Shown here in pieces: positions 1-64,000 of a stretch of 64,000 nt of DNA. Source of the DNA: Apus apus (Eukaryota > Chordata > Aves > Apodiformes > Apodidae); contig NC_067285.1 in the NCBI RefSeq assembly GCF_020740795.1, positions 17,848,001-17,912,000 on the forward strand. Reading direction: 5' to 3'. Under the pieces are notes generated by a model. The model saw only the letters and a list, made by a program, of their open reading frames with translations, was not told the DNA's origin and searched no databases. The translations under genes were made by a program, and so were the position numbers. Positions within the stretch are counted from its first letter, which is position 1. Each line of letters opens with the position of its first letter.

Positions 1-925
1 AGACTTTGCCTTTCTCAAATAATCTTCTCTGCCCAATTGATGTTTTTGATTGTTATCAACAGCAGTTCTTACTTAGAAAGATGTATGTAAGGTAATTACA
101 GTTCTTTGGAGTGAAGGGTAATTGAGCATAAGTTCCTGTTATTATCACACTCTTGTTAGAAACCTTCAGCTACATGAAAGTACTTCAGAACAGATATTGG
201 CTTCCAGATCAGCAGGAATAGCTTGAAGCATTTAAATGGGTCCCATTCCATTAAAAATGAAACATGTTGGATTCTGCTGCTTCAGCTGAGGACCATGACA
301 ATGTCCATGGTTGAAAACAACAGTGAAGGGTAGTTAATGAAAAGATCTTTGAAGAAAATTAATATTCATGAATGCCACAAAGCTGGGTTTCTGATGTAGA
401 TTAGATACAGTTTAGCTTAGTTGGACACATAACTGGTAAATGCCATTTCCAAAGTTGTAAACAGCTATTTGAGTGCCTGTGAGCCTCTGTGCATGCGTGA
501 CAGTCCAGAAAATTTTACGCCTCTCTTACACTCGAAGCTGCAGCCCAGAACTGGCACTGCTGTGTTTGTTGGTCCTCACAGTAGGAGGGATCAAAAAGTA
601 AATTCTCAAATGCATCAGTGCCAGTCACTCGTTTGGCTGGGCACCACCTATGGCTGTAGCCTGGATTTCATCCCTAAACTGCATGCATACAGTTTTTCTG
701 ACTGTCAGTTCTGTTCACAGAGACTACCCCTTGTCACAGAAGCAATAACATTGTAACATTCAATAGCATCTTTATCTTGATTATTCCAGTAAATATTCTG
801 TAAAATATTTTCTGTTGTTTGGATCCCCAAAGTCCCTCACTGCTTACTTACATTTATACAAATAATAAACATTACTTCTTCTGGCATAGCAAAAAAACAT
901 TTCAGTGACTGGGTTGCTTGCTTAC
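1..925 (-). other. Start of intron 1 of the IFIT-like gene (runs off left edge)
   Basis: This stretch follows the splice donor at 925 (minus strand). IFIT genes carry almost all of their coding sequence in one large second exon of about 1.4 kb. No minus-strand reading frame of that kind is present here, so the exon should lie beyond the left edge. The plus-strand open frame at 469-756 has no recognisable domain and I treat it as chance. Confidence 0.5.
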
Positions 926-982
926 CTCATGGTTTTCCTTCTTTTCTCACTTGTCTTAACGTAGCTTCAAAGCCAAAGGAGT
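926..982 (-). CDS. IFIT5: IFIT-family first exon: 5' UTR plus the first five coding bases (partial gene)
   Basis: IFIT proteins are interferon-induced tetratricopeptide-repeat proteins that bind non-self 5' ends of RNA in the cytosol. Seen directly on the minus strand: a start codon at 930-928 in a strong context (A at -3, CC before ATG), then AG, then a perfect donor GTAAGC beginning at 925. An exon that ends after ATG-AG, splitting the second codon (Ser), is the family's usual first exon. The transcription start near 980 is inferred from the TATA box at 1007-1015. Position supports the call: in human the IFIT cluster lies next to LIPA and reads away from it, as here. The name IFIT5 is by synteny, since birds are generally annotated with one IFIT gene. 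The main coding exon is outside the window, so nothing can be said about the protein itself. Confidence 0.66.
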
Positions 983-1006
983 TCTGCTCACTGTTGTTAT
1001 GACTCC

Positions 1007-1015
1007 CCTTTTATG
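1007..1015 (-). promoter_or_regulatory. TATA box of the IFIT-like promoter
   Basis: The minus strand reads CATAAAAGG. It lies about 80 bases upstream of the ATG, between the ISRE and the predicted first exon, which suits a start site near 980. Confidence 0.6.
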
Positions 1016-1027
1016 TGCTTCAGCCCT

Positions 1028-1033
1028 CACGTG
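1028..1033. promoter_or_regulatory. Palindromic E-box CACGTG within the IFIT-like promoter
   Basis: The sequence is TCACGTGA including its flanks, which is the core of the motif bound by USF and by the MiT/TFE family (TFEB, TFE3; the CLEAR motif). It lies between the TATA box and the nearer ISRE. Its use is inferred from position only. Confidence 0.4.
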
Positions 1034-1059
1034 ATCTGGGAGTAATTTGGAGGAAAGCA

Positions 1060-1071
1060 GAAAGTGAAACT
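1060..1071 (+). promoter_or_regulatory. Interferon-stimulated response element (ISRE), proximal
   Basis: The plus strand reads GAAAGTGAAACT, an exact match to GAAANNGAAACT bound by ISGF3 and IRF factors. The mammalian IFIT2 promoter carries the same core. It sits roughly 85 bases upstream of the inferred minus-strand start site. Confidence 0.7.
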
Positions 1072-1120
1072 TCAACTTCTGTCTGAATCTGTAAAGAAGC
1101 AGGAACAGCGGCCAGTAGGG

Positions 1121-1130
1121 GAATCGAAAC
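1121..1130 (+). promoter_or_regulatory. Second IRF-type element (distal)
   Basis: The sequence GAATCGAAAC matches the IRF core GAANNGAAA. It is 50 to 60 bases from the proximal ISRE; IFIT promoters commonly carry two such elements upstream of the TATA box. It is a weaker match than the first. Confidence 0.5.
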
Positions 1131-1140
1131 AGGAACACTA

Positions 1141-4100
1141 AGCTGCTTTTCTATTTTTTTCAGCCCAGCCTGGCTCCATGCCATGCATTACATCGTGTTG
1201 CAGAGAATGTGGCAATAGCTCCTAACAGCTCCCAGCACTTACTTTGTTCAAATCCAGGGATATCTATTATAAGGAGAATATTTAAGACTAGTATAAACTG
1301 ACCTGGTTATCATGCATATGCCTGGGAAGGGTCATTTCCCCCTCCTGCCTCTGGTGATGCTTCTCTTCACATTTTTGCATCACACTAAAACAAATCTGTT
1401 TTATTGGTATTGTGTCATCCACCATTCGCATGACGTCTTATTGTCCCTGCCTGCACTCATTTATGTCCACCTCATGTCTCCACATGACAACTTCTCTGCT
1501 GTTGTACCAAAGTTGTATTTCTCTGTGCTATGTCATTTTCTTGGTGTCCTAAATATCCATTCTCACCTAGAAACACTGCTTGTTCCTGGTGTCTACATAA
1601 AACCACAGTGGTACTGGAGCACCTATGGGTATTGATTAGTGGTCAGAGTCAACCAAAACAGAGAACAGAATTCCTCTCTATTACCCCCCAGCCACTCTCA
1701 CAGGGGAAGATAAAAGGGGAATAAGGAAGAGAAGCTTAAAGGTGGGTAGTTAAAACTAGAGCAGGTCTAGTAGAATGGGAAAGGGATAGTAACATATGAA
1801 TAATCATGACTAATATGCACATATATGTGAAGTCCAGTTTCAGTGATCACTGATATAAACCAGAAGTTCCTGGTTGGAAAAGCTGACACAGGAAAACAGT
1901 TCAGGGTCCTTTCCAGTACTCAGTGAAGTCAGATCCTGCAGACAATATGGTGTGTTGAAGATAATGAGTGCAAGGCTCTGTCCAAAAGGTTTGCCAGCTG
2001 AGTGAAGGGAGGCAAAAGGAAGAAGAGCCAGACTTTTCTGCCCTCCTGGCTGTTTTAAAGTATGGCAGAAAATGGGAGGGAATATCAACGCCTTCCTGTT
2101 CTGCCCCTTGGATCCTTCAGAGTCCTAAACATCCTCTTTCTAGGTTGTCACGTTAATACCATAATATTAGCCTATGCTCCCTCGAACCATGACAGATACA
2201 GACAGATCACTGATATTTAGTTAAAAAGAATAAATAGATGCAGACCTGGCTTAATAAAATCAATTTTAAGAGTAACAAAGGGATGAGAGAAATAGTATCT
2301 AACATAAGTAAAGATGCTATATATAGTAAATTTGCATGTAACCTGAAGCTGCAGACCAGTGAAGAAAGAGAAATGCATAAAAGCATGTTAGCAAACATAC
2401 TAAAAATTACCTAAAGTGGATCCTGGGGAGAGGAAAAAGAAACTACCACCATTATCATCATGTTTCTTTCATGATGGGCCATGTGACTCTCCAGTAGTCA
2501 GCAGCTAGTGATCTAAATGCCCAGAGGAGCAATTTCTAGGGGAAGAAATAGAAACTAAGAAGTGTGTGTGTAACAATACAAACTATAATATTGCCATTTA
2601 TTTAGACTTTTTCTGTAAGTTCTTTATTACTATTTCTTTTTGTAATAAATAGATACAGACTAATGGCAATTCTTGAATTAGACTAAGAATATAATTAATT
2701 AACAAAAAATTATTGTCTTTACCTATGTATATAGTTTGCTTCCTCTTTATCCATAAACATCACAGAACCACTCTCCGTTATTGAATCCATTCAATTTTAA
2801 AATGTGAAAGCATCTTGTTAAAAATGTGTAGTTAGATAGTGTCTTAAGTATACATAGGTTTCTTGTCCCTGCTTCTGTTCTAGGTGTCTGTTTTCCATGG
2901 TACAAACTCAATTCCTAGGTACCAGCATTGCTTAGTATCTAGCTTGGCATATATGAGAAAATTAAGGAATTTTCCTTCTGGAATGCAAAAAATTGGCCTA
3001 TTAACCATATTTTTACAAATTTAGTTGCATCTGTATGATTTGTTTGAACAAAAATGCTTATTGAATACAGTAAGTGCAGAGAAGTGCTTAGAGTAAGTGA
3101 AAGTAGGATAATAGTTATGCAATGTCTTTCTGCAGCCCATTTTTGTAACTTGCTTGGCACAGCACAGGAAAATTCAGAATTCCTTCTACAGTCCTGCTGC
3201 TTTCGTTTCAGGGAAAAGCTGCGGCTGCGCTGATTGGTATCAGGGAGAGTTACATTGTGTAGCAGCAAATGCCAAAGATTCTTGGGAAACGCTGGTCCAG
3301 AAATGGGCTGCAAACAACAACTGCATTCACATTTAATATAAAGACTTTGTTTACTCGAGTGTTCTGTACATGTACAAGGATAGGGAATGGCTTAAAAAGT
3401 ATTTACACTTTTATGAGAGAAAATTCTTATCTGTATATCTCCTTGGAGCTGAAATGGATACCTCCTGACAAAGAGTTCTCCCCTGGCATCATTAGTCCAG
3501 CCAAAAGATTGCCTGAAATGCAGTTATCATTATTAAAATAATGCATACTGTCTATGTTATAGTAAATGACAGGATCATTTAAAATATTTTGTGCAGGTTT
3601 CAATTAAGCCTAGTTTAAAATATAATTATTATGTTTGACAGCTGCAGTTATGGCATTTAGTAACTTGGATTTTCCTCCGGGGAGAGAAGAGTATCCTGTA
3701 CTTAGTTTTACAGAGAACCTAAGTGAATCACTGAGCAATATTTTGGCTGCCCAAGTTCTTTAAAATAAAATGACCCTAAGAAATGGGATTCAGGAATGCA
3801 AAGGGTCGCATAGTGTCTCTTGTACTGAGTGAGGTATCCATGCATGAAAACAAGGGGGTGTTGTGAAAACTTTAAAAAAATTATTTTTATTTTTTAATTA
3901 AAAAGCTTGATGGTTTCTAAATAGAAACAGTTCTACCTGACACGCTCCTGCTTAACCACTGTGTATTTTGTATCAAGTTTCTGCATTACTCTGAAGATAC
4001 TGCTGTGGGCGTAGTAACATGAATATTTATATTACAGGATTGAATTTGGTCCAAGCTTTTGCAAGCCTGGTCACAAGTCTGCTGACTACAGATGCGATTA

Positions 4101-4319
4101 TCTGGGAACTTGCACACGTGCAATACGATGTCGGATAGTTTGCCTCAGAGCACGAAGGTGAAACAGGTTCGCAGGAAGGTGATGGTCCCCCTGCTGGAAC
4201 TGTGTGCCGGGGTGTAACTTTAGCCCACTTGTGTTAGATTCGGTATATTTAGGCTGTGCTCAAAGGCGTTGGACAGATAATCTGTTTGCGTAAGAATAAC
4301 GGTGATTGCTGACAGCGTT
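1141..4319. other. Intergenic spacer between the divergent IFIT-like and LIPA promoters
   Basis: AT-rich sequence with no exon that I can support. The open frames here (for example 1312-1635 plus, 2939-3313 minus) show no known domain or splice context. An E-box CACGTG is present at 4115-4120, about 200 bases before the LIPA CpG island. Confidence 0.5.
4115..4120. promoter_or_regulatory. E-box CACGTG upstream of LIPA
   Basis: LIPA is a known target of TFEB in mammals. The flanks here (GCACACGTGCAA) lack the TCACGTGA context preferred by TFEB, so this may be only a general E-box. Confidence 0.25.
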
Positions 4320-5540
4320 TATAGCTCGGAAGGACCGGCTCCTCCAAAGTGCCGGCTGGGAAGCTCCCTCGGGGCTGCTGCGGGGAGAGGCCGTGACGGA
4401 CGAGGCCTCATCCCCTCCCTGCTGCTGCCTTCTCCCTGCAGGCTGCGGCGGGGCCGGGGCGGGAGGCGCGGTGAGGACTGCGGGGCTCCGGGTGAGGGGC
4501 GGCTGTGCAAGGCGAGGAGGGCTGAGAAGAAAAAAAAACAATGGGCGTGGTTCTCGGGGTTGAAAAGAGTTCTGAAAATGGGAGTCCTGGGGAGCGGGGG
4601 GATCTACACAAGCGGTACTTGAGAAATGCTGAATCATACCGGCTCAGGCAGCCCAAGGCCGCGTGCTCCCGGCCCGCCGGCGGGCGGCGGGGAGCTGCGG
4701 GCAGGGAGAGGCAGGAGAGGCCGGGGGCTCGGCAGCCACAGCCCCCGGGCGGGCTCCCGCCCCGCAGGGCCCGGTGGGGTGGGCCGGGCGGGCCCCGCCG
4801 CTGCCGATAGGCCGCGCCGCATGGCCTGAGCCGCGCCGCCGGCCCAGCGCCCTCCTCCCGCCGCGCTCAGCGTGCGGCGCCGCGGGCGCAGGCCGGTCCC
4901 GCGCGGCAGCAGCTCCCCGCGGAGGCCGCCGTCCCGCTGTCGGGAGGCTCCGAGGCGCGGGACACGCCCGGGCGCCCAGCCCGGCAGCGCAGCGCAACGG
5001 GGTTGGCCGCTCTCGTCCAGCCGCTCGGGGCCGGACGACGCCTCCGGCCCGCGGGCTGCCTCCCCGTCGCTGACAGGACCGCGCCCGCCCCGCTCCTGGT
5101 CCTGTCAGGCGGGCGGGCGTCCCCGCCCCTGCCAGGCGGTCCCGCGCCGGTCGCCGCGCCAGGCGGAGGCGGTAGTAAAGCCTCGGCGGGGTCCGCACTT
5201 TGCTACCCCAGCGCCGGGTCCAGCCCCTCCGCAGCGAGCCGGGGCCTCCCGCCTCCTTCCCGTGGGAGCAGGATGCGGAGCCTGGTGGTCGCCGCTTTCC
5301 TTCTGCAGAGCGTCGCCGGTTCGGGCGCGTTCCCCAGAGAGAGGAGAAATGTGGACCCTGAAACGAACATGAACATTGTGAGTGGCGGGGGGCGGCGAGG
5401 GAGAGGTGCCCGGGACTTTAGCCGGCTGTAACGGGGCGAGGAGAGGAGCAGAGGGGTCTGGGCGGCGTTGCGGCCCCTTCGCGGCTCCGCGGGCGTCGAG
5501 CTGGTGGCTCCCGGCCCCGCAGCCGCCGCGAGAGCCCCGG
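4320..5540 (+). promoter_or_regulatory. CpG-island promoter of LIPA
   Basis: About 1.2 kb of very GC- and CpG-rich sequence with several GC-box-like runs, in sharp contrast to the AT-rich flanks. It covers the LIPA start codon and the first coding exon. This is the usual form of a housekeeping promoter without a TATA box. The many overlapping open frames here, on both strands, come from base composition. Within it, GTGAGG donors at 4471 and 4492 and a pyrimidine-rich acceptor ending at 5271 would allow a separate non-coding first exon. Confidence 0.8.
5273..5377 (+). CDS. LIPA: LIPA coding exon 1 (residues 1-35)
   Basis: Encodes the signal peptide and the start of the mature chain, ending in phase 0 at donor GTGAGT. 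Asn34-Ile-Ser36 is a sequon that spans the junction with the next exon. It corresponds to human exon 2, because the human gene has a non-coding exon 1. Confidence 0.93.
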
Positions 5541-8500
5541 AGACTTTCAGCCACTGGTCAGCGGCAGCCTGCTGCTGTCTGCACCCTCTGCTTCTGCCTC
5601 GTCTTTCTCTTCGCCTCCTCCCAGGTTCTTCTTGGTCCCCTGTTGCATGTGGCTGACCATTCTCCTACAGATTTTCCGATCCAGACCTGTGTTTTTTGCT
5701 AGAGACAGAACACTCTCTCTTCTCTGCTAGAAGAGCGTGTGTTTATGGAGCGCACCTGTGCTACTGGCACCATCCTCCCGTGTTCCTAACTGCAACTGCT
5801 TTTCTTCCATTTGGCATTTACTGTCTTAACTTTGTTCTCCTTCTGCTGCAATAGCCAACGCCAGAAAATATTTGCTGTGGGTAACTGGTGTTAGTGCCTC
5901 TTTCCTGCCCCCATCTAAATTTGTGATATTTTTTTCACATGTGAGAGGATACTTCATGTTAGAGATGCTTAAGGTCTATAAGAAAAGATGTGCTTGAGCC
6001 GTCAGTATAATCTAAATATAATTTTGAGGACTGAAAATACTAATTTAGTTTAAGGCTAATAATATTTGAATGGAATTTAGCCTTAAAATAATTTTGGAAT
6101 GTTCATGTCACTGTGGATGACTAAAGATATATTTAAAATAAATAGTATTTTTAATGAAATACTCCTTCTCTTCACTGCCCAGCAGCCTACGAGTAGAACT
6201 CAAATGATATCTTGCATTTCTTAAATTTTATCTAGGCACGCTTGGTGTCATAAAGCCAATTAAACAGCATGTCCTCTCTGTCCTAAAGAAGTTAAATCAA
6301 ATGAAAATAGCATAAAGCCTGAGACATAGGAGGTGGGACATAAATCTATTAATGGAACCATAGTGTTAAACAAGTGTTTTTTTTTAAATTATTGTTTTCT
6401 TGTTTGGCTTGTCAGTAAAGTCACTTGAAAGCTCTGCAACAGACAAGGTTTGAGGAGAAAGTTGAGTAAGAAATGGCACATGAAACCACGAGCTGAGGTC
6501 GCAGTGTCAGCACTTCACGCATGTGAAAAGCATGCCTTCCTGTTTGAAAGCTGCTGTGTTTGTAGTTAATTTCAGCGTGTTGCATAAACATGATTGTGTC
6601 CTCTGTATAACAGCATAAAGTTCAGGTATAAATCTGAGATGTTTTTAGAGAAGCCTTTCCCTTTAGGGGAGGTGAACTTCTTTCCTTTTCTTCCGTATGC
6701 TGCTGTGGTGCCAGTGGCTTTTTGCTGTCTGCACTTTTTTATTACTGGAAGATACTGCTTTTCTTCAGAGCAGGCAGTTTCCATTTTTGTCTGTCAAATC
6801 ACATCTTGGTGTTTTGCTGTGTTAACACAATCTCCTTTTACAACACTTAAATCTCCATTTCAATCTCCTTTCTCACTTTAGCAGTGTGTGAGTATCTAAG
6901 ATGACAGTGGATAGGGACAGCTTATGGAGTCCTCCCAAACTCCTAGGGTGAGGTTTGTGCACTGGTTAGCTCCTGACTCTATGCTGGGCTAAGTCTCATA
7001 AGAAAACCTGTTTGTATTTAATAGGTGGGTGGTATGGCACTGTCCTACCACATCCTTTAATTTCACATATCTGTCTTTGAAAGAAACCCAGAATACTTTG
7101 CACATGTTAATGAACTGAGGAGACTGGCAGTCTGACTCTAAGGCAATTTCTTTTTCTACAGAGTCAAATTATTACCTTCAGGGGATACCCTAGTGAGGAA
7201 TATGAAGTAACAACAGAAGATGGCTACATCCTTTCCATTAATAGAATTCCTTATGGAAGAAAAGGCCTTGACAGGAGCAAAGGTAAGATTTATGTCCACT
7301 TGGAAAAATGATAAAACTCTCCTTGATTTATAGAACTTTTGCTCCTGTAATAATACAGAAAAAGCCTAAAGACTCTATGACCTGATAGAGTATTTTATTG
7401 GTGAATGTAGATTAGGTCAAAGTATGTAGATTGAATGAACAAAGAATGTAGATTGGCCAAAATAGATTAGGCACATGTAGAGTTACCTGAGTGAAGGAAG
7501 GGAGAAGTTAGAAACCTTTATTTTCCTGGCATTGCCTTTTTGTGACAGTAATACAAGCCCTTTGTTGCTGTTTGATTTTTCTGAGGGGCTGAGAGGCCTG
7601 TTTTTTCTAGGAAGTGGAAAATAAGGGTTGAAACTTACTGGATTTTTAAAGTAATGAAGTCTCTAGAAAAGAGTTTGATTGTAACATTGTTGGGTTATTT
7701 CAAACCCCATTTAAAAAAATGCTTCTTTGTAACAAGTAAGTTTCTTAAAAATGCCTGACCTTTTTTCAGCAATGGGGGAAGCTCGCACGCCTCTTTTGGT
7801 GAAATGTGACTGAACCAAAAGAATTCCCAGTAGAATGTTAAAAAAATACAGTAATTTCTTGATTTCTGCATGAAATCAGAATTTGTTTGTTAATTTTAAT
7901 GTCTCTGAAGCTCCCTTTGCAGTAAGGTACAGGCCAGACAAATATTGCATACTACTGGGGTGTCATACTTTACACAGCTACTTAAATGGATTAAAAATAT
8001 AATAGGATAAAATGCCTTCTTGACTACATCTGAAGTACAATACGTTTAAAACCATATTGCAAATTAGGATTTGTAACAGGTAGTTGACAACAGGTAGCCC
8101 AAACTAGGCTGTCTTATGGGTATGACTTGATGGGGGGACTAGGAGGAGCATTGACAAGTGCTGCCAGAGCTCAGTTAGGAGCTGTAGGAATTGCCGTGAA
8201 AGCTGGTCTAAATCCACAGAAGGGATGCAGGGGGTGTATGAGTGAGGAGGTATGGTAGAAGGATAGAGGGGATGGAAGCCAAAACTTAAGGGAGCAATAT
8301 GGGTGAAGTTTTTTTTGCAAGGGTGGAGTGATGGAATGCTTTTAAAAAGAGACAAATACATGTTGAAGAGGAGAGACATGTTGCCTTTGACTTGCTATCC
8401 TCATACACTGCATATGGAATTAACAGTGTATTTGACAGACAATCCCATGTATCCAACAGTAGGCTGTTTGCACAGGAACTGTAGATATTCTGAGAACTGC

Positions 8501-11500
8501 CTCAGAACCCTTTGGACTGAAAAAAACCCTAGAAAGAGAGGTAAAAACATGGAGCTCACAAAACACACTAGTCATTGTCCTATAGCCTTGGGTGCGAACA
8601 AGACCTGTGGAAAACCCCTCTGCCAAAGGCAAAGCAACAGCCTTCCTGACCTTATCTGTGGTTTTGTATAAGTTAGGATGTTTGCACCATTTGCTGCCTC
8701 TCACAAGGTGGTTGTGTAAAGATCAGTGCTTGGACGAGGCCAGTCGGACCACGCAGGTGTCTTTGTACTTAAGAATTTCAGAAACGCCCCCAGGAAAAGG
8801 ACATCTGCCTTTGTACCTGTTGATTTTGTCAAAGCCTTCATTGATGACACAAGCAAACAGAAGTTTCCTTACTTGTGGGAATTCTCCACATTCCCCTTGC
8901 CACACCCCCGACCCCAAGTTCATGTTTTGCAAAGTGCTTTAATTTTAAAAACAAGGATTACTGAGCACATTTGGGGAAGTATGGTCTCCTAGAAGAATGA
9001 AGACTTCAAAGTTCATGTTGATCTTAAGTTTTTATAGACTTGGTATCTTTTCTCAGAAAGATACCAATGATGTGTTAGTGCTGACTTGTTGTATATGTGT
9101 CATAATTCTTCTTTTGCAATACCTGCAAAATGTGAATAGAATCCCTGGGAATTATGTATCACATGATGTTTTGGAACAAAACCTACAGTTCTTCAATTAA
9201 AATAAAAAAATAATTAAAAAAAATGTCCAGGGAATCTAAAAGCAAAACATCAATGATCTTTGGTTTTAGTATTAACTGAACATGCATAGCATGGGTAACA
9301 AGGACATGGAAATACATTTGTCTTCAGATTCTTGGGGGTGCGCTGAGTAGAACAAAACGTTCTGTTGTAGAAAGGGTAGTTTAAGGGCCAACCTTTCTTA
9401 TTTCCCTTCTGGGGTTTTTAGGATCAGAGTTTATACAAAATTATTATCGTCCAAGTAATTTTGTCATGTGTTTGTGCAGTTCATGTGCAGATCTGATGAC
9501 TGCTTAGTAAAGTGAAAAAGGAACTGGCAAGAATTGGAGGCCAGTAGGAGAACAGAATTGAAGCATTAAAGCAGTTAAACAGCTTTGCCCTTCCTCTGTT
9601 ATGACACATGCAAATAGGAGGAGGAGAACTGGCTCTTCAAAAAATCAGAATTTAGTTGATACAAGTTCAGTAAAAGAGAAGAACTTATCAAAGCTGAAGG
9701 TGGGCATTACTGAAAACAAATTTAATGTTAGGCTTGAAAGTTCTGCACGCTGTTCATAGGGTCATGAAGTGTTACTGCAGCAGAGTAAACAGTTGTGTTG
9801 AACAGCACTGCCTCCAGTGATGGCTGGACACTGCTGGAAATTCACTGTGGTTGGAAGGCAGTATGTTACAACGTGTGTTTTTTCTTAACAAAATGGGAAA
9901 AGTAAGCAAGGAAAAGGTCCCTGGTGACAGGTGTAAGGGTTGCCAGGAGGCAGGAATATTGCCAATTTGGATTTTGGATCCCACAGCAGACATTTACGGA
10001 CGTGACCTGGAATGGAGGGTGTAGGTGACGGAAATGGTTGTGACTTGGGTGTTTCTGCTGAAAGATCCAAGTTTAAATTATAAACGGAGGAAGCATTATA
10101 TGAGTTAGTATTGTCGTAGAATGATGAGTCATTGGAGGTGGTAAATTCCTGAGTAATCTCTGGCATTGAGTTAAAGTTACCATCTTATCAGATTTCAGTT
10201 ATTAAAGCAGAACACCTGTGCTACTGCAAGATCCAGAGACAAGTCCTTGGATTTTATGAAGTCCATGTTCCTCTGAAAGGATTATATGTTGTTTTCTTTT
10301 TGTAGAAGCAGGAACCTTCAGGTTTTTAAATCTGACATAAAGGTGTCACTTCCCATTTCAGCGTGGGTAAGTCAGGAGAGAGGCTTCTTAAATTCCACCT
10401 TGACTGTGGTCCTGTGGTACGAAGGTCAGGGGGATAAAATCCTCTGAAACATAGATCCCCTTGTTGGCTGCTTGTACTTCATGTTGTGCCAGAGCTTTGG
10501 TAATGGAGGGGAGCTGCATAGGGATAATATCAGTACACTTTGCAGAGATTTCCACAGCTCAGCACTGTAGTCTGGCATTGTCTTAACTGGAAAACGAAGA
10601 TCTCAGTAACACATATATGGGAATGCCTTCCCTAGATTTAGGAGCAGGGCAAGGGTCATAAGTAGTTTGGCTATCTCTGTGTTTGGGCCACTTTGCTGAG
10701 TATTTGTGAGCTTGAAAAAGTAGTAAGGGCTGCCTGTATTTTTCTTGTAGATCCTGGTTCTCTCATGTTTTCTGATTGCATGTCTGCTCTCAGTTTTGAA
10801 ATTCAAAGAGTCTTTTGCTCTAGTTAGGAAACTAACAAGTTGCCAGTTTAAAATTCTTAATGATAAAACATAGCTTTTTGTGAAAACACCTGATTTAATG
10901 GCACAATGAATATTATACAAATTGCTAATCTTAGATTAAGTCAAGTAGATTAAACATTCAAAGTGCAAATCTAAAGCAGACTTTCAATAAATCACTTGAA
11001 TTATTCTTAGCCATTCAGTTCTGGATGAACAGGAAGCTATGATAAATGCTTTATTTTTCAGGTCCAAGGCCTGTTGTGTTTCTGCAGCATGGTTTGCTTG
11101 CAGATGCCAGCAATTGGATCACAAACCTGGATTACAATAGCCTTGGCTTTATGCTGGCAGATGCTGGCTATGATGTATGGTTGGGAAACAGCAGAGGGAA
11201 CACCTGGTCCAGGAAACATACACACTTCACAGTGAAGCAAGAAGAATTCTGGGTTTTCAGGTATCCTTATTTTACTAGACAAACTAGAGAAATTACATAT
11301 GCTGATGGCAAGTAGGTTTCTTTTCCACTCTTTGCCTATCATCTTAGTTCAACCACATTGTGAATGTACAGGAGTGTTTTGTTTGTTTGTTTGTTTTTCT
11401 GGTTACGTGTGCTACACACATAAAACTCTGTAAAGCTGAGTTTTATGGTCATTACTGTGTCCTGAGGTAGCCTTCATACATGGTCAATAGAATGTTAATT

Positions 11501-14500
11501 GCTTTCACTGGTGCTTGGTGAGAAGACTCAATCAACCGAGTGTTCTGCCTCCCCTGAAGGGAGCTTTTCTTCATGTCCAGATCAATCTATCTGCAGTGCA
11601 GTTGTCCCACACTGATAATTTACTTACACAACAGACTTTTTATCTTTGCTTTGTAGCTTTGATGAAATGGCTAAGTATGACATTCCAGCCTCAGTGGACT
11701 TCATTTTGAAGAAGACTGGCCAGGAACAAGTATTTTACATTGGCCATTCACAGGGCACCACAATGGGTATGTGAAGAGATACATACATTAGATTTGTGCT
11801 TGAAATTGTATCAAGTTCCACATATGTGGTTTAATGATTAAAAAATAAGGCATTTGAAATCTACTGCTTCTGGTTTTTAATGCTTCCTGGAATATTCATG
11901 AAAATTAAAAATAAAACACTTAAGCTTTTTATGTTTACTTAAAGTGGGAAGCTGTTGAAAAGATAGATTGAAGTAATAGGTACCCGCCAGTACAGTTACT
12001 ATTAAAATAAACTGGTGAACTGCGTGCAATAAAATTAGAATCATCAGACATGATGCTTTTTCTCTATAAAAGGCCTGGTCCAGATGTTTTTAGACCTGCA
12101 GACAGAAAGAGCTGAAAAGGGTGTTGAGTTAGTTGGCACAAATTGTTTTTTCAGAAGAAAACAAATCCTTCTGACTTGCTTAATTTGTTTTGTGTTACAT
12201 AGTAACTAGATTAATTTAAAACATTTAAACTGATCCAAGAGACAACAGTAACATTATTAATCTAAAAATTCTTGTGTGCACACAATATATGTTAGATTTT
12301 CTAGAGTCACTGCCTGGTAAAATTCACATCTAAATGGTTTCAGTGAGGTTTGTTAATTATTCTCCCTTTATTTTCAGCTTTCATTGCTTTTTCAACTTTG
12401 CCACAGCTGGCTAAGAAAATAAAAATGTTCTTTGCCTTGGCACCAGTAGCTACAGTCAAGTTTGCCACTAGCCCTCTGGCAAAATTGGGAGTGTTTCCTG
12501 ACCTGCTACTGAAGGTTTGTGTTTGAGTGTAAATGTTTTAAGCCAGACAAGGTTTCCCCCTTTCTAGTTGAAACCAGCATAGAAAAGAATGTTAAAAACT
12601 CTGATTAGCTCATTGTCATTGACAGTACAGGCCAGTTTTTCCATAATAATGCTGTGGAAGTAAACAGTGGCTTCTCTGGCTTTACTGCTGTCTAATGAGA
12701 CAATTTTCATGAGTTTAAAGTAATATTTTACAATTGCAACATAAAGATGGAGTAAAATTATGTGTTTCTATTCACATGTTTATAGAATTTGTACTACAGA
12801 AATCACATGATTATAAAATAGTTGGTCTGTTTTAGAAGTCATATGATATCTTTATACAGAATATTTTTGAATTGTTATGAACTTTTAACAGATTTGTTGC
12901 ACAATTAACCATTTAGTAATACAAGAGGATCCTTCAGAGGGTGATTAAGAGCAGTAGCTTAATTTAGATGCTGTGAATCATCCTCTGGAGGAGTTTACTT
13001 TCCCCCATCAAAGGGAATGTAGGTGGAATGGCAAGCTGCAATATATCCCTGAAGCCAGGCACTGTGAACACCCTGCTATGTGTCATTTTTAACCCTCAGA
13101 TTTCTTCCCACCACCCACGGGCTGTTTGTTCCTGAGATAAACCCTTCTGTAATGTACCTTTTACAGATTAAATGCTTATGTGTTTGCATTATTGTAAGTG
13201 ATCCTGCTCTGTCTGGGGGATTGGACTAGATGATCTGTCAAGGTCCCTTCCAACTCCTGAGATTCTGTGTATGATTCTGTGTGATTAGTTCCCTGATCCA
13301 AAGGCAAATGCATAAAAGTCTTGTTCGTTGTGTAATGAACTTTGTCTAATGAGGATAGTAGCTGATCAACGCTGGTAAGTGCTGAGGAACTTGATTCTCA
13401 TGGTGACTTGCAAAAAACTGGAGTACAGAAGTACATGACAGAGGCAAACCCATGGGTCACTTTTTTAGAGAGCTGTGTGGGCCATTTTCAAATTCTTGGA
13501 CACTTTAAAGATACTCATCAGGAGGAAGTGGCTTATGGAACTTGTTTTTCTTACATGGCTTGAAGAGAGGAAGTTGCAAATACAAAGCCATTTAACATTA
13601 GCAGATGCAGCTTTAAACATTTTAGTCTTAAACAATTCCTATGAGAAGATGAGTAGTACTCCTGCAAAATACTGGATTTAAAACTGATAAGAAATTGAGG
13701 TTAGGTCTACATTTCTTTACTGGTGGTCACAGTTCCCATGTACTTTTAGTGGCAGTAATGGACTGCATCATTTGTAGCAGAAGCACTAACTGTGACCTTT
13801 CCACTGGCCTGTAAACAAGGTTGATAAGGAGATAAATAATTTTCGTATGACAGACCTGTCACCAGTGCAAAGACAAATACCTCAAGAATGCTGTAGAATG
13901 AAAAGTAAACCCAAGCTATTCTGTGCAATTACATGTTTGTCCTATGTGTTTCTTATTCTGTAGGACATGTTTGGAAAGAAACAGTTCCTCCCTCAGAATT
14001 TTTTGCTGAAGTGGCTTGCTACCCACGTTTGCACCCACAGAATACTTGATGACCTTTGCGGCAACATATTCTTTCTTCTGTGTGGTTTTAATGAGAGAAA
14101 CTTGAATATGGTGAGTTTTGGTTACTTTCAATAGCTGAGTTACTGTGAACTCTAACACGGTACTGTGTGTCACTGTAGTGATTGTCCTTTACATATAGTT
14201 AAAAAAACCCTCATACCTTCTTTATCATACTGGGTTTGGATTAATATTTTCCTTTGGTATAGATATACTTGCACAACTTAGACAGATAGAATTAATCTTT
14301 TCAAATGATACTGAAAAGCTAAAATACATTATTTTATATCTCTTGGGGAAGTGGGTGAAAAAAGTTAATTAATATGATGGTGCAAGTATTTAATTCCTTT
14401 TGCACAAAGTGAGGAATAAAGACACAATTTTCAAGAGAACGGTTGAAGTTTTCTCATCTCTGTCTCTTGGTGGATGTATGCAATTATTTTCTCTGGGACC

Positions 14501-17500
14501 AATTTCTGACTGTGCTGATGGCTTCATCTGTGATTCTTGTTCCAAAGGACTTGTTCACATGACTTGTTTCTTATCCAAAAGCTAGTTAACAGCAGCTGGC
14601 TTGAGATGGCCTTTTTTCATAGTGCTTCTTAAAGTGTTTCTAACTCCCTGAAGTCAGGAGAAGCTGGTATGTTTACCCACAGGTGGATGAAGACTGAGGA
14701 TGTTTTTATTGGATTGAGATGGAATTAACATTATTTTTTCACCATGCTATGTGCAAAATAATATATTTTTATTAGCCCAAAAGTGCAGGTTTTTATGTTT
14801 TCTTGCCCAGCATATACAGTTTTCATGGTTTTAGTGGTCGATAATATTTTTGTTTTCTTCCAGGATTTAAGTTTCCGCTGGGTATTTTCTACTTCTAAAC
14901 TTAAAGTGTGCTAAGTTCTGAATCATTTTGCACTCACAGCTACTAGTTTAAGTGTAGAGTAAATCAAGGGTCTCTGAAGGTCCATCTAAATATTAGTTAA
15001 TGTGCCCCCAACTATTACAATACTAGCAGTTTAAAAAATATATTCTGAATATAAAAGAAATTGTTAAGGGATAGCATTATCAGGTTTAAAGTTCTGCTTT
15101 GGAATTCTGCAATCATAAGTGAACTCCAAACATTTGAACTTTTTACCTGATCTACATATATGGTTCTAGTTAACTTTTGTTTATAACAGTTTTAAGAGGA
15201 ATGGCAAAATTTCTGTTAGTTGTTCAAGAGGCAATTATGGTTGCATTGTTGCACTGTGAGGAATAAACTGCATTATCTTGTTGCAGAGCCGAGTGGATGT
15301 GTATTCAACTCACTGCCCTGCTGGGACATCTGTACAGAACATGATCCACTGGAGCCAGGTAAAGTTTCCAGAATCTAAAATGTTTCTGAGCCTAGCTTGT
15401 TTCTCTGACTTGTTTGTAGAAGATTGATATCTCTCTTAAATGGCATAAAATTGTGGCACTTAGTGCCATGGTTTAGTGGATGTGGTAGTGTTAGGTCATA
15501 GGCTGGACTTGATCTCAGAGGTCTTTTCCAGTCTCAATAATCCTGTGATTATGTGAAAATGCAAAGAAATATATATGTAGCATAGCTCAAGTGAAATGGA
15601 AAAAATGGAACCACCAATTTTAAGTACTGGAACTGTTAACAGCAGCTGCTTTGATGATACTAACTTATGGTGACTCACCCCTCTTCCCTATTTCTTTGAA
15701 GGTATGCTAACTTAAGTAGTTCAAGACAGCAAATAATGCAACAGAGTAACTTAACTCAGAGATGCTGTAAGAAGTATTTACTCCTCTTTCAGCAAGGTAT
15801 ATTTACAAGTTATATTTTTAGCCAGTGAAAAGCAGCAGGCATTTTGTTCTGTTACATTCTGTTTGGCTTCATTTTCTATTTTAATACTGTATTTTGAATT
15901 TCACCTCAGTGCACAATTTCATGCCTGTGATGCTGTTGTGCCTGAAGCTTGCTCAGCAGGCTGACAAAAAATGAGAAGACATATGCCATGGAAGCAGTGG
16001 TCAGTGCAACTTGTGATCTTGTATCTGGACATAGTCATTTATTCAGAAGCAATGTTTTCTCTTGTACACAGCTGTTCAACTGTTGGCTCCGAAATAAATT
16101 TATGAAGACTTTTTTTTTTTTCCAGATACCTGTTATATAGACTACTGTTTCTGAAAAATAATAGGTGGTAATTAATACAGTGTAGACTTCCAAAGAAACC
16201 TCCATGCTGTGTTCATATATGTTTAGACAGCAAGGTCAGTATTTCAGAAGTTAGCATGGAGCTGCCACATCCTGGCTTTGGATACACTAAACTATTTTCC
16301 TTTATTTTTCCTACCGTTGCTACTAAAGAGTGTGAAATCTTAGGGGCTGAAGTCTAATGGTATCGAGTGTTTATGTTTCCCATCCCTGTGACACTGGGCA
16401 AAACAATGACACTTCTCCTTGTTAATACTTGACATTTCACTGTTTCTTGTGTCAGTTGCCTTTGCCAGTTCTGCAGATAACCTATACTTCTTTTTATACC
16501 TGCAATAAAAGTGTTGCAGTTCTTTCTATGTGTGAACATTTTTTAATTTCTAGGCTGTGAAGACTGGGGAACTCAAAGCTTATGACTGGGGAAGCAAGGC
16601 TGCAAATATGGCTCACTATAACCAGGTAGACATACTTATGGATATGTTATAATTCTAGTATGTCACAAAAAAAGTCCTTGGGTGCTTCTCTGGGTGTTAT
16701 ATTTATGCTGCATGCTAAAGAGACACTATGGTTGCCCAGTAACCAACTGGAGATCTGGTTTTTCCAAAAAAACCAGGACTGTAGAACTCTGGGGTACTCT
16801 TGAGTCAGTATGGAGCCCATGCTTGGATACAAAGCTGTGATGGCACACTGTTTCTTGAGGGTGATGCTGCCAGCCTAGATCATGAGATCCCATGGCACTT
16901 GTCACTATAAGGCATAGATTGTCATTTCATGTGCATTGTTTATCTTCAGACTGTTCAATTTCCACATTTGTTTCTAAATTGCTGTGTGCAATGCTAAAAG
17001 TATTTTGCTCCTTGTCACTTTAGTGGCTGGTAAGGATTGCAGTATCATACCTTCAGAGTAGCAATCACTTGTAGTGTTTTATTAGGGTTTATAAATAACC
17101 TGGATAGGATGCATTCTCTGAGACTTCTGCTACCCTGCTGTCTTGTAAACTTTTCAGACCACATCTTTACTTCTGTGCGTGCTATAATATTTTAGGACTC
17201 TTAGAGTTACATTTCCTGCTGACTCCATCTCCATCTCTAGCTGCCCAAGAGAGGAAGAGAAAATGAGAATCTGTCACATTCTTCTTAGTATGCTACACTG
17301 CACTACAGTATCACACCAGACTTGTTCTTTCTAATGCTTTTGTTTTAATTTTCCTCCTCCTCAGTCTACTCCCCCTTTTTACAAAATAAAGGAGATGACG
17401 GTACCAACCGCGGTGTGGACTGGTGGACAGGACTGGCTGGCAGACCCGAAGGATGTTGCTATGCTGCTCACTCAGATCACAAACTTGGTTTACCACAAAA

Positions 17501-17598
17501 GCATTCCAGAATGGGAACATTTGGATTTCATCTGGGGCCTTGATGCTCCTTACCGCATGTATAATGAAATAATTAACATGATGAGGAAGTATCTCTAA
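5273..17598 (+). CDS. LIPA: Lysosomal acid lipase / cholesteryl ester hydrolase, nine coding exons
   Basis: The enzyme hydrolyses cholesteryl esters and triacylglycerols in the lysosome, releasing cholesterol and fatty acids from internalised lipoproteins. Coding exons: 5273-5377, 7162-7282, 11062-11260, 11657-11766, 12378-12514, 13964-14110, 15287-15358, 16554-16625, 17365-17598. They total 1197 bases, or 398 residues plus stop (human 399). Every junction is GT-AG and the phases fit. Residues 1 to about 19 form a signal peptide (Arg2, then a hydrophobic run). The oxyanion loop HGLL is at 85-88. The nucleophile elbow GHSQG puts Ser at 173, and Asp344 and His373 complete the alpha/beta-hydrolase triad. 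Cys247 and Cys256 match the conserved disulfide of acid lipases. N-glycosylation sequons remain at Asn34, Asn272 and Asn320. The ATG has A at -3 and is the first Met before the signal peptide. Other acid-lipase paralogues (LIPF, LIPK, LIPM) are possible by sequence, but the neighbours IFIT and CH25H favour LIPA. Confidence 0.96.
5378..7161 (+). other. LIPA intron 1
   Basis: 1784 bases, GTGAGT to ACAG. The first part is still CpG-rich; the rest is AT-rich with nothing I recognise. Confidence 0.85.
7162..7282 (+). CDS. LIPA: LIPA coding exon 2 (residues 36-75 plus one base)
   Basis: Encodes the conserved N-terminal acid-lipase segment with YPSEEYEV and DGYIL. It ends in phase 1 at donor GTAAGA. 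Confidence 0.95.
7283..11061 (+). other. LIPA intron 2
   Basis: At 3779 bases this is the longest intron. Between about 8.1 and 10.9 kb, open stretches of 55 to 120 codons are unusually dense on both strands, for example 8303-8671 plus, 8420-8704 minus, 9885-10166 minus and 10391-10560 minus. No domain, terminal repeat or target duplication could be recognised. An old inserted element is possible but not shown. Confidence 0.8.
11062..11260 (+). CDS. LIPA: LIPA coding exon 3 (residues 76-142)
   Basis: Carries the oxyanion loop HGLLAD (from residue 85) and the strongly conserved block [12 protein letters not shown]. It ends in phase 2 at donor GTATCC; the frame reads through the donor for a few codons, which explains the longer open frame. 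Confidence 0.95.
11657..11766 (+). CDS. LIPA: LIPA coding exon 4 (residues 142-178), nucleophile elbow
   Basis: Contains FDEMAKYD and GHSQGTT with the catalytic Ser173. Intron 3 before it is only 396 bases. It ends in phase 1 at donor GTATGT. A Lys replaces the Asn of the human sequon at 160-162. Confidence 0.95.
12378..12514 (+). CDS. LIPA: LIPA coding exon 5 (residues 179-224)
   Basis: Encodes FIAFS through the conserved MFFALAPVA strand. It follows a 611-base intron 4 and ends in phase 0 at donor GTTTGT. Confidence 0.94.
12515..13963 (+). other. LIPA intron 5, with a CR1 tail
   Basis: 1449 bases, GTTTGT to GTAG. It contains a short CR1 3' fragment at 13198-13286. The open frame 13475-13681 shows no known domain. 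Confidence 0.85.
13198..13286 (+). mobile_element. CR1 LINE 3' fragment
   Basis: It has the CR1 tail signature GGACTAGATGATCT, then AAGGTCCCTTCCAACTCCT, then repeated GATTCTGTG units. The body is missing, as is normal for 5'-truncated CR1. Confidence 0.8.
13964..14110 (+). CDS. LIPA: LIPA coding exon 6 (residues 225-273), cap domain
   Basis: 147 bases, phase 0 at both ends. Carries the cap-domain cysteines 247, 256 and 264 and GFNERNLNM. Asn272 forms a sequon completed by the Ser of the next exon. Confidence 0.95.
14111..15286 (+). other. LIPA intron 6
   Basis: 1176 bases, GTGAGT to GCAG, AT-rich. I see no element or exon in it. Confidence 0.85.
15287..15358 (+). CDS. LIPA: LIPA coding exon 7 (residues 274-297)
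   Basis: A 72-base, phase-0 exon that can be skipped without a frameshift. It matches human exon 8, whose last base is the site of the common E8SJM splice mutation in acid lipase deficiency. Here the last base is the consensus G, followed by donor GTAAAG. Confidence 0.94.
15359..16553 (+). other. LIPA intron 7, with a CR1 tail
   Basis: 1195 bases, GTAAAG to CTAG. It holds a CR1 fragment at 15455-15555; otherwise AT-rich. Confidence 0.85.
15455..15555 (+). mobile_element. CR1 LINE 3' fragment
   Basis: Contains the CR1 signature GGCACTTAGTGCCATGG, then a GCTGGACTTGATCTCAGAGG-like block and a tail CCTGTGATTATGTG. Old and degraded. Confidence 0.75.
16554..16625 (+). CDS. LIPA: LIPA coding exon 8 (residues 298-321)
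   Basis: A second 72-base phase-0 exon, carrying AYDWGS and HYNQ. Asn320 makes a sequon with Ser322 in the next exon. Donor GTAGAC is the weakest in the gene. Confidence 0.93.
17365..17598 (+). CDS. LIPA: LIPA coding exon 9 (residues 322-398 and stop)
   Basis: Carries the other two triad residues: Asp344 in GGQDWLAD and His373 in [11 protein letters not shown]. It ends MRKYL then TAA, like the human C terminus MRKYQ. It follows a 739-base intron 8 with acceptor CTCCTCAG. Confidence 0.96.
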
Positions 17599-19365
17599 AC
17601 CAGCTTGGTGTTTCATAGTATTAGTTCACAAATAATTAATCTTTTTTGGAAAATATGCTCTTCTGGTAATGCTACATTGTTTATTTATGGTGCATTTTTA
17701 AAATGCCAGCAATGACTACTCTATTGGATTAATAGTTGGTTTGTTTTTCTCAGTATTACTTCTCTCTCCTACAGAAATCCTCAGTATAACCTGCTGATTT
17801 TGCACACAGTGGCATGATACTGAAAAAAAAAAAAAAAAAAAAAAAGAAAAAGCAGTGTGACTTTGCACAAAAGGAATATGTCATGTGGATATCAACTTAG
17901 TGACATGTCTGAAAGACAAGTTAATCCATTCAGCACCTTAGGTGCTTGACAATTAAAAAAAAATATTTCACTGTGCATAAAACACTGCCATTTCTTAGTA
18001 TGTTGCCATTTCCTGGTACCTTTCTGAAGTACTCCTTGTACTGCAGTGACCCAGTTGGTGCTGGTACTTTAAAAAGCACTTAGTGACTTTTTGCTGCATT
18101 ATTGTTTTAGTCATCACATGCAAGCTAGTTACATCAAATTACTTTCTTTATCAATATGGCTCAGAAAAACTGTCATGAAGCCAGAGAAGATCACCACTGC
18201 CAGTTGAAATCTCCTATTTTGGGACTGATGCATTGCTGCATTTTTCTTGGTTTAATGGTATCCCTGAAGCCTTTCATGTTTCCCATACCAGCTATGAATA
18301 AGAATCCTTATTTGCTCTGGCAGATTCCTGGAACAAGAGAAATGGTTAAAAGACATACCACTTTCAGTTAGCTTTGACAATAGGTTATGGCTTTCAAGGA
18401 GAATGATGTAACATACTTAGTGTTTTGTTTTCTTTGCACTGACCACTAGAAAACAAGCTCCCTCTGTATACTACTGGAGGGGGGAGCCAAAACATTAGTT
18501 CTGTAGCTTGAGTAACTTAATTTGCCTGGAATTTTCCCCTTAATCTTCTGCTGCTTTGAAGATCTGTTTATTTTTAGCTGCTTATGTGGTGCTTGCCACC
18601 ACTGTGTTCAGGAGCTGTGTAACAACACTCTGGTGAAGCCTGGCAGTATTACAGCAATTTCTATGTGTCTTAGTTTCCACTTAAAAATGGGGCTAATCCC
18701 CCATTTAAAGGGAGGAGAGGATTCACATCTGCTTCAGGGGTGTGAAGCCTCGTAGGCTCCAAAGTAGCCTTGTAGGTGCCTTGATCTCTCAATTGACTAA
18801 GCAGAGGCTTTGGACTTCTCTGAATTGCATATATGTTCCATGCCAAATGTAGATGTATGAACAATCTCCAGGTCAGTTTCCTCAGTCCAGACGATAGTTT
18901 TTGTGGCATGGTTGGATTTAACCCAGGTTTCTAACAGTAATCCCAGCAGGATAAAAAACCTTTTCTACATGGCATAGAAAATAGTGCATTCTAAACCAAA
19001 GCAAAAGTTTTAGGGTTTTTTTGTAAGAAAAAAAATTCAAGAAGATACATGAGCCATAAATCAGGGTGGTTTGTTTTTTTATATTTTTTATTTTTTTTTT
19101 TAAATTATTATTAATGATTCAGACTCAGGGAATCTTCAGGCTTTGTTTAAGGAAAAAGCAGTTCATGGTATTTCGGTTGCAATTCCTAGCAGGACCTCTT
19201 TGTAGCACCCATATTTGCTTTACCTTGCTGTACTGAAAGGAAGTTTCTTTAGGAATCCAAAGTGGCTAACTTAGCAGTTGTGAGGGTATGTGATACAGTA
19301 AAAGCCATGTGCATCATGTTTATTAAGCCCGAAATATTTCAATAAACATGAAACCTGCTTGGAGA
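17599..19365 (+). other. LIPA 3' UTR (predicted extent)
   Basis: AT-rich sequence running to the first canonical AATAAA at 19341. It includes a run of 23 A at 17823-17845, which could act as an internal oligo-dT priming site and give falsely short cDNA ends. The open frames inside (18156-18371, 18522-18755) have no recognisable content. Confidence 0.5.
19341..19346 (+). terminator. Polyadenylation signal AATAAA, probable LIPA 3' end
   Basis: This is the first exact AATAAA after the stop codon. A GT-rich stretch (GATGTGTTGTG) follows about 30 bases later, as expected downstream of a cleavage site. Further AATAAA copies at 19483 and 19953 are alternatives. Confidence 0.5.
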
Positions 19366-19482
19366 TTGAAGCGATGTGTTGTGTTTCACTTCTTGTTCTT
19401 TCATGAAGGCATGTGACTCTTTGGGACGGAGTCCAGAAAGCCAAGCCTGTTTTTCACAATTATTCATTTGTAGAACAAGTAC

Positions 19483-19488
19483 AATAAA
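19483..19488 (+). terminator. Alternative polyadenylation signal AATAAA
   Basis: Followed by a T-rich stretch at about 19501-19520. It would give a slightly longer LIPA transcript. Confidence 0.3.
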
Positions 19489-19499
19489 AAGTAAAATAG

Positions 19500-21980
19500 C
19501 TTCTGTTTTGCTTTTTTCCTTAGAGAGACTTTTCCTAAGCGTAAAAAGCAGTTCATGTTGTTTTGGGGGATTCCTCTGAGACTTTTAAGTAAGATACCAA
19601 TTGTAAGTAACTGCTCACAAGATGGAATAATTTTCTAAACCTTCAGGTGAGGTTCCTTTCAAAGCACTAACATGGTGAAAGCTTCTTGTATCACATTCTT
19701 AAACCCTGGGTAATTGGATTGCTTAACAGACTGTCTGGTAATCTCATAAATAGCATTAATCACATAGGAAGGCAGGGAAGTAGTCTTTGCTGTGGCATGT
19801 TAGACCCAGCTTTTGACCTTTGTCATCTTCAATAATAATACACTCAGGCTGTACCTTTCTGCACATTCTGAATACAATAGATGTGCAGTCAAGATAGCAC
19901 ATGGGATTAAATGTTATGTGTTGTCAGCTGATGAACCCGCTGTGTGTCTGGAAATAAAGCCAGAATAGAGGAAGCTTTACACAAAAACCATTATGGAGTT
20001 TCTCTGCTTCACTGGAGCAGGGATGACTATGGGAATTGTGAGCTGCTGTACTCTCCCTGGCTAGCTAAAGTTGGAAGCACTGTGTGACACAAATTTGGAG
20101 AGGTGTCAATGGAAAGAAAAGTGCAAAATAAGACACCGTGGATGCAGAGGAAGAGTGAGAAATTTGAGGTAGTAAGAATGAGCAGTGATGAATGGTACGT
20201 TTTTCAAAGCAGATCTTACATACTTACTGCCTGTTCTATAGACATCTTTGTGTTACACATGTACATATATGATGTTGAAGGCTGGCTGAATGTCAGCTTT
20301 GGATAACATAAGTTGTTCTACCATAACAGAGGGCAGCAGGGACCTTCTGCTGACCTAGTTTCAGCACTTAGTGATGCGATCACCCTATGCTAGAAAGCCA
20401 GAAGAAAGCAGTCTCTGTTCAGCTGATAGATTGCCAGGCTCACAGACCTGTGTGCATCTGGAGTGACTGCACATCCAGGGCTTGGACTTAGAGATGTACA
20501 ACACAATTGGGCATACACAGACATAAAGACGCATGTTTTTGTTCAGATGTTATGCTTGAAATTTGAAAAAGATTTTTTGTAGTCATCTGCAAATACATTC
20601 ACACTGTTCATTTCATGCAAAAGCTCTAAAGATGGCAGTGAGTGTGTGTTAGTGATGTGTGCTGAGTGATGTAGTGCAGAGCATTTTTTACACTATTTCA
20701 TGATTCTGTAGCTAGTGACAATACTGACAGAAGTTTACACATCAACTCGAAACAACATAGCAGTGCCTGAGCATAGGAATGTGTAGTAAAACAGAACTCC
20801 TACTTCCCTGGGCCCTGCAAGAGAGTTTTGTCAGCTTGGGAAAAAAAGTAAATCAGTTTTCTACAAATTCATCTTTATGGTGAGTGTGTCATACAAAAAA
20901 AAAAACCCAAACCAAACAGGAAACAAGAATACTTTAATATAGTTGAAAGTTACAAATGGCTTTAATCTGTAAGATATGAGAGAGAAACCCTGGTAGTTGA
21001 ATAGGTTTTCTGATACGTAATGAGAAGTGGCTCTTGGTGGAAAATTTTCCTATAATTACATTTATAGTGTGTCTTCTCGCGTTCTTTGATGTCTTATAAA
21101 ACACAGACTCATTTTATATCATTGCACATCATGAGCACTCTAATAATGGTGTCTCTTCTCCAGTAGGCTATTTTCAAATACCTTCACTGAAATAATCAGT
21201 TAAAAAAAAACAAAACCATGAAGGTTGAATGGACAGTAGCCACACCTGTAACGTGATTCCCTCAGTCTTATTTTCTGAGGATACTGAGCTGGAATTCTGG
21301 TTCCTGCATTCTGATTCCTCCAGAAATTATGACTGTGTTTAGTTGTAGAGGATGTAAATCAGTTTCTCACTACGGAATACGAGTTCTGAATGAAAGAATT
21401 TTATAACTGATCCTGATAAGGTGAAGCTTGAGAATTAACAATTTACTTTCCTGGCAGCTTTCTATCCCCAGCCATTGTTAGGAATTCATTAAAAAGACCT
21501 TTGATTAAGCTTTCTTTCCGTGCTGGCTGGAAAGGTTTTCAGTGAAGCTTGGTTGGGGGGGCTGGAGTGTGCACATGAAAATATTTTGATTAAGAAAATG
21601 TGTTATTTCTGTTAAGAAAAGTATCTTGTGTTTAGACTGAAGTTTTTAATCAAAACTGAAGAGGAATCTGTGTTGTTCATCCTCAAGTACCCAGTATACC
21701 CGAAATCTCGGGGCTCAAGCTGCTTACCTGGGGTGCAAGGAGGAGATGCTCATGTTCCTTCTTTGGATTCAGATCCTGGAACTGAATCTCAGTATATGTG
21801 AACATAGGAAGACTATAGGTTGAAAAGATGTATATACGCAATGTTTCCTCTTTCCCTCGCAGGCTGTAACACTTACAAGGCCTGCCACAGATCTGTGCCT
21901 ACCAGCTTTTTGTTCTGCTGCAAAACAGTGCATATTCTGTGAAATCTGAAAATTTTAACGAAGTTGGAGGAATATTTCCT
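19500..21980. other. Intergenic spacer, LIPA to CH25H, left part
   Basis: AT-rich with no supported exon. A run of A followed by CCCAAACC is near 20896. At 21941 GAAATCTGAAAA resembles an IRF site but has three bases between the half sites instead of two. Confidence 0.45.
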
Positions 21981-21984
21981 GCCA

Positions 21985-22191
21985 CATGTACTTTGAAAGC
22001 GGCTGGCGCCGAGGCGGGCTGGCGGGGCGGGCTGCGGGCAGCGCAGCCTCCGCTGGGGGGCGCTGTCGCCCGCCGAGTCGCCGCTCAGCCCGGCCCGGGG
22101 GGGCAAAGAGCCGGCTTGGACCCTCGCAGAGCTGCCATGAGCGCTGCTTGCTGCACAGCGTGTCTGCTTGCACTCATGCTCGTGGAGTAAG
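21985..22191 (+). promoter_or_regulatory. Small CpG island with a candidate first exon ending at a splice donor
   Basis: About 200 bases of GC- and CpG-rich sequence inside AT-rich DNA, 2.6 kb upstream of CH25H on the same strand. It ends at a strong donor, AAG then GTGAGT, beginning at 22192. A start codon in good context (GCC before ATG) at 22137 opens a 17-codon frame that stops at 22188-22190, one base before the exon end, so it cannot join a downstream coding exon. This looks like a non-coding first exon with an upstream ORF. It could belong to CH25H, with acceptors to consider at 23168, 24560 or 24794, or to a long non-coding RNA. Confidence 0.5.
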
Positions 22192-22989
22192 GTGAGTTAG
22201 GATGTGAGGACCTCAGATTTACTGTATTTTTCCAGCTCAGTAACAATTTTTGAAAAGGAACAAGGTGCTGCCTCTGCTTTCCTTTGCTCTGGTTACTAAT
22301 CTGCTTCCCTGCTACTGTCTTGAACAAGTTAACAACCTTCTTCCCTGGCACCCTTTTTCTGGTAGAAGGCTCAGCAAGCACTAGGATGTTGCCTTGTCTG
22401 CGATACAACAATAATCCTACCATATAGAGGGGGAGAATAGGAGGATAATAGGAGGCAAAAAGATACTTTGCCTCTGCTGCTGTGAAATTAGTTTCGGTAT
22501 GTTGATCCTGATGTTCCCTCCTGCTAACTTTTCCTTATTTTCTTACCCCCTTAATGCTCTGCTGTTTACGTTACAGCTTGTACCTAACAGTGCAGCCTGG
22601 TGTAGGTGCTTGCATCTTGTGCTCATGTGGAATCTATTTAAGACCCTTTGCGGGGCCTCATTCCAAACTATGTGCCCTTCAACCTAAACTCTGTAGCAGG
22701 AGTCTTGATTTTTTGAGAGACCCATTTAGAGTCTTGTAACACATGGGGAAGTTTGGCAGCATCGTAAGCTGAGTGAAAAAAGCTGGGGTTGTATTGCCGA
22801 ATGAAGCACAGAGGGGATTTGAGTGTACTTTGTCTTTTCTTTACGTTGTACCTTGCGCTGACAGAGAAACCTACGTTAGCAGAGCTGAAATACATAAGTG
22901 CTTTGTAGTGGCTAAGCCAAACAGCTTGGAATCAGTTTGCAAAGTAAGAGTTTGCCCTCTCTGATGTCTGAGGATTAATTTTTCTGAGC

Positions 22990-23123
22990 ATACTCACTCG
23001 CTGAGCCTGACTTGCTACCCAGCCGGGTGCCAGCAGAGCCCGCCCCCAGGAGCCCCTGCAGAGGGGTGCGCTGCAAGCCCTGCGCTGTGCCAAGCCCGGC
23101 TTGGGGCTGCACCAGGCTCCGAG
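22990..23123 (+). promoter_or_regulatory. Second GC-rich stretch ending at a splice donor
   Basis: Moderately GC-rich, with fewer CpG than the island at 22.0 kb. It ends with GAG then GTAAGT, a perfect donor beginning at 23124. It could be an alternative first exon or an internal non-coding exon. Confidence 0.33.
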
Positions 23124-23129
23124 GTAAGT

Positions 23130-24743
23130 TCTGCTCACCTTGCACCTCACTTGGGCTTTATGTTGCAGAGTATATTAGTAATAACACTCTAGATTTCCGT
23201 TATTTTCCCTTAAGGGATTTACTATTTTTCTATGACCTAATCTGCAGGCAAAATGCCTGTTCTTTAAATTTTAGCTTATAGGCAGCAATCGTTCTAAAAT
23301 TTTTAGAGACTTTGGATGGCTATTAAGGATTAGTCAGAGGACTGTCTTTAGGCAGTTGAGCAGTTTCTGACCATCTCCCTTTAGGCAGACTTGGAATACA
23401 TTATAGAATAAATACGGTCCCTGCATAATTCTAGTAAAATAGAGAATCACATATCACATCTGGGAGGCTTAATTTCTGATTGTGACTAAATAAATAAACA
23501 GCAAGCATCTCTCAAGAATATTTTCAGCCCCAAATAATGATTGAGTTACAAATGCATTTTTATGTCCTTATCATGAAAGGGATGTCAGGATAAAATATAA
23601 TTAGAAGTTTGAAATTAAGGTTTTGCATATAACTTGATCAAATTTATTTTCTGAATAGTAAAGAACTAAAATGGTCTGAGCAAGCTAATAAAGTCATCCA
23701 GGAAGCTGAGCTCATTTCCAATATTAGAATAAATGCTGTACCCACAAAAGAGGTGAGTTCATAGGAAGCTGATGGCAAGCTCTTTTCCCCTAAATGTTCA
23801 GAGCTTTGTCTGTCTTTTTCTAAAAGCACAAAAGAAGAAGTGATGTATTAGTGGATAAATAAAAACCTCCATAATTTACCCCTAAAATACTTTTAGCAGG
23901 TTAGAAATTCAAGGAGTCAAGCCTGAGAGCTTCTGAATACTGCATGCTTCCCTATGATTAAAGGAAGATCCTTTAAAGGACTTAGCCCTAACCAGTGGAT
24001 CTTTTAATTATGTATGTTAATTTGGTACTTTGGGTAAAGTATTATTTCCATATTATATTGCTCAGAGAGCTGTTGACATGTGGAGTGAGTATTATAATAA
24101 TGCAATAATATTGTGACAAGGTATCTGTTTGGAAGCATAATGAGATTTTACCTTGTATTCTTCCCAGAAATTAGGAGATATTTTATTCTTCAAAAGTTGT
24201 TTGGTCAGTTTTGCATCTGGTCAAATCAGGTTGATTTTGTCTAGTAGATACATGAGCGTAAAAGAGAATATGAGCTTAAAAGTAGGTGGAGATGAGCCAC
24301 TGCCACCCCATTCAGGTTGGAAGAATATAAAGTTTTGACTTAGCCTGTTGTATACCCAAGAGATCATTAAGAAAATGTTTGTACACACCCATTACCCACC
24401 AAAACTCCACAGTCAGACTTAGGGTTTAGGTACATGTACATCTTTGGTAGCAGTCACGTTAAAAAAAATCAATTGTTGGATGTATTTCCTTACCTAAAAA
24501 GGCAAAACGATAGGAAAAGATGTCACAAGTGAAAATTAGTAATCTTTCTCTGAATTCCAGTGTTGGAGTTCTGGATTTCTGCTTAATTTTTCTTATTATG
24601 CAACTCTCCTTGTAGAGCTCCAGTAATTACCCTGGTCAGCTAATTCTGTTTGGAGATTGTAACGCATTATATGACTTCTGTGTAACAGGAAAGGTAGCTT
24701 CCTCTTTAAAGCTACGTATGACCAAGTAAGGAGGATTTCTGAT
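23130..24743. other. Spacer or intron upstream of CH25H
   Basis: AT-rich, no coding exon seen. It includes acceptor-like sites ending at 23168 (TGTTGCAG after a pyrimidine-rich run) and 24560 (CTTTCTCTGAATTCCAG). Confidence 0.4.
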
Positions 24744-24757
24744 GGGCGGAGTTTTCC
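24744..24757 (+). promoter_or_regulatory. GC box overlapping a kappa-B-like site near CH25H
   Basis: GGGCGG at 24744-24749 overlaps GGAGTTTTCC at 24748-24757, which fits the relaxed NF-kappa-B pattern GGRRNNYYCC. A TATA-like TTAGATAAAG follows at about 24768. This would suit a promoter induced by immune signals, but the start site would then lie within about 25 bases of the ATG. Inference only. Confidence 0.3.
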
Positions 24758-24815
24758 CTTGAGGAGGTTAGATAAAGGCTTGCAGGACTTACAGATCACT
24801 CAGACTGCACTCAGC

Positions 24816-25640
24816 ATGAACTGCAGCCTGCCAGACAGAGAGCTGCTCAGCTACGCCATGGATGGTCAGCAGGACAGGTTGTGTCTTCAGACTCTTTGGG
24901 ACTTTGTCACAGCAAATGAGGCATTGATCAGGTCACCGTTTTTTCCAGTGCTGTTTTCTTTTACAGCATACATGGCTTTCTGTCTTCCATATATTGCATT
25001 GGACTTTTTAAGCACTAGACTACCAAACTTGAGAAAATACAAAATCCAGCCGCAGAGCTATCCAACTCTTGGAATGATGGTGCCTTGCATTATTCAAAGT
25101 GCTTATCATCATGCTGTTTTGATCTTCCCGGTGACATTTCTCCACTGGTACTGGAGACCAATGAATCTACCAGTGATAGCTCCAGAGCTGCTTAAAGTCC
25201 TGCTGGAAGTAGGAGTTTGCCTGCTTCTGTTTGATTTTGAGTACTTTCTGTGGCATTTGCTTCATCACAAGGTGCCTTGGCTCTACAAGACCTTCCACAA
25301 GGTGCACCACAAGCATGTGTCAACATTTGCTCTTACTACCCAGTATTCCAGTGTATGGGAATTACTCTCACTAGGATTTTTTGCTGCTATCAACCCAGTG
25401 CTCCTCAGATGCCATCCTTTGACAGAAATGATTTTCTTCCTTGTAAACATTTGGTTGTCAGTGGAAGACCATTCAGGATATGACCTTCCATGGTCAACTC
25501 ACCGACTTGTGCCTTTTGGTTTGTATGGAGGAGCACCACATCATGATCTCCATCATCTGAAATTCAAGTCAAACTATGCTCCTTATTTCACTCACTGGGA
25601 CAAACTCTTTGGGACATTTACAGAGTCGCATTCTAATTAA
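24816..25640 (+). CDS. CH25H: Cholesterol 25-hydroxylase, single exon
   Basis: The enzyme is an ER-membrane di-iron oxygenase that converts cholesterol to 25-hydroxycholesterol, which restrains SREBP processing and has broad antiviral effect in mammals. The protein is 274 residues (human 272) in one exon, as in other vertebrates. Seen: MNCS gives an N-terminal sequon like human; hydrophobic segments lie at about 42-66, 122-146 and 203-216. The histidine boxes of the fatty-acid hydroxylase superfamily are HLLHH (147-151), HKVHH (161-165) and HHDLHH (242-247). The blocks HHKVPWLYKTFHKVHH and NIWLSVEDHSGY are diagnostic for CH25H. The frame is open for 19 more codons upstream but contains no ATG; the ATG at 24816 has A at -3 and matches the human N terminus. 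It follows LIPA on the same strand, as in human. It is intact, with no frameshift. Confidence 0.97.
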   Translation: MNCSLPDRELLSYAMDGQQDRLCLQTLWDFVTANEALIRSPFFPVLFSFTAYMAFCLPYIALDFLSTRLPNLRKYKIQPQSYPTLGMMVPCIIQSAYHHAVLIFPVTFLHWYWRPMNLPVIAPELLKVLLEVGVCLLLFDFEYFLWHLLHHKVPWLYKTFHKVHHKHVSTFALTTQYSSVWELLSLGFFAAINPVLLRCHPLTEMIFFLVNIWLSVEDHSGYDLPWSTHRLVPFGLYGGAPHHDLHHLKFKSNYAPYFTHWDKLFGTFTESHSN

Positions 25641-26330
25641 GTATATTTACATGTGGATTAACTCTTATTTTTTATTGACTACACTGGGACATTAATTTTT
25701 TAAAGACACACTGAAGATTGTATATTTGAAGCTGCCTATAAAACCAATAGCTATTTATAACAAACCCTCTTAATATATTGTGTCTCTTGTATGTGTATAC
25801 TTGGAACTACTTATGCTGCGTGACTGCAAATGGGAGAGCAAATATCTGTTGCTTATATTTCTTTGAGTCAAAGGTGTGAGGGAAACATTGAGACATTCTC
25901 TATTCTTTCCTTCTTTCCAGCTTTCAAAAAGCATGAGTTGTATTACTGTATGATGTTTTATACATACACCAGAACAATTATCTTACTGTTGTAGGATGAT
26001 TTATAATGTAAACAGAAAAGGTACACATCATGGATTTTGTGGAGTTTAATCTGCCAGAGCATATTGTTGCACAATGATGTAAAATCAAGCTGTCAAACAA
26101 AACTAGTTGGCTAATTGTGCCGTAATTTTGATATTTATATTTTAAACCTTGATGTACTGTCTGTTTTTAATAGCAAATAAGTTTGACCATTCTTTTTATA
26201 TTACATTGTATTTCATTTTATTAATTCCTCTGGTTATATTAGGAAGAGGTATGATTCCTTTTGCATAGGTGGTGTTTATTTGAGTTCCAGAGTTTCAGAG
26301 TTTTCTTATTAAAATATTGTCATGTTATTT
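25641..26330 (+). other. CH25H 3' UTR (predicted)
   Basis: Very AT-rich, with several ATTTA-type motifs such as CTATTTATAA near 25750, typical of short-lived inducible mRNAs. It runs to the first ATTAAA at 26308. Confidence 0.5.
26308..26313 (+). terminator. Polyadenylation signal ATTAAA, probable CH25H 3' end
   Basis: Common variant signal, followed by ATATTGTCATGTTATTT. A second ATTAAA at 26495-26500 is an alternative. No exact AATAAA was found between the stop codon and the CR1 element. Confidence 0.4.
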
Positions 26331-26668
26331 CAAAAATGAACCCTTTACTTTTTTCTCCAGAAATGAAATAGTTTTCAACATGGTAGAAAGAGAATATTGA
26401 AGAATACAATTTTAAAAGCAATATTGAAGGGTTTTTATTACATTTGTGAGAAACCTGAGTAATTTTCACTATATTTATAGCATGAGAGTAGAACATTAAA
26501 CAGCCCTTTCATAAAAAGGAGCATTGGTCCTTCACAATCACATCTGTTAATTGTTACTTGCACGCAAAAACCTGCTGAGGAATATGAACAGGGTTTATAC
26601 AAAATAGATTATCCTTTCAAGCAGATATCAGAGGAAGACAGCCAAACCTTTCAGGATCCTAAACCTAA

Positions 26669-27820
26669 ATCGTAGAATCATAAAATTGTAGGGGTTGGAA
26701 GGAATCTCTGGAGATCATGGACTCTAACTCCTCTGCCAGAGCAGGACCACCTAGGGCAGGTCACACAGAAATGCATCCATATGGGTCTTGAAAGTCTTCA
26801 GAGAAGGAGACTCCACAACCTCTCTGGGCAGCCTCGTCCAGTGCTTGGTAACCCTTTCAATAAAGAAGTTTTTCCTCGTGTTGAGGTGGAACTTCTTATG
26901 TTCCAGTTTTTGTCCATTGCCATTCATCCTATCACAGGGCACCACTGAAAAGAGACTGGTCCACTCCCCTTGACTCCCAGCCTTCAGATATTTGTACACA
27001 TTACTAAGATCTCCTCTCAGTGTTGTCTTCTCTAGACGAAAAAGCCCCAGGTCTCTCAGCCTTTCCTCATAAGACAGGTGTTCCAGTCCCTTAATCATCC
27101 TCATAGCCCTGTGTTGGACTCTGAAGTAAATCCCTGTCCCTCTTGAACTGGGGAGCCCAGAATGAGACACAATACTCCAGGTGGGGTCTCACTAGGGCAG
27201 AATAGAGGGGGAAGATAACCTCTCCCGACCTGCTGGACACACTCTTCTTAATGCAACCCAGGATACTATTTGCCTTCTTGGCCATAGGAGCACATTGGTG
27301 CCCCAACGATAACTTGTTGTCCACCAGGACTCCAAGGTCCTTCTCCACAGAGCTGCTTTCTAGCAGGTCAGCTCCTAACCTGTACTGGTGCATGTTGTTG
27401 TTCCTTCCCAGTGGCAGAACTCTACAGTTATGCTTGCTAAATCTCATTATGTTCCCCTTTGCTCAGCTCTCCAATCTGTCTAGGTCTTGTTGAACGGCTG
27501 CACAGCCTTCTGGTATATCAGCCAATTCTCCCAGTTTTGTATCATCAGCAAACTTGCTGAAGATACACTCTGCCCCCTCATCCAGGTCGCTGATGAAGAT
27601 GTTTAACAGGACTGGACGCAGCGCTGATCGCTGGGGGACTCCACTAGTTACAGGTGTCCCCCTGGACTCTACACCCTTAATCATGACCTTCTAATCTTTA
27701 TTGTTTAACTGGTTCTCAGTCCATCTCACCATCCACTCTTCCAATCCACGCTTCATGATCTTACCCACAAGGATATTATGGGAGACAGTGTCAAAAGGCT
27801 TGCTAAAGCCCTGAAAGTAC
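26669..27820 (-). mobile_element. CR1 LINE, 5'-truncated and decayed
   Basis: CR1 is the main avian non-LTR retrotransposon. The minus strand keeps the end of the reverse transcriptase: [20 protein letters not shown] and the catalytic FADD motif (plus-strand bases 27541-27552), then KDLGVLVDNKLSLGHQ, then RMIKGLEHLSYEERLRDLGL. The readable pieces are 27463-27684, 27091-27447 (same frame, separated by at least one stop near 27460) and 26751-27170 (shifted frame), so the element is dead. The 3' end at 26669-26700 has the typical GGTTGGAAGGAATCTCTGGA block and ATTCTATG-like repeat, read on the complementary strand. The remnant at 27690-27820 still resembles the FAKAFDTVSH region. It lies antisense just beyond the CH25H 3' UTR. 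Confidence 0.93.
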
Positions 27821-30800
27821 CTATAGAACAAAATAGCTACACGTTGCTAGAACAGTTCTATATAAAACATAGATATGTAGTCTCACAGAATTCAAAATGA
27901 AAAAAATAAGCATAAAGAAATAAGCTGGTCTTCCATGCCTCGTTCAGCAGAGATCCATATGACTTATTTTCACTACATAACTTTTTAGTGCTTATAATCC
28001 TCTGTCCTGTCATTAATAAACTTTCCAGGATGGTGATGGGAACAGAGGAAGTACAAATAATGTAGGGAGTGTGTAAGCAACACTTACGCATCATCATCCA
28101 GAAATGTCTTTGTCATTATTATATGTCTAGAAGGTTGTGTGACCTTATAGAGCCTGTTTGTCCAGGAGAAGAGAGAACCCTTAATATTTCCTACAATGTG
28201 GGCTTACAAAAGGAACAACACTTTTGGATGCTGCATATTTTTGAAAACAAGAAATAATTTTCATAAACATCTTCATAAACTGTAGGAAGTGCTGCAGTCT
28301 TAATACTTCTCCCTCTACTCTCTGGATATCACAGAAAACTTGACACATCCTGAGAGCAAAACCTGTACCTTAACAGAGTAAAAAGCTGGATTTTTTTTCC
28401 ATGCATCTATTTAGATAGAAAGAATTTCCAGTCGTTCTGATAATTAGAATCTTAAGAATTTTGGGATTTGCTACAAAGAGAAGGAAATATTTTTCTTTCT
28501 GTCAAATGGAGGAGGCAAAAGAGTCTTTAATTTCTTAAAGCTGTTTAGCCATTTTGAGGGTACCACAAAGTTACCCTTGCAGTTCAAGAAATCCCACTTA
28601 ATTCAGCTTGGCAAGCACTGACCATCTGATGGGGTTTCAATGGCTTAGACCTTATACTATAACTATACATTTTATCTCTACACTTTAACAGTCTGTTTCA
28701 TGTATTATTGGCTCTCTAAGTAAGCAAGGTTAAGTCTAACTGGTACTTGGATATGTTGCCATAGCAAACCTCTGAGCAAATCCCACAATAAAGGTTGTAG
28801 CTGAGCCCATGGGGTTTATTCTGCTTTTCTGAGTGAAGGTTGAAAGTTGATGTAACAAATACTTTACTACTGCAGAAAATCCTAGTCAGCTGCAGGCAAA
28901 ACTATGCTTGCTCTCATCAAGATCAGTGAGATAGTCTCATTCGGCATTGACAGCACAGAGTAAGAGTGGTGAGGATGATCAAAGTGACAACGGCAGGTGG
29001 CAATGTACTGCATGATGGTCCTGCCAACTCCTGTCTCCCTCACTTCCTCAATGTTTGCATGTCTTCAGACACACACCAAGAAATACGGAATTTCCCCTAG
29101 GTTGTATCTGTACCAAACCTTTTGCCAGTCAGACCTGAAATCTCAGTTTAAAGGCTCGTTGTTGCATGAACTTGGAATATTAAAATATATATATAGTCAT
29201 CATACAAAAATTTGACTGGTACACATCTAGAATGGTTTCTTTGAATTCTATGCTAGAAACAGCCGTACTTCATAATCATGGCATAATCGTAGCGTACATC
29301 GTTCCTTATTCTCCAATGCTTTAAAGGTAACTTAGGCTCTAAACCATGAGCAATTGAAACCATTTCATAATTTGTGTCCTTTGAAGCACTTTCTGTAGCA
29401 GTGTAGTATAACTTTAGGTGTATGTGTAAGAAGAACTCATGAGCAGAAGACCCAGGCAAACATGTGACTTCAGGCCTTTGCAATTCAATGACAAGCAAAA
29501 TATAGACAAAAATATTTAATGTAGGTAAAGCAAATAAGAGTTTGTTGTGGTTTTTTTTTCCTGTTTTCATTGAAAGTTCAGCATGGATGGTGCCACTGAG
29601 TGTGAGAGAACAGTGAGTTCCATGTAGTGATGGTACTGAGATTTTAAAATGGATTTTACAGATGCTTCTCCCTATATTTGCGTTTCCCCATGGTCTCTAC
29701 CACAAGTCTTTACCAGACAAATGGAATGGCATGACACTCTTTTTTGAGGGTTTATGTCAGAAACTCAAAACCAGCTTTCTCTCTTTTGTTCCAAAGTTCT
29801 CCTAGCTTCCTTCCTCACTAAAATGTGACGTAATGTGCCACACAGACTTCCAATCTATTCTGCCAAAAGCTAATCTGTTGTTATTTATGAGAAAATAGAA
29901 GGTTTGCATTGGCCCTTGAAGTTATAAAATGAGATTTTTGATGCTGCTATTGTCCACTTTATATCTTTAAAAATTCTGATTTAATAAAGGTTCAAGAAGT
30001 AAGATTTTATGCATTTCTCTTTGTAACTGTATGTTAGTCATAGGCACGTGGTTAAACATTAAACTCTTTGTCTGATCTTCCAAATTGCAGGAGGCTCCAA
30101 ACTCTCACTGGCAGTTTAGCACTAAACTTCTCTTGAAATTTAAGTTAAGTCTTTCAAACGATAGCTGGTTTGACAATTTTGAGGTAACGGTGTGTGCTTA
30201 TCAGGTGCTTTAGGAGAGAGCATATGAAGTGTAGAACCACCCTGAGCTAATTCACTTCTAGAAAAGGCTTTGCCCTACTAATCTTGATCAAATGCAAGTA
30301 CCTTACAGCTATATTTTTTCATGATCTCAATAAAAATGTATGTCATTAATGGCTATAGAGAGTTGGTTAATCTAGTGCATAATCTGGGTTTAATTACAAA
30401 CTAGTATTTCTTTGGCTTATACTACGCTATCTTTAAATTAGCTTAGAAGCAATTTGTAATGACAGAACACTTAATTGTCATCTGTTGTCCCTCAATGTTA
30501 TTGGAAAGAGTGAATAACTCTGATGTAGCTTTAACTTAGAGAACTCAGCAGTCACTTCAGCAGTTTTACTTATCCTAGATTTCATGAACAGGTATTAAGC
30601 TTCCACTTTTACCTGCCTACATCCAGTCAACTCTTTTTGAACCAGCTGTGGTTCTGTATCTGAAAAAAATCATCTTGGGCTCTCAAAATACAAAACTCTC
30701 ACGGATTTATTACCAGACTGCCTTAATTGAGAGACTAATCAGTGCAAGCCTACTATCATATTTGCATGTAAACTGTGTCTAAGACCCTGGCTTTGTGTGC

Positions 30801-32285
30801 TGGGCTTGGCTGATGTGCCAGCTTGGTCAAGTTTTTAGGCTGGTTCTGCATTTCTCCACACAATCCAACCTGGAAGGTCTTTGTAGCACAGTGTGGAGTT
30901 GTGTTTGTAGTATGTTCTTCTCATAAAAACAGCTGCCAAACAATCGTTTTCCAAAACTTAAATTTGTTTCTTATTTATGGAAATTTGAAGTTGCTTAGGA
31001 CACAGAAAAGAACCCCCCACTCCCCAAAACAAATAAAAACAAGCATTCCCGACTTTAAAAGGAACAGAATTAATGCAGAGGAGCCTTTAGCTGTGAAAAA
31101 TAATGTTGAGGGGTTTTTTAATCCTTCTATTCTGACTTTCTTAGTTTCAAAATTATTTGTAAATCTTACTAATCACCTTGTTCCCCAAACTGCAATGGTT
31201 GCCATCATCAAGGCTGTAAATGTGGATGAGGGGAGGAGAAAAAGGAGAATGGGAACAGAAACCAATGTGTCTGTAGGCACATCCATCACTGTCCCTTGGT
31301 GCAGCCCACACTACCCATCAGGTATGGATAGTGTGCTGCACTGACATATAATCCTCACTGTGGCACAGATGCTTTCAGCCCTCAGGTTCTTACTGGTGAA
31401 GTCATACAGATTCCACACTGGCACACAGCTTTTCCTTTCTTTTATCTAATTATTTCTGGAAATTCCCACAGCAACAGAACACAGCGACTGCAAGAGGGAA
31501 TTCCGCGTTTGGTCAGCAGAAATGTAAACATACTTTTGTGTCATCAGGTGTAAGATTAAGTTAAAACTAATCTACAGGCACATGGCCTAGAATGCCTCTT
31601 CCATGCTCAGTTTTTGGGATAACAGGTTTTTCCTGTGGGAAACTGAAAAGCTAATAAACCAAGCTGAACAGTTAGTAGGCCAGGCAGGCAGAAACATGAC
31701 AATTTTTGTTTCAGTCTATTGAGAGAAATTACTACACAGATGTGATTTGGAGGGATGTCTAAGGTTTGTTACCTATGCTTCCAGGAAGAGTATAGATGGA
31801 AAGTACTTTTATTTGTCCTCAGACCTAAGCAGCAAACAATTCAGGAGATTAAGTAGCCTAAAGCTTAGGATGAGCTACAGAAAATCTGTTTTTTACGGAT
31901 AGCAAGATGTATTCTCTCTATCAAAAGGCTATGAAAAAGCACTACCAGTAATTGCATTAATTTAAAGCTGTTTACTTACTTCTTCAGACATTCACAGAAG
32001 CTGTAGGTTGCACCCCTAAGAAAAAATATGCTTGGGTAATTACAAAGCCCCTTTACGTGATTTATTTAGAAAACTTCCAGAACTAGTTTAATAGCCATCA
32101 CAGCAGAATTTATCAAGCTGTCCAGAAAAATGAACATAGGAAATGCATGTGTGCTAAGGGCTGGAATGATTTAGTACTGTGAACACTCTGACACTTGCAG
32201 CTTTTACAAAACCCACAAACTCAGAGATGACCTAGTCAGGTGAGCTTCCAGAAAGAGGAAATGCCTACCAGCTGCCTTCCCTGTT
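27821..32285. other. Gene-free spacer
   Basis: AT-rich sequence with no splice-consistent exon or known domain. The longest frame, 30823-31344 plus (173 codons), begins with TTG rather than ATG in its first codon and shows no domain. Confidence 0.45.
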
Positions 32286-32286
32286 G

Positions 32287-32322
32287 TGTTTTTTTTGTTG
32301 TTTTTTTTTTTTTTTTTTTTAT
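32287..32322. repeat. Poly-T tract
   Basis: T-rich run of about 35 bases, interrupted by G at two places. It may be a degenerate poly(A) tail in reverse orientation or a simple repeat. Confidence 0.7.
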
Positions 32323-35300
32323 CTTAGTGATCTTCTTCACTGGTATTGCCTTTTCCTGGTAACTCGAAATACTTTCCTTGAGCAGCTGCTGACAGCCTCA
32401 CCTCCTCCCTTAAGAAAGCTGGCTGAGTGCTGCCAACTGCTTTGCCAGGTTTGCATTTATTTTTTTTTTTTAGTTTTGCAATCAGATGATCACTCCCTTG
32501 TGGTTGCATCAGCTAAGAACCTGTAATACATTGTACGCATGTGTCCTGCTGCAAATGGAGACTCATCCTTCACAACTTGTCCTGAAAAACTAGGTCTGAG
32601 AAAGCAGGCACTTGCCTCTGTCCCTTTTCCTCTCCTACTCAGCTCTATGTATGCTGCTTACGTGTCAGGTGTTTCCTCTCTAGGTCTTTCCCCCTGTGGG
32701 AGGGACTCCTGCTACCTTCCCAGCTGCCTTGCTAGAGCCCACTTAAGCCCAACTCAACCCAGTTCATAGGAGTAGGAGAGAGGGTTTTTCCCTCCTGAAT
32801 CCTAGTCCAAGGAGGTCTTGTTTTGGCTTGCTGTGCTTGGTGAAGTGGTCTTATCTTGTAGTGGACTTCTCTGCTGTGTAGTAAGTGTGTTTGTGGGTTT
32901 TTAGTGTAGCTCAAATGCTCCCCTATGTGGTTTCTTCCCTTCAATGCTAAGCAAGTGCCAGGTCTGCTGGTGAGAAAGCTGAACAGACAAGTGATGTATG
33001 AGAGGAAGGGCCTCTGCTGGGACTGTGCCTGTTGGGTCAGCAGGGCCGTGCTGATGTAGAGCTGCAGGATGAAGCGTTTGAGGACATCAGAGTTTCTTGC
33101 CAGTGACAATTCCAGCATGATCAGGCCCAACCCAAAGTCGGATCCTCAAGAAAGTGAGTAATGGCTTAATAGCTCTGCTACTAATCTGATGAGGAAAGCA
33201 AAAAGTCAATTACTTGTTCTGTGGAGTCAATTGTTTCCAGCTAGCTTCTTTCCTCTGATGAACCATAGTTTGTCCTAAGTTCAGCAGTGTGTGATACTTC
33301 TTGTGACTTGTCTGTGGGGTCACCTCCATTTCATACTACGGAGCATGTGTACTTCCTAAACCGGAAGGCTGAAGCAAAATCACTAGCTTGCAGCTGGCTG
33401 GCAGACAATTAGTCCGTGTAGCAACACTCTTTTGCAAGTGCTGCTACTGATGTTTTAATATTTTATCTGCTTTCTAGCAAATCCTGACACTACGTTTATA
33501 ACCAAAACCTCCCTCCCCGCCACTATTAAACTTAGGCCCTAAGCATACTGCTCTGCCTTCTTTTCTTCCTGGAAGTTAATTGCATAGTTTAGCCCATATG
33601 CCAGATGGGTTTTTTAGATTTCTCCTCTCTCTTTTTGACTCAGATTTGTATCATGAGTAATCAAACTGTTTTGCAGAAGGAATTCCATTTCCCTCCACAC
33701 TTGGCACAGCTAGCAGAAAATCACTGTTTTCCTCTGAAAGCTATGGACAGATAATAATAGAGAAGAGCATGTTTTATGTGGAAAGGCACACGCTCTCAGC
33801 CATGTCAGTGTAAAAAGCTGATTCTCTGTTTTATTTCCATTGCTTATTGAGCTTCAGCTTCCTGCTTCCCTGCTCTCCTCTCAAAGCTTTTAATCATAAG
33901 GCAATGGGATAAATCAGTGCTCATGTACTAGCATCTATATTATTTCTGGAAGTTAACCATCCTAATAGAGTCTAATAACTTTCAGTTAGCACTATTTCAA
34001 ATACTATAACTTATAATTTGGAATCCCTGACTGGACTCTGGGTGCCAAGAGCTCTACAAACACAGAGGAAAAAGCTATCTCCTAGGAGGCTACAGGAATA
34101 GTATGGATCTTCTGCACACAGAAATTACTTATATTGCCTGCTTCTTGCTGCCAAACTTTCTTCTGAGATGTAAGCATTCCCTGGGGATGAATTGTGTTTC
34201 TAATCATTACAGTTGCAGAAACTTAAAATTAAGAGTAAAATCCATCAGTATACACATTCTTTATCCACTGTGAGCTGATATATTTTTCCCACTAGGTCTA
34301 GGAGTAAGAAATAAGAACAAAACTTTTAACAGTTGGGTTTTTTAAAATCAAAAATATGTTGACATCAGTGGAAAGTAGATATTCACTCTTTCAGTCCTAA
34401 GCATTTTCACAGAAAAGTTCAGCTGTATGCTTCACCCCGCTTTGCTAAACAACTTTCTTGGTACTTGCATGTTCCTGGTGGCTACAATGAAGTAAGAGTG
34501 AAAAAATCTATAGCATGTGTTTTGTGAAAACTGTATTCATCTCTATGTTAGAAGAATTTATTCAAGACTTTATTAATAAGCACATCTAAATTTGACTTGA
34601 GAGTAATTTTTCCTTCCAGATACCTGATGTGTGTGTTATCTAAAAAGCACTAATATCCAAACAAAACAAGGGGCTTTATTTATTTCCCAGTGCTGTTATT
34701 ACAAATCTTGATTATTTAAAAGAGATAACACCTGCTAAGGTTCTAGCTGTCTGTGGCAAGGAGAAGAATTTAGAAGCTTGCTTTTCTTGTTGCAAAACAT
34801 GTGATCAAAGATCCTGTGTTGGGTAAGGGTTTTCTAAAAATTGTGCTGTTACAGCTGTGTGCTTACACTACTTTTGCCTTTTAATGTAGAAATTCCTGAC
34901 AGCACCATATAAAAATCTCAATATAGGTTCCAAAGCAAGTTTTGGATTCAAGTCTCACAAAGGTAATGAGTGTTTAGTCTAAACCAGTGACTTCCAGGGA
35001 AGAACTGTGTTTTCATTCTGCTTGGTGGGGATTCTAGGATAAGATTATAAGAAATGTGTGTGTGGCACTTCTGTTGATTGACAGTATGTAAGGTAGCTCA
35101 TGATAGTGCATATATATCCATTTTATACACACTTTTTTAAAACACTAAAAATATTTTTATATATTTATGTAGATAAAAAAGGCCCAGTGTTTGCTTTGTT
35201 TGGGTGTTTATATAAATACATAAGTGTGTGTGTGTATAAAAAACGGTGGTGTTTAAGGTATGAAGATCTGGTGTATTAACAAACCAGGGCTGTGGCTGAT

Positions 35301-37170
35301 GGAGGCAAACTTCCCCACAAAGGGACCATGAGAGATCACTGATGGGGAGATGTGGGCATGCATGCTTGATCTCAGGAGCAATCAAAGAGGTTCACAACAA
35401 GTCAAAACATGCTGACAGAGAACAAGGAAGCTGAAATTTGTGGGGTGGTGATAGTGTCTTTTTTTGCTCAGTTTCAGAAGGAAACAAGTTATGCAACTGC
35501 AGCGTCTGTCAGGGTCTTTCAGTAATCTGTAGACTCATTACACAACTTGACAGAATTGGACAGAGCAGAAGAGGTTCCAAATATATTAAATGCTCTCATT
35601 TTATGAAAATCATTAGCTGGGCAGTGGCAAGAGATACTTACACCATTTTGTTAACTGATTTCCAAAGAGGCAGAGTGGAACCAACCCTGGTGGGAAACTG
35701 CCCTGTGTGAAAGCAGTCTGCAGCCTGCCAGGTACTGCAGGGATGTGTGTCTCAGGATTAATTGCAGCCTTTACTGTCTGCCCTTCAGCTAAAGGCCAAA
35801 CAAGATAAGAGTGATTTTGCAGTGTGTGTGGGGGAGAGGTGAGCTTTGGGAACATGTCAGAGGACTGAGGAATTTGTGGGGCAGTATAGAAAACCTGGTG
35901 ATAGCTGGAGATGTGACTGCATCAGAGGGGACCTGGCAGAGGTTCTGTGCTTTTTGTGGTGGTAGTGCATAAGTCATAAAGACAATAGCTCACAGGAAAC
36001 AAGGATTTACAACTCACAAGCAGCTTATTTGATTTAAACTATGCCCCTTATATTTTAACTGAAAAGGTTGAAGATAAATGTGACAAAATCAGGGAGTCAA
36101 CATGTGATTCAGACTGAACAATTCTGCAGAAAAGACCTAAGGATGATCTCTGCAGTGTCACACGTCTTCACAAGAAGGTCAACTCCAGGGCTCTGGTCCC
36201 CTACTTGTAAAAAGGGAGAGCAGGTCTTGCAAGAGGTGCTGCTCAGCACTGTTGGAGAATAAAACGTGGCAGAGAAGCAGTATGCCTAAGGGTGCTCAAC
36301 TTCTGAAGTAGCACAAAGGATGGAACAAGACCATAAAGATCCATGGTAGTTTGAGCAGCTAAAAATATCAGGAGAGTCACAGTTCACCTGACATTCACTT
36401 CAACCTTTACTAAATAAAGTTTGACCCACAACCAAGTTCCAGACTTTATGGAAGTGAATGCTGGAAGGATTTCTGTCAACTTTAGAGCCTTCATTATTTT
36501 AGAACTGAAAATTGTAGCCAATTAAGTTTTGCAATAGAATGGCAGAACTTCAAAGTGAAGGCTCAGAAATGTTGTGATTCAATTACATTATTATGTAATT
36601 TTCTGTATTTTTAATCATCACTGACCACCAAAAAATGTTTGCAGTATCATTATTGTAAACTTTTCTAGGTCAATCACTTCTCTATTAATTTATGTAGTTT
36701 AGATGAGTTTAAGACCCAAGACTGCATGATAGTAATGCAAACAATTATATATTCTGGGAGTAGAGACATTAATCATCAAATGAAATAGCCATTTCTGAGA
36801 AGAAAGCTACTCCACATTAAATGGAAATACTGCAATATTATTTTGTCTCTAAAACGATAAGGTCTTTGAAAATTCAGTAGAGTATTCAGGAAGCTGTATG
36901 TAGACTCAGTTCATCTGGCTTTTTCTCCTTCTGTGTGACTCTCCTGTAGATCCAACAGGTTGCCCTGTCCCCTATGGTGTATCCTGGATTCCAGTCTCTT
37001 TGACTGTAGAAACCCACACTGTCTACTCCCTATAACACCTGATGTTAAAAATATCAGTTAATTGTGCACCCTAGCAAAACCAGACCTAGCCTCATCAAGC
37101 TCAGCTATTCCTCCAGTTCTGCATCCCCACCTCCAGGAAGCCTCCTTGCTGAGGGTAGTTCCACCGGCGC
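32323..37170. other. Gene-free spacer
   Basis: No supported gene. A locally GC-rich patch near 33000-33135 carries part of a 132-codon minus-strand frame (32732-33130) that I cannot identify. A (TG)n microsatellite is at about 35224-35235. Confidence 0.45.
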
Positions 37171-37173
37171 TGC

Positions 37174-37212
37174 CTTTTTTATTTTATTTTATTTTTTTTT
37201 ATTCTTTATTTA
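37174..37212. repeat. T-rich simple repeat with TTTTA units
   Basis: Runs of T interspersed with A in a TTTTATTTTATTTTA pattern, then a longer T run. Confidence 0.7.
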
Positions 37213-40200
37213 GTTTCTCCTTAGCATTTTGCTGTCAGCTTGGAGAAGTCACAGCTGGCTAAAACATCATGTTACCAGCTCTAGAAATGCTTCCTTTTTT
37301 GGACATCAATCATCAGTTGAAATGAGCGGCACTTACTTTGAGTAATACTCTGAAAGTATCCTCCCTCTCCTGGAGGTGTTTAATTGATCTGAGTTGTGTC
37401 ATCCTGGGAGATGTAAGGTGTTTAGCATCTGGAATAGAAAGAATGAAAGAAATCAACCTGAGCGGGCCCTAATACTTTCTGGTAGAAGCTCAGTTTTGGC
37501 TTGCAGCATGTCAAGATGAAGATTAAACCTTCCCTCTGAAAAAAAAGGAAATACTGATGAAGACTTTAGCAATCTTTCCTATAAGCCAAAACTAACATAG
37601 GAATCTGGAAGGAGAGGAAAAAGTTTACTCAAAAGGACAAGGATCTGAAATGTTTTCTGGGGTTTTCTTAAGTTTGTAATACAAAAGGGGAATAACAATC
37701 TTTAAGAACAGAGAGAGCAGAATTTTTCTTGTGGTAAAGGGGGAGTTTCCTACCCATGTGAAATGCTGTGTTAGACCTCAAATAGCACTGTGAAGGTAGA
37801 AGAACAAAATCTGTGGAGAGCACTAGTCTAAATATTGGCTAAGGTTAATTATCTCTGCCTCTGCAGCGAGGAGTGTTGTTCTGTGTTGAGTGCCGATATT
37901 TTTGCAGTTGCAGTTCTCATCCTGTCTGTCTTGATTTGAGCCAGGATGAAGCCGATTTTCCTTTTACTGTTAAAGTTTTTTTAATATTTATTTTTTTGTT
38001 GTTCCTTTAGAGAACTCTCTTTCAACTAGCAGCAAGTTTTCCAGCTAGTAGACTGATAACGCTGGAATGTTTATGTTACTGCTGTGGTGACTTCAAGGCC
38101 ACTTTGCTCTTTGTTGAATCTGCCGCTCAGATGCTAAAGGAGCAGAAGAAATGTATCTGCAACCCTCTTGTAGGGAGGAGTGGACTAGATGGACAGCAAA
38201 ATTGACCAAAGTATTCCATTCCATATATCTACACAAGCTTGGTGTAAGATGGGAGATCACAGAAGTCAAGCTCTTCCTTTTCCTTCTTCCCTTCTCTACC
38301 ATCCGTGGCCAGTGTCTGGGGAAAACTCAGTCTATCCATCACCATTGATCCCTAGGCCTGTGCATTTCTGACCCTCATAACTCTCCCCTCAGCTCCTGTC
38401 TGCTCTGCTGCTCTCTCCAGCAGCGTTCCAGGAAGTTTCAGAACTGCTCACAGCTCAGGAGAGTGCCCTGGGTGTTGCTGGGGGTGGGGGGAGGCAATAG
38501 GATTTTGCACATTCCTGAACACATTTGTATAGAATTGGATGTATTTTCTTTCATCATTTGTATTTAATTAAAGCTGTCTAGTTTAGTTTTCAATCTGCAA
38601 AGTCTCTTCATTCTCTCTCTTTTTTCCATACCTGGATGGGAGAACGAGGGGATTGAGAGCATAATTGTTGCTGCTTTAATTGCCGATGCTGAGTCAAACC
38701 ATAACACTCTCTTTTTCTTGGGTGTTTCTTTCCCCCCCCCCCACCATATTTTTTGTGATGCCATACCACTCTACAATACTGGTTTTGCCTCCCAAAGATT
38801 TCTGGTATTTGGTTAACTTTATTACTGGAACCCCTTTTAAGGAAATGAGAATTGAGAGACCGTTAACAGTTAAAAGTGATGATAGTTCACAACTCTTCTA
38901 ATCACACACTGAAGACAATATAATAATGTATTTTGTCTATCAGGATTTTGTGAGCCTTCTTTTTATCCTCTGTCAGCCTTGTTTGTTTTTTGTTCTAAAA
39001 AAAAAGATCTCATCATGGAAGTGTACTTTTAAAATGAAGAGGTAGGTTATAGCTTTTTGGAATATTTTTCTGGAAATTGAGGTAATTGAAAGATTTTTTT
39101 AGAGATCTGCAAAACTGAAGAGAATTCCAAACTGAGGCTGTTAGGTGACTGGACTTCATTTGATTGGAAATGTTCATTTGTGATCCCTTAGGAAGTCATG
39201 AGCAATGTAGATGTTAAATCTTAATTGAATATATTCTGCATAGATCCGTAACCAGTATCAGCTACATGTATTTTGCTTTACAAGATGCAGACTGGTTACA
39301 GATGGAATAGAAAGGGTGGACTCAGCTTTGAAGAGGGTTGTGCAATGCTAATGATGTGATGATCCAGAATTGCAATGAACACTGTGATTTTGCTAGGATT
39401 GCGTAGGAAAACTAACCAATCTGGATAAAATACTGAGAAACAACAGATCTGCTTTGTGTCTAGACAGTGAAGCTGCAGCTTGAGCACAAAATGTGCCTAC
39501 TGTCCAGTTTGACCTCTCTTTGTAGGGGCTGCAGAAACAGAGCGCCTGTCTCCCTGCTCTTTTTCTGGTCAGGTGAGCTGAGGAGTAAAAGAATAAAGCT
39601 GACCAATAAGGGGAGATACCAGCTTAATGGCATGATAAACTTAATTGATCTAAAATTCTTCTGAGGTGAAAACAGAGATTTAACGTTATGAACTCATTGG
39701 GATGCAAAGCGCTGGCACTCCATTTTAAAAGGACTTCCTAAAAATGTCTTTTTGAGGTTACTTTTCCTCTTTGTTTCATCTTATCCCATTCTGCACCATT
39801 TTCATGTACCACTTTCATGTTGCTCTTAACCACCAGCTCCACCAACTGTTGCTCCTGTCTCCTCCTTAACATTTGCTGTTTCTGATCTCAAGATCCCACA
39901 TCCTCCCAGAACCACAGCATAGGGTAGCCATAACTCTGGTGGCCTTGCAGGAGAAAGCACAATAGTAGGAGAGTAGCTTCTAAGGGGGACAGGATCAAGG
40001 CTGGAACAAAGAACAATGCTCTAGCATCTCCACCTGCCTTTGCAGGAGCAGAGCCTTGGTCTCCCTCTCCAGGGGCCACACGGTAAGAGCTACACAAATA
40101 TGCAAAGCTATCTAGAAACAGCTGCACATATCACAGGAAAACTAGAGGGGTTTTATTACTTTAAGAGCCTCACTTGGAAAAAGTCAGTTGGAATCAAACC

Positions 40201-43200
40201 AAGTGGAGTGTTTTTCTTTCCAGACTTGGAAGGGAAGTTACATTATCTATTTGGTCGTATTATTAAAGGTGTATTAATCTAAAGTTATTAGTTTAATTTG
40301 GAAACAAAACTAAAAGCTTTTCATTTAGAAAAAATCAAAATTAATCATACAAATGTGTTATTTTAAGAAGTTTTTTAGCCTCAGGAAGAAATGGTAAACT
40401 TCCTAGTTGTTTTTAGTAATCCAAATATCCATCTTTTCAGCAAATAAAAATTTAGTTTTATTCTGAAAAAAACCCCACCTAGTGCCTATGTGAGAATCTG
40501 GAGGATATGTTCTCAAATTTCAACTCTGACACCAGAAGAGACTGTGTGTTCCTTTCTTTAATTTGCTTTACTCTGGCTTATCTTTTTGGTATTGTATAGC
40601 AACCAGAAATGTGCACATAACATCCATTTTCTGCGTATTATTATGTATATTTCATCTAGTAACCTCAATACAAAGATTTTCCTAGTTGGACTGCTGACAG
40701 TGTGCGTTATGGTTTATTGGATATTTTAATCCTTTAATATATCTGGATGATTTGATGTCATGAGGGAGTGAAAAATGCAGTCTGTTTTGAAGGTGCTTTG
40801 CACAGTTTGTACATTGAATTCACATGAACCAGATGCTGAAAATAATGTTATTCCTACCACTGGGCTCTCATTTTACTTGAGACTTATTTTGAGTTTGGAG
40901 ATTACCTGGAAACAAAGCCTGCAAATGCTGCTTCTGTTTTCTAGTGGTGAGACCAAAAAACTGCATCCCATGACTCCTAAAAGCAGCTGAACGTTCTGCA
41001 TTTTGCAGCTGAATCATCCCTGGCTGTTGATTTTACATACATTTGGGTTTTTTTTTACTCTAATTGGTGTGAGTTTTAATACCTGAGAATTATTTTGCCA
41101 TGTGAAAAACAATTTCATTCCTGCTTGCTTAATCTGTTCTTATTACATATCTTCTAACTTGACAGAAGTCATAACTGTATGTGCTAGATCCTGTAGAAAA
41201 TGTCACATATCATTCATAATTGAAACTAATGGTTTGTTCTTTACTGAAGAGGTCACTAAAACTTGTATGAGTTTGCTCTACAGAGCTCTTTTGTTGAACT
41301 CTGTTCTTTTCTGAAGGCCTGCGTAGTCTCTGTGTATCGCACGAACAAGGGTGAAATTGAGCAAAGAAACTCCCAGTAACATGCTGGGCAGAGCTGGATA
41401 AAAAAAGATATAGGGCCTCAGCCTGCTGGAAATGGGCTGAAGGGGAGGGTGGCCTGTATTATGAAGAACTTAAAAAGTCACATATAGTTCAGCAGCGTGG
41501 GACACTGCTTTCTGCAAAAAGTGTGATTCAGAACCAGAGCTGAGATTCCTAATTATACATTTTGAATGTGAGATTGAGGAAAGACACTGTGTCCTGGTGT
41601 CACAGACTTTTGTTTTCTTTACGAACAAAATTAGAAACTCCAATTTTAAAAACAAAACAAAAAAACCTTATATGGAGGAAGATTTAGAGGCTTTAGATAC
41701 TACTGTTTTCCTTAGGGAGGAGAGAAACAGAAGTTTCAGGTTTTTTTCATTGGGAAACCAGATGAGCCACTGGGGGATGTGGAACCAAAGGAAATAATGA
41801 ACTGGGAGTGGGACTGAGTGTGGTGTAGAAGGAAAGGAGGTTGGAACATCTGGCCTGTAGGATGTGGTTTATGGAAGAGGAGGATGATGGCTTAAGATGA
41901 GCTGCTGGATCACCATTGAGGCTGGAGGTAGGTTTGTAACAGCTGGTTACAATCACTTACTACTAAACCACCTGAGGTATCTTGTTGTTAGGACATGGAC
42001 ACCCACAAGAAGGAAAAAGAAAGTAGACTGCAATGGTGAGTAATTAAGTGCTCATAGAAGCATTTTCTCACTTAGAAGTTAGAGATGTGTTCCTATTAAG
42101 TCAGTTTAATTTAAAACATTCCTCTTGCATATTAAAAATTTAAAAGGGGATACTAACAAATTGTCAAAGAAAATAGATCAGCACCATCATCTCACTTGTC
42201 CTTTCCTTGCTGCAATAAAACTCTGACTTAACAGTTCATGGAGGAAACTTCTGATAGTTTTCAGCCTTTGTGCTATGAAAAGTACAGCTTTTTATGGCTT
42301 CTCATTAATGCACTATTACATAAATCACTGTGCGACAGCAGCAGATCTTTGATGGTACCTAGCATGAGGTCCAGGTCTGCCAAGTAACTTCCCAAAAAAA
42401 GCACAAAATTCCTGTAATGTTCCTAGTGTGCTCTGTTTCCAAGTGAGCTTAGAAATATTGAAAAGGAAAAATCACTTATTACTGATAACAAGTATGAGGT
42501 GACTTATTGTCCAAACATTGGTTGGCACTGGCTAATAACAAACACAGCAGCAGGACCAGGAAATTAGCTGTTTGTCAGATTCTGCTTACAATATTCTTGC
42601 TGATACTGAAACAGTAACACAGGATATAAATTCCTGGACTTTTCTGGGGAAAAGCCGTCCTACTGCTCCCACTCCCTAACCAGGTCATTTGTGTTCTTGC
42701 CAAAAATCCAACTCTCAACTCACTCTGTATTTGTTGATTTTAAAAAATTATCTTATTTTTCATCTAATAGGACAGCAAATCTTAAGTGAATCAGTGTATA
42801 TATATGTGAAAGTAGATCGGAACAACCATCTGCTTTATGGGCTTCTGAAAATCTAGGCTGGAGTGTATTCAAATTCAGACTTACATAATAGCTTTTGCTG
42901 GAAGAAAGTATAATAGAGGAAAGCTATTTGTACTTGAATGTCAACTCAAATGCTTACCATACTGAGGGTTTTGATGTCCTGCCCACCCTCAGTTATGTCA
43001 CAAGCAGTACAGCTGATGAAGAAGACTATGACATGATGTCTACATTGTGCAAATTACTCTTGGCCCTTTGTCCTTTTATTCTTGCAAACAGATGAAGAGG
43101 CTGCTTGGCTTCCAGCAGATAGTTCACTATCCAGCAGACAGTGAACTACATCTGGCCAAAGATGCAGAGAAAGCACAGAGAAGAGGAACAAATGTGTGTA

Positions 43201-43404
43201 TATGGTGAAGGTATTCCAAATCCCTTTGAAGATGGCACTATGTGCGTTCACATGGTGTGTTCAGCCTGATTTAAACCACCTTTCTGTTTCTATTACTACA
43301 AACATTTGGCTTGAGTTCAGGTCCTGAAGCCCATGAGCTGTATGAGGTTGGCACAGAGACATTAGCTCCCCAAGGTCTGTAGGTGCTGTTCGAAGCTATT
43401 TCTG
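37213..43404. other. Gene-free spacer
   Basis: No exon or mobile element recognised. The only notable point is a run of 11 C at 38732-38742. Confidence 0.45.
38732..38742. repeat. C11 homopolymer
   Basis: Eleven consecutive C in an AT-rich setting; likely to vary in length between individuals and in sequencing. Confidence 0.8.
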
Positions 43405-43410
43405 CAGAGA

Positions 43411-43470
43411 GCTGGAGGTTGGACTAGGTGATCTCCAGAAGTCCCTGACAGCCTCCAAAATTACATGGTT
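43411..43470 (+). mobile_element. CR1 LINE 3' fragment
   Basis: GAGGTTGGACTAGGTGATCT then CCAGAAGTCCCTGACAGCCT match the CR1 3' tail. Short and old. Confidence 0.65.
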
Positions 43471-43681
43471 TGCTCTGTTTTTAGATGGGCCTGAACCAGC
43501 CAGCTTAGTACTGTTCTGTGCCAGGCACTGCTGCTCCCTGAGGAGATGGGTGCTTTGGAATTTTCTTCAGTCCTCTGAAGGGTGTTAAGCCTTCACAGTT
43601 GGAAGAGCAATGAATGCCAGCAGGACACACTCCCAAATGCAGAGACTTCCATGTTACTTTCTGCTAGCAGGTAGACGGACC

Positions 43682-43725
43682 TTTTTTTTAAAAAAAATAA
43701 TTTTTTTTTATTTTTTTTTTTTTAA
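43682..43725. repeat. Low-complexity T/A tract
   Basis: Poly-T, then poly-A, then poly-T in about 45 bases. The A and T blocks can pair, so the tract could fold back on itself. Confidence 0.7.
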
Positions 43726-46700
43726 CCTTGACAATGTTGTTCACAGAGTTACCACACTGGCTGGTGATGTTACCTGAGAGGATTCCTGACCCGCTTCTCC
43801 CTGCTTGCGTTGCAATGAGATGCAGTGTCACTTTTCCTCCTTTTTGGTGATGCAGCTGAAGCTGGCTGTGCCAGTTGCCTTCCTCCATGTCTGATGGAGG
43901 ATCACTGACCCTTTGAACTTGTTTGCAGCCTGTCAGCAGAGCGGATGTGAGGCAGGGAGTGCAGCCGCGTGACTAGGAGAGCACTTACTGGGGAGCTGTG
44001 AATCACTTGCTGGGGCTGCCGTCATGCTTTCCCTTCCTCACTGCAAGCACAGGAGCTCCGGATGCCCACTTGGCTGGGAAGGGGCCCTGCAGCAGCTGGG
44101 GCTTGTCAGTGTGGGGGTCTGCTCCAAGTTCCTGGCTGCTTAGGGAGCTATGTCATGGTTTTGGCTGCTCCTGTGCAATGGTGGGAGTGGGGCTGAGTGC
44201 TGGGGACACTGAGAACGGCCTCTTCAGGGGAACCGAGCTGGGAGGAGAGCAGCCAGAAACTGTATGTGAAATCTGCACTGTGCTGGGGAGGGATTCAGTG
44301 CTTGCAGTCTGGATCCAGAAGACTGTCTCTGCCAGGCATGCTGTTACTGTTTGTTTATTTTCATAGTGTCCAGCTAGGAACTATGCTTATGGATAAAGAC
44401 CTCTAGTATCACTGGAACTGCGTAAACATGTGGTACCTACAACAACCTGCCTTCCCATTCTCACAATCTCTCCAATACAGTGTATACATTATGTGTAAAA
44501 CATAGGGTAACAGGAAGGTCCAAGAAGTTGGAAGGAGATAGGGATGTAATTTTTGTCACCACTCTCACCTGTGTACTGTGGCAGAAGGGATTATGTATCC
44601 TTGGAAAAGGATAGCAAAGTTCTTCTGGTTTTGTTTTTTTAATGGGAGCTCCTTACAAGTGTGATTTATTTTAAAAAAAAATATTTTATTTTTAATTTTT
44701 TTAACAAACGATGCCTTCCTGAGATGAATGGTGGTGCTGAATAGGCTGACTGGTGCTGGGAGCTAATCTTTCTGTATAGATGGATAGGCAGAAATCAGAA
44801 AAGCCTTGAAAGGAAAAATAAAGAACTCTAACTTGTGGGGGCCAACAGTGGAAGGACACAATGAAGAAAAGACGGCTGATCTTTTCAGCTGCTTTCTAGG
44901 TTTGTCAGGGACTGTGTTTGATGACTCTCTAGAAAAGGATATTGCAATACTGGACATAAGAGCATGGACAGGATTTTTGGCTGGATGTTTGGGGGTAGGA
45001 AATGTCTTAGACAGAACTGGTGTGATTTTTCTGTGGGCAGAACCTGAAGATTCAAAGAGAAGCCAGTTTCCAAGTCTCTTCCTCTGGTTTTGGGTAGACA
45101 AATGGCATAGTGTCGTGAGACAGGAGAACAAGAGGAATCAAAAAATTTATTGAGGATGCAAATACAGTTCTGTTCTTTTTGCTTTTTTGAGAGCACTTTG
45201 CAACAGACATATGAACTTCATTATTCCTTTCACAATAGCCTCTTCATTATTTTTTGAGCCTAAATGAGCCATTTGGAGAACTACTTAGGGCTTCTTTTCT
45301 TGTTGAAAGCAGAAGTCCCTTAATTAATGTAGTTGTTCAAGTTAGTTTTACTGTAGCTGCCAGTTTGTAGTGTGGAAACAAACACTTTCTTTGACATCTA
45401 ACATTATATGACTAATGAGCTGGAGGGCTTACATGGGGTTAGTTGGGGAAATGGTTGCCAGCTCTGAAAAACACACCGGGCAAAAATAGGGGATTGATTT
45501 ACATTAAAAATGAAGCATGTCTGGATGAAAAGGAAACAGTTGGATTGCAGCTCTTATTTTACAGCAGGTTTTTTATAGCTATTTGTTGAATAGACTTGGC
45601 TGTGGTCTGCATTGCAGCTCATTGGCACTCTAGCATGGCACATTCTTAGGGGGTTCTACTAGGAGCTTTCCTTTTAACTAATTTCACTTTTCCATCGTTA
45701 ACTCCCTTTTCACTTTTATGTACATTAGATTGCAGCTTGTCAACTAACTTCTGTTATGTTTCTACTAAAATTATAAGGCCAGATAACAACACTTAGAGGT
45801 AGAAGATAGGAACTGGCTATCAGGGTGTGCCTTGTAGATAAAGGAAAAGGAATGAGGGATGGAAGGAAGGCATACAAAAGGTCAGATCTGCTGAAAACAG
45901 ACTGTGGTTAAAATATTGACTCATAGGAATATAGAAAATGACAAGGACTTAGCATATAGATGGATTCTGCAAGCTAATTTTGTTACAAATGTTTCAGGTT
46001 TTTTTTTCACTGAAAATGAATTGAAAAAGCAGGAGGAAGAGATAAACAGATACTGAAGTGGAACAAGAGAAAGCAGTCAAAGTTCATGATATGAAGGGAG
46101 TTCTGAACTACACTGGAGCATCCTATTCCAGTACTGAACAAAACCAAAATCAAATGTATTTTTGTGTACCTCCCAAAATTCTTAAAAGGAATTTATGTGG
46201 TGGTTTTCTGCAGTGCAAAATATGACTTGCAAGAATAAAGGTGGGTTTTTTTTAAGGACTAGTTTTGTGTTTTATTTCCCCCTGTTTGATCTGGGTAAAC
46301 ACAACGACAGTGAAAGTGACTAAGCTTTAAAACCTGCTGTAGGTTATTTGTGGTTTATCAGGACCAAGATGAATCTATGCTGTATGATGCAGTGACCCTC
46401 TCACTGTCTTCTTAGTGGGGCTCAATGTCTTTAGCAAGAGTTTTTCTTTGTCAGAAGCACTGCTGAGAAGATGATTCTCACAGATAAACATACTGTCACA
46501 GGAAACTGTCTGTTCTGCAGGAAACTAGAGGGAATTGTCTTACATTAGGCAGACTGTCTGCTCCTCACGTATTGGAATATCCTGCAACATCTCCAGTACA
46601 CACGTCGGAGGACAATACCTCAACCCTTGATTTTCATTTAGAGGCAACTACTGTGATTTCATAAAACACTTTAAAATATTTTTCAATGTTTTGGAACCTG

Positions 46701-49700
46701 TGTGTTTTGCTAAATTGTAGAAGTAGGTCTCATAGCCCTGGAAGTTTATTCACTTTTATAATGGATTTGGATGTTTGTTTTTTTGCCAGATGCATTGAAA
46801 ACTTCTAGGGCTCTGACAGATGGAGGTGTAACCAGAGGCCTGTACTGCTGGGAAGTTTACACTGTGGTTTGCCAATTCTTCCATAGGAGAAAATCCCTTT
46901 TATGCCACATGAGAAAGTCTGGCAATTTAAGTATTTGCTGGCTTTTTAGGCAGACCAACTCATGAGTTAGCAGTATATGTGAGTTGTAATGGGATAAAGT
47001 CCAAAACAACTACTCTCCCACAGGTGAGCTGAAACATTTTTTTTATTTTCCTCATCTGGCACACAGATGCCAGGCAAGCAATTAATTCCTCGTGGCCCTG
47101 TATTCAGCAGCCACAGGAGGTGGCTCCCATCTCTGGTTGTCATGTAGGTTAGTCCAGTCACAATATAAGGAAGGACGCTGACATGAAGGAATAAAATAAG
47201 CATATTTCCTCTTTTCCTGTGCTGGAGACCAGAACTCATCAGGGCAATGTCATGAGGCAGTCCTATGGGTGACTCTCCTTGCCTGCCATTTCTGAGTGGC
47301 TGGTAAATGGGGAGGGACAGATCCCTTCCCTGTGGCTGAGTGATCTGGTTTCATTTAACCTCCTGAGTCTGAGCCTGATTTCACAGTTGGAAATTTTACC
47401 AATCAGAATTAGACCCAGAGTGTAAAATTTTTGCTTAATGATGATGAAATAGTCCCATTCAGTGCAAAGCACATAACAAAGGTTGAATTTTGGTCAGATC
47501 AGGGTTCAGTTCCCACGCAGAACAATGCACAAAAATACAAAGCTACGAAATAAAAAATATAAATGAGAAGGAGCCCATAATAGTCAAGGTTGACATTAAA
47601 ATATATTAAAAAAAAGTACAGGTTTACAAATTTTTAGACCCATTTAACACTGATACCTGAACAATTGGCACAAGCCAGGTTATAGGTAAAGTCATTTACT
47701 ATAGAAGCTGGAAAATTACCATGTACGGATTCCAAATTTTTATCAGCTCAGCAACCACAAGAAACTATGAAACTGCATTACTTGCTTTGATTGTAAGCTA
47801 AGTGGGAGAAATTACAGACCAAATGATCAGTGCAAATTTATATTTTTTCAGACAATAGAGAAAATGCTCTGTCTGGCTGGTTTCCTCTGATGTCAGTGTA
47901 GCTTCTTTTACAGTGTGAAGAGAAAATACCTTTTAAAGGAAAATATGAGCATAAACCTATGAAACCTGGTATGGGAATTTTGGCAGGTATAGCATTTAAA
48001 ACTACATCTAAGCTATTTCTTCTTATTTGGTTTTACCTTGACAAGTATTTACTGACTGTGCTGCTTTTATGTTATGTTCCCTGCCACGGGTTTCAGTGCA
48101 GAAGCTGGAGGCGTTTTTTTAAACAAAAATTTCCCAGTAGTAAACTTGAGGAAAAAAATTATTCTAGCCTACCCTTGCAGAGAGAGCATGTGGTACAAAA
48201 CAGTGAGAAATGGCTATTTCATAAGTAGAATTTCTCAGTCTGGTGCCCTCTGTGGTAAGCACAACTCTGCCTGGTTTGTGTTTGCACTTTGGTATCAGAG
48301 CACCTTGGGAAGCACAGCACACAAATGGGCTGCCTTGGCAGTGTAAATGTTCTCTGCTTCCTTGTCCTGCATTATGGAAAACATGTTTTGTAAGTGAGTT
48401 TAATCTTTTCCCTTTAGTTTGTGGATTTTGTGTGTGTGTTAATAGCTTCTGGGTTATTTTTTTAATAGGTTAGTATGATATTAATAGGTTATGGGGAGGG
48501 AGGATGGGTAATGTCAGAATTGCCTTTGTTCTGAGGATAGTGCTGTGATAAGAACTGTGACCATTTATAGTGTGTGGGAGCGACTCTTCCAATCTCAGGC
48601 AACCAGCCAAAAAGGCCTTAGCTCTTACAAAGACAGTAATGTAGACAGCTCTTGGAGAACACCTGGTAGCTCAGGGAGCCTGAGATCTCAAGATCAGAAC
48701 ATAGGTGTAAATGAATCACCTGCAAAGGGCCTGAACTTCAATCCTGACTTAATTATGTTTTAATCCTGATGCATATGCTATTAAGTTTCCTATTTTGCCT
48801 TGCACTGTCCAAAATTGCCACCCATTTTTCTCAAAATGAAGACTCCACATATGGAAGACAGGAATATATCTCAGAAGTGACAAATACTTGGTATATCTCC
48901 ATGGCTTTCTGGTTTTAGGCCACTGGCATGCAGTGATCCATTAATAAAATGAGTCAAACACAGCACCACATATAGGTAGTTATCCCAAGAGATTACAAGT
49001 CAAAACTATCCTCCATTCCTCTCTTGTTCTGTATTGTTCCTTATGCCTATTTCTTTCAGGCACCACCACTGTCCTTTTGTAGGACCACTGGCCTTCAGAG
49101 TAAATATTTTAAAATTTCCAGAAGAGATTAGCAGTAATGTAGTTGCCAAAAACACAAAGTCTCACAAGTAAGGTCAGAGCTAAAAAATGCAAACCAAACA
49201 AGTCCTACTCCCCAAAGGCTATTTTCACTTAAGAGAAAAGTCTCTTCACTCTATCAGATTTCAGATATGTAGAAAATAAATAATATTGCACTCTGCAACT
49301 AAAATAATGCTCCCAAATGCCCCTGATTTTGGAGAATTCCACCCATTCAAGTACTAAAATTATTTATATTCCATAAAAATCTATTGTTCCTCCAGCTTTA
49401 TTATAAAGAACTTCTTATTTGAAGAATTGTGAAACAGGGTTTTACCATACTCTCACAGAAGAGCTCCTAGAGAAATGTACTGTTGCCAGCTGTTTTACAA
49501 CTGTGCATAATCACATCTTGAGTCTTCCTTTTGTATCACATCCAACTTCTGGGCCATGGAAGACTGAGAAATTTAAACCAAAAATATTCCATGTTGTCTT
49601 GGCATAAAAAGGTTTAACTATTCCTTCGTTTAAGCTCAATCAGTAGAGTTACATTTTGGGAATTATTTATTCTGTTGATTTTAATGATCTTTTCCAGCTC

Positions 49701-52700
49701 ACAAATCTTCTGATTTGTGTTTTACTTTGAATTATTATTACTACCAGTATTATTGCAATGCTAGGATATTGTAGTTATAGAGGAGGATTCTGTTTTGACT
49801 GCTGCACAGAGAAAAAGATTCCTGCCCCAAAAAGCTCATGCTTTATATTTAAAGCAACATGTATGTCTGAAAGACCTATGTAACAGGTGAGACAGTAGGG
49901 CAGTAACGATCACCAAGTGGGACTGTGGTCATTGTATACCAAATTGTTTTCAAGATTCTGTAAGTATCAAAACAAGGAAAGGTTTTCAAGCAGGAACTTG
50001 AAAGAGAATAATAGTTTTCAGTTTGCAAATATTAATAGAGAGACCTTTCAGGTTTTGAGTACAAAGTCTGAAAATGTAAAATGTAATGGTTAGGCAACCA
50101 GCATTGCTGGCATTGAAAGCTGAAATCTGACCTGCCAATAGGATTTTGTTATGAAAAATCTTGAAGTGAAGATCAATATTCTGCTTGATGTACTACAGCA
50201 AAAGAAAGATGCAGAGAGGACCAAGAGGTTCAAACAGAGGAAAGAAATTAACTTTGAAATAGTATATAGGCTACATATGAATACTTCAAGAATGTTGTTC
50301 TTAAGGAGAAAGATTGTAATGAGATGGCATAGTCTGAGATGTCAACACCTACAAGAAGATGCTTGACTTTTTTTGTTGGGGCATGATCTAGTGTTCAGTG
50401 GTACATCTGTAGACTGTAAGACTAGATAAAGAAGCTGAGTTTATAAATCTTATGATTGACTAGAGAGAAGGTGTAAATGGAGAAATGGGAAGGATTGTAT
50501 ATTTATGAGCTTAGAAAACAGCTGACACTCAAGAAGGGTAAGGATTAAATATTGATTCTTGGGTTGATTTTAGTCTGGGAGAAGCTTCTTTTAAGTGCTA
50601 GAATTGGAGAAAGGGTAGGACTGCAAGGGAAGAACCTGCTTCTCTGCAGTGATTGCACAAAATACACACAATGAATTCAAACGTGAAAGGCAGAAGGAAG
50701 TAAGGGATTTGGTTAGACATTGTTGATACTGGAAAAGTGAGGGTTTATTCAAGTCTTTAGAGGAAATATCCGGGAAGAAATGGAAGTGACAGGACTGTGC
50801 ATGAAACAGATCAGGGGAAACGCTCAGAAGGGAGTGACAGGAGCAAGTGGAGTAAGTAAGTAGAGGAACAGATCAAGTGGGAAACTTTGATGGCTCTTTC
50901 ATTTGAATGTAAATTAGAGGACTTTATGTTACAGGATAATAATTAAATTTTGTATTTGTGAATATAAGTATATGTAAATAGGATTTGTGTGGGTCAAGTT
51001 ACCTGGATTCTGTAGCTAAAACTTTCTGTATGCAATTGCTTTGTATGCAACATGGACATCTTAAATATGCTTCTGGATCTGAAGAAAAGACACTTGTCTG
51101 TTACTTTCACAGGCATCCAGCTCTAAGGGGTTAGTTGCAAAAACTAGTTTCTACACATAGGAGTTCTTGTTATAGCCAAAGGGATTTGGTTCCTATAAGA
51201 AGGTACTTCAGATCACCTGCAAGTCTTGTGCTCTGAATGAGCCTCTTTAGAGGAATCAGTGAAGGCAGGCAATCTTGTGAAGTTGCTCATCAGACTTCAG
51301 AAACACTTTCCAAAATTTCTCCTTGTATACTCAGGAATAAAATTGCACTATATGGTTTAAACCGTGCCTGAATATAGAAGCACCAATACACGGTTTCCTG
51401 ACAGAGATTCATGTTATATTTGAAATTTTTTGAGTAATTTGGCTTAGACTGACCCAATCTTGAATGCAGAATGTAAAAATAGTCTTAAAAATGAAAGGTG
51501 AGAATTAAAATCCAAACTTACTTTCACTATTGGGTTTAGGAAGGATGGAGGTGGCATGGACAACTATTTTTAGCAAGGAAGAAGGGAAGGAAGCAGAGCA
51601 GACTACAAAGTAATTTAACCGCTATGAAAATGAGTAACAGTGTTTGTAGGAAGTTGTATTATCTTTGCTACACCAGACAATGTTGTTGGAAAACAGCACA
51701 CTTAAAATCTACTATTTCTCAACAATATTGAATTGTTTGATAAAATATAATTACTGACACAATGGCTTTTTCCATCTCATAGCATGTTTGAAACCTAAAT
51801 ATGTAATTTGGAGTTGCTATGAAATAGAGATTTTTTTTTTCCTTCAAACATAGAAATCAATATTAATTCAGAATAAGATCTATATTTGGTATCAAAAGAA
51901 CATGAAAATCTAAACTCTAACCTTTTGCTTACTTTTTAATAGCATTGGGATTCTTAGCAGTTTTTTTTGACCTCCAAAAAGCATTCTTGCTGATTGACTT
52001 CCTTGAATGAAAGTGTTAATGGGCTTGGTTAAACTGGTTGTTTCACTTGTCACAAAGCCCTATTTGAGGACTTTAGGTATGGAACTAAGGTAAGTCAAAA
52101 TGTTAGTATTCTGAAATATAAGAAGCAAAGACACTTTTGCCTCATTTGTAAATTAGGCATAGGATGGATTTCATAGATTTAATTTTTAAATTAAATTTGT
52201 TTATAACTTTACTGCATTATTTATAATACAACTTAATGTGTTATTATAGTATGTACTAATAATTATTACAGCAATTATATTAATACAAGTGTAGTTCTTT
52301 TATAGCAATATCATAGATTAATATTGTGCTTTATAATATTAAATTAACATTTTAATTTAATTTTATTTTTAACATGCAGAAAATTAACTTACTGGCAGCC
52401 AAACAGGTAAAGAAACAAAAAAAAAAGTATTAGGAACTCCTTTAAAAAAAAAAAAAAAGACACTCAGAAATAGTTTTGGGGTTTTTTTCTTTGTTTTTTT
52501 CTTTTTCCATTAATGACCTGACAGGAAGTTTCCTAGCAGACATATTCTTTCATTCAATCACTTTCTTTCAAGTGCAGAACAAAAGCTTGGCTCAGTAAAT
52601 GTAATAGGAAAATGTAATCAGCAATGTGAACCTTAATGAGGAAGTAAAATTATTGTCATACAAGTTCTGAGTAGTGTTTCTTTCTCCGACTTTCCATGAA

Positions 52701-55280
52701 AGAAGGATATTGTATTTTTATCATCCGAGTAAAATTAACGTTGATGTTATCATATGAGCTAACCTCTTCCTGTCCCACCTTTTTTCTCTCAAAGTGCACC
52801 CCTGAAAGTTGGATCTGCTGCCATTTCATTTGTGTTCCTAGAAGACCCTTCCCACTTGATACCAGAATAGCTTTCCTACCCTTCAAGTCCATCTTGCTCG
52901 TGTGAGGAGGAAGCCTGTACTGGTGGTGAAGATTGGCTTTGAACTTGTACCAATGGGAAAGTATGGTTTACACAAAGTTCAATGACCAGCTGAGATACTT
53001 ACGTTAGATCTAGGGACAGTGTGTTGTTTGGGATTAAGCTTAGTGTTTGAGGCATCTGGAGATGGTGAGGAAGGATTATTGGTGGAAACTATAGAAACAG
53101 AGCTGACTAACTGCTTGAGACTGAAGTGCTTAATCTCTGGTTGTGGAGATGGGTAAATAGGGTTGAGATTGGAGAGATGGTTGAAGAATCCCAGGTCCAG
53201 GGATCATGTTTTACTGCTGGATATTGTCAGGTAGAGTGGTATCCTGAGCACCTGGGAACAAATGCCTTACACTTGTTTCCTAGGCGGTTGAAATACCTGC
53301 AGTGTATCTATTAAGTTGAGTTCAGGGACAATGTTTGAGAAAGTAGGGCTGGGAGAGCAAAGCTTCTTACTGGATCCTGTGAAGATAAAAGGAAAACTGG
53401 GATCTCTGAAGGTAAATGGCTCTCACTGCTTTCTCAAACTCTAAATTCAAGGTGGCTTGTACCTGAGTTATATGTGTAGCAAGAAAAGTCTAGGAGGGAA
53501 CATGCTGATTTGTTATTAAATGCCTATGGTAATGCAACAAGAGAGAGCTTCTATGACCAGAAAAGATGATGTTGAATTGGGGTCTGCTAAGGAAGAATTA
53601 GGGTGGGGTTGAAGCAAGCAGAGCCTGGAAAACAATATTAACTGTTAGAAACTATAGTGCCTGCAGAGATAGAAAAGAGAGCCAGTGTTCTCTGCTATAG
53701 TTCAGGTGTGGAGATAGCTGTTCCAGGCATAAGGGTAGGGGTTTAGAGGATCTGTTAAGCTGATCAGTTTGGTTGGGGTAATAGCTGATTATTTCTTTTT
53801 AATTATGTACACCTAATGTGACTCTTTGTTTGAGCTTTCAATGTCCTTAGGTCTGCAAGAGTTTCTGGAGGGTCCATATAACGTGAGAGAGTTATCATTG
53901 ATTTTTAAATGCAGATCAAACCAATCTGCTTTATACATATGTATTGCCATGCTTTATCTTGCACAGCTGAGTTTTCTTGATGTCCATAACTCACTTTTCC
54001 TTCTGTGGATTTTCAAAGTGTAGGGTTGTTGTGGTGGGTTCTTTCGTTTTCTTTTGTTTGTTTTTTTCCAGAAGGAAATTTGAAGCTCTAGCTTTTTTTA
54101 CTGTGATGTTTGTTTTCTACCAGCCTTGTCATTTCTTAGACTTCACAATTTCACCAACACAGAGTCTCCATATATTTGTGAGACATGGATAGTACTTTTT
54201 CACTTGTAGAAGGTATTATGTGGGTGGCAGACTAATCCAATGAGTATATGCCTGTGTGGGAGGGAAGGAAGAGGTTGACAGTGTATGGGAGCCAATATAA
54301 TTCCTTCATCATAAGGGTAGTTTCCTGATTTGTGCAAGTCATTGGTGATGATGACATTTATCATTGTAATCTCTATAGCCAAGACTTGTTGAGGAATTTC
54401 TAATAGATATTTTTACTTCCATACTGGACAAACAGCTTTTCTTATGTTCAAGTGGATCTCCAAGGAAATTTTCAGTCATTTTGAGCATTTTCAGGGGTGA
54501 TTTGAAATAATTTGAATAAATATGAGAACCAATCTGACTAGATATAATATGGTAGAATCTATCTCTAATTCCAGGTTCTTTTTTGCCATATGTAATTTTT
54601 TTCCTTGAAAAATATAGGCAGTGGTTAAATACATCTGAGAGAGCATGAGTAAGGTAAAAAAACCACATTTGCAAAATAATTTTTTTTTCCAGTTCATACA
54701 ACAAAGCACAAATTAATTTTTGCACAGAATAGAGAGGAACCTCCTTCTATCAATTTATTTATTTCTGTTGGAGAATTTGTACCAGCTTTGCCTGAGGTCA
54801 AATGCAGTCTTTGCTGATGTTAACAGGAAATGGGCTGAGCAGCAGTGTCTCTTCTTTCTCCATTCCAGAAAACTTTAATTTCCAGTATAAAACTGACTTG
54901 ATATTACTATGTAAAATCCCATGTTCCAATTCAAAAAACTGATGCTTGAAATTTTGAGAAATAACAAGCATCTTGCTTAAAACTGTACTTTAATCCTATC
55001 AAGAGAATGGTCCAATGGTTTTATTATTCTGATTATACCTTCTCTGCGTGAGGCTTATCTATAATTATGGGAAATTAGGGGATGTTTCTGCTGTGGAAGC
55101 ATAATAATAACTTCTGTTTAGTATTTTTAGATTTGTTTTGAAAGTCTATGTATGAATGATACTTGACTTTTAAATATCACATTAATCAGGTCTTGATGTG
55201 CTGGGAAACTCCTGGTTGACAGAGGCAGCCAACATCTATTTAGTGGGTAGACTAATTTGAATGTTCTTAAGTGGAGAAAG
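43726..55280. other. Gene-free spacer
   Basis: No supported exon. About 44000-44370 is clearly more GC-rich than its surroundings but poor in CpG. 52170-52370 is extremely AT-rich (TTTTTAAATTAAATTTG and similar). Open frames here, including 54339-54725 minus (128 codons), show no known domain. Confidence 0.45.
52170..52370. repeat. AT-rich low-complexity stretch
   Basis: Nearly all A and T over 200 bases, with repeated TTAAAT, AATTAT and TATTAT words. Confidence 0.6.
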
Positions 55281-55288
55281 CTGGAGGC

Positions 55289-55318
55289 TTAATTTTTTTT
55301 AATTTTTTTTTTTTTTGT
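55289..55318. repeat. T-rich simple repeat
   Basis: T runs broken by AA; the purine-rich sequence GAAGAAGAGGAAAAAGGGAAGG follows shortly after. Confidence 0.65.
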
Positions 55319-57198
55319 CAGTAGCAAAAAGAGGGTCAGAAGAAGAGGAAAAAGGGAAGGAAGCTTCCCCTGGGAACAGGGGTGTGCTACTTGGGGTGAA
55401 ATAAAAAGAAAGCTAAGAGAGGTAAAGGGCATTGCAATGGGGCTCTGAGGATGAGATCAAGAGTTAATAGTAGAGTCAATTTTGAATGAAGACAGTGTTA
55501 TCTTTTTTCTTCTTTCTCTCTTACTTTTTTTTCTGCTTTCATGCAGTCTCTCATGTGCTTTGAGATACTGCTGCTGCTACCAGCACCCACAGACCTGTCT
55601 AAAGCTTCCAGCTACCTAGTGCCACCGTTACAAGTAGCACTGACCACCTTTTATTTCTCCTATTCTCTGCACCTATTTTAAGGCTTGTCTTAAAGGACTG
55701 ACATTCTTGGTCAGTCCCAATGTGAGTGAAATGTGTGGATTGTGATACATAAGAGGTCGGATAATGATCTCCATTGCCCTAATGAGAATATCTCCAGTGG
55801 TCAGAGGTCAAAATTATTGAATGCTGCATTCGATTCCTGGATCATTTCCCTTACAGCAAAGGGCACAGAATAGCATAAATATGAATCATCTTCTTTCTGT
55901 GAATTCCTAAGTAAAAAAATGTATGACCTTTTGTTTCTAGGAGAAAACTAGCAGAGGAAAAAACATTTCAGATTTGGAGGAAACAGGATAGTCAGCTCCA
56001 ACTTTGATTCAGGCTTCAGAACTGGGCTACCGACAAGTTTCTGATAAAGATGGCCTTGCACATTGCTGGTGATATTGAAATCAGCTTTAATTCAGAGAAA
56101 CCCAGAGTATAAATCTCTTTCTGTACAGATACTTAAAATTTCTTCTTAAACATAGTGTCTTTGAATTATATGGGCCTCATTGTTATGCAGGGACAGTTAC
56201 CACAAAAATGTGTTCAGGTTAGTTCAGTGACTGCAGAGCTGGAAGAAACTCCAGAAAAGGCTAGGCAGGTGTGTTTTGAGATTATCTTGTTATAGCTGTC
56301 TTCACCCAAACAATGAGCTCACAGTTACCTGTATGTGTCAGCTGGGCTGCTTTACATACTACATGTAAAGTATTTTCTCTCATGTAGAAGATCTGAATCT
56401 CTACATCCGTCTTAGTCATTCTCTGCTTAGAATGCTGGTAAGAAACTGAAGAGGAACAAGCCTCTTTCAGTTTATTAGAGACAAATTGTATGCCTTTTGG
56501 AAAAAGAGAAGGAAAAAAACTTTATTGTGTGCTGCCTGAAATCTGACCTGTTCATGCCTTCAGAAGAGGTCTGGACAACTTGTGCCTGAGCATGTCCTTG
56601 CTAGGAAGGTGGTTATCCAACTGTGGATCTGACATGTTTTCCAGAAAGAGTTGGATATTGTTTTATTTACTGTGTCAATACTTGTGCCACTAGCGATAGG
56701 GAACACTTCCTTCAAGGAAGACAGTATTTATTGAACTAAACAGTTTTTTGTGCAAAACTCTATTTCCAAGAAATTCATTAACAAATAGGAGTGTTTGTAT
56801 CTTGGAAATGTTTCAGTTGCCTGCAAGGAGGACTTGGAACTTTCTTCAGAAAATACACAAGCACTCAGCCTCCAAGGTCATTCGGAGGATGAAACAAGTG
56901 AATGCTGTAACTTCCTCATGTAGAAGGACCACAGATAGACTGGGCAAACAATTCCAAACATTTCTTGAGACTTCTGAATTGAGCTAATCACTAGATAAAC
57001 CACAGAAATAATCCTCAAAATAGTTTCGAGAAGGCTACTTCCAAAAATATCTGAGTGATCTTCTGTTTCAGCTGGAGTCGTGAGGTAAAATTCTCCCTGA
57101 CTTCAATGGGAATTAATTTCTTGGCTTCACCTCTCTGCAGAATACACAGCAACTATTTCACATAAAATAATTGGTTAAGTCAAATATTGGGACTTCTG
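55319..57198. other. Gene-free spacer
   Basis: Nothing recognised beyond low-complexity purine- and pyrimidine-rich patches near 55320-55370 and 55500-55530. Confidence 0.45.
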
Positions 57199-57302
57199 GG
57201 TTTTTTTTTGTTTGCTTTGTTTTGTTGTGTTTTGTTTTGGGTTTTTTTTTGCGGGGGAGCTGTTGTTTGGTGTTTTTTTTTATTTGGTTGGGTTTTTTTT
57301 AA
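57199..57302. repeat. T/G-rich low-complexity tract
   Basis: About 100 bases made almost only of T and G, in TTTG and TTTTGTTTTG units, with one GCGGGGGAGC interruption. Confidence 0.75.
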
Positions 57303-60062
57303 GCATTAGGGACACACCTCACAGGTCAGAGTTTCTGCATCTGGAAAGAAAATGCATGAGTTCAGCAACATGGTAGATAAATCTTTCTGTTTCGAAGAAC
57401 ATGTTAAAGTAACTCAAGCTCAATTTAGAGGTATATTAGGCTGGGGATAAAAGACAGGATAATACTATTGACTTTTATTATGACTACATTTGGCACTACG
57501 TTATATGGATTAGTTCCTGTATTTTTTAATCTTTTTATTCTTGGTTTTAAGAGAAGTATAACAGATGTTCTGAACACCCTACTGCCATAAAAGATTTCTA
57601 CTCTGGGAGCTATTATGTGTTTTTATAAAAAGAAGGGTAAGTAATGTTTTGTTAATGTGTTCATGTGAAATCAAAGTCAAGGTGCAATGAAGCAGCAAGC
57701 TTTTCCCCCTCTTGTTTCTGAAGTAAAAATTACTTCAAAATAATTGTGCAGAAAACAGTTCACTAGAAAATAATCCTGGAGGATAAACCATTAATTAGTT
57801 TTGCCATCATGATTTCCTAGTGATGAATGTGTCACTACTATTGCAACATAATATTATTAGCAATCACTTCTTGAAGACATTGTTTTAATGGGCTTAATCT
57901 CAGCTAAAATATTGTTAACGTGCATTTGCTTCCTGTAGGATCTCCTCTACCCTTAAACAGTGTTACCTTTTGGACTCTGTGAACTGCATTGGTGGCCGTC
58001 AGAATAAACAAGAGTAAGTCTCAAAGAAAAACTAAAAGCAAAAGTACCAAAAGAGCAGAGTTTTTCTTAAGATCTCATGTAGGATGTATACAAGACCTAT
58101 AGTTTTGAAAACAAATTCATAGCCTCAGGTGTGTTTCAGTTCTCCTCTTGACAAAACATTGATGCAGTATATAATTTCTTTTTGGAAATGTATAGTGCCA
58201 ATCTATAGTGTTATCTAATTAATAAAAGTCACACAATGTTATCTAATTTTATTTGGTGATGCAAAACTCTTGTATTCGTTTTCTTGTAGTCTTTGCAGAG
58301 CCATTTTGGAAGCTCAGTTTCTTTAGTTTGTCTCCCTGGTGTAGTGTATTTGCAAGAGTGATGAGCATGTTCAATACCAATACATGATTTTTAAGTAGGG
58401 GATGGTTTAAACTATTAATGGCATCAGGCAAGCCAATAACAACAATTCTCAGTGAACAGACTTATGTAAATACAGGAAGAGCAAAACATAACTGCATTTT
58501 CCTATAAAGACAATATTTACTGACAAATTGGAGGACTTTAAATCATAAGGTGTATGGATTGTAAATGTACATAGTATTTTTGAGCAAGTCCTGCATGAAA
58601 CAGTGAACTCTGTTGTGACTAAGCACTTTAACTTATTAAATATCATAAGTTTCTATTTCTATGATGCTTTCCCCAAAGCACAACATGTGGCTGGGGAAGT
58701 TGTAGCCAACTCCACTTATGAACTCCAAGTGGACATTTCAAAGCTGTTTTTCCAGAAGTGTTGTTCTTTTATTATGCAGTTCAGTAACTCATAGTTTCCA
58801 ACTCATTAGAACAGTTGCATCATTTTCAAACTTCCTCTTAGTTGTTTGCATGTGTGTCTCTCCACTGTATGAAGTAGATTACCAGTTTCAAGTTTGAAAT
58901 GATCTTTTGAGTGGTTATGCTCCATCTTAACGCAAGTTAAAGGGAAATTCAGGCATTAAAAGGAGGAGCTGGACAGGGATTTTAAGATAATAATTAGTCT
59001 GCATTGGCATCAGCTTGCGGGAGAGATGAGAATTATCAAGTGTTCATTACAGTGTGTTGAAAATCCATGGTGCCATGGATGCAGGGATGATGAAAATATT
59101 AGTGCTCTTTCATGTGAAACAGCAAAATAAGTGGCATCTAACCACAGAAAATACTTGCACAGTGGCCAGCCATACTGTACAAGTACAAACAACATTTGGG
59201 GACAGCTGTAATTTAGCATTGAGTCAAATTTCATTTGAGAGTTGAGCACAATAAATTCAGAAAAAATCATACGTGTTTTCTTCATTGTCTTCAAAGATTC
59301 AGCATGCTGTTTCTTCCACCACTTATTAAATGTTACCAAATCTGAACTGAGACTTTTGCAAGTAAATCTTGAGATTTAGAAAATAAGATCAATTCGGTTT
59401 CAGTTTTCATTGTACAGAATCCAACGCCCTTTGTTTTTAAGATAAGTAATTCTGATAATGAAGAAATATAAAGAACTTTCCCTGGCATATATTTATCTCT
59501 GACATTCTTTGTATCACTCACATATTGTAATATGTATATTTATTTTCTTCACCAAATATAACAAAGCCAATATTTTTTGGGAAAATTAGTCTTCCACTGA
59601 GAAGACTTTTGTCTACTTACGGGAAGAAGCTAGGCTTGACAGATTGTTTTCCAGAACCAAATAAGGTAAAAAGCCCTTGACCTGTCCAGATGTTTCCTCT
59701 TGGGACACACCCTTCTTTTTGGGATCTCTACAGGTTTAGTGAGTCATTAAGTTGTCCCTTTCAGTGTTTGTGCCTTTGTTAAATTATTAAAGGTTTCCTT
59801 TGCAGTGAGAGCTGAGGGACTGGAATGTACAGAGAACAGTTATCTTTTGTTATCAGGACAAGTGTGTGCTCTCATAAGGTTATTAATGAGATGTTTCCCC
59901 ATGTGAAGTATGAGCAATCTAAGATTTCCTTAGCTGAAGTATTCACTATCTGTCTAGCATTAAGCTTTTAGGTCTTTCTCTGTTCCTCTTCTCTCAACTT
60001 CTACAGCTAAAATGCATATCATCCTTAAAAGTTTTATCCAAAACCTAATACTTTTTATGAGT
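57303..60062. other. Gene-free spacer
   Basis: AT-rich. The frames at 59010-59339 minus and 58249-58646 minus show no domain, and I could not match either to FAS, the next gene expected by synteny. Confidence 0.45.
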
Positions 60063-60137
60063 GTGTTGTGGGGTTTTTTGTCTGTTTGTTTGTGTTGTTG
60101 TTTTGTTTGTGTTGTTGGTTTGTGTTTTTTTTTTTTA
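60063..60137. repeat. T/G-rich simple repeat
   Basis: Repeated TTTG and TTG units followed by a T run; similar in kind to 57199-57302. Confidence 0.75.
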
Positions 60138-62089
60138 TTAATCTGCTTTAACTCTTCTTCTACCCTTCCCTTCAGAGCAGCTTCCCAGTGAAACAAGATT
60201 TCTCCATTCCCTAGGTGGTCCCTATAGGCATCTTCCTTCCATTGGGTGGGTCCAAATAGTCAAAGACCTTTCCATGTCTATGTCCTACCTGAGCTGGCCA
60301 GGCCCAGAGCAGCCAGAAACATTGGGTGATCTCAAGACTGGTGATGAATTTCCATATTGCTTCTTTAGGTAGTTTGCTCTAAGCCCATTTTTCATGTTGC
60401 AAAATATGTTTCTGTATGGCTTGCAATGCAGGAAAATTTCTAGGAAGTTTGTAGGAGGAATCCTTAACTCTCTTTCTTGGTGTCAGTCATATTATATCAC
60501 CTTAAGAGCAAATGAGATAAATGGGGGCTGCACAAGACCACCTGATGTGACCATAAAAAAATTTTTTTGGAAAATTGAATTTCCCTAGAGCTAGCCCCAA
60601 GTCATAATGTGACCATAACTGTCACTTTGCACTAGGCTGTAAAGTTCTTGTATCTGTGTATGATTGTCTGCAGCACTCACTGTGAGAAAGCACCTGGCCA
60701 AAATAAAAATTGAGTTCATTATTGAATAATTTTTGGGGTGGAACCTCCACCTACCACCTTGAAATAACACTTCAGTATTAGAGAAAATGGCAATGTTGCT
60801 GATTCAGGAAAAGAATCTTACTTTGGTACATGATGTCAGTGAAAACTGGCACCAGGATAGTATACCCCTCTGCCACTGGTCTTTAATAAATGGTAATTAC
60901 TTCTAAATGGAAAGCAGTCCTCCCATATGCTTTCCTACATTCTGTGGTGTGGAGGGAGCCATGCTGCTGAAAACCTGCATATAGTCTCTCTCTCTGCAAA
61001 TACAATCTGAGTAGTAAGTACTGGCAAAGAGAGATGTAAGTCAGTTCAAGAGTTCTGGTGGGCATCCTTCTAACTGGGTTCCCAGGAATGGCAAAAGCAA
61101 AATCAGCCATGGATGGCTAGAAGCAGGATCACCCTCTTATTTTACTCTACAGGCAGGTGGGCCAATCCTGATCAACAGAGAAGAGAGAATTTAAATACAT
61201 GAAATCCAAGAGCTCTGAGTCCTATGCCACCCTGCATACACTAACACATGGGAAAGAATGTGGGAGCATTCTTCTCAATTATGAAGAGATTATAATTTCT
61301 TGAAGATTAATATGGGAGCGGAAATTTTCGTAATGAGAATAGTTGCCCACCCACGCTTCCCTCCAGCAATGCCATGAAAGCCACCGGAAGAACTGCCTTT
61401 ATTAGACTTGTTTCTACTAGCTGACGTCAGGTGACTGAAACCGAAGTAGGCCTTTGGACTTTCACTTAGTGAAATAAAATTGTTTTATACTCCTACATGT
61501 AGTAGTGTCAGCATTCAGAGGCATTCATACTTTCCATTCCATCCGTGAGTTGCTCCAGAACTTACCCTTTCCCCCGGGGTCACTTTGCGTGGCTCTGTGC
61601 AACGTGGTTATTTAGCAGACAAATACTCCTTGCTCTTTAAGAAAAGTTGCAAAGCTTTTCAAAGGCTTCCTGATGCCAAATCCTGGCTTCCTTGTTCTGT
61701 ATTAGTCCCCAAAAGGTTTCTTTCTTCACTAAATAGTACCATAAATATGTGTGGAAGCTGTAGTTCTAATGCCATTTGAAGGGTTTTGTAAATGATTCTG
61801 TAAGCACAAAGACATTTCAGGACAAATACTGCTCAAATTAATTGTTTGCTAGTTAGCCATTTCGGTTCATGTCATATGTACTGTCAGTGCTTCTTTTAGG
61901 AATGCCTATTTGAATAAAATATAAAAAGCACATGTTAAATAAAGCCAATGCTTCAACCATTGACTTTGGTCACAATTAGTGTGAGAAGACCAAGGCTGCA
62001 CCACATGCATTATGCATGGTAAAGCCATCTGACATGACAATTTGTATCAGCATTCTTCAAGAAAGGCTGTCTTGGTGGGCAATTTCTGG
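60138..62089. other. Gene-free spacer
   Basis: No exon or element recognised. Confidence 0.45.
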
Positions 62090-62228
62090 AATAAGAGAGA
62101 TTTTTAGGATTAGACTGGACAAGGCCCTGAGCAATTTAATGTGACTTGGAAGCTGGCCCTGCCCTGAGCAAGAGGTTGGGGATAGATGATTTCCAGAGGT
62201 CCTCTCTAACTTCAGTGTTTCTAGCTAT
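62090..62228 (+). mobile_element. CR1 LINE 3' fragment
   Basis: TTAGACTGGACAAGGCCCTG, TGGAAGCTGGCCCTGCCCTG and GAGGTTGGGGATAGATGATT followed by CCAGAGGTCC match the CR1 3' region in order. Substitutions are scattered throughout, so the copy is old. Confidence 0.8.
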
Positions 62229-62256
62229 ATGTTAAGTGATCTTTTAATGGATTTTT

Positions 62257-62280
62257 TTCCCTTTTTTTTTTTTTTTTTTC
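62257..62280. repeat. Poly-T / CT-rich tract
   Basis: A long T run followed by CCTCTTTCTCTCTCT. Confidence 0.7.
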
Positions 62281-62627
62281 CTCTTTCTCTCTCTGAGTAT
62301 CCACTCAGAATTCTCAGGCTATTTGAATTTAAAAAGATTTATAAATATGAATTTTTTGTTTGTTTGTTTCTTGCCAGGAATATGTAAACAAGATTTTATC
62401 TTTTCCTGGAAATGACAGGATGTCTTCCAATTGTTATACTTACTTCTAGACTACAGTTTAGAAACATAGTTCACATTGTCCTAACAATTTTCATGTACTT
62501 TTGATGATGCTTTCTACTATTTCCTTTTGAACATTAGCTATTTACTGCTTGCCTATGAAGTCTGTGACCTTCTAGTATAACCCACATTGCTGTGGTAAAA
62601 CCATCAGTGTCACACTTAATTCTACTT

Positions 62628-62638
62628 CCCCCCCCCCC
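62628..62638. repeat. C11 homopolymer
   Basis: Eleven consecutive C followed by ACCCCGG. Confidence 0.8.
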
Positions 62639-63349
62639 ACCCCGGTATCTCCTTGTATACTGCTGATTTCAGTGACTTCATCTGCAAAATTTTCCTGAGC
62701 TGAATATGCATTTGTAGCTACTGCTCAGAACCTCTTTTTATATTTTCTCTGCATCTGTGAGAAGAAAAGTAAAAAAGAAAAACTGAAGACTGGGACACAT
62801 TAGCTTCTTTCAAATTCAAGTAATAATAAACTTTGACACTGTTTTTAAGCAGAACAGTCTATTTTTCTTCTAAAACTTCCTTTAACTGGCCTAATTAGCC
62901 TGGAGAAAGGAGTAGGTTTCAGATTTTTTTATTATTTTTTTTACTGAGGCTTTTGATGCTATTCAGATCAGCAAATGAGGGAAACATGATGTAGATTAAC
63001 ATAGGGTGGATAAAGTGGAGGAAAACGCGTTCATGAGCATGTCTTGTATCTGATAACATTTCTTGACAGATCAAATACATGGTTTGTTAAAAATAGGATG
63101 TGATTTTAAAATGAACCAAGCATTCAGTTGCATGTTCTGAAGGGGAACAAGTGGTTAAGTAGCAGAAAAAGATTTGAGTGGGTGAAAGCATGAAAACACA
63201 TCAACAGTGCTACTGATTTGTAAATAACAAATCCTGGGTTACATAAACAAAGAGCTTAGTTTGCAGGATAGATCAAACTTTTCCACTTAACATAGGCAAA
63301 ATGTTAACTGCAGCACCAGGTCTAGTTGGGGCAGTATGGCTTTAGAAGG

Positions 63350-63760
63350 ATGTACGCTGACTGGAGATAATTCAGAGAAGAGGAACAGCAATAGAGTCTT
63401 TTGGGAGACATGATCAGTGATGAAAGATGGAAAAAAATGGCACTCTGCAGTTGCTTACTCAAAGAGGAAGACTAAGGGGAGAAATACTGGTGTTCAAAGA
63501 TAGAAGCAATAGCTTGTTATTCCTCTATACCTACTATAAATAGGACAGAAATAGTAAGTTTCAGCTGCAACAAAGGAAGTTTTGGTAAGACACCAGGGAA
63601 GCATAATGTTTTAGGAGATTGTGTGAGGAGGGTAAGGATCATGAAAGGCTGGAAAATTATTCTCAGAAGGGTTTTCAGTCATTGTCATCAGAATGAGCAT
63701 TTCAGAGATGGCCATTAGGATCCATATGGATTCCTAATTCTGCCTGAACACAGGGAATGT
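63350..63760 (+). mobile_element. Very old CR1/L3-type LINE remnant
   Basis: AGGAAGACTAAGGGGAGAAA followed by GTGTTCAAAGA, and later GCTGCAACAAAGGAAGTTTT with GGGAAGCATAATGTTTTAGG, resemble the distal ORF2 and 3' region of ancient CR1/L3 LINEs. Order and spacing fit, but the sequence is heavily substituted and no frame is open. Confidence 0.5.
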
Positions 63761-64000
63761 TAACAGATACATTTTAACAGGGTTCTTCTCTTGCTCAGTT
63801 CTGTACATTCCTGGGAAAAACCAGAAGCCTGTGTTTGTCTGGGATCAGTGGCACAGATTTGTTGTGTGGAGCACCTTCCCACTCTGTCAGCAGCTCACTG
63901 TTAACCTCTACTGGTAACCTGTGCTTGAATTCCCTCTCCTTGCTGTATCCACACTGCTACCCCCCTCCTTTTATCTTCTGGGCACTTTCAGTTCAGTTCC

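What the first reader, a model, noticed from the sequence alone, without database searches (positions are those of the whole stretch)
926..1130. Interferon-inducible IFIT promoter and first exon at the left edge
Seen: GAAAGTGAAACT (1060-1071) and GAATCGAAAC (1121-1130), a TATA box (1007-1015), then ATG-AG at a perfect donor GTAAGC, all in the right order and spacing for a minus-strand gene. The combination is the classic IFIT arrangement, and the position beside LIPA agrees with the human map. The gene would be missed by any ORF-based annotation, because only five coding bases are in the window.
Basis: partly seen in the sequence, partly recalled or inferred. Interest (0 to 1): 0.7.

Follow-up and report, generated by a model that had tools for sequence, protein, structure and literature searches.

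The report
IFIT antiviral gene promoter, first exon
The left edge of the window holds the switch region and tiny first exon of what is most likely an IFIT gene, a well-known interferon-triggered antiviral gene that sits beside LIPA in birds and mammals, so the finding is very probably right but ordinary.

Summary
Read on the minus strand, 1130-920 contains an IRF-type element (1130-1121), an exact ISRE (1071-1059), a TATA-like box (1015-1007), ATG-AG (930-926) and a donor GTAAGC (925-920), in promoter-to-exon order. The ISRE is the only exact match to a 13-base consensus in the window (0.12 expected). The ordered combination occurs once; 200 simulated windows gave 0 strict and 1 loose occurrence. 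LIPA begins at 5273 on the plus strand, head to head, followed by a CH25H-type ORF. This matches published chicken IFIT5: beside LIPA, two ISREs, and 1435 of 1440 coding bases in exon 2, leaving five for exon 1. The ISRE 12-mer is contained in the ISG54 ISRE probe. The deciding test, a TPR exon to the left, could not be run: six own-genome searches did not complete and the window holds only 925 bases of the intron. Verdict: very probably an IFIT (by analogy IFIT5) promoter and first exon; already known, low interest. 'Perfect donor' is overstated (7 of 9 consensus positions, counted by eye). The species was not identified.

The parts
1121..1130 (-). distal IRF-type element (plus strand GAATCGAAAC, within GGGGAATCGAAAC 1118-1130)
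   Evidence: weak on its own (6 GAANNGAAAC in the window, 2.87 expected)
1059..1071 (-). ISRE, AGTTTCACTTTCT on the gene strand
   Evidence: only exact match to RGAAASNGAAACT in 64 kb; GAAAGTGAAACT is contained in the ISG54 ISRE probe printed in PMC12205802
1007..1015 (-). TATA-like box CATAAAAGG
926..985 (-). first exon: 5' UTR and ATGAG; the upper end near 985 is a guess from the TATA box
   Evidence: start site not mapped
926..930 (-). five coding bases ATG-AG (phase 2)
   Evidence: matches the published IFIT first exon
1..925 (-). start of the intron, donor GTAAGC at 925-920; runs off the left edge
   Evidence: longest minus-strand stop-to-stop piece lying wholly in 1-925 is 50 codons
5273..17595 (+). 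LIPA (start codon at 5273, last coding exon ends about 17595), head to head with the IFIT gene

Best explanation
The site is the promoter and first exon of a minus-strand IFIT gene, most likely the bird-type IFIT5. Shown here: the motif order, the single exact ISRE, the ATG-AG donor junction and the head-to-head LIPA neighbour. Inferred from what is known of IFIT genes: interferon activates ISGF3 (STAT1-STAT2-IRF9), or virus sensing activates IRF factors; these bind the ISRE at 1059-1071 and perhaps the IRF element at 1121-1130; transcription starts near 985; the first exon, with only five coding bases, is spliced at 925 to one large TPR-coding exon left of the window, giving an RNA-binding antiviral protein.
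For: Motifs at the stated places. Single exact ISRE, 0.12 expected. Ordered combination found once; 0 strict and 1 loose occurrence in 200 simulated windows. Two ORFs match the lysosomal acid lipase entry 6v7n at E 8.5e-39 and 4.6e-34, ahead of gastric lipases. CH25H-type ORF at 24675-25637 has Pfam FA_hydroxylase at 2e-24. Published chicken IFIT5: next to LIPA, two ISREs, exon 1 with little more than the start codon, 1435 of 1440 coding bases in exon 2. General rule: exon 1 codes ATG plus two nucleotides of codon 2. CH25H is among five genes beside IFIT loci in the vertebrate lineages of PMC3688568.
Against: No TPR coding sequence is seen; it lies outside the window. No RNA evidence for the start site or donor. 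The chicken ISRE as printed (GCTTTCACTTTCT) differs at 2 of 13 positions, and that paper says the ISREs were preceded by the TATA element, whereas here the TATA-like box lies between the ISRE and the ATG. Only one full ISRE is present; PMC3688568 describes two or three as typical. PMC3688568 names no LIPA in its main text. ACTA2 was not found: 0 of 6 exact actin peptide motifs matched in six frames.
Confidence: 0.92

Rival explanations
1. The promoter and first exon belong to an IFIT copy that is no longer functional, or to a lineage-specific paralogue other than IFIT5.
For: Five coding bases cannot tell copies apart; zebra finch has two IFIT genes.
Against: ISRE, TATA-like box, start codon and donor are all kept; chicken has one IFIT gene, in this position; the second zebra finch gene lies on another scaffold without these neighbours.
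Confidence: 0.05
2. The motifs are a chance combination, or an interferon-responsive enhancer without a gene start.
For: Single motifs such as GAANNGAAAC and ATG+2+GTRAG occur several times in the window; sites with one mismatch to the ISRE are not rarer or commoner than expected overall (4 against 2.275).
Against: The ordered combination occurs once and is hardly reached in 200 simulated windows, and it lies where an IFIT gene is expected.
Confidence: 0.02

Closest known systems
Chicken IFIT5 (chIFIT5; PMC5931624: passages, sections 5 and 8 read)
   Same: Next to LIPA; two interferon elements close to the start; first exon with only the start of the ORF (1440 - 1435 = 5 bases); large second exon after an intron of a few kb
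   Different: Printed proximal ISRE differs at 2 of 13 positions; TATA element described as preceding the ISREs; ISRE placed about 16 nt from the annotated start site, against roughly 75 nt here from a start site that I only inferred; the second element here is not a full ISRE
ISG54 (IFIT2) ISRE (probe sequence in PMC12205802, passage read; a like ISRE probe, gene not named, in PMC5438986, passage read)
   Same: GAAAGTGAAACT is identical; LIPA is the neighbour in the mammals compared in PMC5931624
   Different: Mammals carry several IFIT genes in tandem; that ISG54 is IFIT2 is recalled

Membership tests
IFIT gene family | First exon holds 5' UTR, ATG and two nucleotides of codon 2 | tested here: met
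   ATGAG then GTAAGC at 930-920; rule from PMC3688568. Splicing itself not observed
IFIT gene family | Two or more ISRE motifs within about 200 bp of the start | tested here: inconclusive
   One full ISRE at 1059-1071 and one IRF-type element at 1121-1130, both within about 150 nt of an inferred start; the second is not a full ISRE. The papers also report IFIT genes without an ISRE
IFIT gene family | Locus beside LIPA (PMC5931624) and CH25H (PMC3688568) | tested here: met
   LIPA from 5273, CH25H-type ORF 24675-25637, both plus strand. PANK1 and SLC16A12 would lie outside the window
IFIT gene family | Large second exon coding TPR repeats | not testable with these tools
   Lies left of the window; own-genome search unanswered
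IFIT gene family | Induced by interferon | not testable with these tools
   No RNA data in the tools

The most novel reading that the evidence does not exclude
The head-to-head 4.3 kb between the IFIT gene and LIPA may be a shared interferon control region: besides the promoter ISRE it holds two one-mismatch ISRE-like sites at 2432 and 2544, so LIPA may be co-regulated with IFIT.
Probability: 0.1. Interest if true: 0.3.

Novelty: already known. Interest (0 to 1): 0.1.

Why it matters
It shows that a gene with only five coding bases in view can be recognised from promoter grammar and neighbours; biologically it is the expected interferon-induced gene in its expected place.

Tried and rejected
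Chance combination: judged unlikely. A TPR exon inside the first 925 bases: minus-strand stop-to-stop pieces lying wholly there are at most 50 codons (one search listed those of 15 codons or more); none was searched against a library. Structured first exon: 926-985 is no more stable than shuffles (z 0.71; 148 of 200 shuffles fold at least as well). RNA families: 0 matches at gathering score in 64 kb. ACTA2: 0 of 6 exact actin peptide motifs matched in six frames of the window. Species: not identified. Three minus-strand ORFs within 26754-27690 look like a bird CR1 LINE from memory, but Pfam gave 0 families for 3 of 3, so 'bird' is an inference. Paper searches: 25 papers hold the terms, 20 listed; 2; 30, 25 listed; 11, 10 listed; text was opened for four papers only: PMC5931624, PMC3688568, PMC5438986 and PMC12205802.

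Full report
Observation. On the minus strand the order is: IRF-type element GTTTCGATTC (1130-1121), ISRE AGTTTCACTTTCT (1071-1059), TATA-like CATAAAAGG (1015-1007), start codon at 930-928, two more coding bases, and a splice donor GTAAGC (925-920). The ISRE is 129 bases from the start codon.

More than chance? The 13-base ISRE consensus matches exactly once in the window, 0.12 expected. With one mismatch allowed, 4 sites are seen against 2.275 expected, which is nothing special. The distal element and the ATG-plus-donor motif are each common by chance (6 against 2.87 expected; 5 places). The ordered combination of ISRE, TATA-like box, and ATG plus donor occurs once, and 200 first-order Markov windows gave 0 strict and 1 loose occurrence; the pattern was written after seeing the site and leaves out the distal element. 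The donor fits 7 of 9 consensus positions by eye, so 'perfect' is too strong.

Neighbourhood. ORFs at 11046-11312 and 17335-17595 match lysosomal acid lipase (PDB 6v7n) at E 4.6e-34 and 8.5e-39, ahead of two gastric lipases. In Pfam the first passes the Abhydro_lipase cut-off; the Abhydrolase_1 matches of both stay below theirs. Four of six LIPA peptide motifs from memory were found, all on the plus strand, from 5354 to 17509. The first coding exon begins at 5273 in a CpG-rich stretch of about 4001-5750. A single ORF at 24675-25637 has Pfam FA_hydroxylase at 2e-24; the name CH25H rests on recalled sequence and on the expected position. LIPA and the IFIT start are head to head, 4.3 kb apart between start codons.

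Comparison. PMC5931624 (passages, sections 5 and 8 read) describes one chicken IFIT gene, IFIT5, next to LIPA, with two ISREs near the start, a first exon that carries little more than the start codon, and 1435 of 1440 coding bases in exon 2. That leaves five, the number seen here. PMC3688568 (passages and section 6 read) gives the same exon rule for mammals (46 of 60 genes examined there, from mammals, two birds and zebrafish, have two exons) and lists FAS, ACTA2, CH25H, SLC16A12 and PANK1 as common neighbours; its main text does not name LIPA. A passage of PMC12205802 gives the ISG54 ISRE probe, which contains the window's GAAAGTGAAACT. Differences from chicken as printed: 2 of 13 ISRE positions, the position of the TATA element, and a second element here that is not a full ISRE.

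Limits. The TPR exon is outside the window, and the own-genome search did not complete in six tries. Species, IFIT copy, start site, splicing and inducibility are inferred. ACTA2 was not found by 6 motifs and FAS was not tested.

Other sites. Two further one-mismatch ISRE-like sites lie at 2432 and 2544. Within 931-4200 three such sites, the promoter ISRE included, were seen against 0.115 expected, and 0 of 600 simulations reached three. That region was chosen after the fact, and one of the three is the promoter ISRE itself, so this is a lead and no more.

Noticed in passing
2432-2444 and 2544-2556: Two one-mismatch ISRE-like sites (GGAAAAAGAAACT, AGAAATAGAAACT) between the IFIT gene and LIPA; with the promoter ISRE, three of the window's four sites with at most one mismatch lie in 931-4200.
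   Followed up: partly
4001-5750: CpG-rich stretch over the first coding exon of LIPA.
   Followed up: no
26754-27690: Minus-strand ORFs that resemble a CR1-type LINE from memory; Pfam gave no family for 3 of 3 pieces.
   Followed up: partly
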